Assembly: GCA_021848025.1 (NCBI GenBank)
Contig: JAJZND010000018.1
Location: 1-54,566 of the forward strand
Direction of reading: 5' to 3'
Source of the DNA: Microcaldota archaeon
GTDB lineage: Archaea > Micrarchaeota > Micrarchaeia > Micrarchaeales > CABMGC01
Length of the DNA: 54,566 bases
The stretch's first letter is position 1. Each line of letters begins with the position of its first letter. The position numbers were made by a program, and so were the translations under genes. Positions 1 to 54,566 of the stretch are shown here, one piece after another. The notes beneath the pieces are model-generated. The model saw only the letters and a program-made list of their open reading frames with translations, did not search any database and had not been told where the DNA came from.

Positions 1-51
1 AGCCAGTCACTGCCATGGAGATTGAGCTGCAGGCGAAATAAGCAAGGCCGA

Positions 52-1278
52 TCAGACAGGGCCCGCCATGCCTACTATATATTTGACATCATCCTCGTCG
101 AGCCTGAATGAGGAATAAGCCATTTCTATCATTTTCTCCTCTCCATAAACTGATTCAAGGTTCTTGAGCATAGATTTTATCAGAGGCAGATAACTGTTTA
201 TTATCTGCTTGGAACTCGAGTGCAACACTGTGGAGAGCTTTTCCGCTATTGCACTGTTGCTCGATCTGGCCTTCTTTGTAGCGCTAAGAAATCTTATTTT
301 GGATGGGAATGCATATGGGGTTAGCATAGTGATATCCCCTCTTCCTGCAAGCGAAACGCCGGAAGAAGCAAGGATCTGCGCATATCTGAGATAGCCGTAA
401 TAGTTTGTCCTTGTAGCATTATTTGAGAGTTTGCTCGCCTCTGCAAGCGCAGAGTACGCCATTTCAACATCCCTTTTAGATCTATACCTGTTAGGTATGT
501 TTTCATCTACCCAGTTAATCAGCATCTCCAGGTCTATCTCGCTCCTTATAGCTGCATTCTTGGCGATGTCAAAGCTTGAGGTCTTGAAAATCTTGTCCAG
601 CACCCCAAAAACCTCTATTTTAGTGTCCCTTATCCCGAGATTGTCGAGGAGCTCTGCACCTGAGCCGAGCATAGCCTCAAGGTCGTTCATGGCGCCCCGT
701 ACATCGCCATTGCTCCTTTTGGAGATGGTGTCTATAACTTCATCTTTAACAGGGTATCCTTCGCGTTTGGCTATCTCCTTCAGGAGCAATGCAATCTCAT
801 AATCGTTCACTTTCTTGAATTCTACCTTTTCCACGCTGTTCCTGAGGAATTCTATCTTCCTGTCCCAGAAGTCGTTTGCAGTGAAGACTATCGGCTGCAT
901 CGAAGTCTTAATCACCTCAGATATCACGCGCTCTGCGCCTGAATCAAATTTTCCAGAAAGTTCGTCTATCTCGTCAAGAAGGATAAGCACGGTCTTGTTA
1001 AAAAGGCCTCTGCTCCTGGTTGCGGGCACCAGCGTCTTCTTGAGCCTGTCTACATTTCTGTAGTCGCTTCCGCTAAGTTCCAGGATTTCAAATCCATTGG
1101 ACGCTGCGGCTGCGTGTATGGCTGCCGTCTTCCCGGTTCCAGATGGTCCAAAGAGCAGCAGCGGCTTCCTCTGCTTCCTGTTAGCTATGTCAGAGATAAA
1201 TAATGCGACCTTCTTCCTCGCTTCGCTGTTGCCTATTAGCTGGCTGAGCGCCTTTGGTTCGTACTTTTCGCAGAGCAT
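52..1278 (-). CDS. rfcL: Replication factor C large subunit (clamp loader)
   Basis: AAA+ ATPase that, with the RFC small subunits, loads the PCNA clamp onto primed DNA. From the chosen ATG the protein is 408 aa. Walker A GPSGTGKT lies at residues 44-51 and Walker B LILLDEID at 98-105, and the N-terminal CEKYEPK...LIGN segment is typical of the family. A TTG four codons upstream (1290) is in frame, but a TATA-like TATTTATAG lies just upstream, so a leaderless ATG at 1278 fits better. The C-terminus is short and ends in DDVKYIVGMAGPV. I see no lysine-rich tail and no PIP-box such as QATLF, both common in archaeal RfcL. Monocistronic as far as the window shows. Family assignment is secure; the exact start is less so. 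Confidence 0.95.
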   Translation of the reverse strand: MLCEKYEPKALSQLIGNSEARKKVALFISDIANRKQRKPLLLFGPSGTGKTAAIHAAAASNGFEILELSGSDYRNVDRLKKTLVPATRSRGLFNKTVLILLDEIDELSGKFDSGAERVISEVIKTSMQPIVFTANDFWDRKIEFLRNSVEKVEFKKVNDYEIALLLKEIAKREGYPVKDEVIDTISKRSNGDVRGAMNDLEAMLGSGAELLDNLGIRDTKIEVFGVLDKIFKTSSFDIAKNAAIRSEIDLEMLINWVDENIPNRYRSKRDVEMAYSALAEASKLSNNATRTNYYGYLRYAQILASSGVSLAGRGDITMLTPYAFPSKIRFLSATKKARSSNSAIAEKLSTVLHSSSKQIINSYLPLIKSMLKNLESVYGEEKMIEMAYSSFRLDEDDVKYIVGMAGPV

Positions 1279-1339
1279 CCGATCACGCAATCATTACCTA
1301 TAAATAATGGTGAGCAAAATAATAAAATACCTGGCTCAT

Positions 1340-1414
1340 GCTCCTGTCGTCTAGTCCGGTCAAGGACGCAAGCCTCTCACGCTTGCGACCCGGGTTCAAA
1401 TCCCGGCGGGAGCA
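1340..1414 (+). tRNA. tRNA-Glu (anticodon CUC)
   Basis: The cloverleaf folds by eye. Acceptor GCTCCTG (1340-1346) pairs with CGGGAGC (1407-1413), followed by discriminator A. The anticodon stem CAAGC/GCTTG encloses loop CTCTCAC with anticodon CTC, and the T arm is CCGGG-TTCAAAT-CCCGG. No CCA is encoded and no intron is seen. An AT-rich stretch with accessory genes starts just downstream, so this tRNA may once have served as an integration site (inference). Confidence 0.95.
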
Positions 1415-1460
1415 TCTATGCCTTGGGGTTATATATAGCGACCACATTTTGCACTCCTAT

Positions 1461-1475
1461 TCTGTCGTCGAGTCT
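1461..1475 (+). repeat. Short copy of the tRNA-Glu 5' region
   Basis: TCTGTCGTCGAGTCT matches CCTGTCGTCTAGTCC of the tRNA-Glu gene (1344-1358) at 12 of 15 positions. It is followed by a second TGTCGTCGG at 1482-1490. It may be a leftover of recombination at the tRNA or coincidence; the match is short. The spacer 1415-1573 holds nothing else I recognise. Confidence 0.3.
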
Positions 1476-1573
1476 ATTTTTTGTCGTCGGTAAATTCCGT
1501 ATCTTTTAGAGGTAGGATTCTAATAATATTTTAGCATGGAGAGGGGCTGAGAAAAAGAGGAGTTGCACTAATC

Positions 1574-1705
1574 TTATGTAACTTTATTCAACCTGAGTAA
1601 AGTTTTCCTTTTGAACATGATCGGTTTACCCTCTCTCACTTTCATCTTCAGATAACGCAAGTTTCTCTTAGAAATACCAACCATCCTCGCTTGTTTTAGT
1701 GTCAT
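1574..1705 (-). CDS. Small HTH-like peptide or C-terminal module of the upstream nuclease in the -1 frame
   Basis: From the ATG at 1705 this frame encodes 43 aa, containing ARMVGISKRNLRYLKMKVRE and then GKPIMFKRKTL. It closely resembles the end of the 96-aa protein at 2763-3053 (RLGINKSTLWYMQKHIKEDK, then RIKVYGKVMEKL), so the two are probably related helix-turn-helix-like modules. The frame stays open upstream without a stop back to 1795, so it overlaps the last 15 codons of the nuclease gene in the -1 frame. It could be an independent small protein, or the true C-terminus of the nuclease separated by a frameshift (biological, mutational or sequencing). The conserved pattern makes chance unlikely. 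Function unknown; DNA binding is inferred. Confidence 0.5.
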   Translation of the reverse strand: MTLKQARMVGISKRNLRYLKMKVREGKPIMFKRKTLLRLNKVT

Positions 1706-1749
1706 GTTTTTGATAATATCTGCTATCTTCTGCTTAAAATAATGAGTGC

Positions 1750-2613
1750 CTATAATTTGGTAATAACATACTTGGCCTTTTTCTTTCGCTTGCCTCTAGC
1801 TTGCAATATAATAACTTTGGCTCCTTCTTGCTCATAGAATCTTTTATATTCTTGGATAACTGCTCCAGAAATCTGACCTACATCCAATATAATAACGGCC
1901 ATGTCTGAGAACCCCCTGTCTTTATACTGTTTTAACTCAGTTACGCCTAATGCTAGTGTGCCTTTATTATCCGCATATTTTAATTCTAAAACCCCCTTTC
2001 CATTTATCTGTATGTCTCCTTCTTTGTGCATCATATATTTATTGTCTATTCGCATCTTCTCTCCATATTGTGTCATCAAGAATGTGTAAAGGTTGTTATT
2101 AAATTGCGCTTCGTCAGCAAATACCTGTTGGCTTATCATGTTCTGATATTTACTTCTAATACCTAAAAGTACTTCTTCGAAATCAGAATTACTTGAACCA
2201 GATTTAGTATCCAATGTAGATGAGATAGAAACTTTATTATTTGGTTCAGTTATCTCCTCTTCCTCTTCTGGTATATACTGGCTATCCTGCTTTGTACTAG
2301 AAGTAATGCTTGCTCCTTGTATTGCTTCTATTTCTCTTCTGTAATCATTCATTATTTCATAAACTTGTATTCGATTCTTCTCCGCAAAGTTCTTTATCTG
2401 CTCTAATGACAATCGTTTTAATGCATAATCTAAATAATGTGTGCGGGTCAATGTAATTTTATGCTTTTTACCATTTATATCCTCTTCATAAGGTGACGGT
2501 TCCCCTATTCCATAAGATTTACATATCCCCTTTAATTGAGCCATATCTAGTTTATCCAATATTCTTCTCTGTGCCTTAGAATAAGCTCGGCGTCTCTTGA
2601 TTTCATTAACCAC
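1750..2613 (-). CDS. Putative PD-(D/E)XK-fold nuclease with N-terminal SAP-like helices
   Basis: 287 aa from a GTG at 2613. The N-terminal third has two similar helix-extension-helix stretches (LDMAQLKGICKSYGIG and LSLEQIKNFAEKNRIQ), reminiscent of SAP-type DNA-binding motifs. A low-complexity acidic/Ser linker (about residues 100-145) follows. The C-terminal part has GDIQINGKGVLELKYA, matching the D...(E/x)xK core of restriction-like nucleases, then a predicted beta-strand AVIILDVG and a basic tail. The region is visibly richer in A+T than its neighbours. The frame is open for 28 more codons upstream of the GTG without a standard start, so the 5' end may be degraded or wrongly placed. Probably part of a mobile or defence-type accessory module. 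Family name not recognised; nuclease fold is an inference from motifs. Confidence 0.6.
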   Translation of the reverse strand: MVNEIKRRRAYSKAQRRILDKLDMAQLKGICKSYGIGEPSPYEEDINGKKHKITLTRTHYLDYALKRLSLEQIKNFAEKNRIQVYEIMNDYRREIEAIQGASITSSTKQDSQYIPEEEEEITEPNNKVSISSTLDTKSGSSNSDFEEVLLGIRSKYQNMISQQVFADEAQFNNNLYTFLMTQYGEKMRIDNKYMMHKEGDIQINGKGVLELKYADNKGTLALGVTELKQYKDRGFSDMAVIILDVGQISGAVIQEYKRFYEQEGAKVIILQARGKRKKKAKYVITKL

Positions 2614-2762
2614 ATTGGTGCTAAGTATCTTTGAGCCAGTACCGATAGCTTGTATCCCCTTCTTGGCACTATCTTTTAGTGTGTCTATAAAACCTATTCA
2701 ACCACCACTATTAAGACACTAATTTATCTATATCCAGAAAGATTTAAGAGTATTGCTAATGT

Positions 2763-3053
2763 TCACAACTTCTCCATAACCTTGCCATAAACCTTGATTC
2801 TCTTGTCCTCTTTTATGTGTTTCTGCATATACCACAACGTTGACTTATTTATGCCTAACCTTTTGCGGTCTTCTGGCGTTAGGCTTGCTACCTTACTGCG
2901 AATGTTCGTGTTATCCTCTCGCTTTATCTCGAACTCAGGCACATTGAATTGAAGCTTGCCCGACTTGCCAATATGTTCAATATCTCCAATAACGATTTGT
3001 CTCCTTCTTGGCTCTCCGATATTGCCCCCGTACTTGTTATCATTATTATCCAT
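2763..3053 (-). CDS. Small HTH-like protein of the accessory region
   Basis: 96 aa from ATG 3053. The N-terminal half is polar with a short beta-like segment (RRRQIVIGDIEHIG). The C-terminal half, LTPEDRKRLGINKSTLWYMQ and on, looks like a helix-turn-helix with recognition helix KSTLWYMQKHIK. It is clearly similar to the module encoded at 1574-1705. It lies on the same strand upstream of the nuclease gene, with about 150 bp of AT-rich DNA between them containing a TATA-like ATAGATAAATT. No family name recognised. A DNA-binding or regulatory role within the island is inferred. Confidence 0.6.
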   Translation of the reverse strand: MDNNDNKYGGNIGEPRRRQIVIGDIEHIGKSGKLQFNVPEFEIKREDNTNIRSKVASLTPEDRKRLGINKSTLWYMQKHIKEDKRIKVYGKVMEKL

Positions 3054-3207
3054 TAGCCAAAAGGGATTCTGAAAACGTTTCCAGTAAAATTTTTAGTGAT
3101 ATATAATTTAGTGATATATAAAAAATTATCAGTGTTGCGCCTTCTCCCATTCGGTAATTGATGATTTGCCTATAACCATTTAATTTTATAATTATAACAT
3201 TTCCATC

Positions 3208-3759
3208 ATGGAAAAGATTTCCGGCGTCATAAGTTTAGCCATACCGGGTCCAGGCATATTTGGTGGATACTGGGCGCTTTATTTTACTGATACGAGAATT
3301 TTAGTTGTAGAGATGGAAAGTATAATTAATGCTATGAAGAACCTTTTATTGTCACAAGCCGGAGTTGCCCTTGCGACAGAAATAGTGTTAAGCCGTGTCA
3401 CCCGCCTTAACATACTCAAGCTTGCAGGAGGGGTCAGCGCCAGTGCAGTATTCCTTGCAGAATGGGAAGAACAAATAGAAAAGCAAGTAGAAATTTCCAA
3501 AGCCTTTGTAGAAGAGAGCCCTGAAAATCTGCTCTCACTCGGAAAGAAAAATTTCCAGATAAGTTATAGCACAATAAAAAATGTGGTTTTGAAAAGGGCC
3601 CATTGGGGTTCCAATAAAATATCCATCCAGGCCGATAAGAACTATAATTACGGCTTAATGGACATGTTCGGCGGCGTTAGTGATAAAGGCTTTGATGATT
3701 ACGCTAATCTTCTTAAAAAATTATTTCCAGGAAAATTGGAAATTACAAAAGGGATTTAG
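3208..3759 (+). CDS. Hypothetical protein with a PH/GRAM-like C-terminal domain
   Basis: 183 aa from ATG 3208. The beginning (IPGPGIFGGYWALYFTDTRI) and the later segment NFQISYSTIKNVVLKRA ... KISIQADKNYNYGL have the strand pattern of bacterial/archaeal PH-like domains, in which a short 'TDxRIL' strand is common. A weakly hydrophobic helix (ILKLAGGVSASAVFLAEW) sits between them. No signal peptide is evident. It is flanked by 120-150 bp AT-rich spacers, so it is probably transcribed alone. Role unknown; the domain call is tentative. Confidence 0.65.
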   Translation: MEKISGVISLAIPGPGIFGGYWALYFTDTRILVVEMESIINAMKNLLLSQAGVALATEIVLSRVTRLNILKLAGGVSASAVFLAEWEEQIEKQVEISKAFVEESPENLLSLGKKNFQISYSTIKNVVLKRAHWGSNKISIQADKNYNYGLMDMFGGVSDKGFDDYANLLKKLFPGKLEITKGI

Positions 3760-3880
3760 TGACCATTGCTTTTACCGTTAAAATTCAAATGTTCGTAATA
3801 GATATTGCAACTAAACGCCACCACTCTCTGCATCTGCGAGCCATTTATTAATATTTATTATCTATTCTATTGTTGTATTT

Positions 3881-4714
3881 ATGATAGAGATAAAGGATCT
3901 TAAAAAGAAGTATGGCGACGGCACCTACGCGCTGAAGGGTATAGACCTTACCCTGAAGGAAAAAGCGACCGCAGTGCTAGGCAGGAACGGTGCAGGCAAG
4001 ACAACAATGCTAAGAATACTCTCCACGCAACTGCTTCCGACAAGTGGGCATGCAGTGATAGACGGATATGACGTCGTCAGGGATGCGGACAAGCTTAGGA
4101 AGAGAATGGTAAGCGTGCCGCAGGAGGCAGGCCCATTAGGGTATCTTACCCCCGAAGAGCATCTCAAGATATACCTGACCGCAAGGGGCATGTCGTTCTC
4201 AACTGCGAGGCAGGAGGCTGCACACGCGCTTAAGAGCATCGGCCTCTGGGAATTCAGGGACAAGACTGCAGATGAGCTTTCAGGTGGCATGAAGAGAAAG
4301 ATATTTGTGGCAATGGCTCTTGCATCCAATGCTGATATAATCTTCCTTGACGAACCTACTGTCGGCCTTGATCCGATTTCGCGTATAGAAGTATGGTCTG
4401 CGCTAAAGGGCCTCGGAAGCAAGATGGTGCTGACAACGCATTATATAGAAGAAGCCAAGGAGCTGACGAAAGACATAGTCATGATAGATGGAGGAAGGAC
4501 AAAGGCACATGGGACTGTTGAAAGGCTATTGAAAAAGAGTGCAGGTATGGTCAGGGTGGAATCAATTACCAGCGAAGAAGGCGAATATAAGATAGGCGGC
4601 ATTGCGATCTCATATGTCAAGGCGAGCGAGGCAGGCAGATATGCAGGACGCGGCTATATTGTCAAGCCGGTTGATCTCGAAGACCTCTTCATAATGAAGG
4701 GTGAAGATAAATGA
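3881..4714 (+). CDS. ABC transporter ATP-binding protein (ABC-2 type exporter)
   Basis: 277-aa nucleotide-binding subunit of an ABC exporter. Walker A GRNGAGKT is at residues 34-41, the Q-loop in VPQEAG near 80, signature LSGGM at 133-137, Walker B IIFLDEP at 153-159 with VGLDP after it, and the H-loop in TTHYIEEA. About 80 residues follow the ATPase core, as in CcmA/DrrA-type subunits. The ATG at 3881 follows an AT-rich TATA-like run (ATTTATTAATATTTATTA) and no SD is seen, so translation may be leaderless. It overlaps the permease gene by ATGA, so the two form one transporter. The substrate (drug, lipid or polysaccharide) cannot be read from the sequence. Confidence 0.92.
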   Translation: MIEIKDLKKKYGDGTYALKGIDLTLKEKATAVLGRNGAGKTTMLRILSTQLLPTSGHAVIDGYDVVRDADKLRKRMVSVPQEAGPLGYLTPEEHLKIYLTARGMSFSTARQEAAHALKSIGLWEFRDKTADELSGGMKRKIFVAMALASNADIIFLDEPTVGLDPISRIEVWSALKGLGSKMVLTTHYIEEAKELTKDIVMIDGGRTKAHGTVERLLKKSAGMVRVESITSEEGEYKIGGIAISYVKASEAGRYAGRGYIVKPVDLEDLFIMKGEDK

Positions 4715-5433
4715 ACTTACGATTCATCTCCTTATACGCTTGGATTACCGGCACTACTGCAATAAAGCGTGGCTTTTCATATACTCTTGGATACATGGTT
4801 ACTCCATTGGCATTGCTCTTCCTGTTTGGGATAATATCCGGCGGAGCCCTGATACCTATTGCAGTAATAGGTGGCCTAATATCCATAACAGCTACCGGCG
4901 CACTTTACGGGCTCTCGGATGTGGCAATGAACAGAATAGAACTCAAGCTGCAGGATCTTTTCGTAGCTACTGACATAAGCGTACTGGACTACATGCTCGC
5001 AATCTCTTTTAGCAATCTAATCTTTTCCATGCCGGGCATACTTGTTTACATAGCCATAGTGCTCTTTATGCACCTCCTTCCTGCATTCTGGCTGATTGCC
5101 ATAGCTCCGATACTGGTGCTTCTTGCAATCTCCATCTCCGCAATCTCGCTTATACTCGCATCGATTCCAAAACATCTGCGCAATGTCTGGGGTTTCCTTG
5201 GCATACTGACAGTTGTCTTTACGTTTATTCCTCCATTATTCTACAAATACACTCTGCTGGCAAAGCCTCTTCTTTACATCTTTATGCTCTCCCCAGTAAC
5301 CTCCGCAGCCATAATGGTGCAGAACATGGCAGGCCTTACGCCATTCCTCTGGTATGCCCCGATAGTCCTTGTAGCAGAAACAGCGGTATACTTCGCCATA
5401 GCGAAGCCACTCACGCAGTGGCGCACAAAATAA
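4711..5433 (+). CDS. ABC-2 type transporter permease
   Basis: 240-aa integral membrane protein with about six hydrophobic segments, for example VTPLALLFLFGII, LLAISISAISLILA and GFLGILTVVFTFIP. It starts at the ATGA overlapping the stop of the ATPase gene, which marks it as the membrane partner of that ATPase. The arrangement ATPase then a roughly 240-aa permease is typical of ABC-2 exporters. No substrate-specific feature is visible. An intergenic stretch of about 200 bp follows, with a TATA-like TATTTATAAAT near 5590 for the next gene. Confidence 0.88.
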   Translation: MNLRFISLYAWITGTTAIKRGFSYTLGYMVTPLALLFLFGIISGGALIPIAVIGGLISITATGALYGLSDVAMNRIELKLQDLFVATDISVLDYMLAISFSNLIFSMPGILVYIAIVLFMHLLPAFWLIAIAPILVLLAISISAISLILASIPKHLRNVWGFLGILTVVFTFIPPLFYKYTLLAKPLLYIFMLSPVTSAAIMVQNMAGLTPFLWYAPIVLVAETAVYFAIAKPLTQWRTK

Positions 5434-5640
5434 ATCAAGAAGAGTAGCTGCGCGCACTAATAGCAGGGTACTATTCTCTTTCGCCATCGCCAGACTCGGC
5501 GAGTGCAATATGCCTTTCGTCCGGGTTTTAGAATGCAAGCCGATTACTTTGTTCCATTTATCTTATTCATTACCTAAATTAAAACAAGTATTTATAAATC
5601 TTGCATGTTTGATTAATTAGAATCTAAGCAAGTGAGATCT

Positions 5641-7161
5641 ATGGCAAACAATACGCCTTATATAATAGGTGCGGTCATAATAATACTGATAATAATAGGT
5701 GCAGCTGTTTTCTTCTATGCGCCATCTAAATCAGCTACTACGCCGCCAGTCAGCCAGCAGAGCTCTTCGAATCAAAGCACGCAAACTCAGTACCAGAACG
5801 GCACCGTAAACGTTCCAATGCAGCTTACCGACCCTCCGGAAGTGCCATCCGGCACTCAATCCCTGGTCATAGCATACTCGAGTGAGCAGGTTCATCTCAG
5901 CAACGCAGGAAATCAATCAGGCTGGATATCTGCGAAAGAAAACGGCAGCATAGATCTCCTTTCCATAGTGAATCTAAGTCAGACAATAGGCACGATTTCA
6001 GTTCCATCAGGAGCCAGGATAAACATGGCAAGGTTCAATATAACTTCTGCTTCGATAGTTATAAACGGCACCACATATAACGTAACAGTTCCAAGTGGCG
6101 AAGTCACAGCTCACATAAACGATGAGCAAGTGAACAGCTCTTCTGGAATACTGCTTGATCTTTCTCCAACTGTTGCAGAAATAGTCACCGACAATTCAAC
6201 TATCTTTGTTATGGTTCCTTCAGTAAAGGCCATTATAGTTGCCAATGCATCCGCTTCCGCGAATGCTCACGTAGGAGAGAAAGCAAAATTAACCGAAAAG
6301 GAACATGCTGAGCTTAGGTATGCAGCACCAAACATAACAATAACAAACGCATCTATAAGCGTAGGTGCAGACAACGTAACCCATATCTCAGTCACAGTGA
6401 AGGACAATTCAAACAGCAGCGTTATTCTAAGGCATTTAAGCGTTTTCGGTAACATTACTGTCCGTTTCAACAGCTCGCGTGTAGAAGACAGGATTAACAA
6501 CTTCGTGAACATATCTGTAGAAAGGCTGAATAACATGTGTATGAAGTACTATAATCATCTAAACCAGACGGGTGCCCGTGCAAATGCATCTTCTTCCATT
6601 TCTACCGAAGGTAACGATTCTGGAATCAACGGAGGCGCGAACCTGAACATTTCAGGGTATGGCAGCATTGGAAATAGCCATGAAAAATCCTCATCGAACA
6701 CTAGCGATAAATTCAACGAAACAGGGTTCAAAGATTACTTCCACCTGAATAACTCAATAGATGTTACCGGTGGGTTTGAAGGCGGAGTCCAGTTGGCATT
6801 TAATAGCAGCGTCTGCAGCGGCAATTGGACCAATTCATCCAGGCATGAACTCGATGGGGCAGAAACGAATGCAGCTGCGGCAGTACTCCGCCGCGAGAGC
6901 GATCATAAAATGTCCCTGCTGTTTGCTATAAACAGCAATGATTCGCTGAGTCTGCCTATGGCAGAGGGAGAGGTAGGGAGCAACGGAATCGTTCTAAACG
7001 CCAACCAGTCAATCACACTTCAATTTACCGGGGTTCTTGGTCCGCACAGCGACAACAGTATACTGCATGGTGCACTTGTCTCAGGCGATGCGTACAAATT
7101 AGTGATACAGGGAGAAGATGGAGCCAGGGCGCAGACGAATGTTACGGCAGTTTCAGGTTAA
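5641..7161 (+). CDS. Large sequon-rich secreted protein with an N-terminal DUF4382-like domain
   Basis: 506 aa from ATG 5641 (a GTG three codons earlier is also in frame). An N-terminal hydrophobic anchor or signal (IIGAVIIILIIIGAAVFFYA) is followed by a Ser/Thr/Gln-rich linker. A DUF4382-like domain follows, with MQLTDPPEVPSGTQSLVIAY, GWISAKENGSIDLLSIVNL and INGTTYNVTVPSGEV. The rest is rich in N-x-S/T sequons, so the exported protein is probably heavily N-glycosylated on the cell surface. Cys residues are few. It is monocistronic with its own TATA box about 45 nt upstream. Function unknown; a surface or adhesive role is inferred. Confidence 0.8.
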   Translation: MANNTPYIIGAVIIILIIIGAAVFFYAPSKSATTPPVSQQSSSNQSTQTQYQNGTVNVPMQLTDPPEVPSGTQSLVIAYSSEQVHLSNAGNQSGWISAKENGSIDLLSIVNLSQTIGTISVPSGARINMARFNITSASIVINGTTYNVTVPSGEVTAHINDEQVNSSSGILLDLSPTVAEIVTDNSTIFVMVPSVKAIIVANASASANAHVGEKAKLTEKEHAELRYAAPNITITNASISVGADNVTHISVTVKDNSNSSVILRHLSVFGNITVRFNSSRVEDRINNFVNISVERLNNMCMKYYNHLNQTGARANASSSISTEGNDSGINGGANLNISGYGSIGNSHEKSSSNTSDKFNETGFKDYFHLNNSIDVTGGFEGGVQLAFNSSVCSGNWTNSSRHELDGAETNAAAAVLRRESDHKMSLLFAINSNDSLSLPMAEGEVGSNGIVLNANQSITLQFTGVLGPHSDNSILHGALVSGDAYKLVIQGEDGARAQTNVTAVSG

Positions 7162-7254
7162 GCCTGGGCAATAAGCCGAGAAGCGGCGAATCTGCAGAAT
7201 GTTTGCCCTGCGGCTTCCTGCAACCTGAAGGCCCGAGAGCAATCGCATTAAGGT

Positions 7255-7905
7255 TCACTCTGCAGCCTGCTTGACATATGAGATAAAAGTCTCCTCTGGA
7301 ACTGCACCTTCGAAAGAGATGCTATCATTTATTACTATTTTGGGCACTCCCATAACCCCGTACCTGCCAGAGAGCTCTGAAAATTCCATAGCTTCAATCA
7401 TACTGGCCTTTATATTGGTATTTTCAAGTGCCGCCTGATGCGCCATCCTTACTGCAGCAGGGCAGTAAGGGCAAGTCGGAGTGACGAATACTTTTATTTC
7501 GATCTCTTTGTCTATCTCCTTTATTGTTTTCTTGGCTGCGTTTGAGAGCCTGCTTCTTGATTGCGAAATGTCTATTAAATCTTCGACTAAGGAGCTGAAT
7601 TCGTAGCCTGTAGGCATTCCGTAGTAATAAATGCGTGAAGCTATTGCGCCCTGAAGCAGTATCGCCGGCACCATTTCCACACCAAGCACCTTGGCTTCTT
7701 TCTGATGGTCGTCTATATTGTAAATGAATAGTTTCAGCTTATCATTAATGCTACAAATCTCGTTCACTATCTTTGTTACCGTGTCACAGTGTTCGCATAT
7801 ATCCTTTTTCTTGCTGATAAACAGCCATATCCTTACCTCCCCCTTCAGTTCCTTAGAAAACTTGCCAGCAAGCTCTTCCCTAAGTTTTTGATCTATCATT
7901 TCCAT
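7255..7905 (-). CDS. Protein disulfide oxidoreductase with two thioredoxin folds
   Basis: 216 aa from ATG 7905, which has GGTGG a few bases upstream; a TTG at 7923 is the first in-frame alternative. Two glutaredoxin/thioredoxin folds are seen in tandem: CEHC at residues 37-40 with a cis-Pro segment VEMVP at 76-80, and CPYC at 145-148 with GVPK. This is the layout of archaeal PDO, which forms or reshuffles protein disulfides. The first motif CEHC differs from the more usual CxxC spacer residues but keeps both Cys. The gene is divergent from an HxlR-type regulator with a palindrome at its start, which suggests redox-linked control (inference). Confidence 0.9.
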   Translation of the reverse strand: MEMIDQKLREELAGKFSKELKGEVRIWLFISKKKDICEHCDTVTKIVNEICSINDKLKLFIYNIDDHQKEAKVLGVEMVPAILLQGAIASRIYYYGMPTGYEFSSLVEDLIDISQSRSRLSNAAKKTIKEIDKEIEIKVFVTPTCPYCPAAVRMAHQAALENTNIKASMIEAMEFSELSGRYGVMGVPKIVINDSISFEGAVPEETFISYVKQAAE

Positions 7906-8037
7906 TCCAATCCACCTTACCAATAATATTTTTCTTTTCTGCCAAGATTTGTTTCACGCCCTCTTCCGCAGAGAGCAATCTTTCCTCTCGTATGCAAACA
8001 TTCCGGCTGCGCAACTGCATATTTTATAAGATTTTAG

Positions 8038-8050
8038 CTATTTAAATAAG
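8038..8050 (+). promoter_or_regulatory. TATA box of the HxlR-type regulator gene
   Basis: CTATTTAAATAAG, centred about 27 bp before ATG 8072, puts the transcript start at or next to the start codon (leaderless). Confidence 0.6.
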
Positions 8051-8053
8051 AAA

Positions 8054-8069
8054 GTAACAGCAGTGTTAC
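8054..8069. promoter_or_regulatory. Probable operator palindrome (GTAACA-N4-TGTTAC)
   Basis: Perfect 6-bp inverted repeat GTAACA/TGTTAC spaced by four bases. It lies exactly between the TATA box (8038-8050) and the ATG (8072) of the adjacent winged-helix gene. A dimeric regulator bound here would block the start site, so autoregulation is likely. The effect on the divergent oxidoreductase gene is inferred. Confidence 0.55.
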
Positions 8070-8071
8070 CT

Positions 8072-8365
8072 ATGCAAAGTGCAGACTCCTTTTCAAGAAT
8101 CATTAATATCATGGGCACCAAGCAGAGATGGCATATAATGAGGTGCCTCTTAATAGGGCATACTAAGTTTAACCAGATCAAGCGCGACTGCAATATGAGC
8201 TCCGCTTCCCTTTCAAGAACCCTGAAGTACCTCGAATCGAAGGGTCTGGTAACCAAGCGAATCTCAAAATCCCGGAACCCGTCTTCAGAGTATTTACTAA
8301 CAAAAACAGGTCTCGAATTTTCAGGAGCGATAGAAGCTCTCTCAAAGCTGGGCAAACGCATATAG
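8072..8365 (+). CDS. HxlR-family winged-helix transcriptional regulator
   Basis: 97 aa from ATG 8072 (GTG 8063 would lie inside the palindrome). The HxlR pattern is clear: IINIMGTKQRWHIMRCLLIG, then the HTH FNQIKRDCNMSSASLSRTLK, then wing LESKGLVTKRISKSRNPSSE and LTKTG. Such proteins are small dimeric repressors or activators that often sense redox or reactive electrophiles. Two Cys (in MRCLL and RDCNM) are available for sensing. It is divergently arranged with the disulfide oxidoreductase gene and has a palindromic operator between its TATA box and start. Confidence 0.88.
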   Translation: MQSADSFSRIINIMGTKQRWHIMRCLLIGHTKFNQIKRDCNMSSASLSRTLKYLESKGLVTKRISKSRNPSSEYLLTKTGLEFSGAIEALSKLGKRI

Positions 8366-8513
8366 CATATCCTGTACTGTCATCCTTACAATGGAAATCC
8401 TATTCAAGCTTGCTTTGGTCCAGACAGTTGAATTAGAATTAGTCAAGCAAGCACATCTTCCCATAAGGCGCAATAATATATTATGTACATAAGCGTATAA
8501 ATAGAAAGATTTG

Positions 8514-9476
8514 ATGGCAGGGCTTTATACCGTAATAGAAATCATGTTGCTGCTTGCAGGCTTTGTTCTGGCTGCTGAGATTGTGGCTGAGGGAACGCAC
8601 AGGCTGGAGCCGCTTCTTGGTCAGGGCATGGCTGGAGGAGTGCTTCTAGGCCTGATGGGCTCCCTTCCGGAAACCATATTTGTTGTAATAGCAGTGCTAA
8701 ACGGGTCATTTAATGTGGCGGTAGGCACTGCGATAGGCGGAAATATAATCCTATTCACGCTTGGCATAGGCCTTGCGATAGTTATCTATGCGTTGAAATG
8801 GAAAAAGAGCTTAAAGATGAAGGAGGATTATCACATAGAGCTCTATTTCTTCGCAGCTTCAACGATAGGGATAGGCCTGCTGATACTTTATGGCTCCCTG
8901 GATATCCTCTCGGGGCTGGCACTAAGTGCAGTATACGTGCTGTACGTGCTCTACAGATACAAGCAAACTTCAGTTTATATTAAAAACAAGAACATCACAA
9001 AAGAAGGCACCAAGCTGCTCCTAAAAGGCGCTCTCTATATTGTAATAGGCGCGATACTAGTGATTCTGCTTTCAAGGCCATTCATAGAATCAATAAGCTC
9101 TCTTGCAACAGACCTGCGCATACCTCTAATATTAGCAGCTCTTGTAATTTCACCTATTGCAGCAGATTTCGGCGAAAATCTTTCTGCATACAGGGTAGTG
9201 ATGAAAAGTCCTAGTGGTGGCTCAACAGCGATAGTCAGCTTTCTTGGAGGCAAGCTCGAGAACAATACGATACTGCTTGGCCTTATAGGCATTATCGCAA
9301 GCATAATGTACGGCGCTCCTGTAAGCATCAAGTCATCAATCCCTGAATTGCTTACGGTAATAGGCGTCAATGTAGTGGCTCTCGCATTCATCACAAGGGG
9401 CAGGTTTGGCTACAAGGAAGGGATAATTCTAGTCGCCCTCTATTTCATTGGCATAGCGGCAGCATTCGTTCTATGA
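8514..9476 (+). CDS. Sodium/calcium exchanger family membrane protein (CaCA superfamily)
   Basis: 320 aa with about ten membrane segments. The two inverted alpha-repeats are visible: GGVLLGLMGSLPETIFVVIA in the first half (GSLPE ion-binding motif) and ILAALVISPIAADFGENLSA in the second, where the usual PE is replaced by the acidic AADFGEN. It probably exchanges Ca2+ or another cation against Na+ or H+. The start is ATG 8514 rather than TTG 8511. The 3' end overlaps the convergent gene by 6 bp. Family sure; ion specificity unknown. Confidence 0.85.
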   Translation: MAGLYTVIEIMLLLAGFVLAAEIVAEGTHRLEPLLGQGMAGGVLLGLMGSLPETIFVVIAVLNGSFNVAVGTAIGGNIILFTLGIGLAIVIYALKWKKSLKMKEDYHIELYFFAASTIGIGLLILYGSLDILSGLALSAVYVLYVLYRYKQTSVYIKNKNITKEGTKLLLKGALYIVIGAILVILLSRPFIESISSLATDLRIPLILAALVISPIAADFGENLSAYRVVMKSPSGGSTAIVSFLGGKLENNTILLGLIGIIASIMYGAPVSIKSSIPELLTVIGVNVVALAFITRGRFGYKEGIILVALYFIGIAAAFVL

Positions 9477-10223
9477 TCTGGCGGTATCCTTGGTATCCTT
9501 AATGTACGCGGTAAGGTAAACAAGGAAAACCAGGGCAATCGCCCCTGACTGAATCCAGACAATCAAATCTCCAAGAAGGTGCTGCAAGCCAAGCAACGCT
9601 ATCAATATGGTTACATAATCTAATGAGCCGTCTACGTACGCATGTGCAAGAACGGCAATTATAAGGTTGCGTATGGATTTAGCTCTGCCTTGCTCTATGC
9701 CTCTTCTGAGAAATGCCGCTGTTCCGGTATGAAAGGCCATCGAGAAGGGAGCTTGTAGTATTACCGGAATGATGCTCGCCAGGCCTATTGCAGCTTCCTG
9801 CGAAGCGCTGATGTTAAGACCCGGTGCAAGGGAAACAAGAAAGATAAGTATGTCAATTGCTGCAAATCCAAAGCCAACCCACGGCGCAAGCCCTGCTGAA
9901 TTGTACTTTACAGCGAAGAATTTAGCCAGTTCCTGCCAGAAACCCGCCATCAATCCTAAGAAAGCAGCTATCAGCAATGGATAATTCCTTTCCAATGCCA
10001 CATACGCCGCGCTCCCTGCCTCGGCTCCCATCCCCTTAATGAAAATCAGGTATATCGCTGGGATGGACTGGAGCATACTCTGTATGAATATTGCGCCAAG
10101 CATGAAGGCCATGCCAATTATGGCTGCAGTCGCAATCCTCTCCTTTCTCGGAAGCAGGAAGAACGCAGCTACGAATGAAGCTATGGAGAAGATTATACCA
10201 AGGATTAAAGTTACGGCTATCAT
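9471..10223 (-). CDS. YhfC/PrsW-like intramembrane protease family protein
   Basis: 250-aa protein with about seven hydrophobic segments. Candidate catalytic motifs sit in or near membrane helices: FWQELAKFFAVKY (E..K), FGFAAIDIL, MAFHTGT and LAHAYVDGSLD (HxxxD). These match the glutamic-type intramembrane protease superfamily that includes YhfC and PrsW. ATG 10223 is preferred over TTG 10235. The gene is convergent with the exchanger gene (6-bp overlap) and divergent from aIF5A. The substrate is unknown; protease activity is inferred from the motifs only. Confidence 0.7.
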   Translation of the reverse strand: MIAVTLILGIIFSIASFVAAFFLLPRKERIATAAIIGMAFMLGAIFIQSMLQSIPAIYLIFIKGMGAEAGSAAYVALERNYPLLIAAFLGLMAGFWQELAKFFAVKYNSAGLAPWVGFGFAAIDILIFLVSLAPGLNISASQEAAIGLASIIPVILQAPFSMAFHTGTAAFLRRGIEQGRAKSIRNLIIAVLAHAYVDGSLDYVTILIALLGLQHLLGDLIVWIQSGAIALVFLVYLTAYIKDTKDTARS

Positions 10224-10329
10224 ATACAAATACAACTAAGGGAAAAGGCTTTATTCATTCTCCACGTATCGCTATCTATATAAACCTTAAATTTTTAATC
10301 TATCTGCTGTTTAATCTTGAAGTGGTCAA

Positions 10330-10734
10330 ATGTCAGAGGAAAAAACCTATGCATCAATGAAGGATATCAAGTCCGGAAGATTCATATTGATAGATAATAT
10401 TCCCTGCCGGGTCGTGGAGATAGATACGTCTGCTCCGGGCAAGCACGGCGCAGCAAAGATGAGGATAACCGCAGTCGGCGTTTTTGACGGTCAGAAAAGG
10501 ACGTTGCTGAAACCCAGCAGCGCCGATGCAGAAGTCCCGATCATAAGCAAGAAAAAGGCCCAGGTCGTTTCAATTTCCGGAACATCTGCCCAGCTAATGG
10601 ATCTTGAGACTTATGATACATACGAAGTTGCAATACCTGAAGACATGAGAGATACGCTGAAAAACGGGGCGGAAGTTGAAGTAATAGAATACGGGGAGAA
10701 CAGGGCCATCTCAAGGATATCAGGTGCAGTATAG
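10330..10734 (+). CDS. eif5A: Translation initiation factor aIF5A (hypusine-containing)
   Basis: 134 aa, normal length. The N-terminal SH3-like domain carries the modification loop SAPGKHGAAK with the lysine to be converted to (deoxy)hypusine at K38, and a C-terminal OB domain follows. It helps the ribosome through difficult peptide bonds. The gene heads an operon with S24e (8-bp gap) and S27ae. A TATA-like stretch lies upstream (AAATTTTTAATC, about 10288-10300). The deoxyhypusine synthase gene is not in the window. Confidence 0.96.
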   Translation: MSEEKTYASMKDIKSGRFILIDNIPCRVVEIDTSAPGKHGAAKMRITAVGVFDGQKRTLLKPSSADAEVPIISKKKAQVVSISGTSAQLMDLETYDTYEVAIPEDMRDTLKNGAEVEVIEYGENRAISRISGAV

Positions 10735-10742
10735 TTGATTTT

Positions 10743-11096
10743 ATGGACATGGAAATAAAAGTAGAGAATGAAAAAGAGAACAAGATGCTAAATAGAAAGG
10801 AGCTTCAGCTTCATCTAAGCTACGAGCAGAATACGCCTTCGAGGGAGGAGGTAAAGAAAGAGGTATGCAAAAAGTTTAATCTCAGCCCAGATAGCACAGA
10901 AATAGTTGCCATAGAACAGCAATACGGCTCTAGATCGAGCATGGTAACTGTGCACTCCTATTCAAGCAAAGAGCTCCTTCAGGCAATGCTTAAAAAGAAG
11001 GGAAAGAAGAGGGACGGCGCAGCAAAAGAGGATAAGGCACATGCTAAAGCTGCAGACGGTAAGAAAGAAGAAAAGAAAGATGCAGAGAAGAAGTAA
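10743..11096 (+). CDS. rps24e: Ribosomal protein S24e with a long lysine-rich tail
   Basis: 117 aa. The core ([55 protein letters not shown]) is the S24e fold of the small subunit. From about residue 84 the protein is almost only K, A, E and D, a low-complexity tail longer than usual for archaeal S24e. Second gene of the aIF5A-S24e-S27ae operon. Starts at ATG 10743, with another in-frame ATG two codons later. Confidence 0.95.
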
Positions 11097-11107
11097 AGGT
11101 TTTATTT

Positions 11108-11266
11108 ATGGCTGAAGCTAAAAAAGAAGATAAGAAACCAAAAAAAGTGGATAAATTCAGAGAGGCAGAGAAGTTCTGTCCAAAATGCGGAGTCAGGATG
11201 GGCGTACACGCTGATAGATACACTTGCGGAAGGTGTAGGTATACCGAGTGGAAGAAATCGGCGTAA
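11108..11266 (+). CDS. rps27ae: Ribosomal protein S27ae (zinc ribbon)
   Basis: 52 aa. A basic N-terminus is followed by a four-Cys zinc ribbon, CPKC at residues 24-27 and CGRC at 41-44, and then RYTEWKK. It binds the small ribosomal subunit. Third gene of the operon, 11 bp after S24e; GGTTTT precedes the ATG. The typical eukaryotic ubiquitin fusion is absent, as in other archaea. Confidence 0.95.
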
Positions 11267-11318
11267 AACCGTCCCTGCCAAAACAAGCAGTAGTCACAGC
11301 CTGATATCTTATCTGTCT

Positions 11319-12254
11319 GTGCCTGAGGCATATATGCCGCCGCGCTATTTGTGGATGCGGAGAGGTTTGGCGTGGTATCTTGTTCTCTCTGGAATTTTTC
11401 TTTCCCTGCTCCTTTTACTGACAGGCATGGTGCTGTCTTTTAATTATGCGGGGATAATCCCAAACGCGCAGCTCCAATTCTTCGAGGATGTTGCGCAGGG
11501 ATTCTCATTCTCCCTGTGCGCGGTATTCTATCTCCTGCTTAACAGGTCAGTTAAAATAAATGCAACAAGAAGCAATTCATACAGCCTCGCAATCATATTC
11601 GCCGCAGTAGGCGTATTTCTCTCCATTTTTCTAGTGGTCTCTGATCTGCTGGCAGTTCTGCCGCTTTCCCAGGGCAATCTTGCATTATACTCGGTTCTGA
11701 CGATAATTGTCTCTGTACTTATAAGTATATTGGCCTCTATAAAAATCTCAAAAGCCGGCCTCCTGATTCCGGAGAGAAAACCTAAGAAAAACATGAAGCA
11801 GGAGAGCATAGCAAGCATGCTCGGGCTAAGCAGAGACAGGCTCACGCTGCAATTAGTCCTTCTTGGAGTAGTCATATTTATCATCATCTTTCTTTTCGAG
11901 GTGGCAATCAGCCTGATAAGCCTAGCCACAAACGTAAAAATTAACACTAACGTTAGCAGCGTGTTTGCAGGCGCGCCATTCTGGTTCATAATATTCCTGG
12001 CTGTGATTGAACCTATAAATGAAGAAATGCTTTTCAGAGGGCTTATGGTGCCCAGGATAGGTATAGTGTTCAGCTCGCTACTCTTCGCGGCAGGCCACGT
12101 AAGCTATAATTCAACTTTCGGCATAGAAGTTATATTTGCATTTGTCTTTGGCATCATTGCTTCCTATATGTTCCGCAAAACGAAATCCCTCTATCCGTCA
12201 ATCACAGCCCACATACTGGTAAACACGCTAGCTGCAATTTCTTTGTTCCATTAG
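11319..12254 (+). CDS. CPBP-family intramembrane metalloprotease
   Basis: About 311 aa (GTG 11319; ATG 11334 is an alternative). The hydrophobic N-terminal half has four segments, and a basic loop (IPERKPKKNMKQ) precedes the CPBP domain. All three motifs are present: EPINEEMLFRG (EExxxR), FAAGHVSYN (FxxxH) and HILVNTLA (HxxxN). Members (Rce1/ABI-like) cleave prenylated proteins or act in bacteriocin immunity; here the target is unknown. Follows the S27ae gene by about 50 bp and may be read from the same transcript. Confidence 0.88.
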   Translation: MPEAYMPPRYLWMRRGLAWYLVLSGIFLSLLLLLTGMVLSFNYAGIIPNAQLQFFEDVAQGFSFSLCAVFYLLLNRSVKINATRSNSYSLAIIFAAVGVFLSIFLVVSDLLAVLPLSQGNLALYSVLTIIVSVLISILASIKISKAGLLIPERKPKKNMKQESIASMLGLSRDRLTLQLVLLGVVIFIIIFLFEVAISLISLATNVKINTNVSSVFAGAPFWFIIFLAVIEPINEEMLFRGLMVPRIGIVFSSLLFAAGHVSYNSTFGIEVIFAFVFGIIASYMFRKTKSLYPSITAHILVNTLAAISLFH

Positions 12255-12266
12255 CGGCTTCTATAT

Positions 12267-12983
12267 TTATCGCACAGGCATGTAGTCTTTTTTTGGTTTC
12301 TTTAGGAAGTTGTACCTGAAGATGTTGCCTACATAGTACTTGAAAAAGCCCCACATGCCCCAGTCATCTATTCTTCTAGTGCTAGTGTATACCCTTGCCT
12401 GCAAAAAGATTTTTGTCTTTCCATATTTCTTCAGCCTCTTCGAGAGATCCCAATCCTCGTATGTGACAAGGCTCGGGTCAAAGCCGCCGCTTTTTTTGAA
12501 GGCCTCCTTCCTTACCGCAAAATTGGAGCCGATGACCGAAGGCCTTCCAAGCGCAATGCTTAGTCTGACAAATACTACAGATACGAAGATATAGCCAAGC
12601 TTTATCCTGAGTTTTCTCTTCTCCAGTGGCAGTATAAGGCCTGTCGCAACAGCAAGCTCCTTATCGCGAAATGCCTTCTCATACTCTTCAAGCAGATTGT
12701 ACTTTGGCTTGGTATCTGCATCCAAAAATAGAAGTATCTCTCCATTAGCAGCAGCTGCGCCTGTATTTCTCGCTCTCGCAACTCCGTGCCTTCCGTCTAT
12801 TATTACCTTAGCATTCTTCCCTGCGATCTGTGCAGTTTTGTCATTGCTCTTTCTGTCTACCACGATCACTTCGAAGTCCTTGAATGTCTGCTGCTTCAGG
12901 CCTGCAAAGGCATAGCCTATGTATTTTTCCTCGTTGTATGCAGGTATTATAATGCTGAAATAAGGTTTACGCTTTTTCTCCAT
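12267..12983 (-). CDS. Family 2 glycosyltransferase
   Basis: 238 aa. GT-A fold signs: FSIIIPAYNEEKYIG at the N-terminus, EVIVVDRKSNDKTAQIA, LLFLDADTKP (DxD metal site) and the acceptor-site YEDWDLSKRLKKYG. One or two hydrophobic stretches (GYIFVSVVFVRLSIA) suggest contact with the membrane. It probably transfers a sugar from an NDP-sugar to a lipid or glycan. It lies 24 bp downstream of the CDP-alcohol phosphatidyltransferase gene on the same strand, so the two may act together in glycolipid synthesis (inference). Convergent with the CPBP gene. Confidence 0.88.
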   Translation of the reverse strand: MEKKRKPYFSIIIPAYNEEKYIGYAFAGLKQQTFKDFEVIVVDRKSNDKTAQIAGKNAKVIIDGRHGVARARNTGAAAANGEILLFLDADTKPKYNLLEEYEKAFRDKELAVATGLILPLEKRKLRIKLGYIFVSVVFVRLSIALGRPSVIGSNFAVRKEAFKKSGGFDPSLVTYEDWDLSKRLKKYGKTKIFLQARVYTSTRRIDDWGMWGFFKYYVGNIFRYNFLKKPKKDYMPVR

Positions 12984-13007
12984 AATAATGCTTCCAAGGT
13001 CTATCTA

Positions 13008-13649
13008 TCACTTTGCCGTACTGTCATATATCTCAGCGACGCCTCTTATAAGTATATACGCAAGCAGTACAGCTGTCAATATGTAGCCTATAACAATCGG
13101 GTAGTAATAGTTAGACACGTATACTAAAGCGAGGTAAGCGAATGTAACGAACTTTACTATGTTTATTCCGCCTCTTCCTATGTTTGATGAATATACCTTT
13201 CGCGCAAAGCCTGTTTTCATCTTAGACGATGTGCCGCGCTGTCCCATGAAGGCATCTACAAACGAGTGCCTAAGAACCACCAAAAGAAGCACATACAGCG
13301 GAAGAACATGCAGATATGTGAAGACTATCCAGAGCGAATACTCTACGGCTCTGTCTCCAGCAACGTCAAACCTTGCTCCATACGGATTATGGTCAGCTAT
13401 GCTGTGCTTGAACTGCGCAACCTTCTTTTTTTCTGCCGCGTTTCCTGAAGCTGCTTTCAGGTAGGTGATAAAGCTTATGCCTCCCTTGCTCTCTTCGTTC
13501 ACTGCGAGGAAGCCGTCGAATGCATCCAAGAACATGACAAGCGCAATAAGGAAAATTATAAGCGCTGCATTAAGCTTTATTATGATCATGTATACTACTG
13601 CTATGGCTAGCAGCGTCCTGAATATAGTGGCAGCATCCGCGCTTCTCAT
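13008..13649 (-). CDS. CDP-alcohol phosphatidyltransferase-like protein with an inserted segment in the active site
   Basis: 213 aa with about five or six membrane helices. The family motif D-x2-D-G-x2-A-R-x8-G-x3-D-x3-D is seen in two parts: LDAFDGFLA, then after 41 residues GARFDVAGD. The normal gap between A and G is nine residues (R+8), so about 32 extra residues (KGGISFITYLKAASG...HSIADHNP) interrupt it, and the R directly after A is absent. All four Asp are kept, so it may still transfer a CDP-linked (archaetidyl) group to an alcohol. Forms a probable operon with the GT2 gene. Polar head-group lipid synthesis is inferred. Confidence 0.8.
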   Translation of the reverse strand: MRSADAATIFRTLLAIAVVYMIIIKLNAALIIFLIALVMFLDAFDGFLAVNEESKGGISFITYLKAASGNAAEKKKVAQFKHSIADHNPYGARFDVAGDRAVEYSLWIVFTYLHVLPLYVLLLVVLRHSFVDAFMGQRGTSSKMKTGFARKVYSSNIGRGGINIVKFVTFAYLALVYVSNYYYPIVIGYILTAVLLAYILIRGVAEIYDSTAK

Positions 13650-13735
13650 AAAACCGTTTATTTATTATTCCAACACAAGATTTATTAAAATCGCTTTCAA
13701 ATTACTTTATAGAACGCGTATACTTAGTGGTATAA

Positions 13736-16700
13736 TTGCAGGATCTTAACAGCAAAGAGGAAGAGGTGCTTACGTACTGGAAAGAGAATCGGATACTGGA
13801 AAAGGTCAGGGCCAAGAATAAGGGTAGGAAACCCTACTATTTCCTTGACGGCCCTCCGTTTGTCAGTGGAGATCTGCATCCTGCGCAGATATGGACTAAG
13901 ACAATGAAGGATGTTGCTGTAAGATACAAGAGGTACCGCGGTTTTAATGTGGTAGACAGGGCGGGCTATGATGTGCATGGCCTGCCGGTAGAGAACAGAC
14001 TGGAGAAGGAGCTCGGAGTACAGTCCAAGAAAGATATTGAAGAAAAGATAGGCGTAGAAAAATTTGTAAATGAGTGCAAGGCATACGTGGAAAAGTACAT
14101 AGGCCGCATGGACGCGGATTACGAGCGCTTTGGAATTTCACTTGATTTCAAGAACCCCTACCTGCCTTATAAGAATGAATACATAGAAACAGCCTGGAGC
14201 ATGTTCAAGAAGGCAAGCGAGAATGGATTCTTATACAAGGGCAAGCGCACCCTAATATATTGCCCTCACTGCGAGACACCTCTGTCACAAGGAAGCATGG
14301 AAGTAGAGTACAGGGACGTAGATGATCCATCGATATACGTTGCGTTCAGGATAGACGAGAAGAGATCCAGACCCGGCATGACGCTCCCTCCGGACAGTTA
14401 TCTTGTGATATGGACAACAACGCCATGGACTCTTCCTGCAAATGTTTCAGTGGCTGCAAACCCTAAAAACAGGTATGTGATGGTAAGTGCTGCAGGCAAG
14501 AACATGATAATAGCCAAGGAGAGGCTTGCAGCGTTCGAGGCTGTGATGAAGGAGAGCATTGTGATCATAAGCGAGTTCCAAGGCAGCGAATTGCATGATA
14601 TCTACTACATAAGCCCGCTTGAGGCGAAAGTCCCGAAGCAGGCGGAGCTAAGGAAGTACCATAAAGTAATCTTCTCTGAAAGCCTTGTCTCTATGGGCGA
14701 AGGAACGGGTCTGGTGCATATGGCACCGGGAAACGGTGTGGATGACTATGCGGTTGGGAAACTGAACAAGCTGCCAATCTTTTCACCTGTTAATCCTGAC
14801 GCAACCTACAATGAAGACGCAGGGGTGTACAAGGGCATCAAGGTTCCCACAGATGCCAACAAAGCGGTGCTTGAAGATCTTGAAACGTCAGGCGCGCTTC
14901 TAAGCAGGGGTTCCATACGCCACAGCTACCCTTTCTGCTGGAGATGCAGCTCAAAGCTGATCTTCCTTGCCACAGATCAGTGGTTTATGAATGTCCAAAG
15001 AATAAAAAAGAAGCTTATCCTGCAGAATGAGAAAGTTAACTGGCATCCGCAGGAAGTGAAGGGCTGGCAGAAGGCGGTGCTTGAGAATTCTCCTGACTGG
15101 TGCATCTCCAGGCAAAGATACTGGGGGATACCTATGCCTATCTGGGTATGCGGAGCCTGCAAGAAGATGAAGGTAATAGGATCAGTCCAAGAACTCAGGG
15201 AAAATGCTGCAAATCAGGATGAAATAGCCAACCTGCACGATTTCCACAGGCCTTACATAGACAGGATAAAGCTTAAGTGCGAATGCGGAGGCAGCATGGA
15301 GAGAACAAAGGACATTCTTGATGGATGGTTCGATTCAGGGATAACCTTCAGGGCTAGCCTTACCGAGGAGCAGTTCAAAGAGTTCTTCCCAGTGGACTTG
15401 ATAGTCGAATACATAGAGCAGATCCGCGCATGGTTCCAATACCTGATGAAGTGCGGAGTAATGGTCTATGGAAAGATACCTTTCAGGAATGCAATGGTGC
15501 ATGGCATAATGGCCGGCACAGACGGAAGGAAGATGAGCAAGAGCTTCGGCAATTTCAGGCCTCTGAACGAGATAACCAGAATGTTCACTGCAGATGCCTT
15601 CAGGCTCTGGAGCATAGATCACCAGCCAATACTTAACAGAAATCTCAACGAAGCAGAGATAAAAGAGAGCGGCAAGATAATAAGCATTCTTTACAATATA
15701 TCAAATCTACTCTCAGAATACGCAGACATGCTGGGCATAAAGCTCCAGACGAGGCCTAGAGCAAAATCCGGTTCCCTCGACGAGATCGATGCCTGGATGG
15801 TGTCTAGGACAGAATCAACAATATCTTCAGTAACAGAGCATCTGGAAAAGTACGAGGCGTACAAGGCAGCTTCAGAACTTAGGAACTTTATACTGGAGGA
15901 TTTCAGCAGGTTCTACCTCAAGATTGCAAAGAAGAGGCTTCTCTACGGGAACAGGAACCAGGCGACGGAGATACTGGGCATAGCCAATTATGCTCTCTAT
16001 AACATACTTCTGCTTGCTTCTGTCATCACGCCATTTTCCTCCGAGTCCATATATCTTGAAAGATACAGGCAGAACGAATCCATTTTCCTGGAGAAATGGC
16101 CAAAGGCAAAGCAAAAAGCCATAAACAGGGAGCTTGAAGCACAGATGAAGATAGCAAAGGATGCAATAACTGCGCTTTTAAACAGCAGGGAAAAGGCAAA
16201 TATAACGCTCAGATGGCCGATATCAAAGGCCATAATAGAGGTCAGGGATGACGTCTCAAAAGCAGCACTGGAGAACCTCTCCGGGATAGTAAAGGACGCA
16301 ATAAATGCAAAGGAGCTGGAGCTGAAGAGGGCAGAGGGCGCAAGCGAAGAGGTAAAGCCTGTATTTTCCAGACTTGGGCCTGTCTTCAAAGACAAGGCTT
16401 CGGCAATAGCAGAGGCGCTGAAGAAGGCCGATCCCAATGAACTGAGGAGCCAGATAAAGAAAGATGGAAGATATGCTCTCAGAATCGGTACAGAAACATT
16501 TGAAATAAAGCCGGACCAGTTTGCCATACTTGAATTGAAAGGCGGAGGCGATGCGGTGGTCTTCAGCCACGGCAGTGCATACATAGACAGGAACATAAGC
16601 AGGGAGTTAAAGGAGGAAGCGCTTATCAGGGAATTCGAACGGAGAGTCCAGCTCCTGAGGAAGAAACTGGAGCTGAAAAAGCCTGACAGGATCGAGCTGC

Positions 16701-16864
16701 TTTACAAGGCATCTCCCGGACTCGCTGAAATAGTAGCATCGAACAAAGAGCAAATTGCAAGGAATCTAAATGCACAGGAAATAAGGGAAGCAGAATTGCC
16801 TGAGGACGCAGAAAGCTTTGATATTGAAGGTGAAGCGCTCAGGCTGCAAGTAAGGAAACTGTAG
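13736..16864 (+). CDS. ileS: Isoleucyl-tRNA synthetase
   Basis: Class I synthetase, 1042 aa, charging tRNA-Ile. It has GPPFVSGDLHPAQ, where the HIGH signature reads HPAQ (residues 48-51), the CP1 editing domain (TTTPWTLPANVSV, GTGLVHMAPGNGVDDY), GRKMSKSFGN near residue 600, and zinc-binding pairs (CPHCETP; CGACKK; CECGG). The C-terminal anticodon-binding and basic domains are full length. TTG 13736 is the start that keeps the conserved N-terminus. A GTGGT sits just upstream. The A in place of the near-invariant G of HxGx is unusual. Confidence 0.95.
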   Translation: MQDLNSKEEEVLTYWKENRILEKVRAKNKGRKPYYFLDGPPFVSGDLHPAQIWTKTMKDVAVRYKRYRGFNVVDRAGYDVHGLPVENRLEKELGVQSKKDIEEKIGVEKFVNECKAYVEKYIGRMDADYERFGISLDFKNPYLPYKNEYIETAWSMFKKASENGFLYKGKRTLIYCPHCETPLSQGSMEVEYRDVDDPSIYVAFRIDEKRSRPGMTLPPDSYLVIWTTTPWTLPANVSVAANPKNRYVMVSAAGKNMIIAKERLAAFEAVMKESIVIISEFQGSELHDIYYISPLEAKVPKQAELRKYHKVIFSESLVSMGEGTGLVHMAPGNGVDDYAVGKLNKLPIFSPVNPDATYNEDAGVYKGIKVPTDANKAVLEDLETSGALLSRGSIRHSYPFCWRCSSKLIFLATDQWFMNVQRIKKKLILQNEKVNWHPQEVKGWQKAVLENSPDWCISRQRYWGIPMPIWVCGACKKMKVIGSVQELRENAANQDEIANLHDFHRPYIDRIKLKCECGGSMERTKDILDGWFDSGITFRASLTEEQFKEFFPVDLIVEYIEQIRAWFQYLMKCGVMVYGKIPFRNAMVHGIMAGTDGRKMSKSFGNFRPLNEITRMFTADAFRLWSIDHQPILNRNLNEAEIKESGKIISILYNISNLLSEYADMLGIKLQTRPRAKSGSLDEIDAWMVSRTESTISSVTEHLEKYEAYKAASELRNFILEDFSRFYLKIAKKRLLYGNRNQATEILGIANYALYNILLLASVITPFSSESIYLERYRQNESIFLEKWPKAKQKAINRELEAQMKIAKDAITALLNSREKANITLRWPISKAIIEVRDDVSKAALENLSGIVKDAINAKELELKRAEGASEEVKPVFSRLGPVFKDKASAIAEALKKADPNELRSQIKKDGRYALRIGTETFEIKPDQFAILELKGGGDAVVFSHGSAYIDRNISRELKEEALIREFERRVQLLRKKLELKKPDRIELLYKASPGLAEIVASNKEQIARNLNAQEIREAELPEDAESFDIEGEALRLQVRKL

Positions 16865-16866
16865 GC

Positions 16867-17091
16867 TTATACCCCTGAGCTCGTCTGGCTCTTGAAAGCG
16901 CGCCTCTTCCTTATATCACTCCAGTCGTCCTTGCAGATGAAGATTCTCTCCGTCTGGCTTATCTTCCTAGAGCTCTTCACGCATTCTATCCCTATCTTGC
17001 GCTTGCAGTAGTTGCATGTGCTCGCTTTGTATATATCCTTTCCACATCTTTCGCATATCATAGTCTCACTATCGTGATTTCGCATATTCAT
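16867..17091 (-). CDS. Small zinc-finger protein
   Basis: 74 aa. Cys pairs in MICERCGKDIY (CxxC) and STCNYCKRKIG (CxxC), with further Cys in GIECVKSS and FICKDDW, give a likely cross-braced or ribbon zinc site, then a basic tail. ATG 17091 is used; ATG 17061 (start of MICERCGK) is possible. It lies tail to tail with ileS (2-bp gap) and divergent from the methylthiotransferase gene. Looks like a conserved archaeal zinc protein; role unknown, nucleic acid or protein binding likely. Confidence 0.7.
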   Translation of the reverse strand: MNMRNHDSETMICERCGKDIYKASTCNYCKRKIGIECVKSSRKISQTERIFICKDDWSDIRKRRAFKSQTSSGV

Positions 17092-17189
17092 ATGCCGAAT
17101 AACTATTAAATAGCTACCGCATCGACATCCTCAGTCCGGCAAGCTCAACCTTAAATAACAGATATCTGCAATCATTATCCTGGAGCCTT

Positions 17190-18485
17190 ATGGAAAAAGT
17201 CCTGATTGAAACCCATGGCTGCACGTTGAATAAAGCAGACAGCGAGATCATAGAGTCTATCCTCAGGGAACAGGGGTTCTCTGCCGAGAAGGGGCAGGCC
17301 ACCATTCAGAACATCATTAACTACGATTACATAATAATAAATACGTGCACGGTGAAGAAGCCAACGGAGCAGAAGATGCTTGACAGGTTAAGCAGATTTA
17401 GCAGGTCGGGCAAAAAAATCATAGTTACCGGCTGCCTTGCCACTGCCAGCCCTGAGAAGGTAAAGAAAGCTGTCCCTGATGCTGCTATAGTAAGCACCAG
17501 CAGGATAACCGAGATAGGGGGCGTACTTTCTGACGCAGGAAAAGCGGGCGAAGCCGATAGGCTTGGTTATGTCAGAAAGGACAAGATGGCCTATTATAGT
17601 GCGAACAGCGCTGTGATAGCGCGCATACCAATAAGCGAAGGGTGCCTGAGCAATTGCAGCTTCTGCGAAACCAAGTTCGCGCGCGGGCCACTGAACAGCT
17701 TTTCAGAGGAGCTAATCCTCAGGGCAATCTCGGATTCTGTAAAGCGAGGCTCGAAAGAGATAGAGCTTGCGTCGCAGGATACGGGAGCCTACGGCTTCGA
17801 CAAAAAGACAAATATAGCGGAGCTTCTCCAGAGGGCTTCTGAGATAGATGGCGAATTCAGTATAAGAGTAGGCATGCTAAATCCGGAGCACCTGCACAAG
17901 TACTTCGATGAACTGATAGCAGCTTACAGGATGGGCAAGGCATTCCGGTTCATCCATCTGCCAGTGCAATCTGCCAGCAACAAAATACTAAGGAGCATGA
18001 AGAGAAACTACACGATAGAGGACTTCAACTCCTATGTATCGGAGCTGAGGAAAAAGGTTCCGGGAATAAGCCTCGAGACCGATATAATAGTCGGATATCC
18101 TCTTGAAACTGAAGACGATTTTGAAGAAACAGCCAGATTCGCAGAGGAGCAGCGCCCGAACGTTACAAACATATCAAAGTTTTCGATCAGGCCTCACGCT
18201 GCAGCTTCCAGAATGAGGCAGCTCCACAATGGCGTTGTGAAGGAAAGGAGCGTTAAGATGTCAAGGCTTGTCAGAAGGATACAGGCCGAGGATCTGTCAA
18301 AGTTTATCGGAAGGAGGAAAAGGGTCCTTATAACAGAGAAAAATGCCAAATCACTTTCCGGAAGGGACGAATTTTATACGCAAGTGGCAGTCCTCCAGGG
18401 AGACCGCGAGGTTCCAATAGGCAGCTATGTTGAAGCAGAGGTTGTTGGGAATTCATACGCCTGCCTAATTTCCAAGCCTGTTTAA
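17190..18485 (+). CDS. tRNA threonylcarbamoyladenosine methylthiotransferase (CDKAL1/e-MtaB type)
   Basis: Radical-SAM enzyme that converts t6A37 to ms2t6A37 in tRNAs. Domain order: UPF0004 (MEKVLIETHGCTLNKADS, INTCTVKKPTEQ, VTGCLATA, giving three cluster Cys), radical SAM with CLSNCSFC (C152, C156, C159), and C-terminal TRAM (KRVLITEKN ... VEAEVVGNSYACLISK). The 431-aa length is normal for the archaeal/eukaryotic branch. ATG 17190 follows CTGGAG a few bases upstream. Monocistronic. Both Fe-S binding sites look complete. Confidence 0.93.
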   Translation: MEKVLIETHGCTLNKADSEIIESILREQGFSAEKGQATIQNIINYDYIIINTCTVKKPTEQKMLDRLSRFSRSGKKIIVTGCLATASPEKVKKAVPDAAIVSTSRITEIGGVLSDAGKAGEADRLGYVRKDKMAYYSANSAVIARIPISEGCLSNCSFCETKFARGPLNSFSEELILRAISDSVKRGSKEIELASQDTGAYGFDKKTNIAELLQRASEIDGEFSIRVGMLNPEHLHKYFDELIAAYRMGKAFRFIHLPVQSASNKILRSMKRNYTIEDFNSYVSELRKKVPGISLETDIIVGYPLETEDDFEETARFAEEQRPNVTNISKFSIRPHAAASRMRQLHNGVVKERSVKMSRLVRRIQAEDLSKFIGRRKRVLITEKNAKSLSGRDEFYTQVAVLQGDREVPIGSYVEAEVVGNSYACLISKPV

Positions 18486-18607
18486 TCTGCTTCATGCATT
18501 GCCGGTTCATCCGCACAGCTGCCCGATTCCTGCACGGTTTGTAATGCCGCAGAAAGCGTGGTAAAGTTTTATAAGTGCAACTTGGCTATAAGTAATAGGT
18601 ATTATGC

Positions 18608-19936
18608 ATGTATCCTGAGGATATACAGAAGCTGCTCGAGAAGCAAGGAATCAAGGCAGGCGATCTTGTAAAGATAAGAGTGCATGGCAAGGAGTTTGAG
18701 GGCACGCTGATGCCAAAGCCAGAGTCGGGAAGCAGAGATTCCATCATACTCAAGTTTGCAAATGGCTACAACGTCGGGCTGAAGATTGATGCCGGCTTCA
18801 GGATAGAAAAAATAAGGAGTCAGCCTGCTGTGGCATTTCCTTCCGGATCGCTCCGTTTCAATCCCTCTTTGAGCAAGGTGGAGATGATTTATACCGGAGG
18901 CACGATAGGCAGCAAAATAGACTATCTTACCGGAGGAGTGCACATGCTTACGAAGCCGGATGAGCTGTTGTATGATGTACCGGAGCTTGCAGAGATAGCA
19001 GAAATAAGAGTGAATAACCTGATGAGCATCGCGAGCGAGGACATCTCATATATGGAGTGGCAGAAAATTGCGAAGTCAGCAGCGGATGCCCTCAACAAAG
19101 GCGCCGAAGGCGTTATAATAACAATGGGCACTGACACTATGCACTATACTTCAGCTGCGCTCAGCTTCATGCTTGACAATCTTAATGCACCTGTAGTAAT
19201 TACCGGAGCACAAAGGAGCAGCGACCGCGGCTCAAGCGATGCATTCACAAACCTGATAAGCGCCGCATATCTGGCGTCAAGAAGCAACATAGCGGAAGTA
19301 GGGATATGCATGCATACGGGCATATCTGACAATGAATGGGGTTTCCTTAGAGGAACGAAGGTGAGGAAGATGCACACTACCAGAAGAGATGCGTTTAAGC
19401 CGGTAAACTCCAGGCCCATAGCGACAGTTAATAGCAAGGGTGAAATAAGATACATCAGCGCATACAAAAAGGTGGGCGATGAGCGTGCGGATGCAAAAGT
19501 AAATGCAGTTACTAAATTTGAGCCTAAGGTAGCCCTCCATAAGGTACATCCAAATTCAAGCCCCGAGCTGCTTGATTATTATGTAGAGAAAGGGTACAGG
19601 GGCGTGATATTGGAAGTTACAGGGATGGGGCATGCGCCTGTTTCCACCCAGCATGCAGAATACAATTGGCTTGGCAATATAAAAAGAGCGGTAGAAGCAG
19701 GCACCGTAATAGGCATAACGTCGCAGTGTTTGTACGGCAGGGTAAATAGCACAGTCTATAGGAATGCCAGGCTGATGAGCAGTGCCGGAGCAATATACTG
19801 CGAAGACATGCTTCCAGAAGTGGCTTACGTAAAGCTTGGCTTCCTGCTTGGAAACTACTCTAAGGAGAAGAGCGAAGAGCTGCTGGGCAAAGACATCTCC
19901 GGAGAGATAACCAAGAGAAGCGAAATCGAGGTATGA
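18608..19936 (+). CDS. gatD: Glutamyl-tRNA(Gln) amidotransferase subunit D
   Basis: 442 aa. The archaeal-specific GatD has an N-terminal AnsB-like barrel (residues about 1-85: GDLVKIRVHGKEFEG) and an L-asparaginase-type domain. In the latter the nucleophile Thr lies in YTGGTIGS and the second Thr/Asp pair in TMGTDTMHYT. It frees ammonia from Gln for GatE, which amidates Glu-tRNA(Gln). It overlaps gatE by 4 bp, so the two are made together. With GatDE present the organism needs no glutaminyl-tRNA synthetase. Confidence 0.95.
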   Translation: MYPEDIQKLLEKQGIKAGDLVKIRVHGKEFEGTLMPKPESGSRDSIILKFANGYNVGLKIDAGFRIEKIRSQPAVAFPSGSLRFNPSLSKVEMIYTGGTIGSKIDYLTGGVHMLTKPDELLYDVPELAEIAEIRVNNLMSIASEDISYMEWQKIAKSAADALNKGAEGVIITMGTDTMHYTSAALSFMLDNLNAPVVITGAQRSSDRGSSDAFTNLISAAYLASRSNIAEVGICMHTGISDNEWGFLRGTKVRKMHTTRRDAFKPVNSRPIATVNSKGEIRYISAYKKVGDERADAKVNAVTKFEPKVALHKVHPNSSPELLDYYVEKGYRGVILEVTGMGHAPVSTQHAEYNWLGNIKRAVEAGTVIGITSQCLYGRVNSTVYRNARLMSSAGAIYCEDMLPEVAYVKLGFLLGNYSKEKSEELLGKDISGEITKRSEIEV

Positions 19937-21786
19937 AGATGCGTGAAAAATCTTTCTACAAGGAAATCGGATTCAAGTGCGGCCTGGAGATACACCAGCG
20001 CCTTGCAACAGAAGAGAAGCTTTTCTGCCCGTGCTCCGCAAATATGGGTCCTGACCAATTAATGGGAAAGATTGAAAGGGAGCAGCGCGCAGTGGCAGGA
20101 GAGCTTGGTGCTATAGATCTATCTACCCTTGTGGAGAGCGGCAAGAAGAGAAGATTTATCTATAACCTATATAATAAGGGCACGTGCCTGGTAGACATAG
20201 ACGAAGAACCTCCCCATTCGCCAAATAAAGAAGCGCTCAGAACAGCGCTTATAATAGCAAGCTCATTGAAATGTGAACTTACCTATGAAATCGAGCCAAT
20301 GAGGAAGGCTGTGGTCGACGGTAGCGATCCAAGCGCATTTCAGAGGAGCATGCTGGTAGGCTATGACGGTCACATAGAGGTTAAGAGCAGGCGTGTAGCC
20401 ATACCTTCTGTCTTCCTTGAAGAGGAATCAGGAGGCATAGAGGAGAACGATGAAAACTCGGCAACGTATAACCTCGACAGGCTGGGCATACCTCTCATCG
20501 AGATAGATACTGATCCATCTATAGAAGATCCGGTTCATGCAAAGGAAGTGGCCAAGGCAATAGGCTTGATACTGCGTATAACGGGAATGGTACAGCGCGG
20601 CATAGGTTCCATACGCCAGGACGTAAATATCTCAATAAAAGGCGGAGAGCGCGTAGAGATAAAGGGCTTTCAGGATCTTGACAAAATGGACCTGATAATA
20701 GACACCGAGATAAACAGGCACATCAAGCTGCTTGAAATAAAAGAGGAACTTGCAAAGAGAAAAGCCAGGGTAGGCAAGCCGGTGAATGTTACGGGCGCAT
20801 TTACAAATACCAATGTGAAGATACTGGATGAGCAGATCAGAAAGGGCGGCATCGCGCTGGCCGTTAAGCTTGAGGGTTATAAAGGCCTGCTGGGCATGGA
20901 GATAGCGCCTGAGACGCGCCTTGGAAGCGAGATAAGCGGTTACGCGAAGACTGCAGGTGCAAAGGGCATAATCCACAGCGATGAGAATCTGAAAGAATAT
21001 GGGTTTTCTTCCGAAGAGCTGGAATGGCTTTCAAAAGATCTTGGAATCGGACCCCATGACGCATTTATTATTATAGCAGAGTCGGCAGAGAGATGCGGCA
21101 AGGCAATGGAGATGGCATTAAAAAGGGCAGAGATAGCTAAGGAAGGAGTTCCTCCTGAAACAAGGAGCATAAACATGCGCAGCCATGCTACCAGATTCCT
21201 GCGCCCGATGCCCGGCGGCTCAAGGATGTATCCTGAGACTGATTTATTTCCAATCTCTGCAGCAGATATTGCAAAGGAAGCAGAAAGGATGAAGGTTGAT
21301 CCTGATGCAATCTGGAGAGAGTTGGAAGAGGAGATAGGGAATAGGCAGCTTGCCGAGCAGATGCTCTGGTCTAAAGATCTGCAGCTATATAAGCGAATAG
21401 TAAAATTGGCCAATGCAACGCCGTTTGTAGTTGCATCCGTACTGCTTGAAAAAATGAGAGAGCTGAAAAGAAACGGCGTGGACGTTGATTCGGTAAACGA
21501 GGAAGCGCTTGTCAGGGCATTTGAGCTCTATTCACGCGATGCGATAACAAGGACTGGTATAGAAGTAATAATAAGGCATACGCCTTCCTCGGCCAAAGAA
21601 GTCGAACGTATAGTAAAGGAGGAGCATCTGAAAAGGATAACTGGAAACGAGCTCGCGGAGCTTGTAAGCAGGTACGGCAGCGGCTCAAAGGCTGAAGAGG
21701 TATTTAAGCAGATAATGCTCAAGTATAAGCTAAGCATTGATGCTAAAGAACTTAAAAGTGTTTTAGGTGTTAAAGATGGAGTATAA
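19933..21786 (+). CDS. gatE: Glutamyl-tRNA(Gln) amidotransferase subunit E
   Basis: 617 aa, normal for archaeal GatE. GatB/E cradle motifs are visible: GFKCGLEIHQRL, FIYNLYNKGTCLVDIDEEPP, RPMPGGSRMYPETDLFPI. The bacterial-AspRS-like insert is in the middle (KPVNVTGAFTNTNVKILDEQ region), and a C-terminal Yqey-like helical domain (AKEVERIVKEEHL...YGSGSKAEEVFKQIM) ends the protein. It phosphorylates and transamidates Glu-tRNA(Gln) with ammonia from GatD. Overlaps gatD upstream by 4 bp and the AIM24-like gene downstream. Confidence 0.95.
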   Translation: MKMREKSFYKEIGFKCGLEIHQRLATEEKLFCPCSANMGPDQLMGKIEREQRAVAGELGAIDLSTLVESGKKRRFIYNLYNKGTCLVDIDEEPPHSPNKEALRTALIIASSLKCELTYEIEPMRKAVVDGSDPSAFQRSMLVGYDGHIEVKSRRVAIPSVFLEEESGGIEENDENSATYNLDRLGIPLIEIDTDPSIEDPVHAKEVAKAIGLILRITGMVQRGIGSIRQDVNISIKGGERVEIKGFQDLDKMDLIIDTEINRHIKLLEIKEELAKRKARVGKPVNVTGAFTNTNVKILDEQIRKGGIALAVKLEGYKGLLGMEIAPETRLGSEISGYAKTAGAKGIIHSDENLKEYGFSSEELEWLSKDLGIGPHDAFIIIAESAERCGKAMEMALKRAEIAKEGVPPETRSINMRSHATRFLRPMPGGSRMYPETDLFPISAADIAKEAERMKVDPDAIWRELEEEIGNRQLAEQMLWSKDLQLYKRIVKLANATPFVVASVLLEKMRELKRNGVDVDSVNEEALVRAFELYSRDAITRTGIEVIIRHTPSSAKEVERIVKEEHLKRITGNELAELVSRYGSGSKAEEVFKQIMLKYKLSIDAKELKSVLGVKDGV

Positions 21787-22465
21787 AATAATAGGAAACT
21801 CGATGCAGGTGCTCAACGTTTCGCTGGATGAAGGGGAAAGCATACTGTCAGATTCAGGGAAACTTGTCAGCAAGACAGAGACAATACAGATGGCGCCGCA
21901 TCTTGTGGGCGGGCTTGTGGGTGCCATAGAGAGGAAGGTTACCGGAGCAACTGCAATGCTTACCATATTTTCCGCAAAGGGAGACAAGGGGATGGTCTCT
22001 GTTTCCGGAGTGATGCCTGGAAAAATAAGGTGCATTACACTTGCAGAAGGGGAGCAGTTTGTTACTGAGGACCACGCATTTCTGGCATGCGACAGCACTG
22101 TTCAGTACAAGATTGAGCCTGTGGGCATAGGCGCTGCATTCTTTGGCGGTGCAGGTCTGATACTCCAGAGGTTTGTAGGGCCGGGAAATGTCTACATGCA
22201 TGTAGTAGGAGATACAATAGAATACGACCTTGACGGCACCGCCGCACTTGAAGTAGATCCGGGGCATATAGCGGGCTTTGACGCCAACCTGCAATACAAA
22301 ATACGGTTTGTAGACAACATACGCACAGCAATGTTCGGAGGCGTGGGTCTCTTCCTCGCCAAATTCACAGGAAAAGGAAAGGTAATACTCCATACTGTTT
22401 CCAGGTTCAAGCTCACTTCTGAGGTGTATCTGGAAGGCCGGCAGGAAAATCCTCCAAAAAAGTAG
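21776..22465 (+). CDS. AIM24/TIGR00266-family protein
   Basis: 229 aa from ATG 21776, which lies inside the end of gatE and has GGTG about 8 bp upstream. The sequence is a glycine-rich beta helix or barrel with the hallmark pattern (GLVGAIERKVTGATAMLTIF, GAGLILQRFVGPGNVYMHVVG, GVGLFLAKFTGKGKVILHT) of the AIM24 family. The biochemical role of these proteins is unknown. Translation is coupled to gatE, but a functional link is not implied. Confidence 0.85.
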   Translation: MEYKIIGNSMQVLNVSLDEGESILSDSGKLVSKTETIQMAPHLVGGLVGAIERKVTGATAMLTIFSAKGDKGMVSVSGVMPGKIRCITLAEGEQFVTEDHAFLACDSTVQYKIEPVGIGAAFFGGAGLILQRFVGPGNVYMHVVGDTIEYDLDGTAALEVDPGHIAGFDANLQYKIRFVDNIRTAMFGGVGLFLAKFTGKGKVILHTVSRFKLTSEVYLEGRQENPPKK

Positions 22466-22474
22466 GCGCGATGC

Positions 22475-23005
22475 ATGGAAAAGCCAGAAACGGTGTACAA
22501 CGGCACAGCGCTGCGAGTGGAGAGATATCCTGTTGGTAAGGGAAGAACGAGAGAATACTTCGAGAGGGTGACAAGCCCTGATTCTGTAATGATGATACCT
22601 GTTTTGAAAGACGGCAGGCTGCTGATAGAAAGGCAATTCAGGCATAGCATAGGAAAGTATCTCTACGAGCTCCCTGCAGGCAGGATGGAAGCCGGAGAGG
22701 ATCCTAGGCAAGCTGCGCTTAGAGAACTTGAGGAAGAGACAGGATACAAGGCAGGGAAGATGAAGTTTCTGTTCAGCTCGTATCCTTCGCCTGGACACGA
22801 TACCGAAGTGATGCGCGTCTACCTTGCAACAGACCTTGCAAAAGGGAAGACGCACAAGGATCCGAACGAGATAATTTCAACAAGGGCGATGACAGCCGGA
22901 GAATTGTTGCGCCTGATCAAGAACGGCCGCATACCTGACATGAAGACGATAGCGGGCATACTCCTCTATCTCAGCTTATATGGCAATGCAAGTAAAATCC
23001 ATTGA
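22475..23005 (+). CDS. Nudix hydrolase (ADP-ribose pyrophosphatase-like)
   Basis: 176 aa. The Nudix box is complete: GRMEAGEDPRQAALRELEEE followed by TG. The upstream PVLKDGRLLIERQFRHSIG and LYELPAG are typical of the ADP-ribose pyrophosphatase branch. It would hydrolyse ADP-ribose or a related nucleotide sugar. Nine bp downstream of the AIM24-like gene, so probably the last gene of the gatD-gatE transcript. Confidence 0.88.
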   Translation: MEKPETVYNGTALRVERYPVGKGRTREYFERVTSPDSVMMIPVLKDGRLLIERQFRHSIGKYLYELPAGRMEAGEDPRQAALRELEEETGYKAGKMKFLFSSYPSPGHDTEVMRVYLATDLAKGKTHKDPNEIISTRAMTAGELLRLIKNGRIPDMKTIAGILLYLSLYGNASKIH

Positions 23006-23016
23006 ATAAAGCACAA

Positions 23017-23027
23017 TTTATTTAAAA
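23017..23027 (+). promoter_or_regulatory. TATA box of the 5S rRNA gene
   Basis: TTTATTTAAAA, centred about 27 bp before the predicted 5' end of 5S rRNA, at the spacing expected for an archaeal promoter. Confidence 0.6.
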
Positions 23028-23048
23028 CCCACAGTGCATATAAATAAT

Positions 23049-23160
23049 GTCAACGGCCATAGGAGCAGGGTCACGCCCGAACCCATCCCGAACTCGGAAG
23101 CTAAGCCTGCTCACGATGTGGAATACTGCCTAACCGGTGGGAAAACACATTGCTGTTGGC
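23049..23160 (+). rRNA. rrf: 5S ribosomal RNA (unlinked)
   Basis: About 112 nt. The terminal helix GTCAACGG (23049-23056) pairs with CTGTTGGC (23153-23160). Loop-A to loop-B conserved bases CGCCCGAACCCATCCCGAAC and GGAAGCTAAGCC are clear. No 16S, 23S or tRNA lies next to it, so it is transcribed alone from its own TATA box. The 3' end is only 5 bp from the stop of the convergent gene at 23166. Confidence 0.93.
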
Positions 23161-23165
23161 ACTAT

Positions 23166-24083
23166 TTATCCCTCAAGAATTATCTTCGAGGCAAGCCATT
23201 GCAAGTTTACCGCATTGCTGCCAGATACGGCGCTGGACCGGAGAGCCACATCGATGGACTCGGAGATGCGGTAAAAGTGCCCTAGCCCATATCTGCGATG
23301 CACTCCTATCCTGTCTGCATAAGCAGCTATTACTTTGGAAGATGCGATGGCGTCTTCAACAGCATCGTGCCCAAGCACCTTGCTTATCGCCACCTCATCG
23401 CTCTGATTTATGCCTATACCTGCATCACACTCGTTCCTGCTTAACCATCTGCACTCGAAGACCTCCAAATGCAACTCCTTTCCATGCTGCTGAGGAACTA
23501 CAACCACAATTACATCAAGCTTCCGGATAAGTCCGGTGCTTACCTTGAAAGGGTGCAGCTGCAGGCTGCCTAGCAGGGCTCCTGGTTCATGAAAACCATC
23601 TATTGCAACTGCAAAGTGCATGCAAAAATTATCGCATCTAAATACGGAGTCGGCCTGTCCTGGAATCAGTGCGCCAGCGAAAATGCGATCATAATTTGCA
23701 AGTTCGCCATTCTCCCCTATAAGGCCTGAGATATCTGCTTTCGTTGCGCCATTGCATGGCAGAATTGTATTTTCATATGGCAGCCTGTCTGGCAGCCTGC
23801 GCCTGCCATCGCACAGTATTGCTGTTCTGTGGTGGACCGGAACAAGCGGCAGAAGCTGCATTAGCAGATCAGCGCTTCTTCCGTCTTCGGATATCACTGC
23901 AATATTCATCTCAGTACGCAGAGCCAGGCCCAGATATGCAAGCATATTGCTTTCCAGAGTGTACTGCAAATAGCATCTGGACTCCGGGACCATCATATTG
24001 AACTTCCGTTCTAAAAGTGCATTCTCCAAGTTCTTTGCTGCACGCAGTGCGTTGGCTTTCAGCATCCGAAAAACTTTTATCAT
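23166..24083 (-). CDS. Degenerate GspE/VirB11-like secretion ATPase relative without nucleotide-binding motifs
   Basis: 305 aa, start ATG 24083. Not annotated by an obvious motif, but it lines up by eye along its length with the true secretion ATPase at 44108-45406. TLESNMLAYLGLALRTEMNI (42-61) matches ELSYNMAGRLWLYAEGLK and on. SEDGRSADLLMQLLPLVPVH (65-84) sits where the Walker A and following helix are. IFAGALIPG replaces Walker B LIIGEIRG. FAVAIDGFHEPGALLGSLQL (157-176) corresponds to SMGTIHASTTRDVVTRLEHA. All catalytic residues are lost, so it may be a structural or regulatory pseudo-ATPase of a pilus or secretion system. Alternatively it is a decayed copy, though the frame is intact. Convergent with 5S rRNA. 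Confidence 0.6.
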   Translation of the reverse strand: MIKVFRMLKANALRAAKNLENALLERKFNMMVPESRCYLQYTLESNMLAYLGLALRTEMNIAVISEDGRSADLLMQLLPLVPVHHRTAILCDGRRRLPDRLPYENTILPCNGATKADISGLIGENGELANYDRIFAGALIPGQADSVFRCDNFCMHFAVAIDGFHEPGALLGSLQLHPFKVSTGLIRKLDVIVVVVPQQHGKELHLEVFECRWLSRNECDAGIGINQSDEVAISKVLGHDAVEDAIASSKVIAAYADRIGVHRRYGLGHFYRISESIDVALRSSAVSGSNAVNLQWLASKIILEG

Positions 24084-24234
24084 AGTATCAAATCATATAC
24101 TTAAATATATGATTATACTTATCTGATGGCAAAGCTTATATATATTCCTAAATCCGTTGTATGAGAATAAAATCTGCAGAAGAGCAATAACACCGAATAT
24201 ACATTTATAAAACTTAATGTAGTTAGGTTATATT

Positions 24235-24579
24235 GTGGTGCGTGAAGTGGCGAAGAGAGAAAAACCTGAAGATGGAATCTGGCTTATCAGAAAGGTCCTG
24301 AGCAAGCCTAATTATGCGGTCTTGAAGCTGCTTATGGTAAAGTCCCCGAGGACTACCCGCGAGCTCTACACTGTGCTTGGCAAAAGTTTCACAAGGAAGA
24401 CGCTTATACTGACGCTTAGGAACCTGTCAATGAACTTAAATATTTTGCAGCCTACGCACATAAGGACAGACAGGGGATATGACCTGGGATACAACATAAA
24501 TCCTAAACTCAAGGAAGTGATTAAGTCGATGGAGAAGTTTGAAAAGATAGTTGAGGGCATAACCGGAATAAAGGAATAA
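24235..24579 (+). CDS. Winged-helix DNA-binding protein
   Basis: About 114 aa from GTG 24235 (a second GTG follows directly). Helices KPNYAVLKLLMVKSPRTTRE and LYTVLGKSFTRKTLILTLRN form an ArsR/MarR-like winged helix, and RTDRGYDLGYNINPKLKEV is the wing and final helix. Probably a transcription regulator. A TATA-like ACATTTATAAAAC lies 25-35 bp upstream. It is divergent from the pseudo-ATPase gene with about 150 bp between starts, so the two could be co-regulated. Target unknown. Confidence 0.75.
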   Translation: MVREVAKREKPEDGIWLIRKVLSKPNYAVLKLLMVKSPRTTRELYTVLGKSFTRKTLILTLRNLSMNLNILQPTHIRTDRGYDLGYNINPKLKEVIKSMEKFEKIVEGITGIKE

Positions 24580-24649
24580 GCTGCGCAGTAAATATGCACA
24601 AGCTTGTTATTTATTTGCCCCGCAATCTCTATCTTAAAGAGGATTTTAA

Positions 24650-25366
24650 ATGATACTTAATAAACCATACCTTCTCTCAGAGATTAAAAAACTGACACCA
24701 ACTGTTTCTTCATTTGTTTTCAGTCCGCAGGACAACGCGAGTATAGATTTTTCGCCAGGAATGTTTGCAATGCTCCAGTTCAAGGGAGAGCAGCCGGGAG
24801 AAACAGTCGCTAGGGCCTTCTCCATGGCTAACTGCCCTCCTTCGCCTGAATTCGAATTCCTTATCGCACTGGTCCATGGAAAGCTTACTTCACACCTTGA
24901 AAATGCCCGGATTGGCGATCTTTACTATATCTCAGCGCCTTACGGCCAGTTCAAGTTCGATTTCAGCGAAAAGAACAAGTTTCTTTTCCTGGCCGGAGGG
25001 ACGGGGCTGGCCCCGTTTATCTCAATGCTGCGATACATCAAATCCAAGGGAATAAAGGCAGACTGCAGGCTCATATACAGCGTAAAGTATCCTGACGAGA
25101 TAATAAATAAGGGCGAGCTGGAGGCTTTTGGCAGGAGCATAGGCCTTAAGACAACAGTCACAGTAACCAGGCCGCAGCCAGGAGACGGCTGGAATGGCGA
25201 GAAAGGGCATGTAAACGCTGAAATGATAAAGAGGGATGCTCCGGATTGTGCTGACAGGATAAGCTATATATGCGGGCCACCTGCGTTTGTCAAGGCCCTC
25301 AAAGATGCGCTGATAAGCCTCGGCGTAAACGAGAAGAGCATAAAAGCAGAGATGTGGGGAGAATAA
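24650..25366 (+). CDS. FAD/NAD(P)-binding oxidoreductase (ferredoxin-NADP reductase-like)
   Basis: 238 aa. The FAD-binding barrel carries RAFSMAN (RxxS type), and the nucleotide-binding domain has FLAGGTGLAPFISML and a C-terminal YICGPPAFVKAL. No 2Fe-2S Cys cluster is seen at the C-terminus, unlike PyrK or HydG subunits, so it is a two-domain reductase. Partner (ferredoxin, flavodoxin) unknown. Monocistronic; AGAGGATTTTAA lies before ATG 24650. Confidence 0.85.
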   Translation: MILNKPYLLSEIKKLTPTVSSFVFSPQDNASIDFSPGMFAMLQFKGEQPGETVARAFSMANCPPSPEFEFLIALVHGKLTSHLENARIGDLYYISAPYGQFKFDFSEKNKFLFLAGGTGLAPFISMLRYIKSKGIKADCRLIYSVKYPDEIINKGELEAFGRSIGLKTTVTVTRPQPGDGWNGEKGHVNAEMIKRDAPDCADRISYICGPPAFVKALKDALISLGVNEKSIKAEMWGE

Positions 25367-25483
25367 TAATCGTTTTCCTGCACCGCCATAATGTTAGACA
25401 AATAACTAACAGATGTAAAGGGCTTTAAGCTAGCAGCAACGATGCTTCACATGAATATTAAGCAATTTTAAGTAATTGATTAT

Positions 25484-26533
25484 ATGGCTGGCATAGTAGG
25501 TTATGGCGCGCATGTGCCTAGATACAGGATAAAAGTCGAAGAGATAGCCAAGGTATGGGACGAAGACGCAAAGAGCATCAAGAATGGGCTTAATATAACG
25601 GAGAAGAGCGTACCCTCACATGATGAGGATGCGGCTACGATAGCTACTGAAGCGGGCAGGCGGGCAGTGCATCATGCCGGCATTGACCCAAAGGAGATAG
25701 GCGCAATATATGTTGGTTCAGAATCCCATCCATATGCAGTCAAACCCACAGCAACCGTTGTTTCTCAGGCGATCGGAGCAGGCAACAATCTTACTGCTGC
25801 AGATCTTGAATTTGCATGCAAGGCAGGAACCGCCGGATTGCAGATGCTTATGGGCATGACTGACAGCGGCATGATAAAATACGGCATGTCAATAGGCAGC
25901 GATACTTCCCAGGGCAGACCTGGAGATGCGCTTGAATATACTGCAAGCGCGGGAGGCGCAGCATTTATAGTGGGCAAGGAGAAGAAGGAAGTTATCGCAG
26001 AGATACTGGCTACTGCAAGCTACACTTCCGATACGCCGGATTTCTGGAGAAGGGAAGGGGCCATGTATCCTTCGCATGGGGGAAGGTTTACTGGCGAGCC
26101 TGCTTATTTCAAGCACATAATAAGCGCTACAAAACTGCTATTTGAGAAAACAGGGCTAAAGCCAGAAGATTTTGCGTTCGCAGTCTTTCATCAGCCAAAC
26201 GGCAAGTTTCCCTTAGTAGTTTCAAAGAAGCTCGGATTTGCAGAGCACCAGGTCCAGGATGGTCTCTTGACTCCGAAGATAGGGAATACCTATTCTGGAG
26301 CTTCAATGCTCGGGCTCGCTGCCGTACTAGACAAGGCGAAACCCGGCGACAAAATACTTGTGACTAGTTTCGGTTCCGGGGCAGGCAGCGATTCATTCGC
26401 CATAGAAGCCAAAGAGCCGATAATTGAGAAAAGGGAGAGACTGGCAAAGGTGGAGGACATTATAAACAAGAACAAGATCTACGTCGACTACTCTGTTTAT
26501 CTTAAGAACAGGAATTCTATCGTAAAGAACTAG
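25484..26533 (+). CDS. Hydroxymethylglutaryl-CoA synthase
   Basis: 349 aa, archaeal length. Condenses acetyl-CoA with acetoacetyl-CoA to HMG-CoA in the mevalonate pathway. The active-site Cys is C112 in LEFACKAGT, and the family pattern [27 protein letters not shown] and [12 protein letters not shown] (His of the active site) is present. First gene of the HMGCS-thiolase-DUF35 operon (8-bp gap to thiolase start). In archaea these three proteins form one complex that passes acetoacetyl-CoA between the active sites (established for methanogens). Confidence 0.96.
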
Positions 26534-26541
26534 GTGTGATT

Positions 26542-27705
26542 ATGAGAGATGTTGCAGTAATAGGGGCAGGCCTTACAAGATTCGGGGAGAGATGGGAGCA
26601 TGGGCTCCGCGAGCTCATCGCTGAAGCCGGAATGCAGGCAATAATGGATGCGAATATCGAGAGCAAGGATATACAGATAGTATATGGCAGCACCATGGCA
26701 AGCGGTCGTTTTGTAGGCCAGGAGCATCTCGCAGCACTTCTGGCAGACCAGATGGGCTTCAAGAATGTACCGGCAGTAAGAGTAGAGAATGCGTGCGCCA
26801 GCGGAGGGAGCGCGGTAAGGCAGGGATACATTGCAGTTGCGAGTGGCATGTACGATATAGCGGTAATCGGCGGTGTGGAGAAGATGACTGATGTCACTAC
26901 GGCAGAAGCAACCACGGCGCTTGGAGGAGCCGGCGACCAGGAGTGGGAGCTCGCCCAAGGCATAACATTTCCAGGGCTATACGCACTTATAGCAAACAGG
27001 CACATGCATGAGTACAAGACAACCGAGGAGCAGATGGCAAGCGTAGCGGTAAAGAATCACAGGAATGCAATCAAGAACAAATACGCACAGTTTCACAAGG
27101 AGATCACTATAGACGAAGTGCTTAAGTCAAAGATAGTTTCTGACCCACTTAAGGTACTTGACTGTTCTCCGATATCAGACGGAGCGGCAGTAATAGTTCT
27201 GGCACCGCTTGAGAGTGCAAAGAAATACAATGACACACCCATCAAGATAGCTGCAAGCGCGCAGGCAAGCGATACGCTCGCATTAGCCGACAGAGACTCC
27301 CTGACTGAACTTAAAGCAACGCGTCTTGCAGGCCGCGACGCCTATGCAAAAGCAAGGTTAAAACCAACAGACATAAATGTTGCTGAGGTGCATGACTGCT
27401 TTACCATAGCCGAGATACTGGCAATGGAAGATCTTGATTTCTATGGAAAGGGCAAGGCAGCAAAGGCGATAGAGGATGGTGAAACTGAGATCAATGGCAA
27501 GATATCGATAAATACCAGCGGAGGGCTGAAAGGATGCGGCCATCCGGTAGGCGCAACAGGGGTAAAGCAGATAGCAGAGATAGTGACGCAGCTGAGAGGA
27601 GAGGCAGGGGAGAGACAGGTGGCCGGAGCAGAAGTAGGACTTACTCACAATGTGGGGGGTAGCGGCGCCACTGCAGTGGTTCATATACTCAACAGAGTCA
27701 ATTGA
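26542..27705 (+). CDS. Acetyl-CoA C-acetyltransferase (thiolase)
   Basis: 387 aa from ATG 26542, which has AGGTG five bases upstream; GTG 26536 is the less likely alternative. The nucleophile is C85 in VENACASGGSA. The C-terminal active-site motifs are EVHDCFTIAEI and GGLKGCGHPVGATG, followed by LTHNVGGSGATAVV. This thiolase makes the acetoacetyl-CoA used by the HMG-CoA synthase encoded just upstream. The stop overlaps the start of the DUF35 gene (TGATG). Confidence 0.95.
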   Translation: MRDVAVIGAGLTRFGERWEHGLRELIAEAGMQAIMDANIESKDIQIVYGSTMASGRFVGQEHLAALLADQMGFKNVPAVRVENACASGGSAVRQGYIAVASGMYDIAVIGGVEKMTDVTTAEATTALGGAGDQEWELAQGITFPGLYALIANRHMHEYKTTEEQMASVAVKNHRNAIKNKYAQFHKEITIDEVLKSKIVSDPLKVLDCSPISDGAAVIVLAPLESAKKYNDTPIKIAASAQASDTLALADRDSLTELKATRLAGRDAYAKARLKPTDINVAEVHDCFTIAEILAMEDLDFYGKGKAAKAIEDGETEINGKISINTSGGLKGCGHPVGATGVKQIAEIVTQLRGEAGERQVAGAEVGLTHNVGGSGATAVVHILNRVN

Positions 27706-28112
27706 TGGTAAAAATGGAAAGGGCATCTGCTAGCTTGTGGAGAAGGATAAACGAAAGGTACAATTTGGTAGGCAATAAATGCGAAAACTGCGGAAGGATA
27801 TACTTCCCTAAGAGGATAGTCTGCAGGCAGTGCGGCAGGAAGACCAAAATGACTGAGACAAAGCTAAGCGGCAATGGAAAGGTGTACGCTGTGACCAAGA
27901 TACGCGTACCTGCCCAGGCGTTCAAGGACAGTGCACCATATACTGTGGCAGTGGTGGAGCTTGAAGAAGGCCCCAGAGTAGAAGGCCATGTAGTGGACGC
28001 AGGCAATGGAGAAGTAAAGATAGGGACAAAGGTGCATTCGGTATTCAGGAAAATGCATGCTGACGGAGAAGAAGGCCTCATATATTATCACTTTAAGTTC
28101 GAGCCCGTATAA
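27705..28112 (+). CDS. DUF35 OB-fold protein, scaffold of the thiolase/HMG-CoA synthase complex
   Basis: 135 aa from the ATG that overlaps the thiolase stop (ATG 27714 also possible). A rubredoxin-like zinc ribbon with C26, C29, C40 and C43 (CENCG, CRQCG) is followed by an OB-fold (GKVYAVTKIRVPAQAF, VAVVELEEGPRVEGHV). In archaea this protein bridges thiolase and HMG-CoA synthase and holds the shared CoA-binding site. Operon position and length are as expected. All zinc ligands are present. Confidence 0.92.
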   Translation: MVKMERASASLWRRINERYNLVGNKCENCGRIYFPKRIVCRQCGRKTKMTETKLSGNGKVYAVTKIRVPAQAFKDSAPYTVAVVELEEGPRVEGHVVDAGNGEVKIGTKVHSVFRKMHADGEEGLIYYHFKFEPV

Positions 28113-28269
28113 AATAGCACAGGCGGTGCGTAATCCGGAGGAAATGTCACCAGAAATGTATTATCTCCTTTTCCCTATGTACCAACCATGCGTGCGATTT
28201 TAGAGGTTTGATCAGTTCCTAAACCTTTCCAGCCTCGTGCATATTCTTGTTTATTTCAAAATTCACTGC

Positions 28270-28515
28270 TTAGGGCGTGGAAACAATGCTGATGGCCTGC
28301 GGGATGCTGCTTACAATAGCTGCCGGCACTGACAATGCATCCAACCGTTTTGAGGCAGTTGCGTTAGGATGCATCGCAGGCAATAACCTATCCTGATTTG
28401 CCATCTCTGACTCTATCTTGTACTCGTTTAAGGGCAGTGCATAGTTGCATTTTACACTCTGAAAGACAAAAGAAAGAGCCAGCAGGTGCCATTTGTGATT
28501 TTGCGGCATTCCCAT
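28270..28515 (-). CDS. Small hypothetical protein (uncertain)
   Basis: 81 aa from ATG 28515, with AAGG a few bases upstream and a TATA-like TTTTTTAAAC 30-40 bp before the start. There is a short hydrophobic stretch (LLALSFVFQSVKC) near the N-terminus and no known motif. It lies in the 450-bp gap between the DUF35 and HAD genes (28113-28565), where I recognise nothing else. It may not be a real gene. Confidence 0.3.
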   Translation of the reverse strand: MGMPQNHKWHLLALSFVFQSVKCNYALPLNEYKIESEMANQDRLLPAMHPNATASKRLDALSVPAAIVSSIPQAISIVSTP

Positions 28516-28565
28516 ATCCTTAAACGGCGCAGTATTTCATGCTCACTTTGTTTAAAAAACAGGCT

Positions 28566-29288
28566 TTAATAATAGATGTCATTCTTAATATTTAACTGGT
28601 CTGTACCTTTTCTGAGCATAGGCATTATAACCTGAGTAAGTTCGGATAGCGAATCCACTAGCGCATCAGGCGCTTCTGCTTGCAGGCTGGACTTGTGGTG
28701 GTTGCCAGTCGTTATTCCTACGGAGAATACGCCAGCCTCTTTCGCAGCGCTTATGTTGTATCTGTTATCTCCTATGTAAATCGCGTACTGCGGCTCAACC
28801 GCCCTTCTATTCAGCATTTCTAAGATCCCTTTCTTTCTATCCTTTACGCCACCTACAATTTCAGAAAAAAAGCTGTCTATTCCGGATCTCTTGGCCTCTG
28901 CTATTACATGATATGCCGGGCGGCTGCTTAGTATTACTATAGGTATGCCTGTTCTTGAAATCTCGCCCAATGCAAGCTTTGCATCAGAGTATACAGTTGG
29001 CGGTTCCGAGCTAGACTTTACCTCCTCAAGCCTAACTTTATATTGCTGATCGGTTAGGAAGCCAGTATTATCTCCAATGCCGTGCTCCCTGAATAATTCT
29101 GCCGGACCTCTGTACGATGAGCGTAGCCATTCTGAGAATTCCAATATTTTTTTGCCGTGAGATTCCATTACTCTCATGGCTGCACTATAGACGACTTTCC
29201 TATTATCGCTGAATACCCCACTCCAGTCCGATAAAATCAGCCTGGTCTCGCGTGACCTTTCCTGTGATGGTTTAAGTAGAGTTGGCAT
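28566..29288 (-). CDS. HAD-superfamily hydrolase with a DWSG motif I
   Basis: 240 aa from ATG 29288, with GGGAG six bases upstream; the TTG at 29315 would add nine residues. Motif I is LILSDWSGVFSD, so the nucleophile Asp (D21) is kept but the usual second Asp two residues on is Ser (S23). Motif II is VILSSRPAYH, motif III Lys lies in GGVKDRKKG and motif IV in IYIGDNRYN. The altered second Asp occurs in some HADs that act on unusual substrates (phosphonatases have Ala there). Substrate unknown. Confidence 0.82.
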   Translation of the reverse strand: MPTLLKPSQERSRETRLILSDWSGVFSDNRKVVYSAAMRVMESHGKKILEFSEWLRSSYRGPAELFREHGIGDNTGFLTDQQYKVRLEEVKSSSEPPTVYSDAKLALGEISRTGIPIVILSSRPAYHVIAEAKRSGIDSFFSEIVGGVKDRKKGILEMLNRRAVEPQYAIYIGDNRYNISAAKEAGVFSVGITTGNHHKSSLQAEAPDALVDSLSELTQVIMPMLRKGTDQLNIKNDIYY

Positions 29289-29522
29289 TGATATCTCCCG
29301 AATAATCAGTAACAAATGATTATTGAATATAATTTATTTAACTATAAAAAGCTTTCTATTTTTTCCGTAAAATCTCCAAAATCATAACGGCTTTATATTT
29401 TAATACTTCAATGCCGTTTTGCCAAAATAACAAGTATATCTCTAAATATTCCGCAGGGGGCTTTTCGTATATAGTATATTATCGTGCTTTTTTAGTCGTA
29501 AATAAGTGCATTGATCACCGAA

Positions 29523-29564
29523 AGCAAAGACGGACAGTTAAGTTAGACGGGCTTTATCTTTGCT
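29523..29564. other. Hairpin in the long spacer upstream of mevalonate kinase
   Basis: AGCAAAGA (29523-29530) and TCTTTGCT (29557-29564) form a perfect 8-bp inverted repeat around 26 nt. A TATA-like TATATAGTATATTA lies about 50 bp upstream. It could be part of a small RNA or chance. Confidence 0.3.
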
Positions 29565-29710
29565 GAATCTGATCTCTAAGTCTTTGGCGTGCAGAAAAAC
29601 TGCATCTTCTGTTAGTTAATAACGAAGGGAATATTACAAAATAACAATAAAGCTCTTATATATTGAGAAATTTAAGAATATTTAAATAGGTGTTTAACCA
29701 TATTATAATT

Positions 29711-29763
29711 GGATGTTTAGGTGCTTTTTATAAATCCCACCAAACCCCATTCACCTAACATCC
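29711..29763 (+). ncRNA. Candidate small RNA (long hairpin)
   Basis: GGATGTTTAGGTG (29711-29723) pairs with CACCTAACATCC (29752-29763), giving 12 bp with one bulged T. The 28-nt loop contains two C-rich runs. A TATA-like ATATTTAAATAG (about 29678-29690) sits some 25 bp upstream, and a T-rich stretch (TCTATTTTTAATTTT) follows, as for a short independent transcript. Located in the unusually long (about 590 bp) divergent region between the HAD and mevalonate kinase genes. Class of RNA unknown; no box C/D or H/ACA motif fits. Confidence 0.45.
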
Positions 29764-29880
29764 TCTATTTTTAATTTTATGTACCGGCAGCATCTTCGCA
29801 CATGCAAAGCCCAATATAATGAACAGTGCATTGCTGGAAATGCATATATATTTCATATTGCAACATAATCCTGTGAGTAT

Positions 29881-30951
29881 GTGGTTAATGTAGAGGTAAA
29901 AGTGCCTTCCAATATAAAAATATCCGGAGAACATTCGGTAGTTTTTGGGGGGCCCAGCTTATCTGCAGCAGTACCGCCGTATGCAACTGCAACTTTAAGT
30001 AGTTCAACTCAGGGTAAATTGGAGATAGTTCTCAAAGATCTTAATATTTCTGCTGCATTCGATGAACCCGCCTTAAGGAAACTTTACTCGGATTATAGTA
30101 AAAGGGATACAGCGCCCAAAAAACCTGATGACAAAACGCCTACTGGGCTTGCAAAGTATATAGCCAGGCATGCCGAGATAAGAAAGGAGATGCTCCCGTA
30201 TGCAACAATAGCGGCCAGACTCCTTGTTGAGCAGGGTATAAGTCCTATCGGAAAACAGGTTGTCATACATTCAGATGTGCCGATAGGGAAGGGGTATGCC
30301 AGCAGCGCAGTATGCTCTACCGCATTTGCAATGGTCCTTGTCAAAGCTTCTGGAAAGCAATTAGAAGACCAGACTGCCATAGACATATCAAGGGACGGTG
30401 AACGGATAGTACATGGGGTAGAAACAGGCGGTAGACTTGATGTTGGCCCCATATATTTCGGAGGTTATGCAACTTTCAAGGCATCTGAAGGAATAAAATC
30501 GCTGGAAATCTCAACGCCCATCAACTTCGTAGTTATGGATGTTGGGCCAAAGCCGCCTACGGCGAAGATGGTAGAGAAAGTAAGAGCACTGCACGATGCA
30601 GATGAAGAGGGCACAGATAAGATACTTAGAGAAATAGACAGAATTGTCCTGAGATGCATAGACGCGATTAAAAGCGGGGACCTGAAAGAGCTTGGAAAAC
30701 AGATATACCATAACCATGAACTCTTGCGAAAACTTGGGGTTTCTTCCGATAAACTTGATAAGGCGGTTTCTGTTGCGATGTCAAACGGGGCTTATGGCGC
30801 CAAGCTCTGTGGTGGCGGTGGTGGGGGAATGGGAATGGCACTGGTAGAGAGCGATGCTGATGCCAAGCGGGTAATAAACGCCTTGAAATCTAATGGATTT
30901 GAAGCTTATAGCATAAGCGTGATCCTTAAAGGAGCAAAAGAACAAGTCTAG
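29881..30951 (+). CDS. Mevalonate kinase
   Basis: GHMP kinase of 356 aa that phosphorylates mevalonate on the way to isoprenoid lipids. Motif 1 is IKISGEHSVVFGGPSLSAAV, motif 2 is PIGKGYASSAVCS (phosphate-binding loop), and motif 3 is KLCGGGGGGMGMAL. GTG 29881 is the only start that gives the full N-terminus (the ATG at 29879 is out of frame). Transcribed alone, about 1.8 kb downstream of the HMG-CoA synthase operon, which makes the precursor of its substrate. HMG-CoA reductase is not in the window. Confidence 0.92.
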   Translation: MVNVEVKVPSNIKISGEHSVVFGGPSLSAAVPPYATATLSSSTQGKLEIVLKDLNISAAFDEPALRKLYSDYSKRDTAPKKPDDKTPTGLAKYIARHAEIRKEMLPYATIAARLLVEQGISPIGKQVVIHSDVPIGKGYASSAVCSTAFAMVLVKASGKQLEDQTAIDISRDGERIVHGVETGGRLDVGPIYFGGYATFKASEGIKSLEISTPINFVVMDVGPKPPTAKMVEKVRALHDADEEGTDKILREIDRIVLRCIDAIKSGDLKELGKQIYHNHELLRKLGVSSDKLDKAVSVAMSNGAYGAKLCGGGGGGMGMALVESDADAKRVINALKSNGFEAYSISVILKGAKEQV

Positions 30952-31090
30952 AGTTAGAACTAGAAATGGCTAATTTCTGCAGGTCCGCAGTTATCTAAAT
31001 CGCCAGGCATCCAGGCCATCTTGCAATGAGTCCGTGGATACGAAATCAAATGGTCCTTCAGCTGACTTATAGTGAGCACGAATTATAATG

Positions 31091-31134
31091 GGGAGCCATC
31101 TCCCAGATTTTGTATGAGAGGGAGGCCATTTCCC
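31091..31134. repeat. Two tandem similar hairpins
   Basis: GGGAG-CCAT-CTCCC (31091-31104) and GGGA-GGCCATT-TCCC (31120-31134) are near-copies spaced about 16 bp apart. They lie in the 290-bp gap (30952-31242) between mevalonate kinase and tRNA-Arg, which shows no good gene. They may be protein-binding sites or stems of an RNA. Confidence 0.35.
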
Positions 31135-31242
31135 GCCGGGGCTTCATATCCAGCAATACTGCTGCGCATGACATAAAGGCAGCCAAAGGAGCCCGTGCAA
31201 AGAGAGCAGGCAATGACATCGTGCAGAAGGTTTAATGATCAC

Positions 31243-31319
31243 TGCGGACATGCCGGGATTTGAACCCGGAGCTTCTGGCTCCGCAAGCCAGCGTGCTATC
31301 CAAGTTACACCACATGTCC
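31243..31319 (-). tRNA. tRNA-Arg (anticodon GCG)
   Basis: Reads on the minus strand from 31319. Acceptor GGACATG pairs with CATGTCC, the anticodon stem CTGGC/GCCAG encloses loop TTGCGGA with anticodon GCG (codon CGC), and the T arm is CCGGG-TTCAAAT-CCCGG. Discriminator G; CCA is not encoded; no intron. Confidence 0.94.
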
Positions 31320-31407
31320 ATGCTTGCTTATAACTCATCTTTTTATACATTTCTATATAAATGAATATCTATACATCAATGTTTCTTAATAAGTTATTTG
31401 TGATTTT

Positions 31408-31575
31408 ATGCCAAGCACACAAGGCAAGATATGCACTTCATGTGGAAAGCTTACAATAAAGTATGCGATATTCGACTGCCCCCAATGCGGTAATGAAGTG
31501 ATAGTAAGATGTCACGAGTGCAGAAAGACGCATACGAAGTATAAATGCTCAAAGTGCAATTTTGAAGGTCCGTAA
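31408..31575 (+). CDS. Small zinc-ribbon protein (HVO_2753-like)
   Basis: 55 aa with four CxxC pairs: CTSCGK, CPQCGNE, CHECRKT and CSKCNFEGP, giving two small zinc sites. In many archaea the gene lies directly before the EF-1beta gene, as here (1-bp gap). Such proteins are thought to bind RNA or act in translation. ATG 31408 follows TGATTTT. Confidence 0.9.
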   Translation: MPSTQGKICTSCGKLTIKYAIFDCPQCGNEVIVRCHECRKTHTKYKCSKCNFEGP

Positions 31576-31576
31576 C

Positions 31577-31822
31577 ATGGCAAAAGTAGCTACTCTTTTC
31601 AAGGTATATCCAAATAATGGTGAAGAAGAGAAAGTAAGCAGAAGTGTGAAGGAAACGCTGCAGCCGAAGAGCATGCAGCTTGAGGATGTCGCTTTTGGCA
31701 TAAAAGTGCTTAAGGTACTTTTCATTCATGAAGATTCTGACGGTAGCTCTGCGCTCGAGGAAAAACTCCGCAAGATAAAAGGGGTAAACGAAGTGGAAGT
31801 GGAAGAGGAGAGCCTTCTATAG
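31577..31822 (+). CDS. Elongation factor 1-beta (aEF-1B)
   Basis: 81 aa, the GDP/GTP exchange factor for elongation factor 1-alpha. Pattern: MAKVATLFKVYPNNGEEEK, then LEDVAFGIKVLKVLFIHED, then a C-terminal IKGVNEVEVEE. ATG 31577 is used; an in-frame TTG at 31562 lies inside the preceding gene. Pairs with the zinc-ribbon gene and converges on the spermidine-synthase-like gene. Confidence 0.93.
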   Translation: MAKVATLFKVYPNNGEEEKVSRSVKETLQPKSMQLEDVAFGIKVLKVLFIHEDSDGSSALEEKLRKIKGVNEVEVEEESLL

Positions 31823-31831
31823 CCACTGCTT

Positions 31832-32590
31832 TCAAAGCGCAGCCATTTTTGTATAGCCATCAAGTATGTATGCATTCTCATGCGTTATGGTCATATTCTT
31901 CTTTATTCCATCAATTATCTCTGTCCTTCCAAGAGATTTCAGGCAGAGCAGCACGCAGTTTATGCTGTACGGAAGCGTGTCCACTCTATATACATCGAAC
32001 CTGTCTTTGAGTCCTGCAAGATATGATCTAAACATGTCAGTGCCGGTCATGGAGCTGATGAAGTTTATTCCAAGTATGCCTTGTTCTTTGAGGCAATTGT
32101 TTGCATTTTCAGTGAATCCATAAGTTAAAAATGCATCAGGAACAAAGCCGCCTTTATATGCGTCCAATATTACCACGTCATACTTGTACCTGCATCTTTT
32201 TACATACTCCGCTCCGTCCCCCTTTATCAGGTTTATCTTTACTTCTGGCCCTGCGAACTTGCTAAATAATCTTATCATGGCATCGTTGTTCTCAACTACG
32301 TCAAGATTAAAATTGTTGCCTATAAGCTTGTAAAGCTGATACGGGATGGTGCCGCCACCCAGCCCTATCATGAGCATATTCGGCCTCTCCTTGAAAAATG
32401 CAAGCGGCAGCAAGAAATCCCAGTATTCTTTAGTGTAGATAGAATCATTCATTATCCTTGAATATACTACATCATCATATCTCAGGGTCTTGCCGTAGTC
32501 GCTTTTGGAGATAGTAAGCCGGTGACTATCGGATATTTCTGAAGCTATAATATTTTCTTTCCATCCGAATATCTTATCAAATAGTTTCAA
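31832..32590 (-). CDS. Spermidine synthase-like methyltransferase-fold protein
   Basis: 252 aa. Rossmann motif MLMIGLGGGTIPYQLYKL with acidic end of strand 2 (LDVVENN), and the Asp of the active site region in YDVVILDAYKGGFVP. This is the order in spermidine synthase, which binds decarboxylated SAM. The gatekeeper and substrate loops are less conserved, so a different amine or another transfer is possible. Last gene of the rpoL-DUF99 transcript (8-bp gap). Confidence 0.8.
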   Translation of the reverse strand: MKLFDKIFGWKENIIASEISDSHRLTISKSDYGKTLRYDDVVYSRIMNDSIYTKEYWDFLLPLAFFKERPNMLMIGLGGGTIPYQLYKLIGNNFNLDVVENNDAMIRLFSKFAGPEVKINLIKGDGAEYVKRCRYKYDVVILDAYKGGFVPDAFLTYGFTENANNCLKEQGILGINFISSMTGTDMFRSYLAGLKDRFDVYRVDTLPYSINCVLLCLKSLGRTEIIDGIKKNMTITHENAYILDGYTKMAAL

Positions 32591-32598
32591 TGAATCGC

Positions 32599-33153
32599 CT
32601 ATACTCTGCCCTTAGATTCTCCATTAGCAATTCCGCTTGCTATAATGTGGGCAAGCCTCAGCAGCCCTGCAGCTTCGAGGGATAAAGCCTTAACATCCTG
32701 TCTTTCCATGCCCATGCTCTGTATGTAATATCCATGCATAGAATAAAGCGTACATGCTCTGAAGTTCTCTTTAGCAAGCATTATCTTTTTCTTGCCTGCG
32801 CCTGATGCTTCCAGCGCTCTTAAAAGCATTTCGTTTCTAGGCCTTTTTCTTGTTATCGCAAGTATGGGCAGCTTAAATTCCTTCCTCAATTTCTTCATGT
32901 CTATCAGGTTAAGCCCTGCAAAGGTGCCGCCATTCAATGCCAATATTCTTACCTGATCCCTGAACCTTGATTTTTTTATGGCTAAGGCAATTTTTGATGT
33001 CGAATCATTTCCTGATACCCTCACTTTGAAGGAGAGCACTCCTTCAAGAATGCCCTGCCTGCCAAGCACTCCAACTACCAACGAATTTACGCTCCTCCTT
33101 GAAAATGGGGCATCATCAAGCGCAAGAATCCTTGCGCCACGCTTAATCGGCAT
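32599..33153 (-). CDS. DUF99-family protein (endonuclease V-like fold)
   Basis: 184 aa. RGARILALDDAPFSRRS at the N-terminus and VRILALNGGTFAGLNLIDM later are the DUF99 hallmarks, with the first Asp pair suggesting a metal site as in endonuclease V relatives (RNase H fold). DUF99 members are believed to act in DNA repair, for example on deaminated bases. Overlaps the rpoL stop by TAATG, so translation is coupled. Confidence 0.85.
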   Translation of the reverse strand: MPIKRGARILALDDAPFSRRSVNSLVVGVLGRQGILEGVLSFKVRVSGNDSTSKIALAIKKSRFRDQVRILALNGGTFAGLNLIDMKKLRKEFKLPILAITRKRPRNEMLLRALEASGAGKKKIMLAKENFRACTLYSMHGYYIQSMGMERQDVKALSLEAAGLLRLAHIIASGIANGESKGRV

Positions 33154-33419
33154 TATTTCTTATTTATCTGGGAAGAGAGGTCTTTGATATCCTCCTCTAC
33201 TTCTCCAAGTGCTTTTAGTATAAGACTCTTTGTATTTTTGCCTGACTTCACTACCAGCCTGGGCTGCCCTATCTCCGGGTGTGTCTTCATTACACCTGCA
33301 AATTCCACATCCTTGTTTTGCATGAGCTTGTCCTTGAGCAGTTCTGGTATGGCTCTGTCGGAGCCTTCAAATTCTATTATCATGCTCTTTGCTTCTTCTT
33401 CTATTATATTGAGCTTCAT
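33153..33419 (-). CDS. rpoL: DNA-directed RNA polymerase subunit L
   Basis: About 88 aa from ATG 33419. The Rpb11-like fold shows MKLNIIEEEAKSMIIEFEG, AIPELLKDKLMQNKDVEFAG and HPEIGQPRLVVKS, then the C-terminal helix. It pairs with subunit D in the polymerase assembly platform. Several earlier starts are open in frame (ATG 33422, 33434 and TTG 33440); GGTAG precedes the two clustered ATGs. First gene of the minus-strand set with DUF99 and the spermidine-synthase-like gene. Confidence 0.92.
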   Translation of the reverse strand: MKLNIIEEEAKSMIIEFEGSDRAIPELLKDKLMQNKDVEFAGVMKTHPEIGQPRLVVKSGKNTKSLILKALGEVEEDIKDLSSQINKK

Positions 33420-33479
33420 CATATCTACCAACATTAGCAATAGACAGTAATATATGCTCAGGGAAGGGATAAAAAGGCT

Positions 33480-33854
33480 TTGTTATGGGAACATATCCTA
33501 GCACGTTCACTCTCTGCAGATATTAAAGAGCAATTTAGGGAACGTGGAATAGCTCCTATCATCCAGAAGCAGAAGCATATGGAGAAATCAGAGGCACTTA
33601 GAGAACCAGACTATTGGGGAAGATGGTCTATAGAGCGCATTTCTCAAGACTCATTGAAGTCATCGCAATGCCAAATAACAAGATTCGTAGGCCTGGAAAA
33701 GGCCCAATGCATGCCCTCCTGGCTTATTGCCTACGTAATGGGCATGCGAGGCGGGGCTTCTGGCTTCGATAAAGCGTTAGAATGCAAATGTCAACCTACT
33801 ACAGTACGAAAAAGAAACAGATATATAAATTTATGGCATCATAATAGAGTATAA
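33480..33854 (+). CDS. Hypothetical protein or non-coding RNA region (uncertain)
   Basis: 124 aa from TTG 33480, with AAGG four bases upstream. No recognised motif; Cys-rich near the end (QCQ, AQC, ECKCQP) and basic, with a possible short amphipathic helix (SWLIAYVMGMRGGA). The same DNA has interlocking inverted repeats: GTAGGC (33687-33692) with GCCTAC (33729-33734), and GCATGCCC (33709-33716) with GGGCATGC (33740-33747), which together would form a pseudoknot. That makes a structured RNA a real alternative. Lies between divergent rpoL and rps19e. Confidence 0.35.
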   Translation: MLWEHILARSLSADIKEQFRERGIAPIIQKQKHMEKSEALREPDYWGRWSIERISQDSLKSSQCQITRFVGLEKAQCMPSWLIAYVMGMRGGASGFDKALECKCQPTTVRKRNRYINLWHHNRV

Positions 33855-33883
33855 ATAAGTTAAGTCTATCCGGTGTTTTTTAA

Positions 33884-34306
33884 ATGGCAAACGTATTAGA
33901 GGTAGATAGTTCAATGCTTATACAGAAGGCGGCTGAAAAGCTTTCCGAAGCGAAGGTTTCAAAGCCGCAGTATGTAGATTTTGTCAAGAGCGGCGCGGGA
34001 AAAGAGAGAACGCCGCAAGACCAGATGTTCTGGTATATCAGATGTGCTTCTGTATTGAGACAGGCATACGTGAACGGGCCTATTGGAATTTCTCGCCTGA
34101 GGACAAGGTATGGCACCAGGAAGAAGCACAGCGTCAGGAGGCATCATCACATGCGCGCTGGAGGGAGCATTATAAAGGATGCTTTCGATGGCTTGGAAAA
34201 ACTCGGCTATGTAAAGAAAACCAAGAAGGGCAGGGTCATAACACAGGCAGGAAGATCGTTCTTGGACAAAGTGGCTAATGAAGTATTAAAGACCGATGGT
34301 GCTTGA
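33884..34306 (+). CDS. rps19e: Ribosomal protein S19e
   Basis: 140 aa. The S19e winged-helix fold is clear: PQYVDFVKSGAGKERTPQD, WYIRCASVLRQAYVNGPIGI, RLRTRYGTRKKHSVRRHHH and GLEKLGYVKKTKKGRVITQA. Small-subunit protein needed for 16S rRNA processing. First gene of the run S19e-PDCD5-L39e-L31e-aIF6. Its end overlaps the PDCD5 gene by 11 bp. Confidence 0.96.
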   Translation: MANVLEVDSSMLIQKAAEKLSEAKVSKPQYVDFVKSGAGKERTPQDQMFWYIRCASVLRQAYVNGPIGISRLRTRYGTRKKHSVRRHHHMRAGGSIIKDAFDGLEKLGYVKKTKKGRVITQAGRSFLDKVANEVLKTDGA

Positions 34307-34619
34307 AGTGCCGGAACAGGCAGGAAGCAATCAGGAAGATGAAAAAATCCAGAAGGCTCTCCAGAAAAGAATGAGGGTCATGCAGGAGGAGCAGCAGAAA
34401 AGGGAGTTGGCAAGACGATTTATGACTCCAGAAGCATATGAGAGGCTTATGAACGTACGCATTTCAAACAGGGAACTTTATTCGCAATTAATAAATTTAA
34501 TACTCGCAATGGTGCAGCAGAATAGGCTCTCGGGCAAACTGACAGAGGAGCAGCTTAAGCAGATACTTGGCAAGTTGACTTTCAGGCCTGAGCCTACAAT
34601 AGAATATAAGCACAAATGA
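34296..34619 (+). CDS. PDCD5-family DNA-binding protein
   Basis: 107 aa. Helical PDCD5/TFAR19 pattern: RMRVMQEEQQKRELARRFMT, PEAYERLMNVRISNRELYSQ, LTEEQLKQILGKLT. Archaeal members sit next to rps19e and bind nucleic acid or unfolded proteins; the exact role is not known. ATG 34296 overlaps the S19e gene end. Confidence 0.92.
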   Translation: MVLEVPEQAGSNQEDEKIQKALQKRMRVMQEEQQKRELARRFMTPEAYERLMNVRISNRELYSQLINLILAMVQQNRLSGKLTEEQLKQILGKLTFRPEPTIEYKHK

Positions 34620-34670
34620 TGCAATAAATTAAATGCAGTTATAAAGCGATTGAACTTATAAGTTGATGTT

Positions 34671-34829
34671 ATGAGCAAAAAAAGCACGGAAAAGAAGCTT
34701 AGGCTCGGAAAGGAACTTAAGCGCAACAGACGGGTGCCTGTACTTGCAATACTTAGGACACACAGGAAAGTCCAGTACAACAAGTTTCAGAGGGACTGGA
34801 GAAGGAGAAAACTGAGGATAAAGGTGTAG
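34671..34829 (+). CDS. rpl39e: Ribosomal protein L39e
   Basis: 52 aa, strongly basic. GKELKRNRRVPVLAILRT and YNKFQRDWRRRKLRIKV follow the L39e pattern. It lines the exit tunnel of the large subunit. Four bp upstream of L31e. Confidence 0.94.
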   Translation: MSKKSTEKKLRLGKELKRNRRVPVLAILRTHRKVQYNKFQRDWRRRKLRIKV

Positions 34830-34833
34830 CAGA

Positions 34834-35301
34834 ATGCCAACAGAGATAAGAAACATCAGTTTGCGCAGGAGGCTTGTCAAGATACACAGTACAAGAAGAC
34901 TCCAGGGTTCTTACAAATATCTGAGGCAGGAGATAGCTAGGTTTGCTTCCGTCTCACCAGATGAGATTTCCATAAGTCAGGATCTAAACAGGTATATGAT
35001 GCTTAATGCGATGCGCATGCGCGATATAAAAGTAAGCGTGGAGAAGACAGGCACTTCTGTAAAGCTTGATCTTTCACCTGAGCTGAAGCCCAAAAAACCT
35101 GTTGCAGATGCGGCAGGCCAGAAGGATCCAAATCAGGCAAAGAATGCAAAGAAGCCTGCGGAGCAGAAGCAGGAAGGGCGCAGCACAGGCAAAAGTGAAA
35201 AAGGTGCAAAGGAAGGGTCAACCTCGCAACCCAAGCCTCAGAATCAGAAAGCAAATCCTGAAAGCAAGAACCAGCAAAATGGCAAAAACAAAGGTAAGTA
35301 G
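34834..35301 (+). CDS. rpl31e: Ribosomal protein L31e with a long low-complexity tail
   Basis: 155 aa, whereas archaeal L31e is usually 80-100 aa. The core (RNISLRRRLVKIHSTRRLQG, YLRQEIARFASVS, ISQDLNRYMMLNAMRMRDIK) is L31e. After about residue 92 the sequence is K, Q, N, S, G and A only, a disordered tail of some 60 residues. Located at the exit site of the large subunit. Followed by aIF6 with a 2-bp gap. Confidence 0.92.
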   Translation: MPTEIRNISLRRRLVKIHSTRRLQGSYKYLRQEIARFASVSPDEISISQDLNRYMMLNAMRMRDIKVSVEKTGTSVKLDLSPELKPKKPVADAAGQKDPNQAKNAKKPAEQKQEGRSTGKSEKGAKEGSTSQPKPQNQKANPESKNQQNGKNKGK

Positions 35302-35303
35302 GA

Positions 35304-35969
35304 ATGGCGTACGCTAAGTTCAGCCTGTATGGGAGTGATTTCATAGGGGCGTTCGGCGTTGCTTCAGATAAATTTATCTTGGTTGGCAGGGATATAAGCA
35401 GGGGTGGCGAGTCAGTGATAAAAGAAACGCTGAATTGTAAGGCCGTAAGATGCTCAGTTGGCGGTTCCGAGCTAGTCGGCATCTATGCGGTGGCAAATTC
35501 AGGGCATGTGTTGCTGTCAAACATGACAGAGGACAGTGAACTGAAGCTTCTGAGAAACGAGCTTGGAAACGTTTCGGTAGAAGTGCTAGATACGGATCTC
35601 AATGCGTTGCGCAACAATATACTGGCAAATGATAAGTTGGCTGTCCTGAATCCGGAATTTACCAGCAGGCAGGAGAAAGAAATATCGGATCTGCTGGATG
35701 TAGAGACGATCAGAACGAAAACAGGCGGATTCAGCACCGTAGGTGCTAACAACATACTCACGAATAAGGGAATGGTCCTGAGCAACCATGCGTCGGACGA
35801 GGAGTTCGAACGGTTCAAGGAGTTCTTTCCCTCTCTAATGCAGTCAACTGCAAATACCGGCTCGCCAAGCATAGGCCTATGCACGATGGCAAATTCCAGC
35901 GGCCTTCTCGCAGGCGAAAAGACTACCGGCTATGAGCTCGCAAATATGGCAGATGCGCTTGGGCTTTAG
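35304..35969 (+). CDS. eif6: Translation initiation factor aIF6
   Basis: 221 aa pentein-fold protein of five pseudo-repeats that binds the large subunit and keeps it from joining the small one. Repeats show GSDFIGAFGVASDKFILVGR, NSGHVLLSNMT, LNALRNNILANDKLAVLNP and the late GSPSIGLCTMANSSGLLAGE. Last gene of the S19e run. Ribosomal protein LX, often next in archaea, is not found; instead the ftsY gene converges after 41 bp. Confidence 0.95.
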   Translation: MAYAKFSLYGSDFIGAFGVASDKFILVGRDISRGGESVIKETLNCKAVRCSVGGSELVGIYAVANSGHVLLSNMTEDSELKLLRNELGNVSVEVLDTDLNALRNNILANDKLAVLNPEFTSRQEKEISDLLDVETIRTKTGGFSTVGANNILTNKGMVLSNHASDEEFERFKEFFPSLMQSTANTGSPSIGLCTMANSSGLLAGEKTTGYELANMADALGL

Positions 35970-36010
35970 CCTGCCTTTGTTAATCCACGCCGGAGCTTAC
36001 CGGTTCTGAT

Positions 36011-37414
36011 TCAATTGTTAGGTATTATATTATTTATTATGAAATCAGGGTCATAAGCCATAATATCTTTGTATCCTTCTCCTGTGCAGATAAAAAGGAT
36101 CGGTATTTCAGTTTCGCTTGCTATGGAGAGCGTATTGCCCCCTTTTGCATCAAGATCCAGCTTGGTCAGTATGACCCCATCTAAGCCTACGGCGCTGTCA
36201 AATTCCTTCAGCTGCTCAAGCAGCACATTTCCTGCAATACTCTCTCCTATGAAGATTTTCAGATCCGGCTTTATGACCCTGTTCATCTTCTTCATTTCTT
36301 CCATTAAGCTTCTGCTTGTCTCCTGCCTGCCTGCACTGTCTATCAGGACAACATCTATGCCTCTTGCCTTCGCATGGGCAACCGCATCGAAGGCCACGCT
36401 TGCGGGGTCTGCGCCATAAGTGCCTTTCAAGACTTCGATTCCAAGCTTCTTTGCATGTATGGCACTCTGCTCTATTGCAGCAGCCCTAAAGGTATCGCTG
36501 GCAGATATGATGCATGATAGCCCGTTGTCAAGCATCAGCCTGGCCATTTTTGCTATGGTAGTGGTCTTGCCCGCTCCGTTAGGGCCAAGAAAGAGTATCT
36601 TGAACGGTACTTCCCCTCTTTCTTTTCTTTCTCTGACCATGCTCACAAGGTCTGCCTTCTTTCCTTTTTTCAGTATCTCAAAAATAGCATTTCTTATCTT
36701 TGACGAGATCTGGGCTTCAAGCTGTGATGCCTTGATAGGATTAGCGGTCAAATCTTTTTTTATTGAGTTCAGTATCTTTTCTGTAGCTACATAGTTTACA
36801 TCAGATTGAAGAAGTGCGACTTGCAGCTGCTCAATGAATGGCTCTATGTCCTTGTCGCTTATGCTTACCTCACGGAATATAAGACCTTTTATCTTGGTTC
36901 CTGCGGAGACGCCTGGTTTTCTGGCCGGCTGATCCGGAGCGGTACTTGTTGCCTGCATTCTTTCATGCCTAATTGGCGCGGCATTTTTCACTTCCCCTGC
37001 TCCGGCACTTATGCCGGCTGCATCGGGTTTCTGCGTAGTCTGCGCTTCTGCCCCGAGAGCCTTTTCTTCCTTACCTGTTTTTCTTTCCTCTTTTAGATCT
37101 CCATTTTGCTGATGCTCTCTGTATTGCCCCTGAATACCTGCAGACTTATCTGCTGCTTTTACATCATGCTCCTTTTTTGCCTCAGGCAATACTTCCTTAA
37201 GATGATGTCCTTCACCTGGAGCTTCTGCAGGCTGCCTGCTATCCCTCGCTTTTCCCTCTGCGCCTTCCTTGCCTTCTATTTTTGCTGCTCCAGGCTCGCT
37301 GCTTTTCCCTCCGACAGCTCCCTCTTCTTTTTGCGTCTCTTCGGCTTTTTCCTCCTCTTTCTTGGCAATGGACCCTATAAAATTTGAAAATTTCTTTTTT
37401 AGACCTTCGAACAT
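36011..37414 (-). CDS. ftsY: Signal recognition particle receptor FtsY
   Basis: 467 aa. After a short N-terminal helix (MFEGLKKKFSNFIGSIA) comes a long acidic and low-complexity linker (about residues 20-170), then the N and G domains. GTPase motifs: GPNGAGKTTTIAKMA, SDTFRAAAIEQ, DSAGRQ, TKLDLDAKGG. It docks the SRP-ribosome complex at the membrane. Translated after the prefoldin alpha gene (3-bp gap). Confidence 0.96.
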   Translation of the reverse strand: MFEGLKKKFSNFIGSIAKKEEEKAEETQKEEGAVGGKSSEPGAAKIEGKEGAEGKARDSRQPAEAPGEGHHLKEVLPEAKKEHDVKAADKSAGIQGQYREHQQNGDLKEERKTGKEEKALGAEAQTTQKPDAAGISAGAGEVKNAAPIRHERMQATSTAPDQPARKPGVSAGTKIKGLIFREVSISDKDIEPFIEQLQVALLQSDVNYVATEKILNSIKKDLTANPIKASQLEAQISSKIRNAIFEILKKGKKADLVSMVRERKERGEVPFKILFLGPNGAGKTTTIAKMARLMLDNGLSCIISASDTFRAAAIEQSAIHAKKLGIEVLKGTYGADPASVAFDAVAHAKARGIDVVLIDSAGRQETSRSLMEEMKKMNRVIKPDLKIFIGESIAGNVLLEQLKEFDSAVGLDGVILTKLDLDAKGGNTLSIASETEIPILFICTGEGYKDIMAYDPDFIINNIIPNN

Positions 37415-37417
37415 TTA

Positions 37418-37855
37418 CTATACCTGCTGCTGATTGTATGCGCTAAGCTTGTAAGAGATGCTTACAAGCTCCTTCTCGATCTTAAGCCTCTCTTCAGAAA
37501 GCCGTCTGAGGTTCTCTTCCTGCTTCTTCCTGTTATCAGTTAGGAAAGCCTTCGCATCCTCCAGGCTTTTCTCAACAAGGTAACCTGCTCCCACGTACGT
37601 TATCACCTGCTCCACCGGCTTTATTTTGGCAACTATGTATGTGCCCCCTTCCCCGTTAAGCAGCATCTCTTTGTTGTTTATCTTGTCAGGATCTTCAAGC
37701 ATCTCAATATTTTTGTTTATCGCGCTCAACGCCAGAGAGTAGGTCGCTATCTCACTCTCGATCATCTCATACTGCTGCGAATATATGTTCTGCAGATATC
37801 TTAATTGAGCCACAGCCTGCTCGGCATCCTGATCATTCCCCTCGTTAGCAGCCAT
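37418..37855 (-). CDS. pfdA: Prefoldin alpha subunit
   Basis: 145 aa with two long coiled-coil helices around a beta hairpin centre (MLLNGEGGTYIVAKI and VITYVGAGYLVEKS). Forms the alpha-beta hexamer that holds unfolded proteins for the thermosome. It keeps its usual neighbour ftsY, but both are inverted relative to aIF6 compared with the common archaeal order. Confidence 0.92.
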   Translation of the reverse strand: MAANEGNDQDAEQAVAQLRYLQNIYSQQYEMIESEIATYSLALSAINKNIEMLEDPDKINNKEMLLNGEGGTYIVAKIKPVEQVITYVGAGYLVEKSLEDAKAFLTDNRKKQEENLRRLSEERLKIEKELVSISYKLSAYNQQQV

Positions 37856-37996
37856 CTAAATCACATTCCTGATGGGGATTTCTTCTTTTTATAGCTTGCG
37901 CACATCATGAGGGGGATTAAATAAGGCATGGCTTAATGGGAGATAGGGCATCTAAAGCATTCAGATGCAATAAGCCAGGCACAGGAATCGCATCTG

Positions 37997-39259
37997 CTAT
38001 ACTGCATGCTTATCCTCTTTATCCTGCGCTTGCCTCATAGATCCTTCCCTGGTAAACAGCTTGCCGTACATCACTCCGTTCAGTATCTGGAGTATGGCTC
38101 CTGCCACCAGAGGTGCAGGCAATGCCAAGTCCATAAGGTAACCGCTCAGCCCGCTGCTCGTTTGCGATAGGTTTCCAAAAAGACCCTGCATGCTTGTAGC
38201 AGTGCCGTAATCTTCGCCATGTATATTCATAACGCTCATTGCGCTTACCGATGAGGATCCGAATCCTGCCATAAACGACCTTGATGCAAAAACAATGGCG
38301 GCTAATGAAAGAAGCGGCAAGGCATCCGGTAGTTCCAGATAGTATTGCGCAGACAGTACGGCAGCCAGCAGGATCAGCAGCAGTCCAGAGGCTATTCTGA
38401 CGTACGAGGCTGTCCTGGCTGCATATATGCTCCTGCGCCTATTCGAAAGATAAGATCCTAACGCTGTAGCTATATAAGAGGGAATGTAAATGATGCCAAC
38501 GTAAAGCGCCGTTGTATCAGATGGAAGATGAAACGTTATGGCAAACATCAGAGGCAGCAGCGGCATAGCCATTCCAAGCCCTGCGCCGTTTATGATGTTG
38601 AGAGAGGAGATGCGCAGCATATGCCTGAAGCTTTCCGGCTTCATGATCCTTGTGGATTTATGCGGTCTCTCGCCTTCTCCTACGAAGAGTATGCTGGAAA
38701 ACGAGATCAAGAGCAGAAGCGCGGCAATCCCGAAGAGGATCCTGAAAGCTTCCTCTGCGCCTACGTATGCAAGCAGATATGACTGGCTCAGCAGCAATAT
38801 TGCACCAAACACGCTGGCTAACGAGGCTGCGATTATAAGAGTACCGAGCTTCTTGATCCTTAACTGCTTATCGCGGTAGTTGCTGGCAACAAGTGCCGTC
38901 ATACCTGGGGAGAATGCCCCTCTAAGCCCTCCTGCAAGTCCGCTTATCCCTGCCAGGATAACTGCAATGACAACCATGCTTATGCTTCCTGTAAGCGAAA
39001 GGATCAATGCACCGAGAAGAGGAGGCACCTCGCCTATAAGCAATGATTTCTTATACCCTACCCGGTCCCCGAGCATGCCTAAGCTGACCGAGAGAATGGC
39101 CGTAAACAACATGACCCCAACATACACCAGCCCTATGTGCACTATGCTTATTCCAAGCAGTGCCAGGTAAAGGGGCGTGCTGAGGGTCATGAAGATAAGC
39201 GCAACGCTCCTGAAGATCCTCGAATAAACGAGAAACCTGAATCCCATGTCATTGCTCAT
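37997..39259 (-). CDS. Major facilitator superfamily transporter
   Basis: 420 aa with about 12 membrane segments. The loop 2-3 motif A appears as GMLGDRVGYKKSLL. The second half has RRRSIYAARTASYVRIASG at the equivalent position. Substrate cannot be told from the sequence; drug or metabolite efflux is typical. Monocistronic, with a 141-bp spacer to the prefoldin gene and about 194 bp to the aspartase gene (39260-39453, where nothing else is seen). Confidence 0.85.
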   Translation of the reverse strand: MSNDMGFRFLVYSRIFRSVALIFMTLSTPLYLALLGISIVHIGLVYVGVMLFTAILSVSLGMLGDRVGYKKSLLIGEVPPLLGALILSLTGSISMVVIAVILAGISGLAGGLRGAFSPGMTALVASNYRDKQLRIKKLGTLIIAASLASVFGAILLLSQSYLLAYVGAEEAFRILFGIAALLLLISFSSILFVGEGERPHKSTRIMKPESFRHMLRISSLNIINGAGLGMAMPLLPLMFAITFHLPSDTTALYVGIIYIPSYIATALGSYLSNRRRSIYAARTASYVRIASGLLLILLAAVLSAQYYLELPDALPLLSLAAIVFASRSFMAGFGSSSVSAMSVMNIHGEDYGTATSMQGLFGNLSQTSSGLSGYLMDLALPAPLVAGAILQILNGVMYGKLFTREGSMRQAQDKEDKHAV

Positions 39260-39453
39260 GCAACCATCAACTCGGGCCCGTAAGCAGTGTCAAAAAGTCC
39301 AGCTAGCAAACAGGTGCCATCGCGCAGGAAGGCAAAACTAGGCCCTTTCTGAATTGAAATAGGCAATAACATATTTATACATTCTCCGGAAGGTATTGGT
39401 GCACCGCAGTTTTAGCTTTGCAGTGCGAGTGGAAGGAGCAAGCAGCTGCGACA

Positions 39454-40827
39454 TTACATCTTATTGGGATCCAGTATCTTTTCAAGCTTTTGCTTATCAA
39501 GTATTCCCATTTGTATGCATGCTTCTTTTACGCTTATATTATTTTTATATGCATATCTCGCAACCTTCGATGCCTTGGAATACCCTATATAAGGATTGAG
39601 TGCCGTTGCTATGGAAAGGTCCATGCTTAGCTCCTTTTCTATGAATGCTGAATTAGCCTTGACCCCTCGCACGCATTTTTCCACAAACATATTTATTGCA
39701 TTTGAGAGTATCCTGATCGAGTAGAGCAGGTCATATGCTACTACCGGCATGAAAACATTGAGTTCCATCTGCCCCGCTCTGGCAGCTTCCCTAACAACAC
39801 CTGCGTTGCCACTTACCTGGAAACAGACCATATTCAGCGCTTCGGCTATGCTTGGATTTATTTTACCTGGCATTATCGAAGAGCCAGGCTGGACAGCTGG
39901 CAGTATCAACTCATTCAGACCTGCTCTGGGCCCTGAGCCAAGCAGCCTGAAATCATTGGCGATCTTGGTCAATACAGCCGCAGAGTCTCCTAGAAAATCA
40001 GCGAGGTAAAGCTCTTCTATAAGTTGGGACATGTCAGTGAAGATGAATCGGGATTTCCTAAACTTCGCACCGGTAACCCTGAAGAGCTCCTTGTAAACAT
40101 GCGAAGTATACTCCTTTCCTGCATTTATTCCGGTGCCGAGCGCCGTCCCGCCCAAAGGCACTTCAAGGAGCAATCCTGACACATATCCTAAATGCTCTAT
40201 CAGTTTGGAGACTGCGCCTGCATAGCCTGAAAACTCACTACCCATGCTCATCGGAACAGCATCCTGAAGATGCGTCCTGCCTATTTTCTTTATCCTGCCA
40301 AATTCAACTGATTTCTTCGCAAACGCATTCTCGAGGGAAACGAGTGCTTTGCCCAGCATCTTCAACTCATCATGGCATGCAATGTGTATTGCTGTGTGAT
40401 AAGTATCGTTTGTCGATTGGGACATATTCACGTGGTCGTTAGGATGCATTATCCTGTAATCCCCTTTTCTCCCTTTCAGCAACTCTATCGATATGTTTGA
40501 TATGACCTCGTTTACATTCATGTTTGTGCTTGTGCCAGCCCCTGCTTGAAAAACATCGACAACAAACTGATCCAGATGCTTTCCGTTTATAAGTTGATCG
40601 CAGGCTTTTACTATCGCCCTGCATCTTCCCTTATCAAGCTTCCCTGCCTTCATGTTTGCGATTGCCGCAGCCTTCTTTAGCTTTACGTATGCGATTATGA
40701 ACTCCCTGTCTATCTTAAGACCTGAAATACGGAAATTGCCTGCAGCCCTGCAGGTTTCTGACCCGTAATATGCGTCTGCAGGTATTCTGACATTCCCCAA
40801 TACGTCTCTCTCCATCCTGTATCTCAT
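39454..40827 (-). CDS. aspA: Aspartate ammonia-lyase (aspartase/fumarase superfamily)
   Basis: 457 aa. Signature GSSIMPGKINPSIAE, with HPNDHVNMSQSTNDTYHTAI and GRTHLQDAVPMSMGSEF closer to known aspartases (SQSTND, LQDAVP) than to FumC (SQSSND, MDATP). An LGTGINAGKEY follows. It would deaminate L-aspartate to fumarate or the reverse. It is the last gene of the sdhA-membrane-sdhB transcript (1-bp gap after sdhB), so fumarate production would feed the encoded succinate/fumarate enzyme. Fumarate hydratase activity cannot be excluded. Confidence 0.82.
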   Translation of the reverse strand: MRYRMERDVLGNVRIPADAYYGSETCRAAGNFRISGLKIDREFIIAYVKLKKAAAIANMKAGKLDKGRCRAIVKACDQLINGKHLDQFVVDVFQAGAGTSTNMNVNEVISNISIELLKGRKGDYRIMHPNDHVNMSQSTNDTYHTAIHIACHDELKMLGKALVSLENAFAKKSVEFGRIKKIGRTHLQDAVPMSMGSEFSGYAGAVSKLIEHLGYVSGLLLEVPLGGTALGTGINAGKEYTSHVYKELFRVTGAKFRKSRFIFTDMSQLIEELYLADFLGDSAAVLTKIANDFRLLGSGPRAGLNELILPAVQPGSSIMPGKINPSIAEALNMVCFQVSGNAGVVREAARAGQMELNVFMPVVAYDLLYSIRILSNAINMFVEKCVRGVKANSAFIEKELSMDLSIATALNPYIGYSKASKVARYAYKNNISVKEACIQMGILDKQKLEKILDPNKM

Positions 40828-40828
40828 G

Positions 40829-41833
40829 CTAAGCGCCTTCCTTGAATTTGCCTGCCATTTTCGCTTTCATTATTTCTGATTTGAGCAACTGTATTGCTGA
40901 AGCCGGATCAACGCCTTTAGGGCACGCCTTTGAGCATGCTCCTGCAAATTCGCAACCCCATGCTCCAGAGAGCGAGTCAACCGCTTCCAGTCTCTCAGTT
41001 CCTTTCTGATCACGTTTGTCTGCATGGTATCGGTATACCTGCGCCAGAGCCTGTGGTCCCAGAAAATTCCCGTTAGAATTGGAGACGGGGCAGGCATCCT
41101 GGCACAGGCCACACATTATGCAATAGGAATAAGGAAGGAATTTCTCCATCTCTTCTCTATCCATGTCAAATACCTTTCTTGCCTTATATTTCTCATTTCT
41201 GTTTCTCCTGTACAAAGTGGAGTCAACTGATTTGTGCTCCTCAAAGAATTCGTCGAAGTTGGTTGCTAGGTCCTTGAGCAGCGGATGAGCCTGCATAGGT
41301 CCTATCTCCACTGCACCATCTTTAGAAGAATCAAGCGCATTTGTCTGGCATGCCAGCACAGGCTTGCCGTTTACCACCATGCCGCACGATCCGCACGTGC
41401 CCATCCTGCAGCTGTATCTGATTGAGAGCGTATTATCGTGTTTTGCCTTTGCCGTGAGCAATGCATCAAGTACGCTTGTAAATCTCGTTATCTTTACTTT
41501 ATAACTGAACCGTTCGAACTGGCCCTTGGCAGGGTTGAATTTCTTGACATTCAGATACACGCTCTTTCCAGAGTCAGTGCCTTCATGATATTGAGCTCCT
41601 TCAGCTTTCAACAAAAGGCTTGCAGCAGGCACTGATTCTTCATGGCCAAAAATTTCTATAAAGCTGAGTATCCCAAAAACGAAAAATGCAGGAACAAGCA
41701 GCGCTTCGGCTGCAAATGCTGCTGCACCGTTTCCAATAAGCCTAAATATTACATAAAGTATCATCAGCAGAGGTATTCCTGCTATGGATCCGTAAAGGAG
41801 GAAAATGTAGTTTGATGCATGCTCACTCTTCAT
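40829..41833 (-). CDS. sdhB: Succinate dehydrogenase/fumarate reductase iron-sulfur subunit fused to two membrane helices
   Basis: 334 aa, about 80-100 longer than usual SdhB. The extra N-terminus holds two hydrophobic segments (residues about 9-33 and 37-62, for example LYGSIAGIPLLMILYVIF). Then the normal order: 2Fe-2S (C142, C147, C150, C162 in YSCRMGTCGSC...LAC), 4Fe-4S (CIMCGLCQDACP) and 3Fe-4S (CEFAGACSKACPKG). It transfers electrons from SdhA to the quinone. Start ATG 41833 overlaps the stop of the membrane protein gene by ATGA. The fusion may replace part of the usual SdhC/SdhD anchor (inference). Confidence 0.9.
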   Translation of the reverse strand: MKSEHASNYIFLLYGSIAGIPLLMILYVIFRLIGNGAAAFAAEALLVPAFFVFGILSFIEIFGHEESVPAASLLLKAEGAQYHEGTDSGKSVYLNVKKFNPAKGQFERFSYKVKITRFTSVLDALLTAKAKHDNTLSIRYSCRMGTCGSCGMVVNGKPVLACQTNALDSSKDGAVEIGPMQAHPLLKDLATNFDEFFEEHKSVDSTLYRRNRNEKYKARKVFDMDREEMEKFLPYSYCIMCGLCQDACPVSNSNGNFLGPQALAQVYRYHADKRDQKGTERLEAVDSLSGAWGCEFAGACSKACPKGVDPASAIQLLKSEIMKAKMAGKFKEGA

Positions 41834-42243
41834 ATGACCACCAGATAAACGAACGACGCAAAACCAAGCGCCCAGACAACCATTATCAGGTACGGCACTG
41901 CCCAGTATACCTTATATACAAACCTCTCTTTTACGTATGCGTCTAAGAATGATTCGTTAAGCCTTCCAAAGACAGCGCCTTTGCTTAATATGACTGAAAA
42001 GGCTTTCGAGGTTTCAAAAAGCTGCGGGGTAAAAAGCACCCACATTACTGCTATGGCTGCAAATGCGATTGTATCCATCGCGCCGATTCCTGTAAGCAGA
42101 CCTAGCGCAACCAAAAGGCCTGCTATAAACGAAGCGAAGACCGATATCCTATAGAAAGCCATGTGGATAAAAGCTTCATTGTCAAAAGCAAGTAGCCTTA
42201 ATATGTTCCTTTGCCTTCCTCTCAGATCAAATTTCTTTTCCAT
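41830..42243 (-). CDS. Membrane anchor-like protein of the succinate dehydrogenase operon
   Basis: 137 aa from ATG 42243, which has GTGGG just upstream and starts 8 bp after sdhA; an earlier ATG 42279 would overlap sdhA. Three hydrophobic segments (SFIAGLLVALGLLTGI, IAFAAIAVMWVLFTPQLF, VPYLIMVVWALGFASFVYLV). No His is seen inside the segments and one (FIHMAFYRIS) lies just before the first. Position between sdhA and sdhB suggests the SdhC/SdhD-type anchor, but no sequence match to a known anchor is evident. Confidence 0.7.
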   Translation of the reverse strand: MEKKFDLRGRQRNILRLLAFDNEAFIHMAFYRISVFASFIAGLLVALGLLTGIGAMDTIAFAAIAVMWVLFTPQLFETSKAFSVILSKGAVFGRLNESFLDAYVKERFVYKVYWAVPYLIMVVWALGFASFVYLVVI

Positions 42244-42251
42244 TGACCCAC

Positions 42252-43997
42252 TTAATATTTCCTTTCCTGCGGCTTCCATCTGGTTATTCTGACCTGCGAA
42301 TAAGATAGCTGGGTACTGTCTCCTGACTTAAATGCAATCGTATGCTTTAGCCATTTCTTGTCATCTCTTTTCGTATATTCCAGCATCGCATGCGCACCTC
42401 TGCTCTCCTTCCTGTTTGCAGCGCACTGCGCGACTATATCCGCAAGGCAGATCATGTTGCCTAGCTCAAGTACATCCCTGAAATTGGTATTGTATATTCT
42501 GCCTTTATCCTCAACCCTCACGCTGTAAAATTGTTTCTTTATCTTTGCAAGCTGCGCTATCCCTTTCTTCATCTTGCCAGTGCTCCTGTAAACATAAAAA
42601 TAAGTGTCCATCACCCTGTTCAGCTGCTCCTTGAGCTCGTAAGGATTTACGTCACCGCTCTTTTCCAATATGCTCTTGAGCCGCCCTTCTTCATCCGAAA
42701 TTAACTGAGAGAGGATTTTTTCATCCGCAAATCTTTGCGTCTTGGCATATTTGGCAGCTTCCTCTCCGGCTATCCGTCCCCAGACTGCACATTCACTGAG
42801 AGAGTTGCTACCCAGCCTGTTTGCACCATGAACGCTCACGCATCCTGCTTCACCTGCCGCCCAGAGGCCTCTCATCGCCTTCTCTGCTCCATCGAGAACG
42901 CGGCCTTCATTATCCGAATTTATTCCTCCCATTGTGAAGTGCGCCGCCGGTCTTACTGGCAGAGGCTCCTTTCCGGGATCTACGCCAATAGTCTTCATTG
43001 CTATGTCTTTTACCATTGGCAGCCTTTCGTCCAGCTTTTTCGGATCAAGGTGGGTAAGGTCAAGCTGTACGTGCTCCATGTCTGACTCGCCATGCTTTAT
43101 GCCATTGCCCTTTTCTATTTCCGTTATTATTGCCCTGGATATTATGTCCCTGGGGGCAAGCTCCATCTTGGCCTTCGCGTAGTCCTCCATGAATCGCCTC
43201 CCTTTGGCATTCCTTAGATAACCGCCTTCCCCTCTCGCAGCCTCTGTTATGAGTATGCCGTTTGGCACTAAGCCGGTGGGATGGAACTGAACAAACTCCA
43301 TATCCTTCAGCGAAGCTCCTGCATTGTACGCAAGCGCGGTTCCATCCCCTGTGCTCGAATGGGCAGTGGTAGTAAATCCATATATCCTCGCAAAGCCTCC
43401 TGTTGCAATAATGCACGCCTTCGCTTCGAATATTTTTTCACTCCCGTCAGCAAGGTTTATTGCATACGCTCCGGCAAACTCCTTATTCTTCATTAGCAGC
43501 GTGGTCACAAAATGCTCATGAAAAATATCTACGTTGCCGAGGCTTTTTGTTTCATCGTATAGTGCGCGCATCATGAAGAAGCCGGTTTCATCAGCAGCGA
43601 AGACCGTACGAGGTATGGTCATGCCGCCAAAAGGCCGCTGCATGACTATCCCTTTCTCATCCCTATTCCAAGGGACGCCGATGTGGTCAAAGAATGCTAT
43701 CTCCTGCGGTGCATTCTTTACAAGTATCTCGACAGAGTCCTGATCCGCGAGATAATCCGAGCCTTTAATTGTATCGTAAGCATGCAGGTCGTATGAATCA
43801 TTCCTTTCCTTTCCGTAGAGAACTGCAGAAACTCCGCCTTCAGCAGAAACGGAGTGGCTTCTCATGGCATGAAGCTTCGATATTACTGCAATCTTGAGAT
43901 CCTTTGATGCCTGTGATGCATGTATTGCAGCCTTAAAACCCGCTATTCCGCTCCCAATTATAATTATGTCATACTTCAGCAGCTCCATCCTATTCAT
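42252..43997 (-). CDS. sdhA: Succinate dehydrogenase/fumarate reductase flavoprotein subunit
   Basis: 581 aa. FAD-binding IIIIGSGIAGFKAAIHAS at the N-terminus. SHSVSAEGGVSA carries the His (H48) that binds FAD covalently in this family. The active-site region is HPTGLVPNGILITEAARGEG followed by GYLRN, and the substrate-binding C-terminal half is complete. First gene of the four-gene operon (sdhA, membrane protein, sdhB, aspartase). ATG 43997 (second ATG at 43988 possible). Confidence 0.94.
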   Translation of the reverse strand: MNRMELLKYDIIIIGSGIAGFKAAIHASQASKDLKIAVISKLHAMRSHSVSAEGGVSAVLYGKERNDSYDLHAYDTIKGSDYLADQDSVEILVKNAPQEIAFFDHIGVPWNRDEKGIVMQRPFGGMTIPRTVFAADETGFFMMRALYDETKSLGNVDIFHEHFVTTLLMKNKEFAGAYAINLADGSEKIFEAKACIIATGGFARIYGFTTTAHSSTGDGTALAYNAGASLKDMEFVQFHPTGLVPNGILITEAARGEGGYLRNAKGRRFMEDYAKAKMELAPRDIISRAIITEIEKGNGIKHGESDMEHVQLDLTHLDPKKLDERLPMVKDIAMKTIGVDPGKEPLPVRPAAHFTMGGINSDNEGRVLDGAEKAMRGLWAAGEAGCVSVHGANRLGSNSLSECAVWGRIAGEEAAKYAKTQRFADEKILSQLISDEEGRLKSILEKSGDVNPYELKEQLNRVMDTYFYVYRSTGKMKKGIAQLAKIKKQFYSVRVEDKGRIYNTNFRDVLELGNMICLADIVAQCAANRKESRGAHAMLEYTKRDDKKWLKHTIAFKSGDSTQLSYSQVRITRWKPQERKY

Positions 43998-44107
43998 TTT
44001 AAGTGAGATGCCAAAGCATAAAAAGATAATCCCAAATATGCATAAACTCTTCCTGCCAAGATTTAATAATATTTATGTTCTACTCTTCAGTGTTTACCGG
44101 TTTTGAG

Positions 44108-45406
44108 ATGGAAAGCGAAGATTTCAGGAAGCTAGAAGACAATGTTTTCGATGCACTCTTTGGCAAATTGGGCGGTCCGATTGAAAAAACCGAGATACCT
44201 GGTTACATAGAGGAGGTGGCCAAATCGATAAACCCTGCACTTTCAAAAGAAGACATAAGCAGGATAGTAAAAGATGCGAAAGAATTTGCACCGATAGACA
44301 AGTACCTCGAGGATGAACAGGTCGAGGATATAATGATTAACAATACACGGAATATTTTCATATACCACTCGCGAGTGGGTGATGAAAAGGTAGCAGAGAG
44401 GATATCCAACAAGCACGAACTGGAAACTTTCATAAAGAAGTTAAAAATGTACACAACTACAACTACAGCCAACAAAAATATACTGGACGTACACCTGCCA
44501 AATGGCTCAAGGGCAAACATCATAGAATCTCCTCTGGGAGCAGATGTTACGATAAGAAATTTCAAGAAAACTGCAATGAGCATAATAGATCTGATAAACC
44601 TGGGCGAGCTCAGCTACAATATGGCCGGCAGGCTCTGGCTTTATGCTGAGGGGCTGAAGGTCAGACCTGCAAATCTTCTTATAGGCGGAATGCCTGCCAG
44701 CGGGAAGACCACAATGCTGAATTCCATGTTCAGTTTCTTCAGGCCAGAGCAACGGGTCATAGTGATAGAAGAGACCTATGAGCTTAACACTGAAACCCAG
44801 GAGAACTGCGTCAGGCTTGAAACCAGTCTTGATGTTGGAATAGGGGATCTGGTAAAGAATGCTCTGAGAATGAGGCCGGACATACTGATAATAGGCGAAA
44901 TAAGAGGCGAGGAAGCCAAGGATATGATGACGGCCATGAACATAGGTAAGATCTCTATGGGAACAATACACGCGAGTACTACCCGGGACGTTGTGACCAG
45001 GCTTGAACACGCTCCGATGAATATAGAAAAGGACATAATACCGCTGATAGATGCAATGATAATGATTTCACATGTGCAGGAGAATGGCAAGAACTTAAGG
45101 AAGGTAACGCAGATATCGGAGATATCAGGAATAGAGACACAGGTTTTACTCTCGGATCTCTATTCGTACGATTACAAGACACACAAAGGCTCCGATATAC
45201 TTCCTAGCATAACGTACAGGGACCTTCTGGCTAAGCTTACCGGTACGCCGCCCATAGAGATAATAGCAGAGGAGCAGCGGCGCGGAAGAATACTCGAGCA
45301 ATTGAATAAGCAAGGCCTTCGCGATCTACAAAGCATAAATGAATATTGCAAAGAGTATTATGACAATCCTGAGAGGGCGATTAGGAAGATAGGCCTAAAG
45401 TATTGA
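44108..45406 (+). CDS. Type II/IV secretion or pilus assembly ATPase (VirB11/GspE/TadA family)
   Basis: 432 aa from ATG 44108; ATG 44075 would add 11 residues but sits almost on the TATA-like stretch. Walker A GGMPASGKTT near residue 192, Asp box VIVIEETYELN, Walker B ILIIGEIRGEEA and His box MGTIHASTTRDVV are all present, after an N-terminal domain of about 170 aa with PIDKYLEDEQVEDIM. It powers pilus, archaellum-like or secretion systems. No partner membrane protein (TadC-like) lies next to it. The protein at 23166-24083 appears to be a degenerate relative. Confidence 0.92.
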   Translation: MESEDFRKLEDNVFDALFGKLGGPIEKTEIPGYIEEVAKSINPALSKEDISRIVKDAKEFAPIDKYLEDEQVEDIMINNTRNIFIYHSRVGDEKVAERISNKHELETFIKKLKMYTTTTTANKNILDVHLPNGSRANIIESPLGADVTIRNFKKTAMSIIDLINLGELSYNMAGRLWLYAEGLKVRPANLLIGGMPASGKTTMLNSMFSFFRPEQRVIVIEETYELNTETQENCVRLETSLDVGIGDLVKNALRMRPDILIIGEIRGEEAKDMMTAMNIGKISMGTIHASTTRDVVTRLEHAPMNIEKDIIPLIDAMIMISHVQENGKNLRKVTQISEISGIETQVLLSDLYSYDYKTHKGSDILPSITYRDLLAKLTGTPPIEIIAEEQRRGRILEQLNKQGLRDLQSINEYCKEYYDNPERAIRKIGLKY

Positions 45407-45952
45407 ATACCGCGTTTTTTCTAGATGCCTTTTAAGCTTCCTTAGTGCCGCAGACCTCGGGCTTATTCTGTTTTTTACTTCCTTTCCCAGCTGCGCAAAA
45501 GTTTTGCTGTATCCTTCAGGTATGAAGATGAAGTCGAAGCCGAAGCCCTCTCTTCCTGCTGGCTTTTTTGCCACCCTTCCCTTCAAGGACGCAGAGAAAG
45601 CCTTCATTCTTTTACCATCGTAAAAGGCCACTGCTACGCTAGCTACCATGCGTGCATTCCCGAGTCTGTCCGCTGTTTTTGCTATCCCTGCGGTCCCTGC
45701 AGTGGCTAGCATCCATTTTACAAACGGGCCTGGAAATCCGTGCATGCACTCAAGATAAGCGGCTGTATCCTCGACAAAGAGAGGTTTTCCAACAATCTTA
45801 TATGCTTCAAGCGCTTTGCTCTTCGCTACTTTTTCGATATCCATCGACTGTATCTCTTCCAGATCCAAGTCATATGTTTCAAGACCATCGCCAAACACGC
45901 TCTTTGCCTCAAGTATCTTGTCTTTGTTGGAGGTTACAAAATAGACCTTCAA
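45395..45952 (-). CDS. XTP/dITP diphosphatase (HAM1/RdgB family)
   Basis: 185 aa. Removes non-standard purine nucleotides from the pool. Motifs: MKVYFVTSNKDKILEAKSVF, LFVEDTAAYLECMHGFPG (SGL-type loop), and GREGFGFDFIFIPEGYSKTF. Convergent with the secretion ATPase gene (12-bp overlap) and divergent from proline dehydrogenase (41 bp between starts). Confidence 0.93.
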   Translation of the reverse strand: MKVYFVTSNKDKILEAKSVFGDGLETYDLDLEEIQSMDIEKVAKSKALEAYKIVGKPLFVEDTAAYLECMHGFPGPFVKWMLATAGTAGIAKTADRLGNARMVASVAVAFYDGKRMKAFSASLKGRVAKKPAGREGFGFDFIFIPEGYSKTFAQLGKEVKNRISPRSAALRKLKRHLEKTRYSIL

Positions 45953-45993
45953 GGAAGCACCAGATTATTAAAAAATTGCTTCTATATAATTTT

Positions 45994-46857
45994 ATGGGTA
46001 TCTCTGCAAGGGATTTCATAGAACGGGAGATGGCAGGCAGATGGATTGCGGGGCCTTCGCTGAAGGATGCGATAGAGAGGGCCAGGCAGATCGAATCCAA
46101 GAGAATGGAGCCTATGATAAATTATCTTGGAGAAGCTTTCGGCAGCAACGATAGGAAAAAAGTGGGGGAAGCAGTCAGGACATACGAGGAACTTATCTCT
46201 CTTATGGCTAAAAACAGGATAAAGGGCTCGATAGCGGTAAAGCCTACTCAGCTTGGCCTGCTGATAAGCTACGGGCTGCTTGAAAGGAATTATTCGGAGA
46301 TAGTAAAGGAGGCGGAGAAAAGGGGCATATTTGTCTGGCTTGACATGGAAGAGAGCAAATATGTGGATGACACGATAAAGCTTTACAAGACGCATGTAAA
46401 GAGCCGCACTACTGGCATCTGCATACAGTCATATCTGAAAAGAAGTGAAAATGATATTAAAGCCCTTTCAGGATATAATGCAGTGGTAAGGCTTGTTAAA
46501 GGGGCATACAAGCCGGAGCCAGAAACCGGCTTTACCTCCAGGGCAGAGGTTACTGAAAACTACGCAAGGCTGATGCGGATGCTCTTCGAGACATATAAAA
46601 AGTTTACTATTGCAACCCACGATACCGGGATGATAACTGAGGCAATGAAGCTTGAGAAAAGGTACAAAAAAGACGTCTCTTTCGCAATGCTGAACGGTAT
46701 AAGAAATGGATATGCAGAATCTCTTGCCAGTAAAGGTTACAATATTTTCATCTATCTCCCATTCGGGAGGGAATGGGTGTCATACGCGTACAGGCGGCTC
46801 AGGGAGGCGAGCAATTTCTTGCTCCTTGTCAGGTCGATCTTAAGCCAGAACGCGTAA
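45994..46857 (+). CDS. Proline dehydrogenase
   Basis: 287 aa from ATG 45994. A TATA-like TCTATATAAT lies close before the start. PRODH motifs: VVRLVKGAYKPEPETGF, IATHDTGMITEAM, and near the end YLPFGREWVSYAYRRLREAS with NFLLLVRSIL. A TIM-barrel FAD enzyme that oxidises proline to pyrroline-5-carboxylate and passes electrons to the quinone pool. The P5C dehydrogenase is not in the window. Short length fits monofunctional PRODH. Confidence 0.88.
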   Translation: MGISARDFIEREMAGRWIAGPSLKDAIERARQIESKRMEPMINYLGEAFGSNDRKKVGEAVRTYEELISLMAKNRIKGSIAVKPTQLGLLISYGLLERNYSEIVKEAEKRGIFVWLDMEESKYVDDTIKLYKTHVKSRTTGICIQSYLKRSENDIKALSGYNAVVRLVKGAYKPEPETGFTSRAEVTENYARLMRMLFETYKKFTIATHDTGMITEAMKLEKRYKKDVSFAMLNGIRNGYAESLASKGYNIFIYLPFGREWVSYAYRRLREASNFLLLVRSILSQNA

Positions 46858-46931
46858 GCATTCGCGGAACAGGCTGCACTCATGTATTTATTGGCATTCT
46901 GCATAATTAATTCAATTTATCGGTTATTTGG

Positions 46932-47669
46932 ATGGATTACGACAGGGATTTTAGCAAGATGATGCTAGATACGGAATATGGAAAGGCAGCATATTTAGCG
47001 CACAGAGCCGGACCTAAAAGCCTTATATTGTTGCACGGGCTTGCTGCAAGTTCAAGAAGCTGGCACAGGCTGGTAGGTTTCCTAGATCCTGATTTAAGTG
47101 TCTATATGCTTGACATGCTTGGCCATGGCAATTCAGATGCACCAAGAATAAACTATACCGTTGACATACATATAAAGGTGCTAGAGACGCTGGCTGAGAA
47201 GGAGAAGGTAAGCAAGCCTTTTCTTTTTGGGCATTCATACGGCGGTTGGGTCTGCGCCTTATATGCGGTCAGGGGGCATCCTCTCAGCGGCCTGATCCTC
47301 GAGGATTCAGCAGGCCTTGAGAACTTTTTCTCCGAGACGAGAGGCACAAGGGACCGCGAAGCTTACAAGGCAGATATACTCTCAAGGGCAAAGCTTCTCA
47401 CTACTCACACCTATGTAATAAAAAGCATGCTCGATGATGAATTTTCAGAGCACCAGCTGAGCGCAGATGATCTCCGTAAGATAACTGCGCCTACCCTGAT
47501 AATATGGGGCAGCGATGATTCAATAATAAAACCGAAGTTTGCTGATCTCTTCGCATCGCACATAAATGGAAGCAGGCTCAGGCTTATAAATGGCGCAAGG
47601 CACACGCCGCATTTCACCAATCCAAAGGAAGTATCTGAAATGGTAAATGGATTCATAAGGACGCATTAG
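46932..47669 (+). CDS. Alpha/beta-fold hydrolase
   Basis: 245 aa. Oxyanion region LILLHGLAASSRSWHRL, nucleophile in LFGHSYGGWVCALYA (S in GHSYGG), Asp in IIWGSDDSIIKP and His in NGARHTPHFTNP form a full catalytic triad. Esterase, lipase or C-C hydrolase activity is possible; the substrate is not shown. Monocistronic, with a TATA-like region upstream. Confidence 0.88.
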   Translation: MDYDRDFSKMMLDTEYGKAAYLAHRAGPKSLILLHGLAASSRSWHRLVGFLDPDLSVYMLDMLGHGNSDAPRINYTVDIHIKVLETLAEKEKVSKPFLFGHSYGGWVCALYAVRGHPLSGLILEDSAGLENFFSETRGTRDREAYKADILSRAKLLTTHTYVIKSMLDDEFSEHQLSADDLRKITAPTLIIWGSDDSIIKPKFADLFASHINGSRLRLINGARHTPHFTNPKEVSEMVNGFIRTH

Positions 47670-47745
47670 CCCGTACATGCGATACCCTGCTTGTTGTCCG
47701 AGCCAAAGCTTAAATAATCTAATGTGCAAAAGGTTATCTGATTAC

Positions 47746-48327
47746 ATGAAAACAGCTGGAATCATAGGGATAGTTGTAATAATAGTCATAATAATCGCAG
47801 CAGGCGCATACATCCTTGCTGGCCATGGCAAAACAGCGGCTCCAGCAACTTCTACTGCAAAGACTACATCAAGCACCGCCACTACGACAGCATCAAGCGG
47901 CTATGCATCCAATAGCACCAGCACAAGCAGCGGAGCAGTCAAATATGGCTTCACAGAGGAATACAATTCAAAGGTCGGCAATTATCTTGCAAATTCAACA
48001 GGCTGGTCTCTTTACATACTCACGGCAGATACGCCATACAGCGGTAACAGCACATGCTATGGCACATGCGCAACATACTGGCCGCCATACATTGTTACTG
48101 GCAACCTTACCTTCTCTACCCTTCCAAGCAGCGTCAATGCATCTGCATTCGGCACAATAACAAGAACGGGGGGCAGCAAACAGCTCACTTATGATGGACG
48201 TCCGCTCTATTACTTCAGCGGTGACAAAGCAGCAGGTCAGATAAACGGGGAAGGTCTCAGTGCATTCGGAGGCACTTGGTATGTAGTCACGCTTCCCAAA
48301 TTCAGCATACCTAACTCCACCTCCTAA
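47746..48327 (+). CDS. Secreted protein of the PF03640 (lipoprotein_15-like) repeat family
   Basis: 193 aa from ATG 47746; ATG 47722 is upstream in frame. A TATA-like CTTAAATAATC about 30 bp upstream fits the later start. N-terminal hydrophobic segment IIGIVVIIVIIIAAGAYILA, a Thr/Ser/Ala linker, then two repeat units with GWSLYILTADTPYSGNSTCY and LTYDGRPLYYFSGDKAAG, the family hallmark. Two Cys (TCYGTC) may form a disulfide. Anchored outside the cell; function of the family unknown. Confidence 0.85.
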   Translation: MKTAGIIGIVVIIVIIIAAGAYILAGHGKTAAPATSTAKTTSSTATTTASSGYASNSTSTSSGAVKYGFTEEYNSKVGNYLANSTGWSLYILTADTPYSGNSTCYGTCATYWPPYIVTGNLTFSTLPSSVNASAFGTITRTGGSKQLTYDGRPLYYFSGDKAAGQINGEGLSAFGGTWYVVTLPKFSIPNSTS

Positions 48328-48341
48328 AGCCTCTGGTGGAT

Positions 48342-48770
48342 ATGACGGGAAATGCAAAGATACGGCATCTGCTGACCAGGCTTAGCCTAGCTATAGTATT
48401 CATAGGCATAGGCATATGGGAGATAATCCAGCCCTCGTACTGGGCAATGTATGTGCCGCCATTTGTATCATCCATAATGACTGCAGATACCTTCCTGATG
48501 TTTCATGGTGCGGCTCTCATTGCAATAGGAACGGCCGTATTGCTGGGAATATATCTGAGATTCGCGTCTGCGCTCGCAGCGCTGACGATGCTTTCGATAA
48601 TACTCTCAGTAACCTACTACCTTGGTTTTAGCGATATAGTGTTGAGGGATATAGCCATTTTCGTTATAGCGGTGGCTCTTTTTTTCGATGACTCAGATTA
48701 TGCAAGAGTAGCAAGGTTCAGGGAAAGAGGAACTCTTAAATATCGGAACCGTTTACAAACTATTGAATAA
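48342..48770 (+). CDS. DoxX-like membrane protein
   Basis: 142 aa with four hydrophobic segments (SLAIVFIGIGIWEII, FHGAALIAIGTAVLLGIYL, ALTMLSIILSVTYYL, IAIFVIAVALFF), as in the DoxX family. GGTGG sits just before ATG 48342. Family members take part in thiosulfate oxidation or oxidative stress response, but some have no known role. It lies 14 bp after the PF03640 gene and may be co-transcribed. Confidence 0.72.
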   Translation: MTGNAKIRHLLTRLSLAIVFIGIGIWEIIQPSYWAMYVPPFVSSIMTADTFLMFHGAALIAIGTAVLLGIYLRFASALAALTMLSIILSVTYYLGFSDIVLRDIAIFVIAVALFFDDSDYARVARFRERGTLKYRNRLQTIE

Positions 48771-48786
48771 ATCACGGCGTCGCTCC

Positions 48787-49494
48787 ATGGAAGAAAGCAA
48801 TACCAGAAATAAAGCTAACGGTACCAAGATATCAATAGTAATACCCGCACTTAATGAAGAGAGGAATATGCCGCACCTCATATCTGGGATAAAAAAAATT
48901 ATGTCCGGCAAAAAGTATGAGGTAATAGTTGTAGATGGATACTCCACAGATAACACTGCAGTTATAGCAGAAGATATGGGAGCCAGGATAATCTACGACA
49001 ATGTAGGCAAAGGGAGTGCGCTGATAAAAGGGCTCATGAATGCAAGTGGCGAAATACTGATATCCATGGATGCGGATCTTTCGCACGAGCCTAGAGAACT
49101 TACGCTTCTTGTCAGTGGTATAAAATCAGGTTATGATATCTGCATGGGCTCCAGATTCATTGCAGGCGGCAATTCTGAAGACATATCTGCAATCAGGGCA
49201 TTTGGAAACAAGGCATTTGTGTTCTTGGTAAATGCGCTTTTCAAGTCCCACTACAGCGACATGTGCTACGGGTACAGGAGTTTCAACAAGAAGATACTGC
49301 AAAAGCTGAATCTGAGGGAGCGCGGCTTTGGAATAGAAGCTGAGATAAGCATAAAGGCCGCAAAGCTCGGCCTGAAGACTATAGAGGTGCCAAGCACCGA
49401 GAAGAAGAGATCAGCAGAGGAGCCGAAGCTTCGCACATTCTGGGACGGTTACATAATATTAAAGACCATAATAAAAAATGCGCTGAGAAACTGA
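48787..49494 (+). CDS. Family 2 glycosyltransferase (dolichol-phosphate mannosyltransferase-like)
   Basis: 235 aa from ATG 48787 (TTG 48763 would overlap the DoxX gene). GT-A motifs ISIVIPALNEERNMPHLISG, VIVVDGYSTDNTAVIAED, ILISMDADLSHEPREL and MCYGYRSFNKKILQKL follow the DPM1 pattern. There is no C-terminal membrane domain. It would move a sugar from NDP-sugar to polyprenyl phosphate, for N-glycosylation of surface proteins such as the sequon-rich one at 5641-7161 (inference). Confidence 0.88.
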   Translation: MEESNTRNKANGTKISIVIPALNEERNMPHLISGIKKIMSGKKYEVIVVDGYSTDNTAVIAEDMGARIIYDNVGKGSALIKGLMNASGEILISMDADLSHEPRELTLLVSGIKSGYDICMGSRFIAGGNSEDISAIRAFGNKAFVFLVNALFKSHYSDMCYGYRSFNKKILQKLNLRERGFGIEAEISIKAAKLGLKTIEVPSTEKKRSAEEPKLRTFWDGYIILKTIIKNALRN

Positions 49495-49521
49495 GTGAAG
49501 AAGGTTAAAGCTCATGCGAGT

Positions 49522-51219
49522 TCATTCCCTTTTTACGTCGCGCATGGTTATCCAAGCCCTGAATGCCCTCAGCTGGCTCACGCTGAATGAAGTAGGATAA
49601 GCATCATATATCTCTTTAGGCGGAATTCCTGATGCCAGTAGGTCATAAACTTCTTCTTTTGTAATCTTTTCTATATCGGAGTCCTCGTCGAATACCTCAA
49701 TTGCGGATTCGCCATGTGCTCTGCCTTTTCCGTAAGTGCCCATTGTATAATGCGCTTTCCATTGCGCCAGCGGCCGCTTCCCCCATCCTCTGTATTTATC
49801 TTTTATGTATGCTAAAAATTCCGGTCCTTCCAAGTCCGTCTTTTCCAGTTCCTCCAGAAACCTGCCTTTGCTCAGTACGGGCTTAGACGAGTTGCCAAGG
49901 AAACGCGGCTCTAGCGTGGCGCTAAGGGGAGCAGTCTCGTACTTCTCATCTAACTTTTCTTTTTTAGAGAGCATCTTGCCCAGAGCGACGATCGCTTTCC
50001 CCAACCTTTCTGTATCCTCTATCCTGAAGCCTTCAGGAAAACCGCAGGCTTTAGCCACATCCATATAAGCTTCATGCAGAAGCCTGGACCACGAAAAGAA
50101 AAACATGCTCCCTACCATGGGGGAGCCCGACTCAGATATATATGAATAGTTGGCCTCTTTCAGAGGAACATATATCCTGTCCAGGAGGGCCTCGTTGATA
50201 GCCCCGATTATCGCATACTTGATAATATTGCTGTCCTTATTATATGCCTTCAAGGTGTTTCCCACACGCTCAGAAACGAACTGGTCAATGGCGGCGACCA
50301 TCTTCTGAGCTGCTGTCAGATGTTCCTTGGCATATTCCACAAAATCCTCGGGAGCTAGGAATTCTTTCATGCTGGCGTCTCTTTTAGAAATCCTACGGAC
50401 CGGCCCATTGTTCTCTGCATTGGCTCCGGTCACGTCTCCTACAAACTTGATCATGTCATAAAAGTAAGAAAACCTAAAAGGCGGCTTGGCCAGATTGAGA
50501 ATTAGGTATGGATAATAAAAAGCCTTCAAGTCCTTTCTTGTTGTTTTTTCCGAGTTTGCAAATTCGTTATCGAAGGCGTTTAAGGAAGTGCACACCGCAT
50601 CATGGCCTATTAAGGTCGCACCTGCCGTGGGCATGATGCCTGCCGGTAGCTCAATGGCATCGTCGAGCCGCATTATGTACTCATACTCCGCTGCCCCCTG
50701 GTGATAGAGTATCAGGCTGTTCGCGTCTCTTTTCAAAAGATTAGCAGAATGAAGTAAGATGTGGTTTTTCTTGGAATTGTCCATTATTGCCCTTACGGTT
50801 AGCAGGTCTTCCGCATTAGGAGGGCCTGTGAAATCCATGCTTAGCACATCAAAATCGAATTTCCTTCCCTGTGCCACTTCCTCTTTCACATATTCCTGCA
50901 AGGACTTCGTAATTACGTTGATGCCTAGTCCAAGTTTCCTGATCTGCTCGGCCACCTGCGGACTGCGTTCGAGAGTGGTTATATTGCCTGCAGGTATGCC
51001 TCTGCTCAGATATACTCTCTGCGTCTCTGCCGCATCTATACCTGCAAAGTGCAATACCTTTATCTCACCAGGCTTCCTAAACGTTAGCAGAGTGCTATCT
51101 AGCATGTCTCCTAACAGTGCATGCACTTTTTCTTTCATAGGGTCAGATGCATAGTGCTTCTGACTATCAGGTAGCCTTTTAGGGGCTGTTGTAGTTACAG
51201 CCCGTTCAATTAGAACCAC
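49522..51219 (-). CDS. Protein with a methyltransferase-like domain and C-terminal HTH-like region (unknown family)
   Basis: 565 aa from GTG 51219. A TATA-like stretch (TTTAAATAT, near 51255) precedes it. Residues about 50-170 look like a SAM-binding Rossmann fold: KVLHFAGIDAAETQRVYLSR, ITTLERSPQVAEQIRK, then FDVLSMDFTGPP, which resembles motif IV. The middle (about 190-400) has no recognised pattern and may bind a substrate. The end has an HTH-like KITKEEVYDLLASGIPPKEI ... FSVSQLRAFRAWI. Codon use looks normal and nothing shows transfer. Possible nucleic-acid methyltransferase; function unproven. Confidence 0.6.
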   Translation of the reverse strand: MVLIERAVTTTAPKRLPDSQKHYASDPMKEKVHALLGDMLDSTLLTFRKPGEIKVLHFAGIDAAETQRVYLSRGIPAGNITTLERSPQVAEQIRKLGLGINVITKSLQEYVKEEVAQGRKFDFDVLSMDFTGPPNAEDLLTVRAIMDNSKKNHILLHSANLLKRDANSLILYHQGAAEYEYIMRLDDAIELPAGIMPTAGATLIGHDAVCTSLNAFDNEFANSEKTTRKDLKAFYYPYLILNLAKPPFRFSYFYDMIKFVGDVTGANAENNGPVRRISKRDASMKEFLAPEDFVEYAKEHLTAAQKMVAAIDQFVSERVGNTLKAYNKDSNIIKYAIIGAINEALLDRIYVPLKEANYSYISESGSPMVGSMFFFSWSRLLHEAYMDVAKACGFPEGFRIEDTERLGKAIVALGKMLSKKEKLDEKYETAPLSATLEPRFLGNSSKPVLSKGRFLEELEKTDLEGPEFLAYIKDKYRGWGKRPLAQWKAHYTMGTYGKGRAHGESAIEVFDEDSDIEKITKEEVYDLLASGIPPKEIYDAYPTSFSVSQLRAFRAWITMRDVKRE

Positions 51220-51379
51220 GGAATTCTATTATAAAGGCAGTTTTATGATATTTAAAGAAAACAGGTTAGCTTTTAAAACTTTTCTATAATAAGTAATCTT
51301 TGCAATATGGTCCTGTATCGTGTTTTACGTGAGGAAAATGCAGCATACTAATTTAAACCTCATCACGTAATTCTTAATC

Positions 51380-52639
51380 ATGCCCCTCAAGTATGTAAAG
51401 CAGATATATGACAATGTGCATGGATACATAGGCATAACTGCGCAGGAGCTGGAGATAATAGATACGCCCTTGTTTCAGCGTTTGCGCGAGATAAAGCAGC
51501 TTGGCCCTGCGTATCTTGTTTTCCCAGGAGCCACGCATTCCAGGCTTGCCCATTGCATTGGCACCATGTTCATGATAGACCAGTTCGCCAAGAATTCTGT
51601 GAGATATACTGAGGTAAGCGATGACGAGATTGAGAAGCTCAGGCTCGCTGCATTGCTTCATGACATAGGTCATTATCCATTCTCGCATACCCTGGAGCAT
51701 GCAATCAGGCATGAATTGAAAGGGGCCGACCACGTCACATTCGGGGTAAGCATAATAAAGAGGTTTCTGCAGGAGAAGATAGAGAATTACCGGGTTGATG
51801 AGCTGGCCAGCCTGATCGAAGGAGATAGACGGAATGAATTTTCCATATTGCTCTCTTCAGCCATAGATGCAGACAAGTCAGATTACATGCTGCGCGATTC
51901 GTATAATACTGGTGTATTATACGGAAACATGAATATGTCCAGTCTGATGCGAATAATGTCTTTCGAAAAAGACAAGATAGTGTTCGACAAGGATGCATCT
52001 CCGGTTGAGAACTTTCTGCTGGGCCGCTACCATCTTTATAGGGTAGTTATCCATCATAAAGTGGTTGTGGCAATCAGCCTCGCTCTCCAGCGCATATACT
52101 ATCTGCTTGTTGAAGAAGGATTTCTGCGCAATCCTACCGAACTGCTTAAGACGCAGAATGAGGAAGATATAACCAGCTATACTGATGATGCGGTGCATTA
52201 TGCGATGCATGAATATCTTGCGAAGGGAAAAAATAGCATGCTCAGGGAGCTGATAATGCAGTATCTGCGACGCGAATCTCCGGAACTCTCATATGCTTAT
52301 GTCACTACAAATCCTGGTTCGGGCAGGAACGACAAGCGCAGAGCAAAGATAGATCTTCTGGAAAATGACGCAGATGCCAGGAAGGGCATTGCAAAGAAGG
52401 CAGGCATAAACGAGAACTGGGTCTTCCCGGTAACGCTCAGGTCCCTCGGCCTTGTGGATGAGGAGACGAAGATATTTATAAGGAGGGGCAGCAGCATTGT
52501 TCCGATAATAGATTCAGACGCGCTGGTTCTCAGGATGATAGGCAGCAAGACGCTATACGACGCAAGATTATATACCAAGAAAGGCCACGGCAAGGAGCTC
52601 AGGCACATATTCCTTGAAGAAGTAGGAAAAAAGGTGTAA
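51380..52639 (+). CDS. HD-domain phosphohydrolase (SAMHD1/dGTPase-like)
   Basis: 419 aa. Metal ligands appear in ATHSRLAHCIGT (H58), LLHDIGHYPFSHTLEHA (H94-D95) and AIDADKSDYMLRDS (Asp). YIGITAQELEIIDTPLFQRL matches the start of SAMHD1-like enzymes. It probably removes triphosphate from dNTPs or acts on another nucleotide. A TATA-like region lies in the 160-bp divergent spacer. Its stop is 3 bp before argS. Confidence 0.9.
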   Translation: MPLKYVKQIYDNVHGYIGITAQELEIIDTPLFQRLREIKQLGPAYLVFPGATHSRLAHCIGTMFMIDQFAKNSVRYTEVSDDEIEKLRLAALLHDIGHYPFSHTLEHAIRHELKGADHVTFGVSIIKRFLQEKIENYRVDELASLIEGDRRNEFSILLSSAIDADKSDYMLRDSYNTGVLYGNMNMSSLMRIMSFEKDKIVFDKDASPVENFLLGRYHLYRVVIHHKVVVAISLALQRIYYLLVEEGFLRNPTELLKTQNEEDITSYTDDAVHYAMHEYLAKGKNSMLRELIMQYLRRESPELSYAYVTTNPGSGRNDKRRAKIDLLENDADARKGIAKKAGINENWVFPVTLRSLGLVDEETKIFIRRGSSIVPIIDSDALVLRMIGSKTLYDARLYTKKGHGKELRHIFLEEVGKKV

Positions 52640-52642
52640 TAG

Positions 52643-54508
52643 TTGTCGGAATTTGATCCGGGAAGAGGCGAATTCCTTGAATGGCTTAGGGAAAGCATAA
52701 AGTCAGCTTACCCTGGCGCGAAGATAAGCGATGGCGAGATTTCGTTTTCGATCTCCAGCAAGAAAAGCCAATACGGAGATCTCGGGTCATCCATAGCATT
52801 CAGGATATCCAGCATAATGCGCGAAGCTCCAAAGGCAGTGGCAGAAAAACTTGCAGAAAACGCACATAAAGGCAGGTTTATTTCCAAGCTGACTCCTATC
52901 AATGGTTACATTAATGCCTCATTGGACAGGAAAGAATACTCTACAGCTGTTATCGGCCGGGTTGTGGAAGAAAAAGAAGGCTACGGCGCCTTCAGGCCCA
53001 AGCGCAGGGAGAAGGTAATAGTAGAATTTCCAAGCGTAAATCCCAACAAGCCATGGCATATTGGCCATTTGCGAAACGCACTGCTTGGCGACTCAATTTC
53101 CAGATTGCACGAATTCTGCGGTTATAGCGTGGAGAAGGAAGACTACATAGAGGAGCTCGGCCTGCAGATGGCTGTGATACTCTGGGGGTTGAAGCACGAA
53201 TCAAAGGAAACAGGAAAGAAGTATGATCAATTTCTGGGCGAACTCTATGTAAAGTTCAACAAAGAGATGGAAGAGAAGAAAGCCCAGAGCGAAGTAAACG
53301 CGCTGCTGAAGGAGATGGAGACTATAGGAAGCAAGGAATGGGATATGGCCCGGAAGCTTGCAGAGCGATGCGTGCGCGCGCAATACGAAACCGCATTTGC
53401 ATACGGCGTATACCACGACGTACTAATCTGGGAGAGCGATGTTCTGAGGGCAAAGTTGCTTGAAAAAGCACTCGCTATGCTGGAGGAAAAAGGAGTAACC
53501 GAAAAGCCTGAAGACGGTGAATTCAAGGACTGCATAATTATAAGACCAAGACGCGGCAGGAGCGGACCAGTAAAAGTCCTTGTAAGGAGCAATGGAGCAC
53601 CCACATATGTTGCAAAAGACATAGCCTTCCACATGTGGAAGCTAGGCATAATCAAGTCAGAATTCCTCTACAAAGAATTTGTCGAGCAGCCAAACAGCAA
53701 ATACGCTTATACTACCGCGGAGTTCGGAAAGCCTATGGACTTCGCGGGTGCTGATTCTGCGATTAACGTAATAGGATCTGCACAGAAGTATCCGCAGGAG
53801 ATACTAAAGAGTGCAATAGCCGAGATCGGCGGTGCATCCTTCTCGGACAAGATAAGGCACTTGGCATATGGTGAGATTGAGCTGGCTGAAGGTTCGCTGA
53901 GCGGCAGAACAGGCGGATGGATAGGCGCAGAAAGAAACTATACTGCTGATGACCTGCTGAGCGAGATGAGAAAGAAGGCACTGGAGACAATAAAAGATTT
54001 TGATGAATCCGAAGGCAGAGTGGCGAAGGAGGAAATTGCCAGGAAGGTGGCAGTGTCTGCAATAAAATTCGAGTTTCTCAAAGTCGATCCGGAAAAAAAG
54101 GTCGTATTCGATTGGCTAAGAGCCCTTAATTTTGATTCAAACAGCGGGCCCTACTGCATGTACATGTATGCACGCGCATCAAGGATACTTGACAGGGCAG
54201 GCGATCTGAATCTTGAAATAAAGAAGGAAATATTTGAAAAATTGGAGCTGGAAGAAGAATTTGAAGTTATTAAACTGATTGGCCATGCAGGCGATATAGT
54301 GAAGCGCGCACAGAGAGAGATGCGCCCTAACGTAATAGCTGATTATGCTTTGGATCTGTCTATTGCTTTCTCGAGATTCTATGAGAAGGCCAATGTGCTC
54401 AACAGCGGGGAGCTGATGCTTCCACGCATCCTAATCGTTATCGCATTCAGGCAAACATTATATAATATGTTATGGTTATTAGGTATAGAAGCAATAGGCA
54501 GGATGTAA
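52643..54508 (+). CDS. argS: Arginyl-tRNA synthetase
   Basis: 621 aa class I synthetase. N-terminal Add-1 domain, HIGH motif in NKPWHIGHLRNALLGD and YNMLWLLGIEAIGRM at the DALR end, typical of ArgRS. The KMSKS region reads SLSGRTGGWIGAERNYTADD, without the second-signature lysine, as in several ArgRS. TTG 52643 start has GGTG 6 bp before it and follows the HD gene by 3 bp. It is followed after 3 bp by a tRNA, probably for arginine. Confidence 0.95.
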   Translation: MSEFDPGRGEFLEWLRESIKSAYPGAKISDGEISFSISSKKSQYGDLGSSIAFRISSIMREAPKAVAEKLAENAHKGRFISKLTPINGYINASLDRKEYSTAVIGRVVEEKEGYGAFRPKRREKVIVEFPSVNPNKPWHIGHLRNALLGDSISRLHEFCGYSVEKEDYIEELGLQMAVILWGLKHESKETGKKYDQFLGELYVKFNKEMEEKKAQSEVNALLKEMETIGSKEWDMARKLAERCVRAQYETAFAYGVYHDVLIWESDVLRAKLLEKALAMLEEKGVTEKPEDGEFKDCIIIRPRRGRSGPVKVLVRSNGAPTYVAKDIAFHMWKLGIIKSEFLYKEFVEQPNSKYAYTTAEFGKPMDFAGADSAINVIGSAQKYPQEILKSAIAEIGGASFSDKIRHLAYGEIELAEGSLSGRTGGWIGAERNYTADDLLSEMRKKALETIKDFDESEGRVAKEEIARKVAVSAIKFEFLKVDPEKKVVFDWLRALNFDSNSGPYCMYMYARASRILDRAGDLNLEIKKEIFEKLELEEEFEVIKLIGHAGDIVKRAQREMRPNVIADYALDLSIAFSRFYEKANVLNSGELMLPRILIVIAFRQTLYNMLWLLGIEAIGRM

Positions 54509-54511
54509 CAT

Positions 54512-54566
54512 GGGCCCGTAGCTCAGCTTGGATAGAGCAGCACCGTCCTAACTCGCATGGGTGCGA
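54512..54566 (+). tRNA. tRNA, probably tRNA-Arg (CCU), truncated by the window end
   Basis: GGGCCCG acceptor 5' strand, TA, and a D arm (GCTC-AGCTTGGATA-GAGC) are clear. GCACC (54540-54544) is followed by GTCCTAA, which has the anticodon CCT in loop position, and GGTGC returns at 54560-54564 after a 15-nt loop. That loop is eight longer than normal, so an intron or an insertion may be present. The rest lies outside. Three bp after argS. Confidence 0.7.

Follow-up and report, generated by a model that had tools for sequence, protein, structure and literature searches.

A Walker-less relative of GspE/FlaI-type ATPases, probably retained for a non-catalytic role at a former pilus locus in Micrarchaeota

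The window, a 54,566-nucleotide stretch from the genome of a Ca. Micrarchaeota archaeon (G000), contains an open reading frame (ORF) of 305 codons that starts with ATG and has no internal stop (Table 1). Its stop codon lies a few bases from the end of a 5S rRNA gene on the opposite strand, an arrangement also found in the only congener that was found (G001, MAG MAS3.bin136; loci L150 and, for the 5S rRNA gene, L009). On its upstream side, the ORF shares an intergenic region with a divergently oriented gene for a winged-helix protein; this region is 93% identical to that of the congener, without indels, and includes a TATA-like stretch. The winged-helix protein was present in 137 of 164 genomes of the order, with 58–99% identity in aligned relatives. 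It gave no match in Pfam, NCBIfam, or PHROGs and, by fold, is PadR/HxlR/MarR-like; it is apparently a core regulator in this Micrarchaeota order. The separate ATPase gene near 44 kb stands alone, and all T2SSF matches of G000 were on contig C9, which encodes another pilus ATPase and two GspF proteins. This C9 machine was intact in both G000 and G001.

Table 1. Features of the pseudo-ATPase gene and its surroundings in the window; residue numbers refer to the 305-aa protein.
Feature	Position	Strand	Remarks
5S rRNA gene	23049..23161	+	Converges on pseudo-ATPase; on pilus-gene side in relatives
Walker-less pseudo-ATPase ORF, 305 aa	23166..24083	-	Lacks N-terminal domain; core of the ATPase eroded; C-terminal domain retained
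C-terminal domain, residues 186-305	23169..23528	-	Part under most constraint (omega 0.23)
Kept motif SKVIAAY, residues 249-255	23319..23339	-	Conserved among 27 Walker-less forms
Kept motif ECRWLSRNE, residues 210-218	23430..23456	-	Conserved among 27 Walker-less forms
Former His box, residues 157-163, FAVAIDG	23595..23615	-	Aligned with orthologue FMATMHS/FMTTMHS
Former Walker B site, residues 133-141, RIFAGALIP	23661..23687	-	Aligned with orthologue RLVVGELRG / R-GE-RG
Former Walker A site, residues 65-72, SEDGRSAD	23868..23891	-	Aligned with orthologue GAPASGKTT (ORF: SEDGRS-AD)
Shared divergent promoter region	24084..24234		Pseudo-ATPase and winged-helix gene; 93% identical to congener
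PadR/HxlR-like winged-helix protein, 114 aa	24235..24579	+	Divergent neighbour at intact and Walker-less loci
FAD/NAD oxidoreductase-like gene	24650..25366	+	Synteny anchor common to intact pilus loci (cluster c3)
Separate intact GspE/FlaI-type ATPase, PF00437	44075..45406	+	Pfam match; not the parent of the pseudo-ATPase

Alignment with orthologues indicated that approximately 200 N-terminal residues have been lost from the 305-aa protein, leaving an N-terminal stretch of about 40 residues. The Walker A P-loop (GxxxxGK[ST]), Walker B, the Asp-box glutamates, and the His box were all missing in this alignment. Searches of Pfam, NCBIfam, and PHROGs with the ORF gave no match, and a search of PDB sequences with the ORF alone gave no match of note. 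An earlier note on this DNA had described an intact frame of no recognized named family in which Walker A, Walker B, and the His box were replaced; these observations held, with the replacements located at the places that it named. Because the defining motifs were tested for and found missing, the protein is, as judged from its sequence, pseudoenzyme-like and not a functional member of PF00437.

An AlphaFold model was built from an alignment of the 305-aa ORF, its congeneric counterpart, and 34 relatives. The predicted structure (pLDDT 82, pTM 0.84; weak at residues 31–40 and 91–130) had FlaI (4ihq) and GspE (2oap) as its top PDB structure matches, with E-values of about 1e-11 and TM-scores of ~0.6 (query length), although the intact ATPases that dominate the underlying alignment in part dictate the fold given to the eroded core.

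In a whole-genome search of 40 genomes, homologues of the ORF were detected in 33 at E ≤ 10, the better matches having E-values of 1e-7 to 5e-17 over ORF residues 40–285. An order-wide search yielded matches in 114 of 164 genomes at E ≤ 0.01. Most matches were proteins of approximately 500 aa, and those inspected carried a GAPASGKT-like P-loop, a Walker B GE-RG, and a TMHS box. This intact form was retained in most genomes of the order that had a match, in most cases at the corresponding locus, where it leads a pilus operon. It is divergent from a small winged-helix gene (cluster c2), often has the oxidoreductase gene (c3) nearby, and is followed downstream by genes for two divergent GspF/TadC-like proteins and by pilin-like genes. 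Genomes of the order encode several PF00437 ATPases each; the intact ones in G000 and G001 are the one on contig C9/C13, which has two GspF genes close by, and the 44-kb one, which has a counterpart in G001. The winged-helix and oxidoreductase genes still stand beside the 305-aa ORF, which therefore sits at the ancestral locus. Where relatives have pilus genes, the ORF is followed in the window by the 5S rRNA gene and a NUDIX gene. Direct observation of the locus revealed no pilus genes of this third system, and profiles of its two GspF-like proteins and its large pilin-like protein had no match in G000 or G001; as G000 is 88% complete, their absence outside the locus is likely rather than certain. 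Homology and gene order thus showed that the 305-aa ORF descends, in place, from a third archaeal ATPase of GspE/FlaI type, distinct from the other two.

Walker-less forms were found in 11 genera of the order (g1, g2, g4, g11, g13, g17, g22, g24, g27, g28, and g37). Those of G022, G093, G059, and G108 are full-length and have no P-loop; others are short, about 240–325 aa, and in g2 a form of 250–263 aa is kept across six species. G112 has a P-loop and has lost the N-terminal domain and the other motifs, while in G077 the P-loop remains and the histidine of the His box and the pilus genes are gone. At the locus, g4, g11, g13, g24, and g28 each include intact as well as Walker-less forms, which corresponds to at least five events, plus those in other lineages, if the genera are natural groups. 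Parsimony on a winged-helix tree with few columns and poor resolution gave 12 changes; long branches join in the ATPase tree, which cannot settle the number of events. A single ancient Walker-less paralogue is not favoured, as intact and Walker-less forms share the locus and co-occur within five genera. An internal stop was confirmed in no Walker-less copy at some 30 loci, a survey that badly decayed copies would escape.

Pilus genes were absent from the genomes with Walker-less forms, except G107 and G109; weak matches in G039, G126, G027, G112, and G129 coincided with, or resembled, the other GspF system. In G107 and G109, the ancestral locus holds a Walker-less copy, and a second pilus operon, located elsewhere, is intact; the ATPase of that operon has a changed C-terminus that lacks the full C-terminal motif. 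The loci concerned in the two genomes are L154 2785-8888 and L155 1354-7504, and L153 3909-5249 and L097 2965-4308. At both Walker-less loci of g11 (L054 2253-4484 and L064 1408-3648), the same P-loop ATPase of ~745 aa, HerA/VirD4-like by eye, adjoins the pseudo-ATPase. In g2 (L048-L051, L075, and L076), a gene for a small HTH protein and a SUF iron-sulfur cluster operon with, by eye, sufB-like, sufD-like, sufC-like, and sufS-like genes come after the pseudo-ATPase.

Residue conservation was counted over 27 Walker-less forms, with the numbering of the G010 protein. Catalytic residues had largely vanished (K272 kept in 7%, T273 in 4%, E293 in 0%, R342 in 0%, and H364 in 4%), while a C-terminal signature, ExxWLSRxE...SKxIxxY, persisted (D392 89%, E412 96%, W415 100%, L416 85%, S417 78%, R418 74%, E420 89%, K453 81%, and Y458 89%), with retention percentages that are inflated to an unknown degree because similarity searches supplied many of the sequences and each sister species was counted on its own. 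Similarity detection favours forms that keep conserved residues; loci were also collected through the winged-helix gene, and these added further forms with the C-terminal domain. In genus g36, the divergent ORF at the locus has lost the C-terminal part and not the core, and that of G104 matched the N-terminal domain of the ATPase (E 1e-6). The g36 ORFs (L082 1767-2321, L083 3338-4249, L084 1791-2582, and L090 1692-2237) are very fast evolving, and some keep parts of the N-terminal domain. The g36 loss and the altered C-terminus of the intact copies of G107 and G109 weaken the notion that the signature is universally kept. No recognizable ATPase-derived ORF was found beside the winged-helix gene in g26, g35, g46, and G045; persistence of this gene where the ATPase gene is gone weakens its candidacy as an obligate partner.

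The ORFs of G000 and G001 share the same 305 codons without indels and are 77% identical, with 49, 32, and 71 differences at the first, second, and third codon positions, respectively. Their dN/dS was 0.28 by NG86 and 0.34 by YN00 (dS 0.45 and 0.38, similar to that of most neighbours), as compared with 0.01–0.14 for neighbouring genes (NG86). A codon model gave an omega of 0.37 and rejected omega = 1 (2dlnL 27.9, p = 1.3e-7). Since both copies have the N-terminal deletion and the lost motifs, this omega measures constraint after the loss. When the frame was divided, omega was 0.45 for residues 1–40, 0.53 for the dead core (41–185), and 0.23 for residues 186–305. Neutral simulation at 0.40 substitutions per site produced a mean of 5.7 stops and 47% amino-acid identity, against the observed 0 and 77%; only 0.35% of the runs were free of stops. 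Intact copies of the third-type gene had an omega of 0.05–0.08, one further pair being saturated. The higher value of the pseudo-ATPase therefore indicated that selection was relaxed, though not absent. Estimates of dN/dS for more distant pairs were saturated. Walker-less pairs that allowed testing in other genera gave an omega of 0.36 in g22, 0.24 and 0.32 in g2, and, in g13, 0.03 on near-saturated data (0.18 by NG86). Omega was thus well below 1 in all four lineages where pairs allowed testing, and the C-terminal bias was repeated in g22 (0.21 in the C-terminal domain versus 0.38–0.42 elsewhere). These codon comparisons showed that the 305-aa frame has been under purifying selection since the motifs were lost, most strongly in its C-terminal domain.

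The earlier note had proposed a Walker-less relative of GspE/VirB11-type ATPases that may be kept as a pseudo-ATPase, and had suggested a structure model and an orthologue search as checks. Homology and the modelled FlaI/GspE fold agree with the relationship, orthologues were found across the order, and, because the frame is held by selection, the label pseudo-ATPase fits. Of its further claim, that the protein aligns with the ATPase encoded 20 kb away, membership of the same broad superfamily stood; the pairwise comparison lacks support, because BLASTP of the two proteins gave nothing significant (E 5). By these criteria of similarity, the 44-kb ATPase is a distant cousin of the ORF and not its parent. 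The note's idea of a subunit or regulator of a pilus or secretion machine is tentative; the pilus that the ancestral ATPase served is gone from G000, although the C9 pilus ATPase remains with its two GspF genes.

The reading that we prefer, with a probability of roughly 0.6, is that the pseudo-ATPase persists because its C-terminal domain does non-catalytic work, probably as an adaptor or regulator. The comparisons show that the motor ATPase gene of a third type IV-pilus-like system stayed in place without the remainder of its operon, that it lost its N-terminal domain and every ATP-handling motif, and that purifying selection has acted on the shortened frame after this loss. Repeated losses with a retained gene in related archaea suggest a second job for the tail end of the protein. 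We infer that the C-terminal domain of the intact ATPase already had such a second, non-catalytic role, probably binding of another protein as an adaptor or regulator, which outlives the pilus. One candidate partner is the divergent winged-helix protein next door, which shares the promoter region yet persists without the ATPase; another is the remaining ATPase/GspF pilus machine of contig C9. Only part of the weight of this reading rests on any single candidate partner. The relaxed selection, the C-terminal loss in g36, complete gene loss in some lineages, the similarity-detection bias, and the intact operons of G107 and G109 without the full C-terminal motif count against it. A more specific version, in which the domain moonlights as an adaptor or regulator, perhaps together with the winged-helix protein, and the motor was stripped in parallel many times to give a new class of pseudo-ATPases with a job other than pili, is tentative and falls short of even odds.

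The main rival holds that the gene became functionless with the loss of the pilus and is slowly eroding by in-frame deletions and substitutions, so that the leftover constraint would reflect a recent loss or avoidance of harmful misfolded or truncated products. It would accommodate the graded series from full-length forms with a lost P-loop (G022, G059, and G108) through short forms (g1, g2, g13, and g17) to absence, an omega several times that of intact copies, and the loss of different parts in g36. We nevertheless consider slow decay unlikely: no internal stop was confirmed among the Walker-less loci, omega was significantly below 1 in four lineages, g2 holds its short form across six species, the promoter region is conserved, and the C-terminal domain was the most constrained part in both lineages that could be divided. 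Clearly less probable still is a role as non-catalytic subunit or regulator of the C9 machine (an ATPase and two GspF proteins), for example in joining or capping its hexamer. The intact state of that machine in G000 and G001 and the predicted retention of a RecA-like core and C-terminal fold are compatible with such a role, but the pseudo-ATPase gene is unlinked to the machine and its core, the part that makes most hexamer contacts in the GspE/FlaI-type family, is the least constrained.

Two other origins are very improbable. Derivation from the 44-kb ATPase as a diverged duplicate, to which the shared superfamily and the match of both proteins to the FlaI/GspE fold or family might point, is ruled out by the locus, by the BLASTP result, and by the much closer similarity of the ORF to the third ATPase family, which occupies the corresponding locus in relatives, the 44-kb type being a separate ATPase in the same genome. 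A chance open frame without coding history would explain the silence of the protein-family libraries; it is equally excluded by homology, synteny, the codon-position bias, and omega.

Secretion and pilus ATPases are normally thought to be useless without a P-loop and a pilus. In several lineages of one archaeal order, both the ATP site and the pilus have been lost and the gene is still under selection; as a series of natural experiments, these lineages lend themselves to the search for a second function hidden in a pilus motor. The orthologue set separates catalytic from non-catalytic residues, and annotation by family libraries misses such Walker-less proteins entirely.

Pseudoenzymes are catalytically dead members of enzyme families that are kept for binding or scaffolding, and the 305-aa protein resembles them in having lost its catalytic residues while keeping its fold and purifying selection. 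To our knowledge, no VirB11/GspE pseudo-ATPase with repeated origins at a single locus has been described; none appeared in the titles, abstracts, and passages searched, and an archaeal T4P census made no mention of such proteins under the terms tried. Archaeal T4P systems have been described (PMC4858521), and two T4P systems have been reported for the ARMAN-2-related strain Mia14 (PMC5498576). As compared with GspE2 of A. fulgidus (2OAP) and FlaI/ArlI (4IHQ), the pseudo-ATPase lacks the N-terminal domain, Walker A, Walker B, and His box and, unlike those systems, has no GspF partner at its locus or, for its own system, in the genome. It shares with them and with PF00437 a predicted RecA-like core and C-terminal domain fold, and its intact orthologue matched 2OAP at E 2e-36. 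The intact third pilus ATPase, exemplified by L108 (isolate KMA_Bin06, 507 aa; 26% identity to the 305-aa ORF), differs in having all motifs and in leading an operon that includes pilin-like genes and those for two GspF/TadC-like proteins, while the two share the same locus, as marked by the winged-helix gene, and the same C-terminal signature.
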